50,007 nucleotides of DNA from Nitrospirota bacterium (lineage in GTDB: Bacteria > Nitrospirota > Thermodesulfovibrionia > Thermodesulfovibrionales > JdFR-88), in NCBI GenBank assembly GCA_021789555.1, contig JAJYJK010000015.1, forward strand, positions 1 through 50,007, read 5' to 3'. How positions within the stretch are numbered: the first letter of the stretch is position 1; each line of letters opens with the position of its first letter. Shown piece by piece: positions 1-50,007 of this stretch. Below the pieces are notes generated by a model. It was given only the letters and a program-made list of their open reading frames with translations. It did not search any database and was not told where the DNA came from. Both the position numbers and the translations under genes were made by a program.

Positions 1-60
1 TCTTTTTTGGCATCCGCCTATCATGACAGATTTTCCCCTTAAAAGAATCCTTCTATCCCC

Positions 61-621
61 TTGCCATTATTGGCTTTTCTGCCCTCGTGTACCCATTTTT
101 TACCCACTCGATTTGGAGAAGACCCCAGTAAATATAACAAGGTCATGTTCGACCAGGTGGTGTTCTATTTGAAAAAGGACGCAAAGCATAAGGATATTCA
201 GCCCGAACAAATGAAGCAACTGGCGGACGAATTTGCACGCGCCGCTGCAAAGGCGATGCAGGGGGCTTATCCAATAGTAGGCGAACCAGGGCCCGATGTC
301 CTCAGGGTGCGGGTTGCAATTACGGACATTGAGCCGGGCAATCCCGTAAGAAGCGGCATGACCACCGTGCTGCCCATCGGCCTTGCCGTGAGTATCATAC
401 AAAAAGGCGCGACAGGAAAATACCCCGGCGTGGGGAGCGCGAGCATGGAGGCTGAATTCCTCGATTCCCTCACAAATGAGCGGCTTGCCGCCGCAATCGA
501 CAAAAGAGCGGGGTCGAAATTTTCCGGGTTCTCAAAGTTCGCCTCTGCAAAGGAGGCATTTGATTTCTGGTCGAAGAGGCTGAGGATATTTCCGGATAAA
601 GCCCACGGCCGGACACGGTGA
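61..621 (+). CDS. DUF3313-like lipoprotein with damaged 5' end
   Basis: The frame opens at TTG 61 and reads LLAFLPSC, which looks like the end of a lipoprotein signal peptide. The body (YNKVMFDQV, LRVRVAITDIEPG, a GVGSASMEAEF stretch) resembles DUF3313 outer-membrane lipoproteins of unknown function. The positively charged n-region is missing in this frame. It is found in the next frame, at ATG 23, reading MTDFPLKRILLS. A one-base frameshift in the C-rich tract near 53-65 would join the two into a normal signal peptide. The segment between the lipid cysteine and the conserved core is also shorter than I expect for the family. It could be a recent pseudogene or a sequence error. A strong terminator follows at 632-677. 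The family call rests on motif memory only. Confidence 0.55.
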   Translation: MPLLAFLPSCTHFLPTRFGEDPSKYNKVMFDQVVFYLKKDAKHKDIQPEQMKQLADEFARAAAKAMQGAYPIVGEPGPDVLRVRVAITDIEPGNPVRSGMTTVLPIGLAVSIIQKGATGKYPGVGSASMEAEFLDSLTNERLAAAIDKRAGSKFSGFSKFASAKEAFDFWSKRLRIFPDKAHGRTR

Positions 622-631
622 CATACATTAT

Positions 632-677
632 AGGGGAAAGCGGGGTTCTGCATTTTCCGCGCTTTCCCCTGTTTTTT
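632..677 (+). terminator. Rho-independent terminator
   Basis: AGGGGAAAGCG (632-642) pairs with CGCTTTCCCCT (660-670), an 11-bp stem, followed by a run of six T at 672-677. It ends transcription of the DUF3313-like gene. Confidence 0.85.
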
Positions 678-740
678 GCCGGGATCCTTTTAATCGAGAA
701 TGAGTCTTAAAAGCATATTTTTATTTTTAAAATAAAATAG

Positions 741-1046
741 TTAGCTATTCATAAAATCAGAAATGCGTATTTTGAGTTTTCCTTTATTTTTAGTCCAGCA
801 CTCTCATATTACAAGAACATCCCAGCCCAGTTTCCGAAGGTCTTTTCTGTTTTTAATATCTCTTTGCCCGGTGGCTTGTCTCTTGTTTTCCCAGAAATCA
901 ACATTTTTTGACTTTGCCATATCTGCAACTATGCATATGCCAAAAACAGCCATGAACAAAAATGACTTTTTTCAGGCATGGGAAAACCAGATCAGGCTTG
1001 CCGGGGGGTCTTTTCGTTGGAATTATTGTTTGACGAAACGGTATCC
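741..1046 (-). pseudogene. vsr: Decayed very-short-patch-repair endonuclease (vsr)
   Basis: Minus-strand fragments spell Vsr in order but in different frames. GYRF is followed by an in-frame TAA, then FQRKD. PPGKPDLVFP and KKVIFVHGCFWHMHSC follow in a second frame. KSKNVDFWENK, LRKLGWDVLVI, then TGA where Trp is expected, ECWTKNK and GKLKIRI follow in a third frame, ending at TAA 741-743. Vsr nicks at T:G mismatches made by 5-methylcytosine deamination, and HGCFWH is its signature motif. Two frameshifts and two nonsense codons make this a genuine remnant and not a sequencing slip. The N-terminal part (about 30 residues) is absent: upstream of position 1046 the frame meets stops at once. The toxin-antitoxin pair starts 45 bases further on. 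No dcm-type methylase is nearby. Confidence 0.85.
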
Positions 1047-1090
1047 CGGTTGTTATCATGTAATCAAAAGTGTAATCACTGGAGGCACCT

Positions 1091-1339
1091 ATGGTCCGCA
1101 CACAAATTCAGTTGACTGAAGACCAGGCGAAGACATTGAAAAGATTGGCCCATTCGCGCCATCTCTCCGTAGCCGGACTGATACGGCAGGCTGTCGAAAC
1201 CCTTATAAAATCGAGCAGCGCCGCAGATATCGAGGAGAGGCGGAAAAGGGCATTGGATATCGTAGGCCGGTTCAGTTCAGGGAAGCGGGACATTTCCAGG
1301 GAACACGATAAATATCTCGCGGAGGCGTTCAGGAAGTGA
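1091..1339 (+). CDS. Ribbon-helix-helix antitoxin
   Basis: This 82-residue protein begins VRTQIQLTEDQAKTLKRLAHSR, a beta-strand followed by two helices typical of CopG/Arc-type ribbon-helix-helix DNA-binding proteins. The C-terminal half (AADIEERRKRALDIVGRF and onward) is charged and probably wraps the toxin. It starts at ATG 1091 with GGAGG about five bases upstream. The stop overlaps the GTG start of the PIN gene, the usual antitoxin-first order of VapBC modules. By analogy it should neutralise the toxin and repress its own promoter. Its 5' edge abuts the broken vsr gene, so the module may have replaced the start of that gene. Confidence 0.85.
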   Translation: MVRTQIQLTEDQAKTLKRLAHSRHLSVAGLIRQAVETLIKSSSAADIEERRKRALDIVGRFSSGKRDISREHDKYLAEAFRK

Positions 1340-1737
1340 AGGTCTTCCTCGATACATCGGCCTTCTTTGCTTTGCTTGACAGGGATGACTCAAACCACAA
1401 GAAGGCAAAGGAGCAATGGAACGGCCTGCTTGATAATATCGACAATAGCCTGGTCGCCACGAACTATGTTTTAGTTGAGAGTTTCGCTCTTGTCCAGCAC
1501 CGCCTCGGCCCGGAGGCGGCACGAGGTTTGCAGGAAAATCTGTTGCCCCTTGTTAATGTTGAATGGATCGATGCCGAAACACATAGAGCCGCCATGAGCG
1601 CATTTCTTGCCGCATCGAGGCGAAAATTAAGCCTTGTTGATTGCGTAAGCTTCGAGTCTATGCGCACCCTGGGCATCAAGACGGCTTTTGCGTTTGATCC
1701 CCATTTCAAGGAACAGGGTTTTAAGCTGGTCCCCTGA
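1336..1737 (+). CDS. vapC: PIN-domain ribonuclease toxin (VapC-like)
   Basis: At 133 residues this is the normal size for a PIN-domain toxin. The acidic residues that bind Mg2+ or Mn2+ are visible: D6 in VFLDTSAF, a Glu in NYVLVESFALV, the Asp of KLSLVDCVSF, and the Asp of AFAFDPHF near the end. VapC toxins cleave specific RNAs, often initiator tRNA or rRNA, when the antitoxin is degraded. The target here cannot be told from sequence. It starts at GTG 1336, overlapping the antitoxin stop as GTGA, which indicates translational coupling. tRNA genes lie just downstream but on the other strand. Confidence 0.88.
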   Translation: MKVFLDTSAFFALLDRDDSNHKKAKEQWNGLLDNIDNSLVATNYVLVESFALVQHRLGPEAARGLQENLLPLVNVEWIDAETHRAAMSAFLAASRRKLSLVDCVSFESMRTLGIKTAFAFDPHFKEQGFKLVP

Positions 1738-1795
1738 ACCCCCATTCCGTTTTGAAAGGGAAAGGGGTCACTCGACGCAACCCCCCGATTTCATT

Positions 1796-1873
1796 TGGCG
1801 TCCCCAATGGGATTCGAACCCATGTTACCGCCTTGAAAGGGCGATGTCCTAGGCCTGGCTAGACGATGGGGAC
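1796..1873 (-). tRNA. tRNA-Glu (UUC)
   Basis: The reverse complement folds as a cloverleaf with acceptor GTCCCC/GGGGAC, a T arm containing GGTTCGAATCC, and anticodon loop CTTTCAA giving anticodon UUC. The 3' CCA is encoded (plus-strand tgg at 1796-1798). It lies downstream of tRNA-Lys on the same strand, so the two are probably cotranscribed. Confidence 0.95.
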
Positions 1874-1896
1874 TTCGACACTCAATGAGACGAAAA

Positions 1897-1969
1897 TGAG
1901 CCGCGAAGGATTCGAACCTTCGACCCACGCCTTAAAAGGGCGTTGCTCTGCCAACTGAGCTAGCGGCCC
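1897..1969 (-). tRNA. tRNA-Lys (UUU)
   Basis: The reverse complement begins GGGCCGCTAGCTCAGTTGG, has anticodon loop CTTTTAA (UUU), T loop GGTTCGAATCC, and discriminator A. CCA is not encoded, unlike the neighbouring tRNA-Glu. It is the first gene of a two-tRNA unit read leftwards from the promoter at 1984-2013. Confidence 0.95.
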
Positions 1970-1983
1970 TCATTTAAAAATAT

Positions 1984-2013
1984 AACATACCTTCTGAAAC
2001 AGGGTTTTGTCAA
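1984..2013 (-). promoter_or_regulatory. Promoter of the tRNA-Lys/tRNA-Glu unit
   Basis: On the minus strand TTGACA (2013-2008) and TATGTT (1989-1984) are 18 bases apart. The expected start is near 1977, eight bases before tRNA-Lys. It overlaps the upstream part of the divergent arsC promoter. Confidence 0.7.
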
Positions 2014-2038
2014 TAACCAAACGGGCTTATGATATAAT
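2007..2038 (+). promoter_or_regulatory. arsC promoter with extended -10, probably leaderless
   Basis: TATAAT at 2033-2038 is preceded by TGA, giving an extended -10 (TGnTATAAT). A TTGTCA at 2007-2012 is 20 bases upstream, longer than ideal. ATG 2045 comes only six bases after the -10, so transcription should begin at or next to the start codon. No Shine-Dalgarno is present. Confidence 0.65.
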
Positions 2039-2044
2039 TATTCG

Positions 2045-2455
2045 ATGAAGAAAATCGCGTTTCTTTGCACGGGGAATTCGTGCAGGAGCCAGATGGCCGA
2101 GGGCTTCGCCAGGCAGCTTGGCTCCGGGGTGATCGAGGCGTGGAGCGCGGGCGTGATAGCGGCGGGGGTCAATGAAAATGCCTCGGCCGTCATGCGGGAG
2201 GCCGGTGTGGACATATCGGGGCAGTGGTCAAAGACGCTTGATGAGATACCCCTGGACCAAATGGACCTCGTAGTCACGCTGTGCGACAATGCACGGTATT
2301 GCCTGGATGTGCCGGCGGGAGTGAAAAAATTGCATCTGCCGGTAAAGGACCCCGTGGGGGCCGTGGGCAGCCCCGAAGAGGTGTTGAATAAATTCCGCAG
2401 CGCAAGGGAGGAGATAAGGGCGGCCGTATCCGGCATCCTGGAGGAATATCATTGA
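2045..2455 (+). CDS. arsC: Arsenate reductase, thioredoxin-coupled type / LMW phosphatase fold
   Basis: This 136-residue cytoplasmic protein opens with a low-molecular-weight tyrosine-phosphatase P-loop, CTGNSCRS (C8, R14). Further cysteines sit at C80 and C86 in TLCDNARYC. C8 with C80 and C86 matches the three-cysteine relay of thioredoxin-linked arsenate reductases such as S. aureus ArsC, which reduce arsenate to arsenite. KDP at 101-103 carries the general-acid Asp. A plain phosphatase role is the alternative, but the paired distal cysteines argue against it. No arsR or arsenite exporter is nearby, so the gene stands alone. It starts at ATG 2045, immediately after its promoter. Confidence 0.85.
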   Translation: MKKIAFLCTGNSCRSQMAEGFARQLGSGVIEAWSAGVIAAGVNENASAVMREAGVDISGQWSKTLDEIPLDQMDLVVTLCDNARYCLDVPAGVKKLHLPVKDPVGAVGSPEEVLNKFRSAREEIRAAVSGILEEYH

Positions 2456-2499
2456 TGGCCCTGCCGGCCCAAACCCCCTTGACAGAAGCCCCTTGTTAA

Positions 2500-2529
2500 T
2501 TGACATTTTTGCCGTAAATTTAGTTAAAT
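2500..2529 (+). promoter_or_regulatory. Promoter of rplU-rpmA-obgE-proB
   Basis: TTGACA at 2500-2505 and TTAAAT at 2524-2529 are 18 bases apart. The first gene starts at 2563 with a GGAGG Shine-Dalgarno near 2547. Confidence 0.7.
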
Positions 2530-2562
2530 ATAGGACTCTTGGATTGTGGAGGTAAAGGCGTC

Positions 2563-2880
2563 ATGTATGCGATAATAGAGACAGGCGGCAAACAGTACAA
2601 GGTGTCCTCGGGGGAAAGACTTGCGGTGGAGAAGCTGAATGCCGGGACGGGCCAGGAAGTTGTCTTCGACAAGGTCCTCGCGGTCGAAGGCGATGAAGGC
2701 CCGGTTTTCGGTTCGCCTTATCTCGCCGGGGCCTCGGTCACGGCGGAGATCCTCGGGAACGGCAAGGCCAAAAAAGTGCTCATCTTCCGCCAGAAGGAAA
2801 GAAAGGGCATGAGGAGGCTCAGGGGCCACAGGCAGCCATATACTGATATAAAGATCAAAGATATAAAGATCGGAGGCTAA
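2563..2880 (+). CDS. rplU: 50S ribosomal protein L21
   Basis: At 105 residues it has L21 hallmarks throughout: MYAIIETGGKQYKV at the N-terminus, then VLAVEGDEG, KVLIFRQKERKG and a terminal RRLRGHRQPYTDIKI. It binds 23S rRNA in the large subunit. The start is ATG 2563 with GGAGG upstream. An in-frame TTG further upstream would add a non-conserved extension. rpmA follows after six bases, the near-universal L21-L27-Obg order. Confidence 0.98.
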   Translation: MYAIIETGGKQYKVSSGERLAVEKLNAGTGQEVVFDKVLAVEGDEGPVFGSPYLAGASVTAEILGNGKAKKVLIFRQKERKGMRRLRGHRQPYTDIKIKDIKIGG

Positions 2881-2886
2881 CGTACC

Positions 2887-3192
2887 ATGGCTCATAAAAA
2901 AGGGGTTGGAAGCTCCAGGAACGGCAGGGACAGCGAATCCAAAAGGCTCGGCTTGAAACGGTCGGGCGGCTCGCAGGTCAGGGCCGGCAACATCCTGATA
3001 AGGCAGAGGGGGACGCAGTACCATCCGGGGACGAACGTCGGCATGGGCAGGGACCACACCCTGTTTGCGAAGGTCGACGGGGTGCTTACATTCGAGAGGA
3101 AAGACCGCTCGAGGCTGAGGGTGAGCGTATATCCAGAAACGGCTATAAGCGGGCCGGAAACAGCTATAAGCGGGCCGACGGCCGCGAGCTAA
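2887..3192 (+). CDS. rpmA: 50S ribosomal protein L27 with duplicated C-terminal tail
   Basis: L27 sits near the peptidyl-transferase centre. The core ([21 protein letters not shown], then [22 protein letters not shown]) is canonical and begins directly with Met-Ala, with no cleavable leader. The protein is 101 residues, against about 85 normally. The extra tail is a seven-residue unit, ETAISGP, present twice and encoded by two 21-bp tandem copies at 3136-3156 and 3157-3177 that differ at one base. A terminator-like hairpin separates it from obgE. Confidence 0.97.
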
Positions 3193-3237
3193 AATAAAAA
3201 GATCAATCGCCGCTTACATATCCCAGAAATATCCGTT

Positions 3238-3275
3238 AAAGGCGGTCCGGACATGAGGCCGCCTTTTTATTTTTC
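3238..3275 (+). terminator. Terminator between rpmA and obgE
   Basis: AAAGGCGG (3238-3245) pairs with CCGCCTTT (3259-3266) and is followed by a T-rich tract to about 3275. With no clear promoter before obgE, it probably attenuates transcription and gives lower expression of obgE-proB than of the ribosomal genes. Confidence 0.75.
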
Positions 3276-3287
3276 CCCCGAGACGGC

Positions 3288-4292
3288 ATGAAATTCATAG
3301 ATTATGTGAAGCTGCACCTGAAGGCGGGCGACGGAGGCGGCGGCCTCGTCAGTTTCAGGCGCGAAAAATACGTGCCGAGGGGCGGCCCGGATGGTGGCGA
3401 CGGCGGCAGGGGCGGGCATGTGACATTCAGGGCCGGCGCCGAGCTTGCCACGCTTCTGGACCTGAAATACAAGAGCAGCTATATCGCGGAGCGGGGCGAA
3501 AACGGCATGAAGAAAAAGATGCACGGTCGAAACGGGAAGGACCTGATAATTCGCGTGCCCGTGGGCACCGTCATAACCGAGACGGGCACCGGGGTGACGA
3601 TTGCGGACCTGGACGCCGACGGCAAAGAGGCGATAGTGGCAAAAGGGGGCAGGGGAGGGCTAGGGAACTCCCATTTCGCAACTCCCGTAAGGCAGGCGCC
3701 GCGCTTCGCGCAGCCCGGCCTGCCGGGCGAGGAAAAAGACGTGACCGTGGAGCTGAAACTCCTTGCGGACGTCGGGCTCATCGGGCTCCCCAATGCCGGG
3801 AAATCCACGCTTATATCCGTGATCTCATCGGCCAGGCCGAAGATAGCCGATTACCCTTTTACCACCCTGGAGCCGGTCCTTGGGGTAGTGAAATACGGCG
3901 ATTACCGGAGTTTTGTGGTCGCCGACATACCGGGGCTTATAGAGGGGGCGCACCGCGGTGTCGGATTGGGTTTCCAGTTCCTGAGGCACGTGGAGCGCAC
4001 CAAGATACTCCTGCACCTTGTGGACGTCTCGATAACGGCTGTGGGAGGGCCGGTTGGCAACCTGACGAAGGTCAACCGCGAGCTCGCCCTTTACAGCCCG
4101 GCGCTTGTGAAGAAACCCCAGGCCGTGGCCGCCACGAAAACAGACTCGGCTGACCCGGAGGCGCTTTCGGCCCTCCGGGAGCACTGCGAAAAGAAAGGGC
4201 TTGATTTTTTTGTCCTCTCTGCCGTAAGAAAAACGGGTATAGACGAACTCTTGCAATACCTGGCGGGAAAGGTGGGGCTGAAGGGCGCATGA
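3288..4292 (+). CDS. obgE: GTPase ObgE/CgtA
   Basis: This 334-residue GTPase takes part in late 50S assembly and stress control. The glycine-rich Obg domain (VKLHLKAGDGGGG and following) covers residues 1-160. The G1 loop GLPNAGKS is at 166-173 and the DIPGLIEGA G3 motif follows. The G4 motif reads ATKTD at 282-286 in place of the usual NKxD, so Thr replaces the base-contacting Asn. There is no C-terminal OCT domain; the protein ends soon after G5. The start is ATG 3288, and the stop overlaps proB as ATGA. Confidence 0.96.
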   Translation: MKFIDYVKLHLKAGDGGGGLVSFRREKYVPRGGPDGGDGGRGGHVTFRAGAELATLLDLKYKSSYIAERGENGMKKKMHGRNGKDLIIRVPVGTVITETGTGVTIADLDADGKEAIVAKGGRGGLGNSHFATPVRQAPRFAQPGLPGEEKDVTVELKLLADVGLIGLPNAGKSTLISVISSARPKIADYPFTTLEPVLGVVKYGDYRSFVVADIPGLIEGAHRGVGLGFQFLRHVERTKILLHLVDVSITAVGGPVGNLTKVNRELALYSPALVKKPQAVAATKTDSADPEALSALREHCEKKGLDFFVLSAVRKTGIDELLQYLAGKVGLKGA

Positions 4293-5389
4293 GGCTTGTC
4301 GTCAAGATAGGCTCGAACATACTCTCGGCGAAGGAGGGCGGCCTCGATGAGGGGCGCATGCGCTCCATCGCGGCCGACATCTCGCTGGTTTCGGAGGAGG
4401 GCCACGAGGTGGTCGTGGTCTCTTCCGGCGCGATCGCGGCGGGGATCGGGAAACTGGGCCTGAAGCGAAAACCCTCGGACATAAAGCTTAAGCAGGCCGC
4501 TGCGGCGGTGGGCCAGACACAGCTCATGTGGCTCTACGAAAAACTCTTCAGGGAAAACGGCAAAAAGGTCGCCCAGATACTGCTGACCAGGGACGTCTTC
4601 ACGGACCGCGTGAGATACATAAACGCCAGGAACACGGTTTTTACCCTCATCGGGCTCGGCGTGGTCCCGATCATAAACGAGAACGACACGGTGGCGATGG
4701 ATGAAATACGCTTTGGAGATAACGACCAGCTCGCGGCGCTGGTGGCCTCGCTGCTGGAGGCCGACAGGCTCGTCATCCTCTCCGACGTCGAGGGCCTCTT
4801 CACGGCCGACCCCAGGCACGATCACGGGGCGCAGCTCATCCCGGTTGTCTCCGGGATAACCCCGGAGATAGAAAAGCTCGCCGGCGGCGCGGGCAGCCCG
4901 GTGGGCACGGGCGGCATGTACTCGAAGGTCATCGCCGCTAAAAAAGCGATGAGCGCCGGCATTACCGTGAACATAATAAACGGCAAGAAAAAGGGATTGC
5001 TGCAGGAGCTTATTCACGGCCGGCCCCACGGCACCGAATTCCGCCGCGGCAGCGGGGAAAAACTCCCCGCAAGAAAAGGCTGGATTGCCTACGGGCTCAA
5101 GGCGAAGGGGATGCTCGTAATCGACGATGGGGCCAAAGAGGCCATCCTCAGCCGTGGCAAGAGCCTTCTTCCCTCCGGGATAACACGGGTGGAGGGGATT
5201 TTTGACAGGGGGGACCCCGTTTACCTGGTCTCGCACTCGGGGCAGCGTCTTGCAAAGGGGCTGTCCAACTATTCCTCCGGCGAGATCGAAAGGATAAAAG
5301 GCCGGAAATCCTCGGAGATAAGCGCAACCCTGGGTTACAATTATTCCGATGAGGTGGTCCACAGGGACAACCTCGTGATCGTCGCATAG
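4289..5389 (+). CDS. proB: Glutamate 5-kinase
   Basis: The 366-residue enzyme phosphorylates glutamate in the first step of proline synthesis. An amino-acid-kinase domain spans about 1-255 (VVKIGSNIL, SSGAIAAG, INENDTVAMDEIRFGDND, SDVEGLFTADP). It is followed by a PUA domain (about 275-360, GMLVIDDGAKEAIL and onward), as in full-length bacterial ProB. It overlaps obgE by four bases, so the two are translationally coupled. Obg and ProB are neighbours in many bacteria. proA is not in the window. Confidence 0.97.
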   Translation: MRLVVKIGSNILSAKEGGLDEGRMRSIAADISLVSEEGHEVVVVSSGAIAAGIGKLGLKRKPSDIKLKQAAAAVGQTQLMWLYEKLFRENGKKVAQILLTRDVFTDRVRYINARNTVFTLIGLGVVPIINENDTVAMDEIRFGDNDQLAALVASLLEADRLVILSDVEGLFTADPRHDHGAQLIPVVSGITPEIEKLAGGAGSPVGTGGMYSKVIAAKKAMSAGITVNIINGKKKGLLQELIHGRPHGTEFRRGSGEKLPARKGWIAYGLKAKGMLVIDDGAKEAILSRGKSLLPSGITRVEGIFDRGDPVYLVSHSGQRLAKGLSNYSSGEIERIKGRKSSEISATLGYNYSDEVVHRDNLVIVA

Positions 5390-5458
5390 CCCCGCCTTAC
5401 CCTTTCCTCGGCTATCTCCAGGCCAGAAATGTTCACAACCTTAAATTGCATTTTTTTC

Positions 5459-5488
5459 TTGACCGGCAGGCAGGCTTAATGCTATAAA
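5459..5488 (+). promoter_or_regulatory. Promoter of the HEAT-repeat gene, probably leaderless
   Basis: TTGACC (5459-5464) and TATAAA (5483-5488) are 18 bases apart. The first usable start codon, ATG 5496, lies seven bases after the -10. No Shine-Dalgarno and no later in-frame start nearby were seen. Confidence 0.65.
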
Positions 5489-5495
5489 AAAACCC

Positions 5496-7082
5496 ATGCG
5501 CGGCGAGGCCGATGAGATTGCCGTCTGCCGGGACGTTTTCGAATGTCTGGCAAACGCCTTTAAGACCGTCAAATTATATCCGGGGCCGAATTGCGTCACA
5601 CGAAGCCTGATCCGGCAACTCCATGAAAACCTCTGCTGCTTCCTTGACGAGTATGGCGAAATAGAGGCGGAGGTCATGCAGCTTCGCCTCATGTACAAGG
5701 GGCTTGAGGTCTATGGCAGGACTGAAAAGACCGGCAATATGGCGTTTTCTCTTTTTGCTGCGGGGATAAGGGGAGTTACTTTCAGGAGGGGGCTTGAAGA
5801 GGATGAAATAGAGACCTTTCTGGAGATGCTGAAGCGCTCTGCGGTTTTGCCGCCCGCCAGCCCCGGCTGGCGAAATCCCGGGCCGAGGCACATCGATTTC
5901 AGTTTTTTAAAAAGAGATTTTTTGCTCGATGGCGCACCGGGCGCCGTTGTGGCCCGGATGGGCGTCATAATCCGGGGGTCCCCGGAATCCGGAGGGGCAG
6001 ATGAGGGCCCGCCTGAAGCAGGCTTTTTTATGGCGGGCGATCTTCCATCCGGCCCTGGTGAAGACGACGGACCAGGCCGGTCTTGCGCGGACGGGGTGCT
6101 TGCGCTGGCGAGGGCCGCGATGCAGAGGGATAACGCCTCCGGCTTCCTCGATCTGTTGAAAAAATTATCGCTTATGGCCTCGCAGTCCGGACGGATGCGG
6201 ACGTCGATACAGGCCGTTATCGGGCGGCTCGTCTCCTTTGAGGCCGCAAAATGGTTTTTAGAGACATCGAAAAAACGGGAAGAGGTGGAGGATTATCTTT
6301 TTCTCATAAGCCCGCATGCGGCCGACACCCTGATAGAGCTGCTTGGCCAATCTGCGGACAGACGCATGAGGAGGCTCATCTGCAATGTCCTCGCCCTGGT
6401 TGCCTCGCGCAGGCTGGAGGAGTTCGGCGGATATCTTTCGGACGGGCGTTGGTATCTGGTCAGGAACATCGTAATGGTGCTCGGAATGAGCGGAAACCCG
6501 GCCGCCCTGAATTTGATAGAACGCGCCGCCGGGCATCCGGCCCCCAAGGTCAGGCGCGAATGCGTAAGGGCCGTCCTGGCGCTGGGCGCGGAAGGCTCCT
6601 CCAGGGCGCTGATGGCGCTTGTCCTCGACCCGGACGCCGCGGTGCGCAGAAGCGCCCTCAGGGCGCTTCTGGGGACGCGATTGCAGCCGCAGGGTTCGGT
6701 TATTTCCGCGGCGGAAATATTGCTCCTCGTGAAAAAAAACATATCGGCCATGGATTTCCCCTTCAGGGCGTTCGAGGAAAAAAGGGAATTTCTGGAGGCC
6801 TTCGGTTTCCTGGGCGGGCAAAGCGCATTTCCCCTGCTGAAGAATTTTTTCTCCGGAAATTTTTTCTCCATCAGGGGCGGTTCCATAAAGTGGCGGGAGC
6901 TTCGCGCGGCTTCGGCCTTTGGGCTTGCCCATGTCCCGCTGGCAGAGGCCGACCGGATGCTCAAGGCGGGCGCCCGTTCAAGGAAACGGATGCTAAAGAC
7001 CGCCTGCGTCCTTTCGCTCGAACTGAGACAAAAGAGGTTTTTTGGAGGCCCGGACGGGCTCTCCGGCGGCCAAAACGCTTGA
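5496..7082 (+). CDS. HEAT-repeat protein of unknown function
   Basis: This 528-residue cytoplasmic protein has no signal peptide or membrane segment. Residues 1-110 form an alpha/beta module (LANAFKTVKLYPGP, EAEVMQLRLMYKGLEVYG, ITFRRGLEEDEIETFLEML-like text). A low-complexity linker rich in Gly, Pro and Asp covers about 145-205. From about 270 to 410 come HEAT repeats, for example AALNLIERAAGHPAPKVRRE and LMALVLDPDAAVRRSALRAL. HEAT arrays are protein-binding scaffolds, so a partner-binding role is likely, but the partner is unknown. Similar two-part proteins are familiar to me from environmental anaerobes. It is a single gene: proB ends 106 bases upstream behind a promoter, and the downstream gene is convergent. 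Confidence 0.75.
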   Translation: MRGEADEIAVCRDVFECLANAFKTVKLYPGPNCVTRSLIRQLHENLCCFLDEYGEIEAEVMQLRLMYKGLEVYGRTEKTGNMAFSLFAAGIRGVTFRRGLEEDEIETFLEMLKRSAVLPPASPGWRNPGPRHIDFSFLKRDFLLDGAPGAVVARMGVIIRGSPESGGADEGPPEAGFFMAGDLPSGPGEDDGPGRSCADGVLALARAAMQRDNASGFLDLLKKLSLMASQSGRMRTSIQAVIGRLVSFEAAKWFLETSKKREEVEDYLFLISPHAADTLIELLGQSADRRMRRLICNVLALVASRRLEEFGGYLSDGRWYLVRNIVMVLGMSGNPAALNLIERAAGHPAPKVRRECVRAVLALGAEGSSRALMALVLDPDAAVRRSALRALLGTRLQPQGSVISAAEILLLVKKNISAMDFPFRAFEEKREFLEAFGFLGGQSAFPLLKNFFSGNFFSIRGGSIKWRELRAASAFGLAHVPLAEADRMLKAGARSRKRMLKTACVLSLELRQKRFFGGPDGLSGGQNA

Positions 7083-7087
7083 GAATC

Positions 7088-7143
7088 CCGATGCAAGTCC
7101 GCCCCAAAAAGGCTGCCGATGCAAGTCCGTTAAAAAAAGGAGG
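7088..7143 (+). repeat. 28-bp tandem repeat after the HEAT gene
   Basis: Two 28-bp units, both starting CCGATGCAAGTCCG (7088-7115 and 7116-7143), differ at about five positions. They lie immediately after the stop codon at 7082. The second unit provides the A-run and part of the palindrome that forms the opposing terminator. Confidence 0.75.
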
Positions 7144-7155
7144 CCGGCCTCCTTT
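7131..7155 (-). terminator. Terminator of clpC-tlpA-DUF4416
   Basis: AAAGGAGGCC/GGCCTCCTTT at 7136-7155 is a perfect 20-bp palindrome. On the minus strand it is followed by seven T (7138-7132). Its outer edge overlaps the stop codon of the DUF4416 gene. Confidence 0.8.
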
Positions 7156-7708
7156 AGAGGCGGGTAGAATCTTCCGGTGATTCCGATTTCAGGGCCTGCA
7201 GGAGGGCCGCTCTCATCTCCGAGAAGACCCGGATGTTTTGTTTTTCCTTGAAATCCGAATAGGTGTAGAGGTGGGGCACGAACGTTTTATCTTTCGCGCT
7301 CCAAAGCAGGGTGGACTCGCCGTATATGCCGCGGCCCAGGTAGACCCGGTGCGCGTAGTCCTTGGTGCTCACAAGGACGAGTTTCGCGGCAGTGATGTAG
7401 CCGGGATCGATGTTGACCTTCCTTTTGCCTTCCTCCAACAGGCCGGTCTCCATCCGGTTGGTTTTCAGTTTTATCTCCGCTAGCTCGCCCGGGTCTATCA
7501 GCCTGCCGAAGAAGTAGAATTTTCTTTCCACCGAGGGGCCAAGCTCCTGCGAATAATAATCCGAGTGCCATCTGCGGGGGGGTGTTTCGCGCGTTATCCC
7601 GCCGAACTCCTTCCGGAGCAGGAAATTTGCCCTCTGGAGGGACTCCACGGACGCGTAGAGGACGCCGGCAAAGAGCATCGCCGGATGAGGCATGCGCGGC
7701 GCGCCCAT
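7154..7708 (-). CDS. DUF4416 family protein
   Basis: The 184-residue protein matches my recollection of DUF4416: a PHPAMLFAGVLYAS start, DYYSQELGPSVERKFYFFG, then IDPGELAEIKLKTNRME, VNIDPGYITAAKLVLVSTKD and HRVYLGRGIYGESTLLW. Its function is unknown. Conserved acidic and basic residues suggest an enzyme or nucleotide-binding protein. It is last in the clpC-tlpA unit: its ATG overlaps the tlpA stop as TAATG, so translation is coupled. It has no signal peptide, so it is cytoplasmic although encoded next to an exported thioredoxin. Confidence 0.85.
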   Translation of the reverse strand: MGAPRMPHPAMLFAGVLYASVESLQRANFLLRKEFGGITRETPPRRWHSDYYSQELGPSVERKFYFFGRLIDPGELAEIKLKTNRMETGLLEEGKRKVNIDPGYITAAKLVLVSTKDYAHRVYLGRGIYGESTLLWSAKDKTFVPHLYTYSDFKEKQNIRVFSEMRAALLQALKSESPEDSTRL

Positions 7709-8283
7709 TATTGTTTCAAGAGTTTTTCGATGAATGCGGCCACTTCGGGGGCGCCCCAGTTTTCGGGGCCGATCGCCTTGCCCTGAAGGTTGCCGTTTTT
7801 GTCGACCAGGTAGCTCTCTGGCACGCCGGTCAACCCGTATGCCGCGGCGGCCCGGCCGTCGGGGTCCGTATAGACCGGCCAGTCGTAGCCGCGCCGCCGC
7901 AGATAGGCGTCCGCGGCCTGCCGGGAATCGCCGTAGAGGACCGACAGCAGCCGGAATTTGGGATATTTCCCGAGCCTTTCATAGAGGCGGTGAAGACCCG
8001 GGTTTTCCATGTCGCAGGAACTGCACCATGTGGCCCAGAAATTTATGAGCACCACGCTGCCCTTCAGATCGGACAATTTCAAGAGATGTCCCTCCTGGCC
8101 GGATACGGTGATATCGGGCGCCGGCGCGCCCAGTACGGTCTTTGTCCGCGGTGCGGCCGGGGTTTTTTGCGGCGGTGAGGGCGCTTGGCAGGAGGAGAAG
8201 AATAAAAATGCGGGAAACAGCGCCGCAAGAACAGTTATCTGCCAGACAGATTGAACGGCGGGCCTGGGGGCGATTTCCCGCAT
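7708..8283 (-). CDS. TlpA/ResA-like thioredoxin lipoprotein
   Basis: This 191-residue protein has an N-terminal hydrophobic segment ending FFSSC, a lipobox with C32, so it should be a lipoprotein on the periplasmic face. A thioredoxin fold follows, with active site WCSSC (C87, C90) in LINFWATWCSSCDMENPG and the cis-Pro loop TGVPESYLVDKNG. TlpA/ResA proteins keep apocytochrome or other periplasmic cysteines reduced. The c-type cytochrome elsewhere in the window is one possible client, though nothing links them directly. It starts 11 bases after clpC ends. Confidence 0.9.
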   Translation of the reverse strand: MREIAPRPAVQSVWQITVLAALFPAFLFFSSCQAPSPPQKTPAAPRTKTVLGAPAPDITVSGQEGHLLKLSDLKGSVVLINFWATWCSSCDMENPGLHRLYERLGKYPKFRLLSVLYGDSRQAADAYLRRRGYDWPVYTDPDGRAAAAYGLTGVPESYLVDKNGNLQGKAIGPENWGAPEVAAFIEKLLKQ

Positions 8284-8294
8284 CCTCAGGTCTT

Positions 8295-10733
<2,439 letters not shown>

Positions 10734-10787
10734 CTTAAAAACCTTCCTTATTTTAATCCCCGTGCGGGGTTCTTTATCCCTAAAAAC

Positions 10788-10817
10788 ATGATACCCCCAG
10801 TAAGCGCTAAAAGTCAA
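10788..10817 (-). promoter_or_regulatory. clpC promoter
   Basis: On the minus strand TTGACT (10817-10812) and TATCAT (10793-10788) are 18 bases apart. The leader holds a CCCCGTGCGGGG palindrome (10759-10770). No CIRCE or CtsR heptad repeat was seen. Confidence 0.65.
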
Positions 10818-10987
10818 TCAGACCCTTTAAAAATAAGAAATTACGGCCCCCGCGCATGACAACCTGACAGCCTTGAAATCTCCCTTGCCTTAATTCTTAA
10901 TCGGATAAAATGCTAGAATTATTTAACGCCGGTTTTTTAATCATCTCTGAAGGGGGGCCCGCGGAAGCGGCGGAAGGGGAAAGACGG

Positions 10988-11707
10988 ATGGAAGGCGCGG
11001 TTTTGATAGTCGAAGACGAAAAGGACATCAGGGAGCTTATAGATTACAACCTGAGGAAGCAGGGGTTCAGGACCGAGACCGCCAGGGACGGGGCGGAGGC
11101 CCTGAGGAAGATACGCGACGGGAAGGCGGGCCTTATAATCCTGGACCTGATGCTGCCGGAGATAGACGGCATGGAGCTTTGCAGGCTCATAAAATCCGAC
11201 CCTGAACAAGCCGTCAGGCGGCTTCCGGTAGTAATGCTGACCGCCCGCTCCGAGGAGATAGACAAGGTGCTGGGGCTCGAGCTCGGGGCGGACGACTATA
11301 TCACAAAACCCTTCAGCACAAGGGAGCTTGTTGCACGGGTGAAGGCGGTGCTCAGGCGCTACGGGGCGGGCGCGGCGGGCGAGTCCGGCGGGAAGATAAT
11401 AAAGGCCGATGAACTCGTCATAGACGAGGAGAAATACACGGTGACGAAGCGCGGCAGGCAGCTTGATTTAAGCGCCGTGGAGTTCAAGCTCTTTTTGTAT
11501 CTGGTACGGAGGCCGGGCAGGATCATGAGCCGCGACTTTCTCCTGGATGCCGTATGGGGCAACGAGTCATACGTCGAGCCCCGCACCGTCGATGTCCATA
11601 TAAGGCGGCTGCGGGAGAAGCTGGAGGACGACCCCTCCGAGCCCCGTTACATACTTACCAAAAGGGGAGTTGGATATTACTTCGCCGAAAAGAAGGGCAA
11701 CCCGTGA
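10988..11707 (+). CDS. phoB: Phosphate regulon response regulator PhoB
   Basis: This is a 239-residue OmpR-family regulator. The receiver has the acidic pair in VEDEKD, phospho-acceptor D53 in LILDLMLPEIDG, a Thr in VMLTAR and the Lys of YITKPF. A winged-helix DNA-binding domain occupies the last 100 residues (VEFKLFLYLVRRPGRIMSR, VDVHIRRLREKLEDDP). I start at ATG 10988, where MEGAVLIVEDE begins. It overlaps phoR as TGATG. Assignment to PhoB and not a generic OmpR member rests on the kinase partner and the pst-phoU genes downstream. Confidence 0.92.
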   Translation: MEGAVLIVEDEKDIRELIDYNLRKQGFRTETARDGAEALRKIRDGKAGLIILDLMLPEIDGMELCRLIKSDPEQAVRRLPVVMLTARSEEIDKVLGLELGADDYITKPFSTRELVARVKAVLRRYGAGAAGESGGKIIKADELVIDEEKYTVTKRGRQLDLSAVEFKLFLYLVRRPGRIMSRDFLLDAVWGNESYVEPRTVDVHIRRLREKLEDDPSEPRYILTKRGVGYYFAEKKGNP

Positions 11708-12972
11708 TGTCGAGGGCTGTCCTGATAGTCCTTTCCCTCCTGCTGGTGTATCTGGCCGCGAGGGCGGTGGTCTTTTTGCGGAGGTTTTCCGAACTGGACG
11801 GGTTCGTAGACGAACTTGTGAAAGGCGGCCTTTCCAGGCGGTTTTATCTGAAGGGGAAGCGCGGTTTTTCAAAGATCATGTACAACCTGAGCGTCCTTGC
11901 CGCCAATCTGGAGGAGAAGGAGCTCGAAAACCAGGCGCTGAAAGACAGGCTGGCGGTCTTGCTCAGGAACATCCCGGACGGCATCGTCCTTATCGATTCC
12001 AAGGACAGGATAAAGACCGTCAATCCAGCCTTTGAAGGCATACTCTTCCTGAAGGCCGCGAACCTCTCGGGCAAGGGCCTGGCGGAATCGGTGAACGTCA
12101 TTGGGCTCGGCGCCCTCATAAATTCCGCAAGGGCCGGGCTCGCGCAGATGAAGGAGACCTTTTCCTTCAACTCCAAGTTCATCGAGATCACGGCCACCCC
12201 CTTTTCCATCGTCGGCAGGAAGCAGTACGCGGGGCAGGTGGTGGTCTTCCGGGACGTGACGGCCGACCGGAGGATCGACGAGATAAGGAAGGATTTCGTC
12301 GCGAACGTCTCGCACGAGCTGAAGACCCCGGTGACCGCGATAAGGGGATATGTCGACACCCTGCTTGACGGCGCGATGGATGACAGGCAGGACCTCTCGA
12401 GGTTCCTGGGCGTAATCGGGTTCCAGGCGGGCAGGATGGAGCAGCTTATAAAAGACCTCATAGAGCTTTCGAAGATAGAGTTCGGGGCGATGGCGATAGA
12501 GAAAAAGCCGGTCAACCTTCAGGAGATAGTCGGCAGGGCGGTCTCGCTTTTCGAGGACAAGGCGACCGCAAAGGGCATTTACCTCAAAAAGGACATCTCC
12601 GAAGAGTGCTCCATCGAGGCCGACCCCGGGATGCTGACACAGATACTTACAAACCTCCTCGACAATGCCGTGAAGTACACGGACACGGGCGGGGTGGTAA
12701 TCAGGGTCAGGGAGACGGAGGACTGGCGCTGCACCCTTACGGTGCAGGACACCGGCATAGGCGTGCCCAAAAAATACATCCCCAGGCTCGGAGAGAGGTT
12801 TTTCAGGGTCGATCCCTCCCGGTCGAGGGAACTGGGTGGCACCGGGCTTGGCCTCGCCATAGTAAAACACCTCGTGCTGGCCCAGGGCTGGAAGATGCAC
12901 GTCGACAGCGATTTAGGCAAAGGCACTACCGTCAGGATCTATATCAACCTGAGGACCCCCGCCACTTTGTAA
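11707..12972 (+). CDS. phoR: Phosphate sensor histidine kinase PhoR
   Basis: The 421-residue kinase has one membrane segment (about 2-21), a juxtamembrane stretch, a PAS domain (about 80-180, LLRNIPDGIVLIDSKDRI), a HisKA helix pair with H203 in NVSHELKTPVTAIRG, and an HATPase domain (NLLDNAVKYT, DTGIGVPKKY, GGTGLGLAIVKH). The minimal periplasmic part fits PhoR, which senses phosphate indirectly through PstSCAB and PhoU. It is coupled to phoB by a TGATG overlap. A Pho-box-like repeat overlaps its last codons and serves the pst genes. Confidence 0.93.
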   Translation: MSRAVLIVLSLLLVYLAARAVVFLRRFSELDGFVDELVKGGLSRRFYLKGKRGFSKIMYNLSVLAANLEEKELENQALKDRLAVLLRNIPDGIVLIDSKDRIKTVNPAFEGILFLKAANLSGKGLAESVNVIGLGALINSARAGLAQMKETFSFNSKFIEITATPFSIVGRKQYAGQVVVFRDVTADRRIDEIRKDFVANVSHELKTPVTAIRGYVDTLLDGAMDDRQDLSRFLGVIGFQAGRMEQLIKDLIELSKIEFGAMAIEKKPVNLQEIVGRAVSLFEDKATAKGIYLKKDISEECSIEADPGMLTQILTNLLDNAVKYTDTGGVVIRVRETEDWRCTLTVQDTGIGVPKKYIPRLGERFFRVDPSRSRELGGTGLGLAIVKHLVLAQGWKMHVDSDLGKGTTVRIYINLRTPATL

Positions 12973-13001
12973 CATTGCCGTAACATTTGCCGGGTTATAA
13001 T
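12969..13001 (+). promoter_or_regulatory. Pho-box-like repeat and pst promoter
   Basis: GTAACATTGCC at 12969-12979 is followed directly by GTAACATTTGCC, so GTAACA recurs with an 11-base period. That spacing is the one used by PhoB/PhoP dimers. A TATAAT -10 is at 12996-13001, and no separate -35 is visible, as expected for a promoter activated by PhoB replacing the -35 contact. pstC begins at 13040 with GGAGAGAGG at 13023-13031. Confidence 0.65.
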
Positions 13002-13039
13002 TCGGAAACTGGCACTCAAGCTGGAGAGAGGCCCCCAAT

Positions 13040-14005
13040 TTGGCTATTGCGATCAGGAAAACCTTTTTTTATAAAAGAAACCCGCTTGATATCCTTTTTT
13101 CCCTCATAACCGCCCTTGCCGCCCTGAGCGTAGTCGCCATAACCTTCGGCATCTTTTACATCCTTCTGAAGGAATCCTGGCCGGCCATCCAGAAATTCGG
13201 CGTCCTGAAATTCATCACCGGGACGGACTGGGACCCCGTGGCGGAGTCGTTCGGGGCCGCCACAACCCTCTTCGGCACGGCCGTAACCACCGCCCTGTCG
13301 CTCGTGATTGCCATCCCCACGGCGCTCGGCATCGCCATCTTCGTGACCGAGATCGCGCCGGATTTCATGAAGGGGCCGATCGGAGGGGCAATCGAGCTGC
13401 TGGCCGCCATCCCCAGCATCATCTACGGCATGTGGGGGCTCTTCACGCTCGCCCCCCTGATGTCCACATACATAGAACCCGCCCTTCAGGCGAGCATCGG
13501 CAGACTGCCCGTCGTCGGGGCGCTCTTCCAGGGCACACCGATGGGCATAGACCTTTTTACGGCGAGCGTGATACTGGCCATCATGATAATCCCCTTTACG
13601 GCCAGCATTTCCAGGGACGCCTTCAATCTGACCCCCTCGATTGTGAAGGAGTCCGCCTACGCCGTGGGGGCCACGAAGTGGGAGGTCATGAAAAACGTGG
13701 TCATCCCGTATTCCAGGCTCGGCATCTTCGGCGGCGTTGCGCTTTCCTTCGGCCGGGCGCTGGGCGAGACGATGGCCCTGGCCTTTGTCCTGGGCAACAA
13801 CCACCAGATAACGTCCTCCCTCTTCGATGCCGCGGCGACCATCACGGTGACGCTCGCCAATGAATTCACCGAGGCCACGACAAAGATTTATCTTTCATCG
13901 CTTTTTTACCTGGCGCTGCTTCTTTTCATACTGAGCTTCATAATACTGGCGGGCGCGAAGATGTTTTTGGTCAGATCGCGGAAGAAACTGCCGGGGGAGG
14001 CATAA
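13040..14005 (+). CDS. pstC: Phosphate ABC transporter permease PstC
   Basis: This 321-residue inner-membrane permease has six predicted helices. It carries the PstC N-terminal pattern (LLKESWPAIQKFGVLKFITGTDWDP) and the EAA-type loop (KESAYAVGATKWEVMKNVVIPYSRLGI) that contacts PstB. The start is TTG 13040, supported by a Shine-Dalgarno nine bases upstream. pstS is missing from the operon, so the periplasmic binding protein must be encoded elsewhere. Confidence 0.95.
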   Translation: MAIAIRKTFFYKRNPLDILFSLITALAALSVVAITFGIFYILLKESWPAIQKFGVLKFITGTDWDPVAESFGAATTLFGTAVTTALSLVIAIPTALGIAIFVTEIAPDFMKGPIGGAIELLAAIPSIIYGMWGLFTLAPLMSTYIEPALQASIGRLPVVGALFQGTPMGIDLFTASVILAIMIIPFTASISRDAFNLTPSIVKESAYAVGATKWEVMKNVVIPYSRLGIFGGVALSFGRALGETMALAFVLGNNHQITSSLFDAAATITVTLANEFTEATTKIYLSSLFYLALLLFILSFIILAGAKMFLVRSRKKLPGEA

Positions 14006-14010
14006 CAGCT

Positions 14011-14859
14011 CTGAAAAGGCGGGAGAGGATAAGGAGGCTTGAGAGTCTTGTCGCGCTCTCCCTGAGCGCGCTGGCCGCGCTGGTTGGCATCTTCTGGCTG
14101 GTGTTCATACTAAGCGACGTCTTTCTTGAAGGCGCAAAGGCCCTCGGGCCGGCTCTCTTTCTTAAAGACCCCAGGCCGGCGGGGGTCGCGGGCGGGGGGC
14201 TCAGAAACGCCTTCGTAGGGCAGCTCCTGATCACCATTTTTGCCACGGCCATAGGCGTGCCCGTCGGCATCCTTGGCGGCACTTTTCTGGCGGAATACGC
14301 CCGCGGCAGGAAGGTCTCGCACTACATAAGCATGCTGTCGGACATCATGGTGAGCGTGCCGTCGATCGTGGTGGGGACGTTTATTTACGCGCTCATGGTG
14401 AAGCCAATGGGCCATTTCAGCGGCTGGGCGGGGTCGGTCGCCCTCGCCGTCATCATGGTGCCCGTCGTGCTGCGGACGACCGAGAACATGCTCGCCCTTG
14501 TGCCCTGGACCCTGAGGGAGGCGGCATTTGCGCTTGGCGCCCCGTATTACAAGGTGATAATACAGGTGGTCTACCGCGGGGCCATCACGGGCATCTTCAC
14601 CGGGGTGCTCCTTTCGATTGCCAGGGTGGCCGGGGAGACCGCGCCGCTTCTTTTCACCTCTTTCAATAATTCCTTCTTTTCAGCTAACATGAACCAGCCC
14701 ATTGCATCTCTCACCGTGACCATATTCCAGTACGCGATGGGGCCTTATGACGACTGGCACAGGCTGGCCTGGGCGGCCGCCCTGGTCATCACACTGGTCA
14801 TCCTGCTTGTGACGCTCGCGGGCCGGGTGGCGATACGGCTGAGATACGGCAGGAAATGA
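14011..14859 (+). CDS. pstA: Phosphate ABC transporter permease PstA, apparent CTG start
   Basis: This is the second permease subunit. The frame contains the PstA loop [22 protein letters not shown]. No ATG, GTG or TTG occurs early enough: the first is GTG 14101, which would cut the first helix in half. CTG 14011 begins [25 protein letters not shown], a positively charged n-region followed by a complete first helix, and GGGGGAGG lies at 13993-14000. I therefore take CTG as the start, giving 282 residues. It sits five bases after the pstC stop and overlaps pstB as ATGA. Confidence 0.85.
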
Positions 14860-15620
14860 AGCAGACACTGGACATGGAGGTAAAAAACCTGAGTTTCCGC
14901 TACTCGGGCGACCACCCCGTCCTGAACAACATAAACTTGGAGATATACAAAAACACGGTGACCGCCCTCATCGGGCCCTCCGGCTGCGGCAAGACGACAC
15001 TGCTTCGGTGTTTCAACCGGATGCACGACCTCTATCCGGGCAACAGGTACGAGGGCGAGATCATCTTCCAGGGCATGAACATCCTCTCAAAAGACATTGA
15101 CGTTATAGACCTCAGGAGCCGCATAGGCATGGTGTTTCAGAAGCCGACCCCCTTCCCCATGTCCATATTCGACAACATAGCCTACGGCCCGAGGCTGAGG
15201 GGGATAAGGAGGAAATCGCTCCTCTCGGAGAGCGTGGAACGCGCGCTAAAACAGTCTGCCCTTTGGGACGAGGTCAAAGACAAGCTCCATGAGAGCGCCT
15301 ACGCCCTTTCAGGCGGGCAGCAGCAGAGGCTGGTCATCGCCAGGGCGCTCGCCGTCGAGCCCGAGGCGCTGCTTTTCGACGAGCCCACTTCGGCCCTGGA
15401 CCCCATATCGACCGCCAAGATAGAGGAACTTATTGAGGAACTCAAGGAAAATGTTACAATCATAATTGTCACGCACAATCTTCAGCAGGCGGCGCGCATA
15501 TCGGAGTGGACGGGTTTTCTGATGCTGGGCGAGCTGGTGGAGTTCGACAGGACGGAGAAGATTTTCACCGTCCCGAGGGAAAAGCTTACCGAGGATTACG
15601 TGACAGGGAGATTTGGATAA
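14856..15620 (+). CDS. pstB: Phosphate ABC transporter ATPase PstB
   Basis: The 254-residue ABC ATPase has Walker [11 protein letters not shown]-loop [20 protein letters not shown] (typical of PstB), signature [19 protein letters not shown], Walker [13 protein letters not shown] and the H-loop VTHNL. The arrangement [13 protein letters not shown] is also PstB-specific. It overlaps pstA by four bases. A 20-bp direct duplication covers its last codons and stop. Confidence 0.97.
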
Positions 15621-15648
15621 AAGCGGGTAGATTTGGGTAAAGGCGGGC
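15609..15648 (+). repeat. 20-bp tandem duplication at the pstB stop
   Basis: AGATTTGGATAAAAGCGGGT (15609-15628) is followed by AGATTTGGGTAAAGGCGGGC (15629-15648). They differ at three positions. The first unit contains the pstB stop codon. Confidence 0.75.
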
Positions 15649-15694
15649 GTTTGGATCAGGGGAATGAAAAAACAGTGAAAGGGGATATCTTGGC

Positions 15695-16375
15695 GTGCCT
15701 GTAAGGGAAGAGGACTACAGGAGGCTCAGGGAAGACCTGCTGGGGATGGCGGGCCTGGTGCAGACGGCGATAAGGGAATCCGTCAGGAGCCTCGTGGAGC
15801 GTGATACGGAGGCGGCAAAGGCCGTCATCGACGGCGACAGGCGCATAAATTCCTACGACGTGAAGATCGATGAGGAATGCATAGAGCTCATCGCCTTAAG
15901 ACAGCCCATGGGAAGGGACCTGCGCTTCCTTACCACCGCCATGAAGATCACAACCGACCTGGAGCGCATAGCCGATAACGCCGTGAATATCGCGGAAAGG
16001 GCGCTCGAACTGGACGAAGAGCCCATCCTGAAACCCTACATCGACATCCCGCGCATGGCCGAGATATCCGGGGAGATGGTCAAGGACGCCATAGACGCCT
16101 TCCTTAACGAGGACACCGAGCTTGCCGTCCGCGTCATCAAACAGGACGACGAAATGGACGACCTCAACGAGTCGGTCCTCCTGGAGCTGACCTTCGTCAT
16201 GACACAGGACCCGGGAACCGTCTCACGCGCAATGAAAGTCAGCTATATCTCAAAATACCTTGAGCGCATAGGCGACCATGCAACCAACATCGCCGAAATG
16301 GTCGTTTATATGGTCAAGGGAAGGATCATCAGACACATGCTCCCGAAGGAATTCGAGAGGCTGGAAGAAAAATAG
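15695..16375 (+). CDS. phoU: Phosphate transport regulator PhoU
   Basis: The 226-residue all-helical protein has two PhoU repeats, with the metal-site motifs TTAMKITTDLERIADNAVNIAE in repeat one and SYISKYLERIGDHATNIAEM in repeat two. PhoU couples Pst transport state to PhoR inhibition. It starts at GTG 15695 with AAAGGGG upstream and is last in the pst operon. A 74-base spacer containing the pstB duplication separates it from pstB. Confidence 0.96.
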   Translation: MPVREEDYRRLREDLLGMAGLVQTAIRESVRSLVERDTEAAKAVIDGDRRINSYDVKIDEECIELIALRQPMGRDLRFLTTAMKITTDLERIADNAVNIAERALELDEEPILKPYIDIPRMAEISGEMVKDAIDAFLNEDTELAVRVIKQDDEMDDLNESVLLELTFVMTQDPGTVSRAMKVSYISKYLERIGDHATNIAEMVVYMVKGRIIRHMLPKEFERLEEK

Positions 16376-16420
16376 GGTCCTCAGATTGGAATATATTTAA
16401 TTTTCCCTTGTAATTTTCAA

Positions 16421-17167
16421 TCAGAGGTCAATCCCCGCTTCCACAAACGGCCCCGCAAGGCGGGCATCCACGTTTATGTCATGCCTGTCTATCTTCATCC
16501 AGTCGTATCTGTAGCCTGCGGCAATGAAGAAGGGTTTTACCGGGAGTATCTTTATCCTGCCTATTAAATCCAGATAGTGCTCGGAGCCGAACACCATCCC
16601 CCTTGCCTCGCCCTCGATGCCGACCAGGGAAGAGGCCCGGAGGCGCGCCCCGATGTAAATGAGCGGCACGACGATAGTCGAACTCTTTATGAAAAAAGTC
16701 CCGTTTTGCGTTATCGAGGTTTTGAGATCGATTACCCTCGCGTTGACCCCGGCGTCCACATTGAATATGCCCCTTGCGGGCCGCGGGACGAGCGAATAAT
16801 AAGGGGCGATGTCGTAATGGTTCAGTTGTGTGTCGGCCGTGAAGGGCGCGTCGGCGGCAAAGGGGATGCCGAACACGAAGGGGTGGGGCAGCGTATTTTC
16901 AGCCTTGAATTTGACGAATGTGGCCATAAAATACATGTTTGGCAGCAGGGCCGGCAGATGGACCTTCAGTCTCGCCGTGAACCTGTCTTGTTTCGTGTAG
17001 TTGAGGTCCCTTCTGAGGTCCAGTGTGTCTCCAGAACAGGAGAGGTCCCCGGAAGGCTCCTGCCTCCAGAGCCCGGCGGCCGCCTCGATATCGGAGGCAT
17101 GGGAAGTTGCCGGCATAAGGAGGGCTAACGACGCCAGGAGCGCCGCGCAGAGGAAAAAGGGGCGCAA
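16421..17167 (-). CDS. Outer-membrane beta-barrel protein (TIGR04219-like), starting just after tRNA-Arg
   Basis: A signal peptide (RPFFLCAALLASLALLMPATSHA) precedes a protein with alternating amphipathic strands, the GLWRQEPSGDLS and LDLRRDLN opening I associate with TIGR04219, and a C-terminus ending in an aromatic-rich strand. It is probably a small outer-membrane barrel of unknown role, 248 residues long. The frame stays open through both upstream tRNA genes, but that part is tRNA sequence. The only start giving a full signal peptide is TTG 17167, 11 bases after the 3' end of tRNA-Arg, with no Shine-Dalgarno. The mRNA is therefore probably released from a tRNA-mRNA cotranscript. Confidence 0.7.
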   Translation of the reverse strand: MRPFFLCAALLASLALLMPATSHASDIEAAAGLWRQEPSGDLSCSGDTLDLRRDLNYTKQDRFTARLKVHLPALLPNMYFMATFVKFKAENTLPHPFVFGIPFAADAPFTADTQLNHYDIAPYYSLVPRPARGIFNVDAGVNARVIDLKTSITQNGTFFIKSSTIVVPLIYIGARLRASSLVGIEGEARGMVFGSEHYLDLIGRIKILPVKPFFIAAGYRYDWMKIDRHDINVDARLAGPFVEAGIDL

Positions 17168-17178
17168 AAAAAGATGAA

Positions 17179-17251
17179 CGCGCCTGAGAGGATTCGAACC
17201 TCCGACCCTCGGCTCCGGAGGCCGATGCTCTATCCGCTGAGCTACAGGCGC
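17179..17251 (-). tRNA. tRNA-Arg (CCG)
   Basis: The reverse complement begins GCGCCTGTAGCTCAGCGGAT, has anticodon loop CTCCGGA (CCG), T arm GGTTCGAATCC and acceptor CAGGCGC with discriminator G. CCA is not encoded. It lies between tRNA-His and the outer-membrane protein gene, all on the same strand. Confidence 0.95.
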
Positions 17252-17262
17252 GTCAAGGACAC

Positions 17263-17339
17263 TGGGGTGGGCGATGGGGATTGAACCCACAACCACTGGA
17301 GCCACAGTCCAGTGCTCTGCCAATTGAGCTACGCCCACC
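17263..17339 (-). tRNA. tRNA-His (GUG)
   Basis: The reverse complement starts with the extra G-1 (GGTGGGCGTAGCTCAATTGG), has anticodon loop CTGTGGC (GUG) and T arm GGTTCAATCCC. The acceptor ends CGCCCAC with C73, which pairs with G-1, and an encoded CCA at 17265-17263. These are the identity features of bacterial tRNA-His. Confidence 0.95.
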
Positions 17340-17453
17340 ACCCCCCGTTTGGAAGACTTATTTTAAAACGGTGAAGCCGCCGATTAAAAAACCCCAGAAG
17401 GGATTTACACCCCTGAGCCGCTGAGGCCGATTGGCGCACTGATTTATTTTACT

Positions 17454-17482
17454 AATATATTGTTTTTTAAGTAAAGTGTAAA
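17454..17482 (-). promoter_or_regulatory. Promoter of tRNA-His/tRNA-Arg/outer-membrane protein unit
   Basis: On the minus strand TTTACA (17482-17477) and TATATT (17459-17454) are 17 bases apart in an AT-rich patch. No terminator was seen between the two tRNAs and the downstream protein gene. Confidence 0.65.
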
Positions 17483-17992
17483 ATGCCGGCCGGGGCGATT
17501 GAAGGCCCCCGAGGGCGAGTTTTTATCCGCGGGAATGCGCTGGCTATCCATTTAAAGTATTTTTCTTTCGGGGATGACGCGAACAGACCCTGAATCCTGC
17601 CAGGCAACTCACAGGATGCTTGACAGCGCGGGTATTACTTTTAATAAGCGCTCACGTCTAAACCCGTTTGTTTCCAGACATGCTTTCATGAAGCGGCGTC
17701 CGCCGCCTTCATGCCTATCAGAACCCCCGTCCCGGACTTTGTCCAGTAGCCAATTTATCTTCCCCATGGCGGGTCTTTTGTCCACTGGAAATAAGCCTGC
17801 CATGCATTCAAGCGCCTTCTGCCAATCGGGGCGGGATATCCCGACAGTTGTGATTCTGGATACATCTTTTGAGGGACATATTCGGTTAAAGTGAACCGTC
17901 AAGGGCATGGCGTTCGCGATTTGAAACCGGGAATTTCCTTAGAATAGCGGACTTGCGTAACCAGTTTCAGCATTTAGCCGGAGGTGTGTCCA
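17483..17992. other. Intergenic stretch without a recognised gene
   Basis: About 500 bases lie between the leftward tRNA promoter and the secreted beta-helix gene. Short frames exist on both strands (17574-17894 plus, 17609-17908 minus), but neither has a recognisable domain or Shine-Dalgarno, and they overlap each other. No clear -35/-10 pair for the downstream gene was found. Confidence 0.5.
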
Positions 17993-20092
17993 GTGCAGTC
18001 GTCAAGAATCAAAACCACCAAAAAAACCAAATTAGGAAGTCACTTGCCTGCCCATGCGGGATACAAGCTGACTCTATTATTAACCCTTACGGTCCTGTCG
18101 CTGCTTATCGCGGCGGGGGGCGCGTTCGCGGCCCCATACTATGTATCGCCCGGCGGGTCGGACTCCGCCGCCGGGACAAGCTCGTCGCCCTGGGGGACAT
18201 TCTCGCACGCAATGGCGGTCATCAAAGCGGGCGACACCCTGTACCTCGAAGACGGCACATATAGCCAGCAACTCAATATCGGTGTATCTGGCACGAGCAG
18301 CGCATATGTGACGGTGAAGGCGCTTAATGACGGCGGCGCCACCGTGAGCACCACCTATCCCACGAGTCCGCTTTTGATAGGCAACCGGTCATATATCGAG
18401 GTGGACGGCATAAATTTCAGCAACAGCGGCGTATATGACAGCAACACATATTGCGCCACTGATGGTGTCGGCTACAACAACGTAAACGGCATAAATATCT
18501 ACGGGGCGGACCACATAATACTCCGAAGGGACATAGCCAGCGGCTCATCGGGCTGCAACTCCGCGGTGATCGGTCTTGCGGGGGTGAGCAACAGCCTGCT
18601 TGAGGACTGCGCCGGGGCGGGGCAGGGCAGGGTGGTGCTCAATATGAACAGTTGCAGCAACGTCACCATAAGGCGCTGCTGGCTGGACTGGACCGGCCCG
18701 AGCACGGGCGGCGGCGACGTCGCCAACATAACCCAGGTCTACGACTCCTCCAATATACTGATGGAAAACAACATCGGGGTGAACTACACGGGGGAGAGCA
18801 TCGAATTCTTTAACACATGGGCGCATTACGGCTCGATAAGCGGCAACGGCTTTTACGGCAACGTCGCAATCAACAAGACAAGCACGGCGGCGGGCGGGAT
18901 GTTCATGGACTCGGCCGAATGCGGCGAGTCGGTAAGCGGCACCGTGTTTTCAAACAACGTGGCGATAGTGCTTGGCGGCGGCCAGGCCGCGATGGAAATG
19001 AATGCCGCTCCGAATGACGGCACCGTGTTTTCAAACAATACATTTGTCTCCCCGAACAACTCCGGGGGCGGCCTGTTGCTGTCTTACAGGTCGTCCTGTC
19101 CCGGACAGAGCGCCGCGGTGGCCGACGTCTCGAGCAATTCATTTCTGGGCACCTGGAGCGGGATTTCAGGCGACAGCGGCGTCTCCAATTACGTGAAGGC
19201 GCACGACTACAACAACTATTATGATATGTACGGGGGCTCGCCGCTGTATGCCACCCAGTACATAAACCCCCCGAACATGACGGCCAACGAGGCCCAGATG
19301 AACCCGGGTTATCCCACCTCGACCTACGGTTACGGGGCCTATCTGATGGCCCCGTCGGCCCTGAAAGGCAAAGGGGCCAGCGGCTCCGACATCGGGGCCG
19401 ATGTCATATACGAATACGTAAACGGCAGTCTGACCGCAACGCCGCTCTGGCCGTGGCCCATGGAGGGCCGGATAGTCGCCGAATTCGGCGTCAGCCCCAC
19501 CTATGCCGATGATGGCAATGGACACACCGGCGGTATCTGGACGACATTGAATGGGATACCCACCCGTACAGGGGATTCTTCTTCCGGCTCCTCGATGCTG
19601 GCCCCGCCCGTGCCCGTATCGCCGACAAACGGCGCAACTACCGGCACGACGGTGACATTCGAGTGGAAGGCCCCCAATAACAACGGCCTTCACTATATGC
19701 TGCAGCTAAGCAAAAACGGACAGTTTACGGACAGCACAAACATAACGGTGGCATCGGCCTCGACCTCGGCCAAAAACAACACTTACGCGGGCCTGGCCAG
19801 CATTTTCCTCTTCGGGATAGTCTTTTCAAGCGGGTTTGGCGGAAGGAAAAAGCTCCTCCTGCTTCTGGCGGCTATCGCCTTGTCCGCGATGTTCCTTGCA
19901 TCCTGCGGCGGGGGAGGGGGCGGTTCCTCATCGCCGGCCGGTTCGGCCGGAGCATCGACCGGCGCGGCCGGTGTGGCCTCTTACACCGTCTCGGGCCTTA
20001 CCGACAACACAACGTACTACTGGAAGGTAATCGCGGCCGACAATACCGGTCAGCAGGCCGCAAGCCCGGCAAGCAGTTTTGTTACCAATTAA
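17993..20092 (+). CDS. Secreted right-handed beta-helix protein with an Fn3 domain split by a membrane/lipobox cassette
   Basis: GTG 17993 is preceded by GGAGGTG. An n-region of about 26 residues leads to a signal peptide ending AAGGAFA|AP. Residues about 50-500 form a parallel beta-helix: APYYVSPGGSDSAAGTSSSPW, AGDTLYLEDGTY and many N-rich turns, ending GADVIYEYVNG and LWPWPMEGRI. An Fn3 domain starts near 533 (PVSPTNGATTGTTVTFEWKA, LHYMLQLSKNGQF) and finishes at the C-terminus (YTVSGLTDNTTYYWKVIAAD, ASSFVTN). Between these halves, residues 600-660 hold a hydrophobic stretch (IFLFGIVFSSGF, 604-615), GGRKK (616-620), a second hydrophobic helix, lipobox LASC with C638, six glycines and a Ser/Ala/Gly linker. 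The insert itself looks like a lipoprotein signal peptide. Beta-helix proteins of this type usually bind or cut polysaccharide; catalytic residues are not evident. Confidence 0.8.
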   Translation: MQSSRIKTTKKTKLGSHLPAHAGYKLTLLLTLTVLSLLIAAGGAFAAPYYVSPGGSDSAAGTSSSPWGTFSHAMAVIKAGDTLYLEDGTYSQQLNIGVSGTSSAYVTVKALNDGGATVSTTYPTSPLLIGNRSYIEVDGINFSNSGVYDSNTYCATDGVGYNNVNGINIYGADHIILRRDIASGSSGCNSAVIGLAGVSNSLLEDCAGAGQGRVVLNMNSCSNVTIRRCWLDWTGPSTGGGDVANITQVYDSSNILMENNIGVNYTGESIEFFNTWAHYGSISGNGFYGNVAINKTSTAAGGMFMDSAECGESVSGTVFSNNVAIVLGGGQAAMEMNAAPNDGTVFSNNTFVSPNNSGGGLLLSYRSSCPGQSAAVADVSSNSFLGTWSGISGDSGVSNYVKAHDYNNYYDMYGGSPLYATQYINPPNMTANEAQMNPGYPTSTYGYGAYLMAPSALKGKGASGSDIGADVIYEYVNGSLTATPLWPWPMEGRIVAEFGVSPTYADDGNGHTGGIWTTLNGIPTRTGDSSSGSSMLAPPVPVSPTNGATTGTTVTFEWKAPNNNGLHYMLQLSKNGQFTDSTNITVASASTSAKNNTYAGLASIFLFGIVFSSGFGGRKKLLLLLAAIALSAMFLASCGGGGGGSSSPAGSAGASTGAAGVASYTVSGLTDNTTYYWKVIAADNTGQQAASPASSFVTN

Positions 20093-20110
20093 GCCTGTAA
20101 AGATGGGTGA

Positions 20111-20147
20111 AACAGGGGGCGGCCCTTTTGAAGCCCCCCCTGTTTAT
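20111..20147 (+). terminator. Terminator of the beta-helix gene
   Basis: AACAGGGGGC with GGC pairs with GCC plus CCCCCTGTT across an eight-base loop, with one bulge, followed by a short TTTATT tract. It lies 19 bases after the stop codon. Confidence 0.75.
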
Positions 20148-20202
20148 TATGCGCACAGGGCAATTTTTCCCCGGATTTCCGCCCGCGCACTCGCAAAAAA
20201 CC

Positions 20203-20236
20203 TTGACAAACCGGTTTTCCGGGTATTTATTATAAA
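20203..20236 (+). promoter_or_regulatory. Promoter of the CRP-family gene, very short or no leader
   Basis: TTGACA is at 20203-20208. The -10 is TATTAT at 20228-20233 (spacer 19) or TATAAA at 20231-20236 (spacer 22). The GTG start at 20242 follows by 8 or 5 bases, with no Shine-Dalgarno. Confidence 0.6.
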
Positions 20237-20241
20237 GTAGC

Positions 20242-20925
20242 GTGGATTATCTCCAGCTAAGAAAGATAGATTTATTTTCCTCCCTTTCCGACGAGGATAT
20301 CTCGCAGATCAGCGGCAGTTTTTCGCTGAAGAAATTCAGGAAAAACGAGGTGATCCTGCAGGAGCAGGACACCAATGAGTTCATGTACATGATACTCTCC
20401 GGCAAGGTCAAGGTCGTGCAGATAACCGAGGACGGCAAGGAGACGATAATCGCCTTCCATAAATCGGGCGATTTTTTCGGGGAGATGTCCCTCATAGACG
20501 GCAAGACCGCTCCGGCCACGGTGGCCGCCATCGAGAACTCAAATGTCGCCATCATCTCCAAAAAGGATTTTTACTCTCTCCTCTTCGTCCAGAATAAATT
20601 TATCGTCCAGCTCCTGAGGATTCTGTGCTCCCGGCTCCGGGAGGCATATGAGAGGATACAGATACTCAGTTTCAACAACGCCGCCCAGAGGATAAAGATG
20701 CTCTTCATCATGCTGGCCAACATGTACGGCAAGGAAGAGGAAAAGGGGATAAGGCTCGATATCAAGCTGACCCATCAGAACATGGCCGATATGACCGGCA
20801 TTGCGCGTGAGACCGTGACAAGATTGATCAACAGGGCGCAAAAGGACAACGATATCTTCTTTGAAGGGAAGGTCATCTACCTGAACCCGGAATATATCAG
20901 GAAGGATTTCGAGATTAAACGCTAG
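20242..20925 (+). CDS. CRP/FNR-family transcription regulator
   Basis: The 227-residue protein has an N-terminal cyclic-nucleotide-binding beta-roll (about 10-120, with GDFFGEMSLIDGKTAPATVAA), a long dimer helix (about 125-150) and a C-terminal winged helix. The roll motif resembles the CRP phosphate-binding cassette, but the exact cAMP contacts are not all certain. There is no FNR-type N-terminal cysteine cluster. The recognition helix GIARETVTRLINR has the same R-E-x-x-x-R spacing as E. coli CRP RETVGR, so it should prefer TGTGA-N6-TCACA sites. One such site lies in this window at 28793-28808. The start is GTG 20242. Confidence 0.88.
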   Translation: MDYLQLRKIDLFSSLSDEDISQISGSFSLKKFRKNEVILQEQDTNEFMYMILSGKVKVVQITEDGKETIIAFHKSGDFFGEMSLIDGKTAPATVAAIENSNVAIISKKDFYSLLFVQNKFIVQLLRILCSRLREAYERIQILSFNNAAQRIKMLFIMLANMYGKEEEKGIRLDIKLTHQNMADMTGIARETVTRLINRAQKDNDIFFEGKVIYLNPEYIRKDFEIKR

Positions 20926-21127
20926 ACGACAGGCCGCCCCGCCCGTCTGCGTTTATGCCCCGCTTCCATATCAGCAGCCAAAAAAAATCCCCTTCGGGCC
21001 TCTTCAAACCGGCGGGTCCCGGCTTTTTGGCCATCTGGGAGGTCCCGTATTACCGCCGGACGCCTGCCGGGGAGGGGGTATGCGCGGCGGGCCGGGAAAT
21101 ATTATAAAATATGGTCACGGGTCCCGG

Positions 21128-21157
21128 TTGACAGAACCCGCTTCATGCCTTTATCAT
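21128..21157 (+). promoter_or_regulatory. Promoter of yceD-rpmF-plsX-fabH
   Basis: TTGACA (21128-21133) and TATCAT (21152-21157) are 18 bases apart, nearly the same as the clpC promoter. The 200 bases before it (20926-21127) hold GC-rich inverted segments but no gene I can support. Confidence 0.7.
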
Positions 21158-21184
21158 GTAAGATTAAATAGGAAGGTCGGCTTT

Positions 21185-21697
21185 ATGAAGATAAAGGTTT
21201 CAGAAATACCGGAAGAGGGGCTGGACGTGGATGAAAACGTCTCCCTCAGGATTAACGAACACGAAACGCCCGCCAGACTGGAAATCCACGTGGACAAGAC
21301 GGGCTCCGAGGTCGTGGTGAGAGGCAATATATCGGCAAGGATGGAGCTTGCCTGCAGCCGCTGCCTGCGGGAGTTCAGCCGCGAGGTCTCCGCGCCTCTT
21401 GACCTTGTGTACCGTCCCGTGGAAGAGATCGCCGGGGAGTCCCCGGAGCTGGCGACGGAAGAGCTTGACACCGGTTTCTACAGGGCCGATGAACTCGACA
21501 CCGACGTGATAGCGGCCGAGCAGTTGATACTCTCCATGCCAATAAAAGTGCTCTGCGGCGACGCCTGCAAAGGCATATGCCCCGGATGCGGCAGGGACCT
21601 TAACGTGGAGGGCTGCGTCTGTCCCGCGGGGAAAGACCCCGCAAATTCAAAAGGCCAGGAATTAAAGGGATATTTTAATAAAGACGTGAAAAACTAG
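21185..21697 (+). CDS. yceD: DUF177 family protein (YceD)
   Basis: The 170-residue protein has the conserved CSRCLREF motif and a zinc-ribbon-like C-terminus (CGDACKGICPGCGRDLN then CVC). YceD proteins sit upstream of rpmF in most bacteria and have been linked to 23S rRNA or L32 accumulation. I chose ATG 21185, with AGGAAGG ten bases upstream. The longer frame covers promoter sequence. It is first in yceD-rpmF-plsX-fabH. Confidence 0.93.
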   Translation: MKIKVSEIPEEGLDVDENVSLRINEHETPARLEIHVDKTGSEVVVRGNISARMELACSRCLREFSREVSAPLDLVYRPVEEIAGESPELATEELDTGFYRADELDTDVIAAEQLILSMPIKVLCGDACKGICPGCGRDLNVEGCVCPAGKDPANSKGQELKGYFNKDVKN

Positions 21698-21726
21698 CAA
21701 AACGCACGTATCGGAAAGGAGCGGAA

Positions 21727-21915
21727 ATGGCTAATCCAACGCACAGGCACACGAGGAGCCGGAGGGACAAACGCAGGGCCAACTGGAAAGGCGAGGCCCC
21801 GACCCTGGTGGCCTGCCCGGAATGCAGCGAGCCCAGGATGCCCCACAGGGTCTGCCCGAGCTGCGGCACTTACAACAAGCGGAAGGTCCTCGATATAGTC
21901 GAAAAAGAGGGATGA
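21727..21915 (+). CDS. rpmF: 50S ribosomal protein L32
   Basis: This 62-residue zinc-ribbon ribosomal protein reads ANPTHRHTRSRRDKRRANW, then CPECSEPRMPHRVCPSCG with the two CxxC zinc pairs intact, then GTYNKRKV. It starts at ATG 21727 after AAAGGAG. Its stop overlaps plsX as ATGA, linking ribosome supply to phospholipid synthesis genes as in many bacteria. Confidence 0.98.
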   Translation: MANPTHRHTRSRRDKRRANWKGEAPTLVACPECSEPRMPHRVCPSCGTYNKRKVLDIVEKEG

Positions 21916-22940
21916 TAATCGCTTTGGACGCAATGGGCGGGGACCACGCGCCCTCGGCGATAGTCGAGGGCGCGGTCGAGGCCCTGAATGAATACGGGGA
22001 CATGGAAATCGTGCTCGTAGGGGATGAGCGCGCGGTGGCCGATGAGCTTCGGGACAAGAGCTTCCCTCCCCTCAGGGTGAGGATAGTGCACGCCCCCGAG
22101 GCGATCGCAATGGGGGAGCCCCCGCTGTCGGCGATAAGGAAAAAGAAAAATTCCTCCATCCGGCGGGCGGTGGACCTCGTCAAGGCGGGAGAGGCCGATG
22201 CCGTTGTTAGCGCCGGCCACTCCGGCGCCATGATGGCGCTTGCCCTCATAGTGCTCGGGGCCTCTGCCGGCGTGGAGCGGCCCGCGATAGCCACCATAAT
22301 GCCCACGTTCAAAAAACCTTTTATCCTCATAGACGCCGGGGCCAATGTCGACTGCAGCCCCTTAAACCTCCTCCAGTTCGCCCTCATGGGCAACGCCTAC
22401 GCTAAACATATACTGGGCAGGCCGGCCCCAAAGGTGGCCATCCTCTCCATCGGGGAGGAGGAGGGCAAGGGAAACGAGCTTACGAAGGAATCCTTCAAGC
22501 TCCTGCAGGCCGCCGACTTGAACTTCATCGGAAACGTCGAGGGCAAGGACATCTTTGCGGGGGAGGCCGACGTCGTGGTCTGCGACGGCTTTATCGGCAA
22601 TATAGTGCTGAAAACCAGCGAGGGGCTGGCCGAGGCGGTCATAAAGATGCTCAAACAGGAGATCGCCAGCCTTCCGACGGGGCGGCTTGGCTATCTCTTC
22701 ATAAAAAGCGCGCTGAAGGGTTTCAAGAAGAAGACCGACTACGCGGAGCAAGGCGGCTCGCCGCTTCTTGGGATAAACGGCACCTGCATCATCGGCCACG
22801 GCCGCTCCACCGCCAAGGCCATAAAAAACGCCATAAAAGTGGCGGACGAGTTTTCCAGGAAAAAGACGCACGAGATAATCCGGCAGGAGATAAACAGAAA
22901 CACCCTGCCCGTGAAAGGCAACACCCTTGCCGCTGGCTAG
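21912..22940 (+). CDS. plsX: Phosphate acyltransferase PlsX
   Basis: The 342-residue peripheral membrane enzyme makes acyl-phosphate from acyl-ACP for glycerolipid synthesis. Typical motifs are IIALDAMGGDHAP at the start, SAGHSGAMMALALIVLG, DAGANVDCSP and VCDGFIGNIVLKTSEG. The start is ATG 21912, overlapping the rpmF stop. An open frame extends further upstream through rpmF but is not conserved. It ends 14 bases inside fabH. Confidence 0.97.
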   Translation: MIIALDAMGGDHAPSAIVEGAVEALNEYGDMEIVLVGDERAVADELRDKSFPPLRVRIVHAPEAIAMGEPPLSAIRKKKNSSIRRAVDLVKAGEADAVVSAGHSGAMMALALIVLGASAGVERPAIATIMPTFKKPFILIDAGANVDCSPLNLLQFALMGNAYAKHILGRPAPKVAILSIGEEEGKGNELTKESFKLLQAADLNFIGNVEGKDIFAGEADVVVCDGFIGNIVLKTSEGLAEAVIKMLKQEIASLPTGRLGYLFIKSALKGFKKKTDYAEQGGSPLLGINGTCIIGHGRSTAKAIKNAIKVADEFSRKKTHEIIRQEINRNTLPVKGNTLAAG

Positions 22941-23910
22941 GATCAAGGCCACAGGCTCCTATGTCCCCCGAAAAAGGCTCACGAACCTCGATCTGGAAAA
23001 GATCGTCGATACGAGCGACGAGTGGATAACAGCGCGCACCGGCATCAAGGAAAGGCGCATTGCGGCCCCGGCGGAGGCCTGCTCCGACCTGGCCCTGAAG
23101 GCCGCAAGACGGGCGCTGAAGGCGGGGGGCGTCAAGGCCCTGGACCTGGATTTGATCATGGTGGCGACCGTCACGCCGGACACCTTCGTGCCCTCGGCCG
23201 CCTGTGTCCTGCAGAGCAAGCTTGGGGCGTCGAAGGCGGCCGCCTTCGACGTAAACGCGGCCTGCTCCGGCTTCATCTACGCCCTCTCGGTGGCGGATTC
23301 CTTCATCAAAAGCGGAAGGTGCGGCAATGTGCTCGTGGTGGGCGCTGAAGTCCTCTCCAGGGTCACAAACTGGCAGGACCGCTCGACCTGCGTGCTTTTC
23401 GGGGACGGGGCGGGGGCGGCCCTTGTTGGACAGGCGCCGGATGAGACAGGCGGGATCATCTCGGTGAACATTTATGCCGACGGGAACATGGGCGACCTGC
23501 TCATGATACCGGCCGGGGGCTCCAGGATGCCGGCTTCCCAGGACACCTTGAAAAACAATCTGCACTACCTTCAGATGAGCGGCAATGAGACCTTCAAGAT
23601 TGCCGTAAAGACGCTCGAGAGCCTTGTCAGAAACACACTTGAGGCCAGCGGCCTCACCCCCTCCGATATCTCGCTTTTCGTGCCCCATCAGGCCAACCTG
23701 AGGATAATAAGGGCGACCGCCGAGAGGCTTGGCATCCCGATGGACAGGGTAGCGGTCAATATCGACAGGCTCGGCAACACCTCGGCCGCCTCTATCCCCA
23801 TGGCCCTGGATGAGGCGGTAAGATCGGGCAGGGTGAAAAGCGGCGATTATGTCTTACTCGAGGCCTTCGGGGGAGGGCTCACCTGGGCCTCGGCCCTTCT
23901 TAGATGGTGA
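22927..23910 (+). CDS. fabH: Beta-ketoacyl-ACP synthase III FabH
   Basis: The 327-residue condensing enzyme starts fatty-acid chains from acetyl-CoA and malonyl-ACP. The triad is visible: C113 in NAACSGFIYAL, H254 in VPHQANLRI and N284 in LGNTSAASIP. DTSDEWITARTGIKERR is the usual N-terminal signature. The start is TTG 22927, overlapping plsX by 14 bases. The last 57 bases overlap, on the opposite strand, the 3' end of the kinase-like gene. fabD, fabG and acpP do not follow. Confidence 0.97.
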   Translation: MPLARIKATGSYVPRKRLTNLDLEKIVDTSDEWITARTGIKERRIAAPAEACSDLALKAARRALKAGGVKALDLDLIMVATVTPDTFVPSAACVLQSKLGASKAAAFDVNAACSGFIYALSVADSFIKSGRCGNVLVVGAEVLSRVTNWQDRSTCVLFGDGAGAALVGQAPDETGGIISVNIYADGNMGDLLMIPAGGSRMPASQDTLKNNLHYLQMSGNETFKIAVKTLESLVRNTLEASGLTPSDISLFVPHQANLRIIRATAERLGIPMDRVAVNIDRLGNTSAASIPMALDEAVRSGRVKSGDYVLLEAFGGGLTWASALLRW

Positions 23911-24972
23911 GGAGGCAAACTCGAGCCACCCGGCCGGGAAATAGGCCGTAAAGACCGAACCCTGCGGCGAACTCTCCACCTTTATCTCCCCGCCGTGCTC
24001 GTCCACAATCTGCTTTACAATGGGCAGGCCCGTGCCAAGCCGTCCCTTCGTGCTGTAGAAAAGGTCGAATATCTTTTGCCGGTCTTCCGGGTCTATGCCC
24101 GGGCCCCGGTCACTTATGGAGATGAATACCCGCCTCTCCGCAAGGCCCGTGCGGACGGCGACGTCGCTTCCCCTCGGGGAGACGTCCGCCGCGTTTCTAA
24201 GCAGATGGACGATGGCAATCCGTACCAGGTGACGGACGGCGTAGAAATAAAGCGGCCCGGGAAACAACTCGGGCGTTATGGAGACAGCGCTATCCTTCGA
24301 CTTGCCGTTGAAGGCGAGCAGCGTCTCCCTGACTATCGCGTTTAGGTCTTCGACCTTGAATAATTTCTGCTTGCTCTTTAATATGTCCTCGTATTCCCTT
24401 ACAATCAGGTCGAGCCGGCCTGAGGCCTCCCTGACGTCCATCAGCTTTTTTCGCACCGGCTCCGACAAATCCGGCGTATTGAAGAGCCTCAGCACGATGG
24501 CCCCTATGACGGAGGCGGGGTTTCTGACCCTGTCGGCCACCCGCAGGGCCATCAGGTTGAGGGAGCGCTCCGACGCCACGCCTTCCAGCTCGGCATTCAT
24601 GTTGGCAAGTTCCGCGTTCAGGTCCGAGAGCCTCTTTTTGTCCATCGACACCTCCTGATAGAGGTTGTTTACCGCGATGAAAAAGAGGCTGAGCCCGCCG
24701 GCCAGCACCAGGGCCAGCGTCTCCAGGCTGGCGCTGTAAGGCGCTATCGCGCTCCACAGGTTTTTTACCTCCTGCCCGCCCCGCAGGAGCGGATAGCTCA
24801 GGATGTGCTCCAGCGCCCAGGAAAAAACGAACATCGAGAGGAAAGACGTAAGCCAGACGAAATAGAGCCAGAAGATATTGTGCGGCTGCCTGCGCAGGAG
24901 TTTTATGGAAAGGCGCAGGCCGTCCGCCGTGAAGAAGACCGCAAGCGCGGCCCCTGCGATGTCGATAATCAA
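23854..24972 (-). CDS. Membrane histidine-kinase-like protein lacking the phosphoacceptor His
   Basis: The start is TTG 24972, overlapping the upstream stop (TTGA) with GGAGG seven bases before, giving 372 residues. Three membrane helices (about 4-22, 34-55, 83-101) precede a coiled coil (SMDKKRLSDLNAELANMNAELEG). Where HisKA kinases have H-E-x-R-N-P, this protein reads ADRVRNPASVIG: Asp147 and Arg148 replace His and Glu. The ATPase domain looks complete (HLLRNAADVS N-box, DRGPGIDPED, IFDLFYSTKG, GTGLPIVKQIVDEHGG). It may bind ATP without autophosphorylating on His. No response regulator is adjacent. It is last in the nfeD-slipin unit, so a membrane-stress role is an inference only. Confidence 0.75.
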   Translation of the reverse strand: MIIDIAGAALAVFFTADGLRLSIKLLRRQPHNIFWLYFVWLTSFLSMFVFSWALEHILSYPLLRGGQEVKNLWSAIAPYSASLETLALVLAGGLSLFFIAVNNLYQEVSMDKKRLSDLNAELANMNAELEGVASERSLNLMALRVADRVRNPASVIGAIVLRLFNTPDLSEPVRKKLMDVREASGRLDLIVREYEDILKSKQKLFKVEDLNAIVRETLLAFNGKSKDSAVSITPELFPGPLYFYAVRHLVRIAIVHLLRNAADVSPRGSDVAVRTGLAERRVFISISDRGPGIDPEDRQKIFDLFYSTKGRLGTGLPIVKQIVDEHGGEIKVESSPQGSVFTAYFPAGWLEFASSPSKKGRGPGEPSPEGLE

Positions 24973-25361
24973 TCCCGGTCCTCCAATTCGAGCGACTTCA
25001 AATGCCGCCTGATTCCAAGATACAGGAAAAAGGCCGAGGCCGCCAGGACGAGACTGCTCAGATTGTAAAGCAGCTGAAAGAATGAAAAAATGTCCCAGAT
25101 GATGAGGGCCAGCGCCGCGATGGCGATATAGAGCCATCCGCGCTCGCCCGTCAGTCTTTTCCCGAATATATAAAACAGGAAAACGGCGAGCGAGACCCCG
25201 AAGAAGACGTGCCCCATCTGATGCAGATAGAACCCGTAGGCGCCATGATGGTGGGCCATGGCGGCAGTCCAGGCCCCGGAGAGGCCCGTCTCCGACGGGC
25301 CGCCCGGGGCGGACATGGTTTGCCCGAAAACGGCAATCTCATCCCTTTTTTGCCATCTCAT
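24969..25361 (-). CDS. Small His-rich three-helix membrane protein
   Basis: I do not recognise this 130-residue protein. After a soluble N-terminus come [23 protein letters not shown], with six His close together, and three hydrophobic helices (about 48-67, 76-96, 98-116), then an acidic tail LELEDRD. The clustered His could bind metal or haem at the membrane face. It is translationally coupled to the kinase-like gene (TTGA overlap) and overlaps the end of the slipin gene by 23 bases, so the pair probably work as one sensor. The start is uncertain: ATG 25361 overlaps slipin, and ATG 25316 is an alternative without a good Shine-Dalgarno. Confidence 0.6.
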
Positions 25362-26109
25362 AAAATGGTTTCAGTATGTCTATCGGGAGGGGGAATATGG
25401 TCGTGGAGTTCTTTTCGGTCGCTATCTCGGCGAGGGTCTGCAGATACCTCAGCTGCAGGGTGATCGGGTTGCGGGACATGATGTCCGCGGCCTCGGAAAG
25501 CCTCTGCGACGCCTGGAATTCGCCCTCCGCGTTGATGACCTTTGCCCGCCTTTCCCTTTCCGCCTCGGCCTGCCTGGCGATTGCGCGGAGCATCTCCTGC
25601 GGGATGTCCACGTTTTTGACCTCGACGAGCGTCACTTTAATGCCCCAGGGCTCGGTCTGGGTATCTATCACCTTCTGCAGGGCGGCGTTAAGCTCTTCAC
25701 GCTTAGACAGCAGGTCGTCAAGCTGGCTCTGGCCCAGGTTGCTCCGGAGGCTCGTCTGGGCTATCTGGCTGGTTGCGTAATAGAAGTCCTCCACGTCAGT
25801 TATCGCCCTGATCGGGTCAACCACTCTGAAATAGACCACGGCGTTTACCTTCACGGTGATGTTGTCCCTTGTTATGACGTCCTGGGAGGGGACATCCATG
25901 GTGACCGTCCTCAGGCCGACGCGCACAAGCTTGTCGATAAGCGGCCATATGAGGACCAGGCCGGGGCCTTTGACGGGGATGACCCTTCCCAATCTGAATA
26001 CGACCCCGCGCTCATACTCCTTCAGTACCTTTATCGCAGCCGAAAGAAAATAGAGAACTGCAATTATGACGGCGATAAATCCTACAACCGATGATGTGAC
26101 CAAATCCAT
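25339..26109 (-). CDS. SPFH/stomatin-like protein (slipin)
   Basis: The 256-residue membrane-anchored protein has an N-terminal hydrophobic segment (about 5-28), then an SPFH domain: [51 protein letters not shown], and the oligomer helix [22 protein letters not shown]. Slipins form membrane microdomain cages and are substrates or partners of NfeD proteases. GAGGAGGT precedes ATG 26109, and nfeD lies 16 bases upstream, the standard pairing. Partner assignment is well supported; the physiological role is not shown. Confidence 0.93.
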
Positions 26110-26125
26110 TGCCTACCTCCTCAAG

Positions 26126-27427
26126 TTATTGTTTTTGCGCCTTTCTCACCTTCAGCTTGAGCCCCTCCACTTGGAGGACCTCTATCTTTTCCCCTTGCCC
26201 TACAGGCTCTTCGGACCAGGCCGACCACAGCTCTCCATGCACCCGGACCATCCCCTGGGAATTCACGGGCGTGCTTGCGACCCCGGTTTCTCCTTTCATC
26301 CCCTCGACCCCCGTGACCGGCTTTCTCCTTCTGGCCTTGACCGCGAGCCTCACGGTGAAAAAGAAAAAAAGCGCGGTAATGAGCACCGCCGGCACGACCA
26401 CGGACATCGAAAGCGCCAGGAACGGCCCGCCCGTCTCAAAAAGCATCATGGAGCCTATTACCATCGAGATTATGCCGCCGACGGTAAGCGCCCCGTGGGA
26501 GGCCATCTTCACGTCGAGTATGAACATGATTATGGCAAGAACTATCAGGATGAACCCGGCGTAATTTACGGGCAGCGTCTGGAAGGAATAAAAGGCGACA
26601 ATGAGGGAAATTGCCCCGATGACCCCGGGCAGCACCGCCCCCGGGCTCAGGATTTCAAAGAAAATCCCGTAAAAGCCAAGCAGCATGAGTATGTAGGCGA
26701 CGTTCGGATCGCTCAGGATGGAGAGCGCCCGGAGCCTGAAACCCATCGGCCGCCGGATGATCCTCGCGCCGGCGGTCCTTATCACCCTCGGTCCGGAGGC
26801 CGTGACGGTTTTCCAGCCGTCCAGTTTTTTTACAAGGTCATCGAGATTCGGGGCGACCAGGTTCACCACGCCGTTTTCGAGCGCCTCGGACGCGGTGGAA
26901 GATATGCTTTCCCTTACGGCCCGTTCGGCCCACTGCGGGTTTCTACCCCTCAGGGCGGCGATGGACTTTATATAGGCCACGGCGTCGTTCGTCACCTTCT
27001 CCTGCATCGTCTTGCCTAATTTTCCGCCGATTTCGACAGGGTGCGCCGCGCCGATATTGGTCTCCGGGGCCATCGCGGCCACATGGGACGCGAGCGTTAT
27101 GAAGACCCCCGCGGAGGCCGCCCTCGCCCCGCTGGGGGCAACATAGGTCACAACGGGCACGTCGCTGCGGTTGATGGCCTTGATTATAGTGCGCATCGAG
27201 GTGTCTAGCCCGCCCGGCGTGTCCAGCTCCACTATGAGCGCCTGGGCGTCCCTGGCGTTGGCATAATCTATGTTCTGCCCGATATACTGCGACGCGACGG
27301 GATTTATGACTCCGTCATAGGTTATCACGATGATTTCCTTCGTTTTTTGGTCTGCCCGGGCCGAAGGAAGTACCGAAAAAGCGAGGCAGACCAGTATGAC
27401 AAAGGCCTTCTTCCCTTTCCACCTCAT
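26126..27427 (-). CDS. nfeD: NfeD-family membrane serine protease
   Basis: The 433-residue protein has a signal peptide (KAFVILVCLAFSVLPSARA) and a ClpP-like periplasmic protease domain with the Ser motif PSGARAASAG and the Lys motif EKVTNDAVAYIKSIA. Four or five membrane helices follow (about 245-365), then a C-terminal OB-fold NfeD domain (GETGVASTPVNSQGMVRVHGELW). This is the long, catalytic NfeD class, which cleaves the hydrophobic tail of its stomatin partner. It heads the nfeD-slipin-small membrane protein-kinase unit. Confidence 0.95.
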   Translation of the reverse strand: MRWKGKKAFVILVCLAFSVLPSARADQKTKEIIVITYDGVINPVASQYIGQNIDYANARDAQALIVELDTPGGLDTSMRTIIKAINRSDVPVVTYVAPSGARAASAGVFITLASHVAAMAPETNIGAAHPVEIGGKLGKTMQEKVTNDAVAYIKSIAALRGRNPQWAERAVRESISSTASEALENGVVNLVAPNLDDLVKKLDGWKTVTASGPRVIRTAGARIIRRPMGFRLRALSILSDPNVAYILMLLGFYGIFFEILSPGAVLPGVIGAISLIVAFYSFQTLPVNYAGFILIVLAIIMFILDVKMASHGALTVGGIISMVIGSMMLFETGGPFLALSMSVVVPAVLITALFFFFTVRLAVKARRRKPVTGVEGMKGETGVASTPVNSQGMVRVHGELWSAWSEEPVGQGEKIEVLQVEGLKLKVRKAQKQ

Positions 27428-27463
27428 ACAATATTCTATCCTATTTTCAATATCTTATTTTTT

Positions 27464-27503
27464 CTTTTTAGGGGGCGTTACGGCTCTTTAGGGGGCGTGA
27501 CGG
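27464..27503 (-). repeat. 20-bp tandem duplication at the zinc-ribbon 3' end
   Basis: Plus-strand units CTTTTTAGGGGGCGTTACGG (27464-27483) and CTCTTTAGGGGGCGTGACGG (27484-27503) differ at two positions. On the minus strand they encode the last residues and stop of the mini-gene. Confidence 0.75.
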
Positions 27504-27629
27504 GCCGGGTTTGCAGATGGGGCAGAAGGGCTCCCCCAGGTCCAGGGGGCAGATATGCTCTCAGCCCGGGCAGATGCACTTGTCCTCTTGCTCGCCGCAG
27601 AAAGGGCATATGCCCGGCCCCGCTTCCAT
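27468..27629 (-). CDS. Zinc-ribbon mini-protein interrupted by in-frame UGA (possible selenoprotein or nonsense mutant)
   Basis: From ATG 27629 the frame reads MEAGPGICPFCGEQEDK, then CICPG, UGA at codon 23 (27563-27561), then EHICPLDLGEPFCPICK, ending at TAA 27468. Four CxxC or CxC pairs surround the UGA, and the pattern C-P-G-x strongly suggests that a cysteine codon (TGC/TGT) or selenocysteine belongs there. Read through, it is a 53-residue double zinc ribbon. A TATAAT with extended-10 TG lies five bases upstream of ATG, so the gene has its own promoter. A hairpin follows the UGA at bSECIS-like spacing. The simple alternative is a TGC-to-TGA nonsense change in a small dispensable gene. No selenium genes are in the window. 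Confidence 0.5.
27531..27552 (-). other. Hairpin after the in-frame UGA (bSECIS-like candidate)
   Basis: On the minus strand CT-G-CCCCC pairs with GGGGGAG (seven pairs, one bulged G) around loop UGGACCU. The apical loop begins after 16 bases counted from the UGA, and its second base is G. Both fit the published bacterial SECIS model. Short C/G stems are common in GC-rich DNA, so this is suggestive only. Confidence 0.35.
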
Positions 27630-27634
27630 GAGCA

Positions 27635-27691
27635 ATTATACCATTTCCCGCCCGCCCCAACCGGGGTAAGATGCAAAAATGGTGATATAAT
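27635..27691. promoter_or_regulatory. Divergent extended -10 promoters for the zinc-ribbon gene and amrS
   Basis: Leftwards, TGGTATAAT has its hexamer at 27640-27635, five bases before the mini-gene ATG. Rightwards, TGATATAAT has its hexamer at 27686-27691, about 23 bases of leader before amrS ATG 27721. Both are extended -10 types without an obvious -35. Confidence 0.6.
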
Positions 27692-27720
27692 CATGTCAGG
27701 TTTTTCGTACTTTATCGGCC

Positions 27721-28737
27721 ATGGTTGACGCGATGTTTTATGAGGGGATCGATGGCGGCAAGGTCCGCTGCTTTCTCTGCGCGCACCGCTGCGTCATAGG
27801 GGACGGCAAGAGGGGCATCTGCGCGGTCAGGGAAAACAGGGGCGGCAAGCTCTACACGCTCGTTTACGGCAGGCTGGTCGCCATGAGCGTGGACCCGATA
27901 GAAAAAAAACCACTTTTCCATTTCCTGCCCGGCTCGCGATCGTTTTCCATAGCGACCGTCGGGTGCAATTTCAGGTGCGAGCACTGCCAGAATTACGAGA
28001 TATCCCAGTTTCCCCGGGAGAGGCCGGACGTGGAAATCCCCGGCAGGCAGATGACGCCCGGGGCCGTCGTTTCCGCCGCGGCCGAGCAGGGCTGCCGGAG
28101 TATTTCCTATACCTATACGGAGCCGACCATTTTCCTGGAGTTCGTCCTTGACTGCGCCCGGCTCGCCCGCGGACGCGGCATCAAAAACGTCTTTGTCAGC
28201 AACGGCTTCATGACCCCGGAGAGCGCCGGCGCCGCCGCTGCCTGCCTGGACGCAAACAATATAGACCTTAAAGGCGACGAGCGTTTTTACAGGGACATCT
28301 GCCACGCCAGGGCGGCCCCTGTCAGGGAAACGATAAGACTCATGAAGGCAAAAGGGGTGTGGGTGGAGGTCACCACGCTCGTAATCCCCGGCCTGAACGA
28401 CTCCGATGAAATCCTCGGCGATATCGCGGGTTTCATAAAATCGGTGGACCCTTCCATCCCGTGGCATGTCTCCGGGTTCTATCCCGCCTACAGGCTCCTG
28501 GACAGGCCGCCGACACCCGTCGCCACCTTGAAAAAGGCCATGGAAACAGGGTTAAGGGCCGGGCTCAAACATGTCTACGTTGGCAATGTCCCCGGTGAGG
28601 CCGGAGAGGACACCTATTGCCCGTCCTGCGGGGCAAAGGTCATTTCGAGGGCCGGCTATTCGATACGCGGCATGAGGCTCAAAGGAAAGGGCGCATGTCC
28701 CGAGTGCTCACATATCATTGACGGCGTTTGGGAATGA
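27721..28737 (+). CDS. amrS: AmmeMemoRadiSam-system radical SAM enzyme AmrS
   Basis: The 338-residue enzyme has a CFLCAHRCVIGDGKRGICAVR N-terminal signature, then the radical-SAM cluster motif at C82, C86 and C89 (GCNFRCEHCQN). It has the SYTYTEPTIFLEF motif and a C-terminal Cys-rich part (YCPSCGAKVI, ACPECSH). AmrS usually occurs with a Memo-like and an AMMECR1-like gene; neither is in the window. The reaction is not established. The start could be ATG 27721 or 27733. A 3'-terminal zinc ribbon distinguishes it from pyruvate-formate-lyase activases. Confidence 0.92.
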   Translation: MVDAMFYEGIDGGKVRCFLCAHRCVIGDGKRGICAVRENRGGKLYTLVYGRLVAMSVDPIEKKPLFHFLPGSRSFSIATVGCNFRCEHCQNYEISQFPRERPDVEIPGRQMTPGAVVSAAAEQGCRSISYTYTEPTIFLEFVLDCARLARGRGIKNVFVSNGFMTPESAGAAAACLDANNIDLKGDERFYRDICHARAAPVRETIRLMKAKGVWVEVTTLVIPGLNDSDEILGDIAGFIKSVDPSIPWHVSGFYPAYRLLDRPPTPVATLKKAMETGLRAGLKHVYVGNVPGEAGEDTYCPSCGAKVISRAGYSIRGMRLKGKGACPECSHIIDGVWE

Positions 28738-28792
28738 GGAGGCAGGAGACGGGTTTTCGTGGCATATGCTGCAACCTGGGGATTTGCAGTTA

Positions 28793-28836
28793 AGTGACCG
28801 TGATCACAGGCGATAATTTTCACATTAAGGTATAAT
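28793..28836 (+). promoter_or_regulatory. CRP-type site and TATAAT of the HTH-regulator promoter
   Basis: AGTGA-N6-TCACA at 28793-28808 matches the CRP consensus at nine of ten positions. TATAAT is at 28831-28836. The expected start near 28842 places the site centre (28800.5) at about -41.5, the classic class II activator position. The -35 region itself is poor. Confidence 0.65.
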
Positions 28837-28864
28837 AATGCGATTGGATTTTAAGGGGAGAGAA

Positions 28865-29236
28865 ATGTTCAAAAGCGAAAAGGCGATCGGCGAGCTTATC
28901 AGACAGATGAGGAAGTCCTCGGGGATGTCCCAGATGCAGCTTGCGGACAAGATCGGGGTATCCTACCAGCAGGTGCAGAAATATGAAAAAGGGATAAACA
29001 AGCTCAGCCTCTCGAGGCTGAAGCAGATATCCGGGGCCCTCGGGGTGCCTGTAAGCATGTTCCTGGATGAGGAAGAGCTCAGGGCCGGGGAATCAAAGGC
29101 GCTCCACGCCGGACTTTTAAATGAAGAGGCCAAGTTGCTGATGCTCTTCCGAAGGCTCCACAGCAAAAAGCTCAAACACGGGTTCATTGAGATGCTCGAA
29201 GATGTCGTAAGGATCTCCAACGGGAAAAAGGCCTGA
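28865..29236 (+). CDS. Xre-family HTH regulator
   Basis: The 123-residue DNA-binding protein has a Cro/C1-type helix-turn-helix at residues 7-62 (IGELIRQMRKSSGMSQMQLADKIG, VSYQQVQKYEKGINKLSLSRL). A short C-terminal part (EEAKLLMLFRRLHSKKLKHGFIEMLEDV) resembles the tail of many alphaproteobacterial and environmental Xre regulators. I start at ATG 28865, after AAGGGGAG; an in-frame ATG at 28838 lies inside the promoter. A CRP-like site governs its promoter. Its targets are unknown. It converges with rimI three bases downstream. Confidence 0.85.
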   Translation: MFKSEKAIGELIRQMRKSSGMSQMQLADKIGVSYQQVQKYEKGINKLSLSRLKQISGALGVPVSMFLDEEELRAGESKALHAGLLNEEAKLLMLFRRLHSKKLKHGFIEMLEDVVRISNGKKA

Positions 29237-29239
29237 GGG

Positions 29240-29689
29240 CTAAAGGTCGAGGGTCATCAGGACAGCGTCTTCAAAAGGGTCTGCGTAGTAGAATTTCCTC
29301 CTGCCCACTTCGCGGAAACCAAGCCGTTCATAGAGGCGCCTGGCGCCAAGGTTTGAGGCGCGCACTTCAAGGTAGATCACCGTGCACTGTCTCTGCCTGA
29401 GCATATCCATGACCAGGTCCAGAAGATAGGTGCCTATTTTCTTCCTGGTGTGGCCGGGATGGACGGTCACGTTCAGTATGTGCCCCTCGCCCAGCCGGTA
29501 ACTGGCTATTATGTAACCCGCCACCGCCCCGCCGAGCATGGCGACAAGGGCGATTGAATAGGGGTTATATATCTCGTTTTTGAAAGAGAGGACGGACCAT
29601 GGGGTGCTGTAGGACTTCCTTTCGATGGCGAGCACCTCGTCCAAGTGGCGGCTGCCCATCTGCTCTATGACTAGCTCTTCAACTGCCAT
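29240..29689 (-). CDS. rimI: Ribosomal-protein alanine N-acetyltransferase RimI
   Basis: The 149-residue GNAT protein has the acetyl-CoA P-loop region VTVHPGHTRKKIGTYLL (a variant of R/Q-x-x-G-x-G/A) and the RimI-typical text ERKSYSTPWS and YLEVRASNLGARRLYERLGF. RimI acetylates S18 in E. coli. It overlaps tsaB by 19 bases, the common TsaB-RimI pairing with tRNA t6A genes. Confidence 0.92.
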   Translation of the reverse strand: MAVEELVIEQMGSRHLDEVLAIERKSYSTPWSVLSFKNEIYNPYSIALVAMLGGAVAGYIIASYRLGEGHILNVTVHPGHTRKKIGTYLLDLVMDMLRQRQCTVIYLEVRASNLGARRLYERLGFREVGRRKFYYADPFEDAVLMTLDL

Positions 29690-30417
29690 TTCAGTTCCGC
29701 CTCGGATTTCCTGATATAGAAAGGCACAAGGGCGGAAGGGTCGGCGAACCGGTTTTCCATGGCCATCCTGGCCCCGAGACCGGCGACGGAGGCCGCGCTG
29801 GGCGACATGACCTCCGGCGGCGCAAAGACGGCCTTTTCCCCCAGTCCGGCGGAAAATTGCTCCCGGTAAATACGGGCCCCTTCCCCCATTAAAATGATTT
29901 TATCACGCCGCTGCGGGGTTTCCTTACAGGTCCCTGCCCCGCAGAGGTCCGCCGCGATCCGGACCCATCTGTCGGGCGGCAGGACGGATTCGGGGACCAG
30001 CCGGCAAAATCCATCATCCCTCCACATGAAAACTCCTCCGTAAAGCTCGCCTTTTCTGGCGTCCAGAAGCGGGCAGACAGGCGCGAGGCTGAAAGGAAGA
30101 CGCCATGCCAAGGCTTCCAGCGTCGGCACGGCTACCACCTTCTTTTCGGGAAAGGCGTAGGCAATTCCCTTGACAATGCCGAGCCCCACGCGAAGGCCCG
30201 TGAAAGAGCCGGGGCCCGAGGAGACGGCCAGCAGCCCTATCTCTCCGATTTCAATCCCCGTCTGCTCCAGGAGGTATTGAAGCCCCGGCAGGAGCCGCTC
30301 CGAGTGGGTGTTTTTGTTCCTCACGTTCAACCCGAGCTCGGCGAGTATTGACCCCTCCCCGTCGGCAATCGCCACCCCGCCCTGCATCGTGGCGGTCTCC
30401 ACGCCCAGTGTTATCAT
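29671..30417 (-). CDS. tsaB: tRNA t6A biosynthesis protein TsaB
   Basis: The 248-residue ASKHA-fold protein reads MITLGVETATMQGGVAI at the start, then LLAVSSGPGSFTGLRVGLGIVKGIAYA, the TsaB signature. It forms a complex with TsaD and TsaE to make N6-threonylcarbamoyladenosine in tRNA; neither partner is here. I take ATG 30417, which overlaps the upstream MFS stop by four bases. An earlier ATG in the frame adds an unconserved tail. Operon order is MFS-tsaB-rimI. Confidence 0.94.
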   Translation of the reverse strand: MITLGVETATMQGGVAIADGEGSILAELGLNVRNKNTHSERLLPGLQYLLEQTGIEIGEIGLLAVSSGPGSFTGLRVGLGIVKGIAYAFPEKKVVAVPTLEALAWRLPFSLAPVCPLLDARKGELYGGVFMWRDDGFCRLVPESVLPPDRWVRIAADLCGAGTCKETPQRRDKIILMGEGARIYREQFSAGLGEKAVFAPPEVMSPSAASVAGLGARMAMENRFADPSALVPFYIRKSEAELKWQLKS

Positions 30418-31646
30418 GTCTGCCTCCCTTCCAGTCTTCTTCCGATGAGAAGTCCCAGCCCTATGCACAGGGCCGATGCCACAGCAAGCGTCCGGGGCGT
30501 GCCAAAGAGCTGCGCCGCCCAGCCCATCAGCAGGTTCCCCATGGGTGCGAGACCCAGAAAAACAAGCGTGTAGACGCTCATCACACGGCCCCTCAGGACG
30601 TCTGAAGTCTTCAGTTGTATCGAGCTATTGGCAAGGGCCAGAAAACTTATAAGCCCCCAGCCGGCCATGACCAGGCATGAGGCCGAGAGATAAAAATTCT
30701 TCGAAAGGGAGAAAAAAAGCAGCGCCACCGGAAACACGATTGAGCTTGACCGCATGAGAGACGATGTCCTTGTACCCGGCACACTGCGCATGGCAAGCCC
30801 GAGGGCCCCTACGAGCGCCCCCGCGCCCGCCGAGCCCATGAGAAAACCAAACCCCCCCGGCCCGGAATCAAGCACTTTCACGGCAAAGACCGGCAAGAGG
30901 GTAATGAAGGGGATGGCAAAGAGGCTGAACAGCCCCACCATCGAGAGCGTCGCCCGTATGGCCGGCTCCTTGCCCACGAACCTCATGCCTTCCGATATCT
31001 CCTTTGCCAGGCTCTTTTTCGGGGCCTGCGCGGCCTCCTCTTGTCTGGCATTGATCTTATAAAGGGCCAGGACGACCGCCAGGAAACTCAGGGCGTTAAG
31101 GTAGAAGCAGGCCGGAAGCCCCACCCAGGCAATGGTAAGGCCGGCAATCACCGGCCCCGATACGCGCGCCCCGTTAAACGCCACGGAATTCAGGGCCACC
31201 GCGCTCTGAAGGGTGTCCCTTTCGACCAGTTCCGCGTAGAAGGATTGTCTTGCGGGCACGTCGAAGGCGTTTATCAGGCCGAAGAGAAAGACCAGCAAGA
31301 TGACCTCCCATACCCTGATTATCCCAAGCTGTGTGAGGACCCCTATCGCCAGGGCCGGCAAGATGGAGAGGGCCTGTGTGAGCATGAGGAGGTTTCTCTT
31401 CCTGAACCTGTCGGCGACGGCGCCCCCAAGCAGTGAAAAAAGCATTATGGGCAGGGCCGCCGTGGCCGAGACGATGCCCAGGTAGAGGGGAGATTTTGTG
31501 AGCGAATAGACGAGCCATCCCTGTGCGGTAGCGTGCATCCAGGTGCCGGAAAAGGATATCACCTGCCCTATCCAGAGCAGCCTGAAATCCCTGTTGTGGA
31601 GGGCCGGGAAATACCTTGCGCCCTCTGTTTGAGCCATGAAAGCCAT
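30414..31646 (-). CDS. MFS exporter (EntS/MFS_3-like)
   Basis: The roughly 410-residue inner-membrane transporter has 12 predicted helices and the family pattern RDFRLLWIGQVISFSGTWM, MFSLLGGAVADRFRKRNLLM (loop 2-3 motif) and INAFDVPARQSF. This resembles the enterobactin-exporter/TIGR00900 branch. The substrate cannot be told. The start is ATG 31646 (or 31637), seven bases after a TAAAAT -10 and without a Shine-Dalgarno. It is transcribed divergently from hypF and coupled to tsaB by ATGA. Confidence 0.88.
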   Translation of the reverse strand: MAFMAQTEGARYFPALHNRDFRLLWIGQVISFSGTWMHATAQGWLVYSLTKSPLYLGIVSATAALPIMLFSLLGGAVADRFRKRNLLMLTQALSILPALAIGVLTQLGIIRVWEVILLVFLFGLINAFDVPARQSFYAELVERDTLQSAVALNSVAFNGARVSGPVIAGLTIAWVGLPACFYLNALSFLAVVLALYKINARQEEAAQAPKKSLAKEISEGMRFVGKEPAIRATLSMVGLFSLFAIPFITLLPVFAVKVLDSGPGGFGFLMGSAGAGALVGALGLAMRSVPGTRTSSLMRSSSIVFPVALLFFSLSKNFYLSASCLVMAGWGLISFLALANSSIQLKTSDVLRGRVMSVYTLVFLGLAPMGNLLMGWAAQLFGTPRTLAVASALCIGLGLLIGRRLEGRQT

Positions 31647-31653
31647 AAAATCA

Positions 31654-31724
31654 ATTTTACCTGAAAGCCTGCCCATCCGTCCGCTTTTTTCCGGATATCC
31701 GTAACAGGCGATTTGAAGTAAAAT
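31654..31724. promoter_or_regulatory. Divergent leaderless-type promoters for the MFS gene and hypF
   Basis: Leftwards, TAAAAT (31659-31654) is seven bases from ATG 31646. Rightwards, TAAAAT (31719-31724) is seven bases from ATG 31732. Neither start has a Shine-Dalgarno. No convincing -35 was found for either. Confidence 0.5.
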
Positions 31725-31731
31725 AACCGGT

Positions 31732-34188
31732 ATGGGTTTGGGGAGGATGATGGTGCAGGTCAGCGGCACCGTGCAGGGGGTGGGTTTCAGGCCCTACGTG
31801 TTCAGGCTGGCAAGCAGCATGGGCCTCACGGGATGGGTAAAAAACACCACTGCGGGCGTCGTCATCGAGGTGGAAGGGGAAGAGTTTTTGGCCGCAGGCT
31901 TCATTGAGCGGCTCGAGGCCGGGGCCCCGCCTGCTTCGAGGATTACCGGCATAACGCGCACCCAACTGCCCCCCGCCGGCTACGGCGATTTCAGGATAGT
32001 CGACAGCGCGGACGACGGGCGGTTCTGCCCCGTGAGCCCGGACCTCAACGTCTGCCCGGAATGTCTCAGGGAAATGGCGGACCCTTCCGACAGGAGATAC
32101 CTCTATCCGTTCATAAACTGCACGAACTGCGGCCCCCGCTACAGCCTCCTGAGGGAAATCCCCTACGACAGGAAAAATACCTCCATGTCGGTCTTCCCCA
32201 TGTGCCCGGAATGCGAAAGGCAGTACCGCGACCCCCTGGACAGGAGGTTCCATGCCGAGCCGGTCGCATGCCCTCAATGCGGCCCCGGCCTGAGTTTTTA
32301 CTCCGATGGCGGGGCTCCCGCGGGAGAAGACCCGTTAAAGTCCGCCCTTCGGGTCCTGAGGGAAGGGGGAATTGTGGCCATAAAGGGGCTTGGCGGGTTT
32401 CATCTCGTATGCGATGCCCTGAACCGTAAAGCGGTAATATTACTTCGAAACAGGAAGAGGAAAAATCAAAAACCCTTTGCCCTCATGGCGGGCGGCATCG
32501 ATTCCATCAGGAAATTCTGCATCGTCTCCCCCGCAGAGGAAAAACTCCTCCTGGGCCCGGAAAGGCCCATAGTCCTGCTGCAAAAAAAACTGCTGCAAAA
32601 AAAAGGCCCCGCTCAAGGCGGTCAACCCGCCCCGGAGGCGATTATGGTTTCGGAGACCATCATCCCGGAGGAGGCCGCCCCCGGAAGCAGCCGGCTGGGG
32701 TTCATGCTCCCCTATACCCCCCTGCACTGGCTCCTGTTTCACTATCCCCAGGGCCCGGACTTTGAAAATCCCCGCTTCGCCCGCCTTGAAAGTCCCCAGT
32801 TCGAATGCCCCAAGTTTGAATACCTTGTGATGACAAGCGGAAATATATCCGAGGAGCCGATTGTCACGGAAAACGCGGAGGCCAAAAGAGCGCTTTCCGC
32901 CTATGCCGACGCCTTTATCTTCCATGACAGGGACATCCATACGAGGGTTGACGATTCCGTTATCAGGGCGGACAGAGACGGGAGCGGGAAAAAGGTGTTC
33001 GTAAGGAGGGCAAGGGGGTATGTGCCGCGTGTCATACGGCTCCCTGGAGAGGCAGACGGCCCCGAGGTGCTTGGCGCGGGCGCGGACCTTAAAAACACCT
33101 TCACGCTGACGAAGGGGGACTGCGCCATTACAAGCCAGCACATAGGGGACATGGAAAACCCAAAAACCCTCTCTTTCTACGAGGAAACGCTGGAAAAGTT
33201 AAAATCCCTCTACCGGGTAAATCCCGAGTGCATCGCCTACGACCTGCACCCCGGCTATTTTTCCACCATGTGGGCCCTGCGGCAGGAGGGAATAATCAAG
33301 ATACCCATCCAGCACCATTACGCCCACATCGCCTCCGTAATGGCCGAAAATTTCCACTTTTTTACGAGCGGGCGCAAATGTATAGGAGTTGCCTTCGACG
33401 GGACCGGCCTTGGCACGGACGGCACACTGTGGGGCGGCGAATTTCTCATTGCCGGCGTTGATGGATTTGAACGGGCGGGGCACATAAGGCCCTTTCCCCT
33501 GCCGGGGGGCGAACAGGCGGTAAGGCAGCCCTGGAGGGTGGCGATCAGCCTCCTGAGGGAAGCCTTCGGGGGCGATGCGGCAAAGACCGCCGGGCTTATA
33601 GCCGGGAAAACCGGTTTTTTGAAGACGGGCCTGTCTCAGGACGGCCAGATAGACAATTTGACAGACAAGGTGATCGACATCTGCGGAATGCCGGATTTCT
33701 CACCGCCGTCGTCCGGGGCGGGCAGGCTCTTTGACGCGGTTTCGGCCCTGCTGGGGCTCGCCGATATCAATACGTTCGAGGCCGAGGCCGCGATGCGCCT
33801 GGAGGCCGTGGCTGCAGGCGCTGTGGAAGAACCATATCCGTTTGATGTAGTATTTGAAAGGCCTGCGGTGGTGGATTTCAGGGTGACATTTTCCGAGATC
33901 GCGGGGGACATTGCAAAGGGCAGACCGGCCGGGCCCATATCCGCCAGGTTTCATAACTCCGTGGCCGGGGCGATCGCCAAAGTTGCCCTGTGGCTTTCGG
34001 AGGAAACGGGGATCAGGGACATCGCGCTCGGCGGGGGGGTCTTCCAGAACGCATATCTTTTTGAAAAGACAATCGGGCTGCTGGCCGCGAGGCCGGAGGT
34101 CCGGGTCCATGTAAACCGCGCCGTGCCCGCAAACGATGGCGGGATAAGCCTTGGGCAGGCCTATATCGCAAGGGAAAGGTTTCGCTGA
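31732..34188 (+). CDS. hypF: Hydrogenase maturation carbamoyltransferase HypF
   Basis: The 818-residue enzyme makes the thiocarbamate on HypE that becomes the cyanide ligands of [NiFe] hydrogenase. The order is an acylphosphatase domain (VQVSGTVQGVGFRPYVFRLA, 1-90), two zinc-finger units (CPECLREMAD, CTNCGPRYS, CPECERQYRDP, CPQCGP), a YrdC-like domain (GLGGFHLVCDA, KRKNQKPFALM), and a Kae1-like domain (HHYAHIASVMAE, GVAFDGTGLGTDG, GGGVFQNAYL). Before YLVMTSGNISEEPI there is an extra stretch with repeated Pro-Phe-Glu text, and an exact in-frame 15-bp duplication encodes LLQKK twice (32575-32604). It is first in hypF-hypD-hypE. Confidence 0.96.
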   Translation: MGLGRMMVQVSGTVQGVGFRPYVFRLASSMGLTGWVKNTTAGVVIEVEGEEFLAAGFIERLEAGAPPASRITGITRTQLPPAGYGDFRIVDSADDGRFCPVSPDLNVCPECLREMADPSDRRYLYPFINCTNCGPRYSLLREIPYDRKNTSMSVFPMCPECERQYRDPLDRRFHAEPVACPQCGPGLSFYSDGGAPAGEDPLKSALRVLREGGIVAIKGLGGFHLVCDALNRKAVILLRNRKRKNQKPFALMAGGIDSIRKFCIVSPAEEKLLLGPERPIVLLQKKLLQKKGPAQGGQPAPEAIMVSETIIPEEAAPGSSRLGFMLPYTPLHWLLFHYPQGPDFENPRFARLESPQFECPKFEYLVMTSGNISEEPIVTENAEAKRALSAYADAFIFHDRDIHTRVDDSVIRADRDGSGKKVFVRRARGYVPRVIRLPGEADGPEVLGAGADLKNTFTLTKGDCAITSQHIGDMENPKTLSFYEETLEKLKSLYRVNPECIAYDLHPGYFSTMWALRQEGIIKIPIQHHYAHIASVMAENFHFFTSGRKCIGVAFDGTGLGTDGTLWGGEFLIAGVDGFERAGHIRPFPLPGGEQAVRQPWRVAISLLREAFGGDAAKTAGLIAGKTGFLKTGLSQDGQIDNLTDKVIDICGMPDFSPPSSGAGRLFDAVSALLGLADINTFEAEAAMRLEAVAAGAVEEPYPFDVVFERPAVVDFRVTFSEIAGDIAKGRPAGPISARFHNSVAGAIAKVALWLSEETGIRDIALGGGVFQNAYLFEKTIGLLAARPEVRVHVNRAVPANDGGISLGQAYIARERFR

Positions 34189-34191
34189 GAA

Positions 34192-35295
34192 ATGGCCCTT
34201 AACAAGCAGATTGAAAGGCAGGTCGAGGGGATAAGGAGGCTGCTGGTCGAGATCGGCAGACCCGTCAATCTCATGGAGGTCTGCGGGACGCACACGGTTT
34301 CGATTTTCAGGCACGGTTTAAGGGGCATGTTCGAGGGCATACGTTTTTTGAGCGGCCCCGGCTGCCCGGTCTGCGTCACATCGGGCCGGGACGTCGACGG
34401 GGCGGTGCTCATCTCGCGCGAATCAGACGTAGCCCTTGCCACTTTCGGGGACATGATGAGGGTGCCGGGCTCTCTGGGCAACCTGGATTATGCCAGGGCG
34501 TGCGGCGCCGACATAAGGATAGTCTATTCCGCCCTGGATGCCCTGCAGATGGCCCGGATGGAAAAAACGAGGCGTGTGGTCTTCTTCTCCACCGGGTTTG
34601 AAACTACCGCGCCCGGGGCGGCGGCAATCATCCACGAGGCGAGGGAAGAGGGGATCGGGAATTTTTCCGTCTACTCGGTCCACAAGCTCGTTCCCCCCGC
34701 GCTGAGGGCGCTCTTGTCGACCCCGGGCATCGATGTCGACGGCTTCCTGCTGCCCGGCCACGTAAGCACCATCATAGGCGTAAGGCCTTATGAGTTCATC
34801 GCGGCCGATAACGGGAAACCAGCAGTCATAGCCGGTTTTTCCGCGGAGGACATCATCGGCGCGACCCTGATGCTCCTTGGCCAGATAAGGCGGGGGAGGG
34901 CGGCGGTCGAGGTCCAGTACCGGACAGCCGTAAGGGCGGAGGGAAACCGGAAGGCCCTGGCGATGATGGAGGAATGTTTCGAACCCGACAGCGCCGAGTG
35001 GAGGGGAATTGGCGCAATTCCGGCAAGCGGACTCAGGATCAGGGAGGGCTTTGCCGCGTTCGATGCCGCCCGCGTGTTTGCCAGGGCGCTGGAGGGCGTG
35101 ATGTCCGGCAGGCAAAGCGCACCTTCGGAGCCGCCCGGGTGCTCCTGCGGGGATGTGCTCCGCGGGCTTAAAATCCCGACCGAGTGCAGGCTCTTCGGGA
35201 AAAAATGCACTCCTGAGTCGCCTGTCGGCGCCTGCATGGTAAGCGCCGAGGGTAGCTGCGCGGCTTATTACAAATACGGAGGTCCGGGCAGATGA
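34192..35295 (+). CDS. hypD: Hydrogenase maturation protein HypD
   Basis: The 367-residue iron-sulfur scaffold works with HypC to assemble Fe(CN)2CO. Signature parts are MEVCGTHTVSIFRHGLR, FLSGPGCPVCVTS, FFSTGFETTAPG, and the C-terminal cluster ligands in CSCGDVLRGLKIPTEC, LFGKKCTPESPVGACM. It begins three bases after hypF and overlaps hypE as ATGA. hypC, which usually adjoins hypD, is not here. Confidence 0.97.
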   Translation: MALNKQIERQVEGIRRLLVEIGRPVNLMEVCGTHTVSIFRHGLRGMFEGIRFLSGPGCPVCVTSGRDVDGAVLISRESDVALATFGDMMRVPGSLGNLDYARACGADIRIVYSALDALQMARMEKTRRVVFFSTGFETTAPGAAAIIHEAREEGIGNFSVYSVHKLVPPALRALLSTPGIDVDGFLLPGHVSTIIGVRPYEFIAADNGKPAVIAGFSAEDIIGATLMLLGQIRRGRAAVEVQYRTAVRAEGNRKALAMMEECFEPDSAEWRGIGAIPASGLRIREGFAAFDAARVFARALEGVMSGRQSAPSEPPGCSCGDVLRGLKIPTECRLFGKKCTPESPVGACMVSAEGSCAAYYKYGGPGR

Positions 35296-36338
35296 GTCAG
35301 CAAGGTGCGGACAGGGTGCTTCTTGGGCACGGCAGCGGCGGCTCCCTGATGCATTCGCTCATAGAGGGGTGCTTCGCGGGCGCATTCGAGATGCGCGAGC
35401 TTTTGGATTCCGCGCTCATAGAGGCCGGCGGCGCGAGGCTCGCCTTCACGACGGACAGTTTTGTCGTCTCGCCTTTATTTTTCCCCGGCGGCGACATAGG
35501 CGAGCTTTCGGTTTACGGCACTGTAAACGACCTCTCGGTGGCGGGGGCGGAGCCGCTGTTTCTTTCCGCCGGCTTCATCATCGAGGAAGGCTTCCCGATG
35601 GACGACCTCAAAAGGATTGTGGATTCGATGTCCAGGGCGGCAGGGCGGGCCGGGGTAAGGATAGTCACGGGCGACACGAAGGTTGTGGAAAAAGGCAAGG
35701 GCGACGGCATCTTCATAAACACGGCGGGCATAGGGTTTCAAACTTTTCCGCCCGAGAGGGACCTTTATTTTTCCCCTGCCAGGATAAGGCCGGGGGATGC
35801 CGTAATCGTAAGCGGGGAGGTGGGCAGCCACGGCATCGCCGTAATCGCGGAGAGAAACGGCCTGAGCTTCGACCCGCCGCTCCTGAGCGATTTGAGACCG
35901 CTGAACGGCCTCGTGAAGGCGATGATGCCCGCCGTGGAAGGCATCCGCGTGATGCGGGACCCCACAAGGGGCGGGCTTGCAACCACGCTCAAGGAATTTG
36001 CCGCGGCCTCGGGGTTCAGGATAAGGATCAGGGAGTCTGAAATCCCGCATCTGCCCCCCGTTAAGGGGGCCTGTGAGCTTCTGGGGCTCGACCCCCTGTA
36101 TGCCGCCTCTGAGGGCGCGCTGGTTGCAGTTGCGAGCCCCGGTGTGGCAAACTATCTGGTGAGTCTCATGCGCGCCCATGAGTACGGCATCCATTCCCGC
36201 ATAATCGGATCGGTTGAGGGGCCGGGGCCTTCCGTCGGGGCCACGGCGAGAAAGGGCCAGGTGGTGCTTGAGACGCTGGCCGGAGGCGAAAGGATGATCG
36301 ATATGCTCCAGGGCCAGCAGTTGCCGAGGATATGCTGA
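35292..36338 (+). CDS. hypE: Hydrogenase maturation protein HypE
   Basis: The 348-residue PurM/AIR-synthase-like enzyme dehydrates the carbamoyl group on its own C-terminal cysteine. It begins with VLLGHGSGGSLMHSLI, has FTTDSFVVSPLFFPGGDIGELSVYGTVNDL, DPTRGGLATTLKEFA, and ends LPRIC with the essential terminal Cys at 348. hypA and hypB are also absent, so the nickel-insertion genes and hydrogenase must be elsewhere. Confidence 0.97.
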   Translation: MSQQGADRVLLGHGSGGSLMHSLIEGCFAGAFEMRELLDSALIEAGGARLAFTTDSFVVSPLFFPGGDIGELSVYGTVNDLSVAGAEPLFLSAGFIIEEGFPMDDLKRIVDSMSRAAGRAGVRIVTGDTKVVEKGKGDGIFINTAGIGFQTFPPERDLYFSPARIRPGDAVIVSGEVGSHGIAVIAERNGLSFDPPLLSDLRPLNGLVKAMMPAVEGIRVMRDPTRGGLATTLKEFAAASGFRIRIRESEIPHLPPVKGACELLGLDPLYAASEGALVAVASPGVANYLVSLMRAHEYGIHSRIIGSVEGPGPSVGATARKGQVVLETLAGGERMIDMLQGQQLPRIC

Positions 36339-36378
36339 TTTGAGGGAATTCGGAGCGACAAAAGGAGAAAACAGGGCT

Positions 36379-37278
36379 ATGATGAGCCGCAGGATTTTGA
36401 TGCTGACGGCCGTGTTGTTCGCGGTGCTGTTTGCGGCCGGCTGTTCGGGGAAAATCGCCGCCACCGTAAACGGCGAAAAGATCATGAAAAAAGAAGTGGA
36501 CGCGGCGGCAGCCAGGCATATGGGCCCTGCGGCGGCCACGATGAAAGACACTGACAAAAAAGCCGTCTGGAACCGGGCCCTCCAGGGGCTTGTCGCGGAG
36601 AAGATCGCCTTCCAGGCGGCCCGCTCAAAGGGTATTGCCGTCACCGACCAGGATGTGGACAATGAAGTGGCAGGTCTGTACCGCATGTACGGCAAAGACG
36701 TGATCGACAAGCAGGCAAAGCAGATGAACCTCGATAAGGACGGCTTCAGGCAGACGGTCAGGAAAAAGATCATTGTAAGCAGGCTCGCCGAGAGCCTGGT
36801 GCCCGACAGCGCCATTACCGATGAGGACGCGAAGCGGTTTTATGACAGCCAGCCCGGGATGTTCAGGACGCCCGAGCGCGCAAACGTGAGGATGGTCCGG
36901 ACCGCCAATGAGGACCAGGCAAGAGTGATTGCCGCCCGGATGAAGTCCGGCGGCGGCTTCGATCGCGTCGCGGACAAGTATGTCGCAGACAAGAGCGTCA
37001 GCGTCAGCGATTACGGCTGGACGCCGACCGCCATCTACGGCCCGGAGATAGAAAAGGCCCTGGATGCGATGAAGCCGGGCGCTTTCGCCGGGCCCTTCAA
37101 GGTGCATGACGGCTACACCATCATCAGCCTGAAGGAGAAGCAGGCCGCGGGTGTCATGGGATTCGACGAGGTCAAGGACCAGATAAAGGGGATGCTGCTT
37201 GCCAAGAAAAGACAGGCTGCGCTTTTTGACCTGATTGCCCATGAAAGGAAAGTCGCATCCATCAAGATAAATGAATAG
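36379..37278 (+). CDS. SurA/PrsA-like peptidyl-prolyl isomerase lipoprotein
   Basis: The 299-residue protein has a lipoprotein signal peptide, MMSRRILMLTAVLFAVLFAAGC, then a SurA-N-like helical region (IAATVNGEKIMKKEVDAAAARH, GLVAEKIAFQAARSKGIAVTDQDV) and a parvulin-type domain (about 175-260, with VADKYVADKSVS, SVSDYGW, MKPGAFAGPFKVHDGYTIISL). It should act at the periplasmic side in outer-membrane protein folding. It starts at ATG 36379 after an AGGAG. Eight bases overlap the next, related gene, so the pair look like an old tandem duplication. Confidence 0.85.
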   Translation: MMSRRILMLTAVLFAVLFAAGCSGKIAATVNGEKIMKKEVDAAAARHMGPAAATMKDTDKKAVWNRALQGLVAEKIAFQAARSKGIAVTDQDVDNEVAGLYRMYGKDVIDKQAKQMNLDKDGFRQTVRKKIIVSRLAESLVPDSAITDEDAKRFYDSQPGMFRTPERANVRMVRTANEDQARVIAARMKSGGGFDRVADKYVADKSVSVSDYGWTPTAIYGPEIEKALDAMKPGAFAGPFKVHDGYTIISLKEKQAAGVMGFDEVKDQIKGMLLAKKRQAALFDLIAHERKVASIKINE

Positions 37279-38236
37279 CGGGCGCACCCTTTTTCTAGCT
37301 CTTTTTTTGCTCGCCATTGTGGCGTTTGCGTCTTCAGCGCGGGCATTTTCCGGGCCCTTCGTGCTCGACCGCGTGGCCGCGGTCGTCAACAGGGACGTCA
37401 TCACCTGGGCCGAGTTCTACCGCGCCATGCAGTTCGATTACGCCCCGCAGATGCGCTCCCTCTCCAATGAGGAAAAGCTGAAATTCCTGAAGCAGAAGGA
37501 GGCCGGCTATCTGGACAAGATGATAGACATGGCCCTCCAGATACAGGAGGCGAAGAAGCAGAACCTGGAGGTGAGCGACAAGGAGATAGACGAGGCCATC
37601 GCTTCCATCAAAAAGAAGTACTCCATGGACGACAAGGCGTTCGCCCAGGCCCTGAAGGCCGAGGGCTTTTCGGTTGATGAGTACAGGCGGAGGCTGTCGG
37701 AGCAGATACTTGTGAGCAAGGTCGTCACAAGGGAAGTAAGAGACAAGCTGAGTGTGAGCCCGCAGGAGGTCCAGGCCTACATAAGCAAAAATGGATTGAG
37801 GACCGCCAGCGGCGACGACGAAGTCCTGAAACTCTCCCAGATATTTTTCCAGATGCCCCAGGACCCCGCCGCGAAGGCCGCAGTTGAAAAGAAGGCGGAT
37901 GAGGCCCTTGGCAAGGTCCGTTCCGGCGGCGATTTTATGACGATAGCGCGGATGTACTCGCAGGCCGACCCCGATATAGGCGTTGTAAAACGCGGTCTGC
38001 TTTCAGGGAACATGCTCTCCGTCCTTGACAAGATGAAGCCGGGGGATGTGAGCAAACCCTTCTGGACCGGCCAGGGCCTCTATATAATAAAACTGGATGA
38101 CAGGATTTCCTCCGCCCACCGGGAAGAACTGATGGCGAAGGTCAAAAAAGAGCTTATGGACGCCGATTTCGAGAAGGCCTACAAGTCCTGGCTGAGACAG
38201 CTCCGGGAAGATTCCTACGTAGAAGTAAGACTCTAG
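37271..38236 (+). CDS. SurA-like periplasmic chaperone/isomerase
   Basis: This 321-residue protein has a cleavable signal peptide (TLFLALFLLAIVAFASSARAF). A SurA N-domain follows (VLDRVAAVVNRDVITWAEFYRAM, LEVSDKEIDEAIASIKKKYSM, SVDEYRRRLSEQILVSKVVTREVRDKL), then one parvulin domain (VLKLSQIFFQMPQDP, GGDFMTIARMYSQADPD, KPGDVSKPFWTGQGLYIIKLDDR). With one parvulin domain and not two it resembles the SurA forms of non-enterobacterial species. It ends before a strong bidirectional terminator. The twin upstream gene is a lipoprotein, so the two may act at different membrane faces. Confidence 0.9.
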   Translation: MNSGRTLFLALFLLAIVAFASSARAFSGPFVLDRVAAVVNRDVITWAEFYRAMQFDYAPQMRSLSNEEKLKFLKQKEAGYLDKMIDMALQIQEAKKQNLEVSDKEIDEAIASIKKKYSMDDKAFAQALKAEGFSVDEYRRRLSEQILVSKVVTREVRDKLSVSPQEVQAYISKNGLRTASGDDEVLKLSQIFFQMPQDPAAKAAVEKKADEALGKVRSGGDFMTIARMYSQADPDIGVVKRGLLSGNMLSVLDKMKPGDVSKPFWTGQGLYIIKLDDRISSAHREELMAKVKKELMDADFEKAYKSWLRQLREDSYVEVRL

Positions 38237-38280
38237 GACCTGTCTCAAAATTACTTTTTCACCAGCGGCCTCTATTCGTC

Positions 38281-38333
38281 ATTCCGGGCCGGAATGCCCC
38301 AAAGATTCTCCGGTTTTCATACGGGTTCCGGAG
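38281..38333. repeat. Small palindromic elements before the terminator
   Basis: ATTCCGG-G-CCGGAAT at 38281-38295 and CTCCGG...CCGGAG (38308-38313 with 38328-38333) are inverted repeats. The CGTCATTCCGGG text just before them is the kind seen in dispersed intergenic palindromes. Only one copy is in the window. Confidence 0.4.
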
Positions 38334-38346
38334 TCTGAACGCTCAT

Positions 38347-38384
38347 AAAAAAAGAGGCCGCGATCTGCTCGCGGCCTCTTTTTG
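38347..38384. terminator. Bidirectional terminator
   Basis: AAAAAGAGGCCGCGA (38349-38363) and TCGCGGCCTCTTTTT (38369-38383) form a perfect 15-bp stem with a five-base loop. A and T tracts at the ends allow it to serve both the surA pair and the convergent cytochrome gene. Confidence 0.92.
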
Positions 38385-38398
38385 TAAATGATGCCTTG

Positions 38399-38719
38399 CT
38401 ATTTTTTGTGGTGGCACTTGGTGCAGTTGCCTTTGGCTGCGAATGCCTTCGAACCATTATGGCAGGTGCCGCAATATTTGCCCGCATAGATGTCGGCCAT
38501 GGTTATCTTCACTGCGCCGACCGGCTTCATGGGAAATATTTTAGTGTGGCAATCCATGCATTTCAGGCCGGCCTTGGCATGAATGGCGCCGCTGAAGGTC
38601 ACATCGCCCATGGCGCCGCCAGGGAAAGTAAGTGTCTTGCCGGGCGGCACGGCGAGGGCTGTGCCAACAACAAAAATAACGGCAATTGCGAAAACCAAAA
38701 TCGCTGAAAAAACTTTCAT
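38399..38719 (-). CDS. Triheme c-type cytochrome (c7/c3-like)
   Basis: The 106-residue periplasmic protein has a signal peptide (1-23, ending GTALA) and three CxxCH haem sites: C54-H58 (CMDCH), C83-H87 (CGTCH), C99-H103 (CTKCH). FSGAIHAKAGLKC supplies a distal-His candidate for the first haem. The spacing resembles cytochrome c7 and the triheme family of electron-transfer proteins in metal-reducing and sulfate-reducing anaerobes. A perfect AAGGAGGTGA Shine-Dalgarno and a strong promoter suggest high expression. It is a single gene. Confidence 0.88.
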   Translation of the reverse strand: MKVFSAILVFAIAVIFVVGTALAVPPGKTLTFPGGAMGDVTFSGAIHAKAGLKCMDCHTKIFPMKPVGAVKITMADIYAGKYCGTCHNGSKAFAAKGNCTKCHHKK

Positions 38720-38753
38720 TTCTGGTGTTCACCTCCTTTCATTTAATGTAGAT

Positions 38754-38783
38754 AATTTAATTAAATCGGCGAGATATTGTCAA
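38754..38783 (-). promoter_or_regulatory. Cytochrome gene promoter
   Basis: On the minus strand TTGACA (38783-38778) and TAAATT (38759-38754) are 18 bases apart. A leader with a full Shine-Dalgarno follows, in contrast to the leaderless-type genes of this window. Confidence 0.7.
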
Positions 38784-38833
38784 GATTTAAATGGACGGTG
38801 ACGGCATAGTTTGAATTATAGGTCATATCATCT

Positions 38834-40939
38834 TCAGACCAGGCCGAGGATGATCTCCTTTTCCTCCACGTCCACCCTCTCTATCCTGGCCTTGACCATG
38901 TCGCCGGTGCGAAATTTCCTTCCCGTGTTCTTTCCCGCCAGGGAGAAGTTTTTTTCATTGAAGACGTAAAAATCGTCCGTCATGAGGGAGACGTGTATGA
39001 AGGACTCGATGTAAAAATCCTCGAACCGGACCCGCAGGCCGTAGCTTGTGACCTCGATGATGCGGACATCGAGCTCTTCTCCGAGCCTTTCTTTCATGAA
39101 CCAGACCTTCATGGCTTTCAGGAACCCCCGCTCGGCCTCATCGGCGTTCCTCTCCTTCCGGGAGGAGCCAAAGGCGATTTCGGGCAGCAGTTCGCCCAGC
39201 TCTTCGGCCCTGGCGGCGGGGAAGGCCTTTTTCCTGCGCCTGTGACTGAGGGCTTCTTTAAGTATCCTGTGGACGACGAGGTCGGGATATCTCCTTATCG
39301 GGGACGTGAAATGCGTGTAGCAGCCGGAGGCGAGGCCGAAGTGGCCCGCGTTCAGGGTGCTGTAGCGCGCCTGCTTCAGCGCCCTCAGGATGGTAAAATT
39401 TATTACCTCCTCTTCCGGCCTTCCCCTTGCGGCGGCCAGCATCTCCTGCAGGTCCGAGCTTTTTTTCCCGAGGATGTTTTTTGAGAACCGCAGTATTTCT
39501 TCCATCTTTACGGGGTCAGGCTGCTCGTGTATGCGGTAGATGGCCGGGACGCCCAGTTCTTCAAGGTATTCGGCCACCGCCTCGTTAGCGGCTATCATGA
39601 ACTCTTCTATGAGGATATGGGCGATGTTCCTCTCCGATTTCACGATCGCTTCGGGCCTGCCCTGAAGGTCCAGCATCACCTCGGGTTCCGGCAGGTCGAA
39701 GTCGAGGCTCCCCCTGGCGAGCCTCCTCGCGCGCATCTGGGAGGCAAGCTCCGACATCAGCTCAAAATCCGGGACAAAACGGCCGTAGCGGTCCAGGAGC
39801 CCCGCCCTGGCGGGGTCGTCCCCGGCGAGTATCCCGGCCACCTTGGTGTATGTCATGCGCTCGTCGCTTCTAATGACGCTCGGATAGAAGGCGGTCTCAT
39901 AGCGCTTGCCGAACCTGTCGAAATCCATCTGGATTGTAAAGGCATGGCGGTCTTCCTGGGGCACCAGGCTGCAGAGGTCTTCGGAGAGTTCGCCGGGCAG
40001 CATCGGGACGACGCGGTCCGGGAAATATACGCTCGTGCCCCGCTTGCGCGCCTCAAGGTCGATTGCGCTTTCCCATGGGACATAGTGGCTCACGTCCGCT
40101 ATGTGGACCCACAGCCTGTAGCCTATGTCGGTGAGCTTTATGCTGACGGCGTCGTCGAAATCCTTTGCCCGCTCGCCGTCTATGGTTACCGTAGGTAGCC
40201 GGGTCAGGTCTTTTCTTCTGTTTTCCTTTTCACCTTCGGCGGGGACTTCAATTCCGGCCTCGATCTTTTTCGCCTCTTCCGCCACGTGCTTCGGGAACCG
40301 GACCGGCAGGCTGAACTCTTCCATTATGCCTTCTATCTCGTCACGGGGCCTCTCCGGGGGCGCGAGGACTTTTACAATCTTTCCAATAGGGGGCCTCTTG
40401 TCCGAGGGATAATCGACGATCTCGACTATCACGCTCTGCCCGTCTCTGAGCTTCGCGCACTCCCCTGGCGGGATATAGATGTCGGATTTCAGGCCCCTTC
40501 CCCTGGGTTTTACAAAGCAGCCCGTCCTCGACTTTTCAACCTTGCCCAAAAGCCTCTGCTGGGTCCGTTCGAGTATCCGGATAATCCTTCCCCTGCGGCC
40601 GCCTTCCGCCTCCGGCCTCGCTATCACCCTGTCGTTGTTCATCGCGCCCATTGAGGCATGGGGCGGTATGAAGAGGTCCCTTTGTCCCGGGACGTCCGGG
40701 ACGACGAAGCCGAAGTCCGCATGCGCCTCGAAATAGCCGCGCACCAGATTGATCTCCTCGGAGGGCGCATAAAGGCCCTTTCTCGTGAGCACCAGCTCCC
40801 CGGAGGCGAGCATCTCCCTGAGGAGCCGCTTAAGTCCGCGGGCCTCCTGCCTGTCTAGATTGAATGAGGCCGAGATCTCCCTGAAACCCTGGGGCCTCTG
40901 TCTTTTCTTGAAATATGAAAGGATATCCTGTTTTTCCAT
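38834..40939 (-). CDS. rnr: Ribonuclease R
   Basis: The 701-residue 3'-5' exoribonuclease reads as an N-terminal winged helix (1-60, ILSYFKKRQRPQGFREISASF), cold-shock domains, an RNB catalytic domain (TIDGERAKDFDDAVSIK, with the Asp cluster that binds Mg2+, and HYTHFTSPIRRYPDLVVHR-like text), and a C-terminal S1 domain (VRFEDFYIESFIHVSLM). It degrades structured RNA. TAAAAT lies nine bases before ATG 40939, within a dispersed repeat, so its leader is very short. Confidence 0.95.
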   Translation of the reverse strand: MEKQDILSYFKKRQRPQGFREISASFNLDRQEARGLKRLLREMLASGELVLTRKGLYAPSEEINLVRGYFEAHADFGFVVPDVPGQRDLFIPPHASMGAMNNDRVIARPEAEGGRRGRIIRILERTQQRLLGKVEKSRTGCFVKPRGRGLKSDIYIPPGECAKLRDGQSVIVEIVDYPSDKRPPIGKIVKVLAPPERPRDEIEGIMEEFSLPVRFPKHVAEEAKKIEAGIEVPAEGEKENRRKDLTRLPTVTIDGERAKDFDDAVSIKLTDIGYRLWVHIADVSHYVPWESAIDLEARKRGTSVYFPDRVVPMLPGELSEDLCSLVPQEDRHAFTIQMDFDRFGKRYETAFYPSVIRSDERMTYTKVAGILAGDDPARAGLLDRYGRFVPDFELMSELASQMRARRLARGSLDFDLPEPEVMLDLQGRPEAIVKSERNIAHILIEEFMIAANEAVAEYLEELGVPAIYRIHEQPDPVKMEEILRFSKNILGKKSSDLQEMLAAARGRPEEEVINFTILRALKQARYSTLNAGHFGLASGCYTHFTSPIRRYPDLVVHRILKEALSHRRRKKAFPAARAEELGELLPEIAFGSSRKERNADEAERGFLKAMKVWFMKERLGEELDVRIIEVTSYGLRVRFEDFYIESFIHVSLMTDDFYVFNEKNFSLAGKNTGRKFRTGDMVKARIERVDVEEKEIILGLV

Positions 40940-40949
40940 GGTGGCAGTA

Positions 40950-40984
40950 TTTTAACTTGCAATTCCCCGCAGCTTGCTACAGGG
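40950..40984 (+). repeat. Dispersed repeat, copy A
   Basis: TTTTAACTTGCAATTC followed by CCCGCAGCTTGCTACAGGG matches copy B at 49613-49648 over most of its length and in the same orientation. The second half is an imperfect hairpin (CCCGCAGC/GCTACAGGG). Confidence 0.65.
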
Positions 40985-40992
40985 CGGTTCAG

Positions 40993-41484
40993 TTAAAACT
41001 CCTTCATCTCCTCCAGTCTTTCGGAGAGCATCCTCACGTGCAGCATCTCCTCGCGGATGATATCGTCTATCCGCCCCTTGCCGAATTCGGCGGGCACGAG
41101 CGCCTTCATCCCGGTGTAAAATACGATGGAGTCCTTTTCGAGCACGATGGCCTTCCTGAGGATGTCCCCCATGCTCATCGTCTCCACCAGGTCCGCCGGA
41201 TTTTCTTTCGGGTCAAATACCTTTCCCGCCGCCAGGGCCCTCAGATACAGCACGGCCTCGTTTTCCTGCTCAAACCCCTCCGCCCAGGGCTGCCCGGAAA
41301 GCTCCTGCTTCATCGCGGAGAATATCTTTACATGCTCCTGCTCCATCTCGGAAAGCAGCAGGAGCGCCGTTTTAAGCCCTTCGTCCTTCGCGGCCCCGGC
41401 CGCCCTGCGATAAAACCCGCTGCCGTCGCGCTCTACCTGCTCCGCCATCTCGAAGACCTCGAAAGCATTGAAAAAATCCGCCAT
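40993..41484 (-). CDS. Ferritin-like (rubrerythrin-type) diiron protein
   Basis: This 163-residue four-helix bundle has two E-x-x-H iron-ligand motifs (SEMEQEHVKIFSAM and REEMLHVRMLSERL) and further Glu in EMAEQVERDGSGFY and IVLEKDSIVFYTGM. There is no rubredoxin domain. Such proteins reduce peroxide or sense metal in anaerobes. The start is ATG 41484, chosen for AGGAGG upstream. It has a probable promoter upstream but none of its own partners nearby. Confidence 0.85.
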   Translation of the reverse strand: MADFFNAFEVFEMAEQVERDGSGFYRRAAGAAKDEGLKTALLLLSEMEQEHVKIFSAMKQELSGQPWAEGFEQENEAVLYLRALAAGKVFDPKENPADLVETMSMGDILRKAIVLEKDSIVFYTGMKALVPAEFGKGRIDDIIREEMLHVRMLSERLEEMKEF

Positions 41485-41518
41485 GATTCCTCCTTGCAAG
41501 GTTTTTTTTATTAAATTT

Positions 41519-42379
41519 TTATTTGATCTCTTTTTTCAGGCACTTGAAGAGAAACTCCATGAGCGCCCTGTCATTTTTAATGCCGGGACGGGTCAGGGTG
41601 AAATCGTATCTCACGGGGTCCTCCGGGCAGACCTCGCCAAAGGCGCGGGTAATCTCGATTGCCGTCCGCATGTCCGCCTGTCTTCTGGCCGTAAGCCCAA
41701 GTTCGAGTGAGAGCCTGTGCAGATGGGTATCCAGAGGCACGATGAGTTTCGATGCGGGGATTTTGCCCCAGCCCCCCGGATCGACGTCGTCATGCCTTAC
41801 CATCCAGCGCAGATAAAGGTTTAACCTCTTGCAGGCGCTCCCCTTTTCGGGCGGCGGCAGCAGGGTGGACTTGATCCCGGCTTCACGCGGCCAGAGCGCG
41901 GAAACAAACCGGCCGAGCGCGGGCAGGATGTTTTCATCCCCTTCGCCATAGCCGGAAAGAAGGCATTCGCCCAGGGTGTCCCACTTCCGAAGGACAGCCC
42001 TCATATTCTCAAAAAGGAAGCTTAGTTGCCGGCCGGTCGTGAACCTGTGTTTGAAGCCGCCAAAGAGACCTTCAAGTTTTTGCGGGTCTTTTGCCGCCTC
42101 GATAAAATCACGCGGCGGCCCCATCTTTTCAAGGATGGCCCTCGTCTTGGCGAGTATCTGCTCCACGCGGCCATAGGCCAGCGAGGAGGCTATCAGGCCA
42201 ACAATCTCGCGGTCTCTTACATCCGGATAGGCATAGAGGAATTCGAGCGGGTCGGGATGAACATACTCACGCCTGTTATATTTCCGGTAAAAATGCTCAA
42301 GCCCCTCCGGGCTCCATCGGCGCCAGAGGCTTTGGCGCTCTTTCTTCTCAACCGGTTGACGGTTTTCGCGCATGAGCAT
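41519..42379 (-). CDS. TIGR02757 family (DUF2400) protein
   Basis: The 286-residue protein matches TIGR02757 as I know it: YNRREYVHPDPLEFLYAYPD, IVGLIASSLAYGRVEQI, FKHRFTTGRQLSFLF, LYLRWMVRHDDVDPGGW and LIVPLDTHLHRLSLELGLTARRQADMRTAIEIT. Its function is not established; distant relation to helix-hairpin-helix DNA glycosylases has been discussed for this type of text (LDTHLHR, LGL). No signal peptide. The start is ATG 42379, six bases after an extended -10 TATACT. Confidence 0.9.
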   Translation of the reverse strand: MLMRENRQPVEKKERQSLWRRWSPEGLEHFYRKYNRREYVHPDPLEFLYAYPDVRDREIVGLIASSLAYGRVEQILAKTRAILEKMGPPRDFIEAAKDPQKLEGLFGGFKHRFTTGRQLSFLFENMRAVLRKWDTLGECLLSGYGEGDENILPALGRFVSALWPREAGIKSTLLPPPEKGSACKRLNLYLRWMVRHDDVDPGGWGKIPASKLIVPLDTHLHRLSLELGLTARRQADMRTAIEITRAFGEVCPEDPVRYDFTLTRPGIKNDRALMEFLFKCLKKEIK

Positions 42380-42385
42380 TTTTTA

Positions 42386-42391
42386 AGTATA
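42386..42391 (-). promoter_or_regulatory. Extended -10 of the TIGR02757 gene
   Basis: On the minus strand TGATATACT has its hexamer at 42391-42386, six bases before ATG 42379. No Shine-Dalgarno is seen, so the mRNA is probably leaderless. Confidence 0.5.
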
Positions 42392-42489
42392 TCAGAGGCC
42401 GTATCAATAAGAAACATCCGGCTGTAATGGGCCGGAAGGCTTTAAAACTTTACTTTTTAAGATATTACGGCAAATACATAAAGCAGTTT

Positions 42490-42513
42490 ATTAACTTTTT
42501 GGAAAAAGTTAAT
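42490..42513. terminator. Perfect AT-rich inverted repeat after the efflux operon
   Basis: ATTAACTTTTT (42490-42500) and AAAAAGTTAAT (42503-42513) are exact inverted repeats around GG. It lies eight bases after the permease stop. Its low GC is unusual for a terminator, but its position fits one. Confidence 0.5.
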
Positions 42514-42520
42514 GTTTCTC

Positions 42521-43756
42521 TTACTCGTAGCGGAGGGCATCGATCGGGTTTAAGAGAGAAGCCTTGTAGGCCGGGTAAAAGCCGAAGAAAATGCCCACGG
42601 CCCCCGAAAAACCAAATGCAAGAAGGACGGAGAAAGGGGAGACGACCGCGGGCCACCCCGCAATCCTTGAAATTACCATCGAGCCGCCCACACCTATTGC
42701 AATACCGGCCGTGCCGCCAATCATGGACATGATGAGGGCCTCCATCAGGAACTGGAATCTTATGTCCCAGGTCTTTGCGCCTATGGCCATCCTGATGCCT
42801 ATCTCCCTTGTGCGCTCGGTGATGGAGACGAGCATGATATTCATTATCCCTATGCCGCCTACAAGCAGCGAGACGGAGGCTATCGCCCCCAGAAGCAGGG
42901 TCATTATCCTTGTCGACTGCTCGGCCGCCTGCATCATCTGGGTAAGGTTTCTGACCGTAAAATCGTCATCCTGCCGTGGGCCAATGTGGTGCCTCTGCCT
43001 CAGGAGAGAGGTAATCTGGTCCTGGGCGTCATCGAGCTCGCCCGTGCTTTTGGCCTTCACCAGGATGATCCTCACCATGCCGGGGAAGGCGGTGCCGAAG
43101 AGCTTTCTCTGGGCCGTCGTAAGGGGGATGAAGATGGTGTCGTCCTGGTCCTGGCCGATGGCGGACTGGCCCTTTGCCGCGAGGACCCCGATTACCGTGA
43201 AGGGGAGGTTTTTTATCTTGATTATCCTGCCGTCCGGGTCCTCATCGCCAAAGAGGTTCTCGACGACGGTCTGGCCCAGCAGGCAGACCTTCGTGGCGTT
43301 TTTTACGTCGGCGTCGGTAAACGGCCTGCCTTCGGAGAGCTTCCAGTCCCTCACGTAGAGCATCGCGGGTGTCGTGCCAATGACGCCGGTGGACCAGTTC
43401 TGGTGGCCGAAGATGACCTGCGCGGTGCCGCTCAGGACCGGGGCCACGGCGTCGACGGCCGGGCACTCCTGGGGGATATCCTCCGCGTCCTCGGCGGTGA
43501 GCGTCGGCTGAGTGCCCGCGCCCATCCTGATGCCCCCGGATGTCGTGCTGCCCGGAAGGATGATGAGAAGGTTGCTGCCCATGCTCGCTATCTGCTCCGT
43601 TATCCGCCTGGTGGCCCCGGCGCCCACGGCAAGCATCGCTATAACTGCGGCCACGCCTATTATGATGCCGAGCATGGTAAGGGCGGAGCGCATCTTGTTC
43701 ACCCTGAGCGCCAGGAGGGCAAGCCGCGACGTCCATAGTATTTTTGGACTGATCAT
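42521..43756 (-). CDS. MacB/FtsX-type ABC transporter permease
   Basis: The 411-residue protein has one N-terminal helix (LALLALRVNKMRSALTMLGIIIGVAAVIAMLAVGAG), a large periplasmic MacB_PCD domain (about 45-255) and three C-terminal helices of the FtsX core (SVSLLVGGIGIMNIMLVSITERTREIGIRMAIGA). MacB-type mechanotransmission transporters do not move the substrate across the inner membrane but push periplasmic cargo through TolC. The ATPase is a separate gene here. It is last of four coupled genes. Confidence 0.93.
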   Translation of the reverse strand: MISPKILWTSRLALLALRVNKMRSALTMLGIIIGVAAVIAMLAVGAGATRRITEQIASMGSNLLIILPGSTTSGGIRMGAGTQPTLTAEDAEDIPQECPAVDAVAPVLSGTAQVIFGHQNWSTGVIGTTPAMLYVRDWKLSEGRPFTDADVKNATKVCLLGQTVVENLFGDEDPDGRIIKIKNLPFTVIGVLAAKGQSAIGQDQDDTIFIPLTTAQRKLFGTAFPGMVRIILVKAKSTGELDDAQDQITSLLRQRHHIGPRQDDDFTVRNLTQMMQAAEQSTRIMTLLLGAIASVSLLVGGIGIMNIMLVSITERTREIGIRMAIGAKTWDIRFQFLMEALIMSMIGGTAGIAIGVGGSMVISRIAGWPAVVSPFSVLLAFGFSGAVGIFFGFYPAYKASLLNPIDALRYE

Positions 43757-43760
43757 GCCC

Positions 43761-44447
43761 CTATGAAATCTCCTCGTCGCTTATGAGCCGTCCGTCCATG
43801 AACCTTATTGAGCGACGGCTGAAGGCGGCGATGTCCGGCTCGTGTGTGACCAGGATGATCGTGATCTTCGACTCTACATTCAGGCGGACGAAGAGCGTCA
43901 TTATCTCTTCGCTGGTTTTGGTGTCCAGGTTGCCCGTTGGCTCGTCCGCCAGTATTATCGGGGCCTCATTTACGAGGGCCCTGGCGATGGCGACCCGCTG
44001 CTGCTGTCCGCCCGACAGCTGGTTGGGGTAGTGCATCTCCCTTCCCTGCAGCCCCACCATGCCGAGGGCTTTTACCGCGCGCCGCCTCCGCTCGTCCGCG
44101 GCAATCCCCGCATAAAACAGCGGCAGTTCCACGTTCTCAAGGGCCGATGTCCTTGCAAGCAGGTTAAAACCCTGGAACACAAAGCCCAGCTTCCGGTTTC
44201 TTATCTCCGCTAGCCGGTCCCGGCCCATGCTCGATACGTCGATGCCGTCCAGGAGATATTTGCCGGCAGTGGGCCTGTCCAGACAGCCGAGGATGTTCAT
44301 GAACGTCGACTTGCCGGAGCCCGAAGGGCCCATGATCGAAACAAACTCCCCTTTTTCTATGAGAACGGAGACGCCGTTCAGGGCGTTGACCTCCACGTCG
44401 CCAAGCCGGTATGTCCTGGTTATCTCCTGCGTCTCTATGAGCGCCAT
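43761..44447 (-). CDS. ABC transporter ATPase, MacB/LolD type
   Basis: The 228-residue ATPase has Walker A GPSGSGKST, FQGFNLL Q-loop region, [15 protein letters not shown] signature, ILADEPTGNLD Walker B and THEP H-loop. VSIMGPSGSGKSTFMNILGCLDRPTAGKYLLDG is typical of the MacB/LolD subclass (GLDRPT). It lies four bases before the permease and eight after the fusion protein gene. Confidence 0.95.
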   Translation of the reverse strand: MALIETQEITRTYRLGDVEVNALNGVSVLIEKGEFVSIMGPSGSGKSTFMNILGCLDRPTAGKYLLDGIDVSSMGRDRLAEIRNRKLGFVFQGFNLLARTSALENVELPLFYAGIAADERRRRAVKALGMVGLQGREMHYPNQLSGGQQQRVAIARALVNEAPIILADEPTGNLDTKTSEEIMTLFVRLNVESKITIILVTHEPDIAAFSRRSIRFMDGRLISDEEIS

Positions 44448-44455
44448 TTCAAGGC

Positions 44456-45640
44456 CTATAAAATCATCCTGGGGCCGAACCGGGGCTGTTTGCCGCCTTC
44501 TTTTCCGAGGGTCTCCACTATTACTTTCGCCCCCTCGGCCAGGTCGCCGGAGACCACTTCAGTATAATTGCCGTCCGTGAGCCCCGTCTTGATGGCCACG
44601 CGCCTGGGCATTTCATTTTCCAGCACCCATACGCCGGGGCCGTACTTTTTGTTTTTAACCGGCCTTCCGGTGTAAAAACTCTCCGGCATGCTGAATCTCA
44701 AGGCGGCGTTTGGCACCCTGAGCGCATCCCGCCTTACGTCCGTTATCACCGTGACGTTTGCCGTCATGCCGGGTTTCAGTTTCAAATCGGTGTTGTCCAC
44801 CTGGACGACCACATCATATGTGACCACGTTTTGCACGATTGTAGGGTTTATCCTCACCTGCGAGACCTTCCCCCTGAAGGTGATATCCGGGTAGGCATCC
44901 ACCGTGAATTCTACGTCCTGGCCCGTTTTGACGCTGCCGATGTCGGCCTCGTCCACGCTCGTGTCTATCTGCATCTTCCTGAGGTCCCGCGCCACCGAAA
45001 ACAGAGTGGGCGTCTGGAAACTCGCCGCGACAGTCTGGCCGACATCGACGTTTCTGGCCACCACGGTGCCGTCAACCGGCGAGATGATGCGCGTGTACCT
45101 GAGATTTGTCTGGGCGAAATTCATCGCCGCCTCGGTCTGGGAGACCTGTCCCCTGGCCGCCTCCACCCCGGCCTTCGCCGTCAGATAATTGGTATCGGCG
45201 GTGTCGAAATCGCTCTGGGCGATGAGGTTTTTTGAGAGCAGGTCTTTATTGCGGAGCATTGTCCTCCTGGCGTCCACTTCGGTTGAGACAGCTTTATCCA
45301 GCTCGGCCTTCGCCGAGATGTAATTGGCCCTGGCCTCGTTGAGCTGCGCCTCGAACGTCGTCGGGTCTATGAGGGCCAGCATCTGCCCCTTCCGGACCAC
45401 CGAATTGAAATCGGCATATATCTTTTTTATGGTGCCGGAGACCTGCGTGCCCACCAGGACCGTCGTCACCGGGTTTACGGTGCCCGTTGCGGTGACAGTA
45501 GCTTCGATGGTTCCCCTTGTAGCGGTCTGCGTCCTGAACTTCGGGGCTTTGCTCCTGCCGTCGCTGAAGATAAAGGCAAGGGTCCCGCCCACCAGGGCCA
45601 GGAGCGCGAAGAGCACGAGCGTTTTTTTCCCTGTAGTCAT
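44456..45640 (-). CDS. MacA-like periplasmic membrane-fusion protein
   Basis: The 394-residue adaptor has an N-terminal membrane anchor (TLVLFALLALVGGTLAFIF), a lipoyl half (TVTATGTVNPVTTVLVGTQVSGTI) and a coiled-coil hairpin (about 90-185). The second lipoyl half (TRIISPVDGTVVARNVDVGQTV) and a beta-barrel (VDEADIGSVKTGQDVEFTVDAYPD) follow. It links the permease to the outer-membrane channel. It starts one base after the upstream tolC-like stop. Confidence 0.94.
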   Translation of the reverse strand: MTTGKKTLVLFALLALVGGTLAFIFSDGRSKAPKFRTQTATRGTIEATVTATGTVNPVTTVLVGTQVSGTIKKIYADFNSVVRKGQMLALIDPTTFEAQLNEARANYISAKAELDKAVSTEVDARRTMLRNKDLLSKNLIAQSDFDTADTNYLTAKAGVEAARGQVSQTEAAMNFAQTNLRYTRIISPVDGTVVARNVDVGQTVAASFQTPTLFSVARDLRKMQIDTSVDEADIGSVKTGQDVEFTVDAYPDITFRGKVSQVRINPTIVQNVVTYDVVVQVDNTDLKLKPGMTANVTVITDVRRDALRVPNAALRFSMPESFYTGRPVKNKKYGPGVWVLENEMPRRVAIKTGLTDGNYTEVVSGDLAEGAKVIVETLGKEGGKQPRFGPRMIL

Positions 45641-46963
45641 TTATTTAACCCCCATTGCGTTTTCGAGGTTGGCTTCGGCCGTCTTGTAGCTGTACAGCGC
45701 GTTTATGTAGGCCGTCTGGGCGCTGGTGAAAGTAGTCAGGGCATCGGTGACCTCGATGTTGCTGCCGACCCCGGCGGCATACCTGCCGTTTGCGAGGTCA
45801 AGATTTTCCTGGGCCTGTTTCAGACCGGTCGCGGCCGTGGCGATGCTGCTTTCAGACTGTTTCAGGTTCAGGAAAGCCTGCCTGTTCTGGAGATATATCT
45901 GCTGCCTCAGGGTCTCCTCGCTGGCCCGCGAGACGTTTAAATTCGCGTTTGCCTCGTCGACCTGTTTCCTTGTGAGGAAACCATTGAATATCGGTATCGT
46001 CAGGGTCGCCCCCACGTTCCAGCCGTGGTCCAGAGGGAGGCTGTCGCCGTTCCAGGTGTATCCGGCGCTGCCCGAAATGGCCGGGTAATAGCCGGTGTGG
46101 GCGAGTCTCATGGACTGCTCCGAAGATTTCACCCTGGCGATGGCCGCCTTGAGGTCCGGCCTGTCTGAATATGCCCTTTTAAGCGCCTCCTCGAAGGTAA
46201 TGGGATAGGGCTCGTATGCAAGGGTGTCCTCGATCCGGTATTCGGGCGCATTCGGGATACCCATCGCGTTATTGAGGTTCTGCCAGGCTATCTGGACGGC
46301 GTTTTGGGCCTGTATGAGGGCAAGCTGGGCGTTGCTCAGTGTGACCTCGGCATTGGTTACGTCTATCTTCGGTTTAGTCCCCACCTGGAAAAACCCCTGG
46401 GCCTGCACCAGATGTTCCTGGGCCTGCTTTACGACCTTCCGGGCGGCCTCCAGGCTCTTTCCGGCCTGCAGGACGCCGTAGTAGGCCGTCTTCACGCCAA
46501 GGACAATGCCCAGATTGACGTTCTCAAAATCCTGCCCGGAGGCGGCGCTGTTGTAAGTCGCAATCCCCACCTGGCTTTTGGTCTTGCCGAAATCGTATAT
46601 GTTCTGGGTGAGGGACGGCCCCGTCTGGAAATTATTCTGGCTCGTGGTCGTTCTTGTAAAGGCGCCCTGGCCAAAAGTAAGACCGCCGGCGGTCGAAGAA
46701 AAATGCGTGTAGTCGGTCTGCCAGTCGACCTGCGGATAATAGCCGGATTTCGCCTGGCCTATCCTGCTTTGGGCGGCGATGAAGGTGTTGCCGGCGGCAG
46801 CCGCCTGCGGGTTTGTCCGCAATGCTATCCGTATGCATTCCTGGAGCGTCAGGAAGGAACCCTGCTTTATCGGCCCCTCGGCCCGGACCCCGGACGCCAG
46901 GGCAAGCACAAGCAGGTCCGCAAGAAATATGGAGCACATGGCCCTGGAAAATTTCACTCTCAT
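45641..46963 (-). CDS. TolC-family outer-membrane efflux channel
   Basis: The 440-residue channel has a signal peptide (RAMCSIFLADLLVLALASGVRA) and two OEP repeats, for example LTLQECIRIALRTNPQAAAAGN and FEEALKRAYSDRPDLKAAIARV. Its helices hold the TolC alpha-barrel pattern (QAFLNLKQSESSIATAATGLKQAQENLDLANGRYAAGVGSNIEVTDAL-type text). The start I use is ATG 46963, with GAGGAAG upstream; an upstream ATG adds a basic tail. It is first in the four-gene efflux operon, divergent from the CpxR-like gene. Confidence 0.93.
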   Translation of the reverse strand: MRVKFSRAMCSIFLADLLVLALASGVRAEGPIKQGSFLTLQECIRIALRTNPQAAAAGNTFIAAQSRIGQAKSGYYPQVDWQTDYTHFSSTAGGLTFGQGAFTRTTTSQNNFQTGPSLTQNIYDFGKTKSQVGIATYNSAASGQDFENVNLGIVLGVKTAYYGVLQAGKSLEAARKVVKQAQEHLVQAQGFFQVGTKPKIDVTNAEVTLSNAQLALIQAQNAVQIAWQNLNNAMGIPNAPEYRIEDTLAYEPYPITFEEALKRAYSDRPDLKAAIARVKSSEQSMRLAHTGYYPAISGSAGYTWNGDSLPLDHGWNVGATLTIPIFNGFLTRKQVDEANANLNVSRASEETLRQQIYLQNRQAFLNLKQSESSIATAATGLKQAQENLDLANGRYAAGVGSNIEVTDALTTFTSAQTAYINALYSYKTAEANLENAMGVK

Positions 46964-47184
46964 CTTCCGGTCTCTTCCTCTTGGAGATTTTTTCCCCATC
47001 CGCATGGAGTCTCGATGTATGACATTTTCAATTTACTGATGTCCTCCCGCCTGCCCCTTTTTGGAGCGACGCTCGCTACCCATTGGTTGATTCCCTTTGC
47101 ATGTGAGCCTGAACACTATCCATTTATCATACAATATGCCTTCTAAAACATGGGTTAAGGCGATGTTAAAAAAGGAAAAGTTTT

Positions 47185-47253
47185 GTAAACGGGTAAAAGG
47201 CTCCTTTACAATTCTTTACAAACTCCGGCCGGGCCCTTCAGGTAAAATATAAT
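47185..47253. promoter_or_regulatory. CpxR-box region between the efflux operon and cpxRA
   Basis: TTTAC-AATTC-...: TTTAC (47205-47209), five bases, TTTAC (47215-47219). Read on the minus strand this is GTAAA-N5-GTAAA, the consensus CpxR box. A second pair on the plus strand, GTAAA (47185-47189) and GTAAA (47193-47197), has a three-base spacer. TATAAT at 47248-47253 lies 13 bases before ATG 47267 and has no good -35. The rest of 46964-47184 holds no gene; a TATGAT-like -10 near 47133 may serve the efflux operon. Confidence 0.65.
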
Positions 47254-47266
47254 AACAAGCAATGTG

Positions 47267-47992
47267 ATGGACCGCATACTCGTAATTGACGACGACATGG
47301 AACTCTGCGAGCTCCTGAGGGATTATCTGAGGCCGGAGGGGTTCGAGGTCGAGGCGGTCCATAACGGGCGGCAGGCGATGGAGCGTTTGCTCTCGGGGGG
47401 GCACGCCCTGGCGGTGCTCGATGTGATGCTGCCCGGCGCGGGCGGTTTCGAAGTCCTCCGCCATATCCGGGAGCGCGGCTGCCGGATGCCGGTCTTGATG
47501 CTGACTGCGCGGGGCGATGACGTGGACCGCATCGTAGGACTCGAAATGGGCGCAGATGATTATCTGCCGAAACCTTTCAACCCCCGTGAACTGGTGGCGA
47601 GGATACGCGCCATCAAGCGCCGCGCCGGGCGCGAGGGCGGCAAGGGGATCAGTCCCACCGCAGAACGGCCGCTGCCGATAACCGTTGCAGACGTGGAACT
47701 GGATGCCGCAACAAGGACGGTCTTTCGCGCGGGGGAGAAAGTGGAGCTGACGGCGATCGAATTCAATCTCCTCGAACAACTCCTTGTCAATGCCGGCCGG
47801 CTTGTAAGCAGGGAAGACCTCTCGATGAAGATACTCGGCCACGGCGTCTCACCTTATGACCGCAGCATCGATGTCCACATGAGCAATCTGAGAAAAAAGC
47901 TTGGACCCGGGGAGGGCGGGGCCCCCAGGATAAAGACGGTCCGCGGGACGGGATATATTTACGCCTTTTCACCGGAGGCGGCAAAAAAATAA
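47267..47992 (+). CDS. cpxR: CpxR-like OmpR-family response regulator
   Basis: The 241-residue regulator has a receiver with DDDMELC, D52 in AVLDVMLPGAGG, LMLTARGDD and YLPKPF. A C-terminal winged helix follows (AIEFNLLEQLLVNAGRLVSRED, SIDVHMSNLRKKLGP, IKTVRGTGYIY). ATG 47267 or GTG 47264 could start it. The neighbouring kinase, and the GTAAA-N5-GTAAA box in its own promoter, support CpxR over other OmpR members. Probable targets are its own operon and the divergent efflux genes. Confidence 0.85.
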   Translation: MDRILVIDDDMELCELLRDYLRPEGFEVEAVHNGRQAMERLLSGGHALAVLDVMLPGAGGFEVLRHIRERGCRMPVLMLTARGDDVDRIVGLEMGADDYLPKPFNPRELVARIRAIKRRAGREGGKGISPTAERPLPITVADVELDAATRTVFRAGEKVELTAIEFNLLEQLLVNAGRLVSREDLSMKILGHGVSPYDRSIDVHMSNLRKKLGPGEGGAPRIKTVRGTGYIYAFSPEAAKK

Positions 47993-48114
47993 AGCAGAGG
48001 ACGAAAACTGAGCCCCCCTTCATTTTCATTGCAGCAAAGGCGGCAATCCAATTGCCCGACTTTAAAATACCCCGGGCATGACGTCTTATCCATATCGGCG
48101 GGAAGAATTTTAGG

Positions 48115-49590
48115 ATGCGAAGCCTTTTCATAAAGATATTTCTCTGGTTCTGGCTGGCGATGGCCCTGACCGGCGTTACCCTGGTCGTTATCACTTTCAC
48201 CGCCCAGGTAGGGCCGATAGCCCGGCACCTCCGCAAGGTGGAACTCGAACGGGACCATGTCCTCGGACAGGCCCTGACGATTTACGGCCAGACGGCGCTA
48301 AAGGCCTATGCGCGGGACGGATTGCCGGCCCTGAACAGGTTCTCGGCCGAACTGGAAAAATCCACCGGAATTGCCCTCTTTCTGTTTGAAGATGGAACCG
48401 TACTGGCCGGAGGGACAGGTCCCTCACCCGTCATGCTTGCCCTGGTGGGAAAGATCAGCAGCGGAAAAAGTGAAAATCCGCTTCCCTCCTCTGCGATAGA
48501 CGGCAAAGGCTATGTGCTCGCCATGCCGCTGGCCGGGGCAAAGCCGCTAAGCGGGGCTTCTACTATTTACGCGGTTGCCGGCCGGTGGCCCCATATACCG
48601 TTCGGGCCGCGGGGCCCTCAGGGTTTTTTCTGGTCCTTTTTCGGTCTCCGGGGCCTGATATCGCTTATCATCGGCGGCATTGTCTGCTATGGCCTTGCCT
48701 GGCGTTTGACCGCTCCCATCCGGCGTCTCCGGGAGGCGACCCATCAGCTTGCGATCGGAAACCTCAAGGCGAGGGCTGGAGATCAGTTGAGCGGCAGGAG
48801 CGACGAGATAGGTGCGCTGGGCAGGGATTTCGACGGCATGGCCGGCAGGATTGAATCCCTGGTCGGCGCGCAGCAGCGCCTTATACGGGACATATCGCAT
48901 GAGCTCCGCTCCCCGCTTGCCCGTCTGCGCGTCGCCCTGGAGCTGGCGAGGCAGAAAAACAAAAACTCCCCGGAGGAGGCCGCGGGGCCTCTAAACAGGA
49001 TAGAGCGCGAGGCTGAAAGGTTAAATGACCTCATCGCGGAACTGGTCACGCTTACGCTGCTTGAAAGCGGCACCGAAAGGCTGGAAAAATCCCAAGTCGA
49101 TCTTTCAGCCCTGGTGCGGGAGATAGCCGCCGACTCCGATTATGAGGCCAGGGGCATGAAGCGTTCGGTAAAAATCCTATCGACGGAGGAGACCGCAATC
49201 AGCGTTTTCGCCTCCCCGGAGATGCTCAGACGCGCGATAGAAAACGTGGTGAGAAACGCCCTTCGTTATACCCCTGAGGGCGATGCGGCTGAAATCACGA
49301 TGGGCCGGCTACTGAAAGACGGGCGGCCGCATGTTTCTATCCGGGTCCGCGACCACGGGCCGGGTGTGCCGGAAGAGGCGCTCGAGATGATTTTTCAGCC
49401 CTTTTTCCGCGCCGCGGAGGCCAGGGACAGGGTGACGGGGGGCGCCGGAATCGGCCTGGCCATAACCGAGAGGGCGGTCCATCTTCACGGCGGAGAGGTG
49501 ACGGCCTCAAACGCCCCAGGCGGCGGCCTCCTGGTCGTGATAGACCTGCCGGAAGATGAGAGAGGAGGGACCCGCCCGCCCGCCGTCTGA
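48115..49590 (+). CDS. cpxA: CpxA-like envelope-stress sensor histidine kinase
   Basis: The 491-residue kinase begins MRSLFIKIFLWFWLAMAL, the CpxA-type first helix. A periplasmic sensor (about 30-180), a second helix (FGLRGLISLIIGGIVCYGLAW), HAMP (LTAPIRRLREATHQLAIGNLKAR), HisKA (RDISHELRSPLARLRVALELAR) and HATPase (ENVVRNALRYTPEG, VRDHGPGVPEEAL, GGAGIGLAITERAV) follow. The 122-base gap from cpxR holds no terminator, so the pair are probably one transcript. Confidence 0.88.
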   Translation: MRSLFIKIFLWFWLAMALTGVTLVVITFTAQVGPIARHLRKVELERDHVLGQALTIYGQTALKAYARDGLPALNRFSAELEKSTGIALFLFEDGTVLAGGTGPSPVMLALVGKISSGKSENPLPSSAIDGKGYVLAMPLAGAKPLSGASTIYAVAGRWPHIPFGPRGPQGFFWSFFGLRGLISLIIGGIVCYGLAWRLTAPIRRLREATHQLAIGNLKARAGDQLSGRSDEIGALGRDFDGMAGRIESLVGAQQRLIRDISHELRSPLARLRVALELARQKNKNSPEEAAGPLNRIEREAERLNDLIAELVTLTLLESGTERLEKSQVDLSALVREIAADSDYEARGMKRSVKILSTEETAISVFASPEMLRRAIENVVRNALRYTPEGDAAEITMGRLLKDGRPHVSIRVRDHGPGVPEEALEMIFQPFFRAAEARDRVTGGAGIGLAITERAVHLHGGEVTASNAPGGGLLVVIDLPEDERGGTRPPAV

Positions 49591-49612
49591 ACCGCTGCTT
49601 AATCCCATGTTT

Positions 49613-49648
49613 TTTTAACTTGCAATTCAAATGCAGCTTGCTGCAGGG
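49613..49648 (+). repeat. Dispersed repeat, copy B
   Basis: TTTTAACTTGCAATTC followed by AAATGCAGCTTGCTGCAGGG, matching copy A at 40950-40984 in the same orientation. GCAGC/GCTGC forms its short palindrome. It lies just after the cpxA-like stop. Confidence 0.65.
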
Positions 49649-50007
49649 TAACCTTATATCGAGGTTTTATTTATCTGAAGTCCGCTCTGCCGAGTTTCCG
49701 CCATGCCGGCAAGTGTTCTTTTGAAAATAAACGCGTACCACAATTGAGGGCCGGTTGCGATAGCCCCTTCAAGTCCTCGATTTTGAGTGAAAGCGACGCA
49801 TGCAAGAATATACCCTGAACTCCTCATTTTTTAAAACTTTTGCAATTTAGCAAATTATGAGTGAAAATTTCGACATACAACTTTAGTAACCGAAGAGATA
49901 AATCAGATGTCCCTCGGAATCGGGTCTGTCATCTCCAATTGAAGTACCAAGCGAGAAAAATAAAAAAAACGTAAATTAAACTTGTAAAAAAAAGGGGCAC
50001 CCAAAAT
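49649..50007. other. AT-rich terminal region with no gene seen
   Basis: About 360 bases after copy B of the repeat contain no frame, tRNA or terminator I can support. Base composition shifts to AT-rich from about 49790, with several A and T runs, unlike the rest of the window. Confidence 0.5.

Follow-up and report, generated by a model that had tools for sequence, protein, structure and literature searches.

Why would an exported protein, which already has an ordinary signal peptide at its N-terminus, carry what reads as a second, complete lipoprotein signal inside its last folded domain? Is that signal used, and if so, what becomes of the domain that it interrupts? These questions are raised by a forward-strand gene (17993..20092) in the window, i.e. 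the whole 50,007-nucleotide stretch of DNA analysed here, which comes from a Nitrospirota-type MAG of 2.85 Mb. The open reading frame encodes an exported protein of ~699 residues, with an alternative GTG start at 17984; residue numbers, including that of the cysteine at the centre of this report, Cys638, are counted from GTG 17993. As the preliminary description of this DNA had recognized, the protein opens with a normal-looking type-I-like signal peptide (17993..18130, forward strand), which has no lipobox and ends ...LLIAAGGAFA/APYY, and a hydrophobic N-terminal signal is present in 28 of 31 complete relatives (one locus counted twice). The N-terminal region of the passenger gives weak matches to right-handed beta-helix/pectate-lyase models (NF041899 PelN, partial, 4.6e-12; PF22842, 9.6e-7).

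The C-terminal module, all on the forward strand, is assembled in a strict order. First comes the front half of an Fn3 domain (strands A, B, C and C'; 19610..19750), followed by a hydrophobic segment, TM1, with the sequence GLASIFLFGIVFSSGF (19790..19837), the basic loop GGRKK (19838..19852), and a second hydrophobic segment, TM2, LLLLLAAIALSAMFLAS (19853..19903), which doubles as the internal lipoprotein signal. Then follow the lipobox cysteine C638 of the motif LASC (19904..19906), which is the predicted diacylglyceryl site with the signal peptidase II cut expected just before it, a Gly/Ser linker of variable length that begins GGGGGG (19907..19963), and the back half of the Fn3 domain (strands E, F and G; 19964..20089), after which the protein ends. 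The Fn3 halves, the hydrophobic stretches, GGRKK, LASC and GGGGGG all lie where the preliminary description had placed them in proposing a lipoprotein-type cassette. It had also mentioned a hydrophobic stretch ahead of the signal; that stretch is there, but as the constant first half of a membrane hairpin rather than as an optional extra. Thus GGRKK-LLLLLAAIALSAMFLASC offers the basic residues, uncharged h-region and lipobox consensus of a bacterial lipoprotein, with the difference that the signal does not stand at the N-terminus of the precursor: the cysteine is residue 638 of ~699.

Do the two flanking pieces really belong to one domain? Several lines of evidence say that residues 533-699 form a single Fn3 domain with the insert between strands C' and E. 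The Pfam fn3 model matches the native sequence in two separate stretches (27.7 bits), and deleting the insert in silico turns these into one continuous match over positions 10-82 of 84 (36.5 bits). AlphaFold2, given an alignment of 33 natural modules with the insert retained, joins both halves in a single Fn3 sandwich, with the cassette lying outside it and TM2 as a helix; pLDDT is 89-98 over module residues 1-50 (the front strands fall within residues 7-53) and 95-98 over residues 131-166, and mostly below 70 in between. Additionally, model residues 1-166 align onto the single Fn3 domain of 7y6e (Z 11.5, 2.2 A, 91 residues) and onto that of 9kvu (Z 11.4, 1.9 A, 87 residues), and the window module therefore has both the seven-strand sandwich and the profile match that define an Fn3 domain. 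The Ig-type modules described below behave like the Fn3 type in the structure analysis. Together, the Pfam, AlphaFold2 and structure-alignment results indicate that the cassette sits in the C'-E loop and that the fold needs both halves, so the proposal of an Fn3 domain split by a cassette holds up, with Fn3 predicted on both sides and no free-standing hairpin. Since AlphaFold2 modelled a covalent chain, the model is silent on whether the halves would bind each other once cut.

A split domain in one protein could be an accident, e.g. an assembly error or the chance fusion of an exported protein to a lipoprotein gene that lies downstream of it. Lipoprotein signals are common, after all, and weak matches to the relevant family model do fall on unrelated proteins. 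That model is NCBIfam NF058595 (invert_tail), a 'lipo-invert putative C-terminal anchoring domain' in the 2026 release; in other words, the kind is already catalogued, and the Fn3-type module of the window is a variant below the current cut-off, scoring 25.6 bits for the full protein and 25.0 for the module against a cut-off of 37 bits. The model aligns over the cassette and shares with it TM1, the basic loop, TM2, the lipobox cysteine, the Gly/Ser linker and the final beta strands at the C-terminus, and at E<=0.01 it recognizes 31 of 34 Fn3-type modules; the difference is that the above-cut-off matches inspected (L084-L088, L117-L146) are Ig-like, whereas the window module is Fn3. A literature search returned no paper that contains the NF058595 name or describes the tail.

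The recurrence of the module rules out an accident of fusion or assembly, which we regard as extremely improbable: 115 distinct modules, mostly from Nitrospirota and Acidobacteriota, were inspected, and in each the cassette interrupts the final beta-sandwich, whose two halves are both there. The insert is thus not confined to the window protein, an outcome that would have counted against the preliminary description's model. That description had also asked whether the host is always Fn3, and it is not: the interrupted domain is Fn3 in 39 modules, Ig-like in 75 and ASH-like in 1 (the last in a Nitrospirota relative, L045, where the host domain reads as an Ig domain of the ASH type). All 40 of the 40 additional Acidobacteriota matches that were fetched share the module plan with an Ig-like domain, as do the first loci. 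Their plan runs TVTPxxGFxGxVxLSCSGLPxGxxCxFxP...TLTITTTA, then TM1-RRR-TM2-GC, then GGG...GTPAGTYTVTVTATSG...TVTLTV.

How far does the module spread? The window genome has three copies, and the module is present in 11 of 12 sampled genomes of its own family, the window genome included. The Fn3 type, by its own profile at E<=1e-10, appears in 23 of 242 sampled Nitrospirota genomes from eleven families, and NF058595 above cut-off picks out 6 of 246 Nitrospirota genomes and 35 of 297 Acidobacteriota genomes, the latter with the Ig type and many with ten or more matches each; about twenty sampled Acidobacteriota genomes have 10 or more detected modules. The Fn3 type is mostly found in Nitrospirota and the Ig type mostly in Acidobacteriota. 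The family search at E<=1e-7 yielded 0 of 349 Pseudomonadota genomes and 0 of 14 control/reference genomes, and neither the Fn3 nor the Ig type matched the plasmid collection. Many of the weak NF058595 matches (E about 1e-5) proved on inspection to be non-members, so genome counts at that level overstate the spread. Apart from Nitrospirae MAGs, the named relatives comprise two MAGs of Aminicenantes and one of Gammaproteobacteria, and the single locus with the module in the last of these (L051) could be a binning error.

Given a recurrent split domain, is its cysteine used, or does the hairpin suffice? The statistics of the family bear on this choice. The module is C-terminal in 115 of 115 cases, with 34-71 residues between the cysteine and the stop codon, and the residues between the two hydrophobic segments are net positive in every one of the 115. 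A run of at least two Arg/Lys separates the segments in 111 of 114 Fn3 and Ig modules. TM1 is hydrophobic at its place in all modules of the first set (n=71), and net loop charge is +2 to +6 in 70/70 modules of that set, for which the script had demanded basic residues and a small residue at -1. No charge occurs in the 12 residues before the cysteine (114/114 modules), and the cysteine itself is an invariant column of the Fn3-type alignment. Residue -1 is Ser in 35 of 39 Fn3 modules and Gly in 54 of 75 Ig modules; it is Ser, Gly or Ala in 113/114 of these combined and small in 114/115 overall, and among the later 44 modules, selected only on a hydrophobic stretch before the cysteine, there is still just one with another residue there. 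Leu is common at -3; at +2, Gly or Ser predominates and Asp never occurs.

One reading of the module dispenses with a functional split: TM1 and TM2 would form an Fn3 loop embedded in the inner membrane, the chain would stay whole (or be lipidated and left uncut), and the protein would face the periplasm. By the positive-inside rule, TM1, basic loop and TM2 make a good hairpin in every module, the AlphaFold2 model of the Ig type has a pair of antiparallel helices, and the search described below found no dedicated processing enzyme in the four families tested. A hairpin anchor needs no cysteine, yet the cysteine is invariant in the alignments and keeps its lipobox company at -3, -1 and +2; additionally, LspA is encoded in 9/9 genomes checked, that of the window included. 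We consider this passive hairpin unlikely and, because of the invariant cysteine in a proper lipobox, favour lipidation and cleavage.

Our preferred reading, which we hold with slightly better than even confidence, is that the C-terminal module is an internal, or 'inverted', lipoprotein anchor that is cut before C638 and held by beta-strand complementation. The N-terminal signal peptide would export the passenger together with Fn3 strands A-C'; TM1 would stop transfer, leaving GGRKK in the cytoplasm; and TM2 would act as a second, internal lipoprotein signal and export the tail. The positive-inside rule gives this topology: passenger out, TM1 running from periplasm to cytoplasm, loop cytoplasmic and TM2 back out. 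C638 would then receive diacylglycerol from Lgt, the chain would be cut just ahead of it by signal peptidase II (LspA), and strands E-G would become an N-terminally lipidated stub of ~60 residues that stays folded with A-C'. The passenger would be tied to a membrane lipid by beta-strand complementation and not by a peptide bond. What we infer in this scheme is that C638 is lipidated and the chain cut, that the two parts then stay together, and in which membrane they end up.

What does the conservation of the module say about such a clasp? In the Fn3 type, the half domains are conserved, with mean pair identity of 0.37 for the front and 0.44 for the back, which is the best-conserved segment and near-fixed in length (40-46 residues), and the linkers vary in length (8-24 residues, and 3-23 for the Gly/Ser linker). 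A stub severed from its passenger would have little reason to keep an exact E-G unless it paired with A-C', and for this reason we favour strand complementation. Models of the N-half and the C-half, built separately and trained on half of the first set, assign the same fold class to both halves of 71 held-out modules out of 79. Two calls are nominally mixed, but their N-half scores fall below 0, and no mixed pair is well supported. Part of this concordance reflects common descent, as Fn3 and Ig types largely follow the division between the two phyla. The passengers of Fn3-type relatives are varied, comprising beta-helix, M6 peptidase, GDSL esterase, laminin-G-like and SBBP beta-propeller proteins. 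One Fn3-type module (L043:1474-1953) has an extra, very basic extension, SGKKRRGRR, after strand G.

The scheme put forward in the preliminary description, with a lipidated C-terminal stub and an N-terminal part attached by strand complementation, leaves TM1 out of account. Cutting at C638 would leave both TM1 and TM2 on the N-terminal part, which would not be free of the inner membrane unless TM1 were removed. TM1 may either be removed, in which case the complex could leave the inner membrane, or be kept as a second anchor; if it is removed, the protease would be either a housekeeping one or one outside the four families that we tested. The fullest version of our preferred reading, in which signal peptidase II splits a single chain within its terminal Ig/Fn3 domain, TM1 is cut off, and a non-covalent complex passes to the outer membrane with two or three lipidated strands completing the passenger domain, is offered tentatively, as a possible but doubtful account of these Acidobacteriota and Nitrospirota envelope proteins.

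A related proposal makes sorting a two-step affair: TM1 with the basic residues would itself serve as a signal of the C-terminal-sorting kind, processed by a sortase-like enzyme or an intramembrane protease; LspA would cut TM2, and the complex would be freed to reach the outer membrane or the cell surface. TM1-RRR does resemble PEP-CTERM and GlyGly-CTERM tails in their tripartite arrangement, and the absence of Asp at +2 would, under the E. coli rule, permit sorting to the outer membrane; TM1 itself differs in sequence between Fn3 and Ig types, which speaks against the proposal. Candidate partners were sought by phylogenetic profile in 61 relatives, 15 of them with strong Fn3-type matches. Exosortase (PF09721) is enriched with Fn3-type modules (full-length in 6/15 vs 4/46, p=0.01), yet it is absent from near-complete genomes with multiple modules (G003, G005) and was rejected as the partner. 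The CPBP family (PF02517) shows 10/15 vs 23/46 (p=0.37) and is absent from G007 (4 modules) and G047 (4-5 modules); rhomboid (PF01694) occurs in 54/61 relatives with no association; and rhombosortase (TIGR03902) is over its cut-off in only 1/61, the window genome (G000) having only a general rhomboid below that cut-off. These four families thus supplied no dedicated TM1 protease in the 61 relatives, and we judge two-step sorting by such an enzyme quite unlikely. The sole rhombosortase-positive relative (G057; L147, contig 266) also carries Fn3-type modules, and two anchoring systems may coexist there.

How does the inverted lipoprotein anchor that we favour compare with established ones? Classical lipoproteins (Lgt/LspA/Lnt) have the same basic n-region, hydrophobic h-region, L-x-S/G/A-C lipobox and flexible linker after the cysteine, but here the signal is internal, ~60 residues from the C-terminus, and the passenger precedes the cysteine and has its own N-terminal signal. 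In chaperone-usher pilins, an Ig-like sandwich is completed by a strand from a separate chain (donor-strand complementation). The same physical principle would apply to a split Fn3 or Ig domain, but here both parts come from one precursor by a proposed signal peptidase II cut, the complementing strands would bear the lipid, and the systems are not homologous. GlyGly-CTERM and PEP-CTERM tails resemble TM1 plus basic residues, but they end the protein, whereas here a second TM, a lipobox and half a domain follow, with the window protein running ~80 residues beyond the basic loop. LPXTG/sortase substrates differ as well, as there is no LPXTG-like motif before TM1 and no C-terminal TM tail. MYXO-CTERM is a C-terminal anchoring signal with an invariant cysteine thought to be lipidated, and MXAN_5598 has a rare internal MYXO-CTERM motif (PMC11980579). 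In the MYXO-CTERM/myxosortase system, the cysteine lies ahead of a single TM helix, the tail is discarded and the protease is of the CPBP family (PMC11980579), whereas in the window module the cysteine comes after a second TM and is followed by a conserved half Fn3 domain. The preliminary description was thus right that the anatomy is distinct from LPXTG, GlyGly-CTERM and PEP-CTERM, and the distinction extends to MYXO-CTERM.

If the favoured reading is true, the usual lipoprotein machinery would anchor proteins from the other end, with the chain cut and a split beta-sandwich as the clasp, giving a lipoprotein whose lipid is held by the fold and not by a peptide bond. The recurrence of the module in >100 related proteins from two phyla suggests, as far as sequences can tell, a widespread way of tethering proteins to membranes by cutting a domain in two. 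It would cover many proteins per genome in some Acidobacteriota and, among Fn3-type passengers, hydrolases, a protease and a beta-propeller protein, and nature would have supplied a domain that withstands being cut in one of its loops. For annotation, a model built on the Fn3 type would pick up members that fall short of the NF058595 cut-off. This is a very common design, catalogued without an experimental explanation in the literature found, and the mechanism is easily testable with standard reagents.

The context of the window locus is ordinary housekeeping: pstA, pstB and phoU for phosphate uptake lie upstream (14101-16375) and plsX downstream (21822-22940). The adjacent gene, a CRP/FNR-like regulator by profile matches (20242..20925, forward strand), is of interest for context only. 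Such a regulator adjoins beta-helix cassette genes both here and in G007 (L153:11059-11778), where two cassette genes lie next to one whose N-terminal sequence is similar to that of the window; judged from this resemblance, regulation by the neighbour is possibly conserved between the two genomes. Read from sequence, the cluster neighbourhoods in G047, G005 and G007 have glycosyltransferases, other envelope-type genes and a CRP-like regulator, and no obvious processing gene. In G047 (contig 52, L151:6555-18372), four large consecutive genes have Fn3-type C-terminal modules, one with an M6 peptidase passenger, and their neighbours are rhodanese-like in appearance and paralogous to each other. 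Two adjacent cassette genes in G005 (contig 24, L152:4761-7360), with GDSL esterase and laminin-G-like passengers, are surrounded by glycosyltransferase genes and others of polysaccharide type, a setting that hints at a function connected with exopolysaccharide. Finally, the reverse-strand ORF at 16421-17341 in the window matches TIGR04219 (OMP_w_GlyGly) with 125.5 bits; because its first part overlaps two same-strand tRNA genes at 17179-17338, its true start is probably further downstream.
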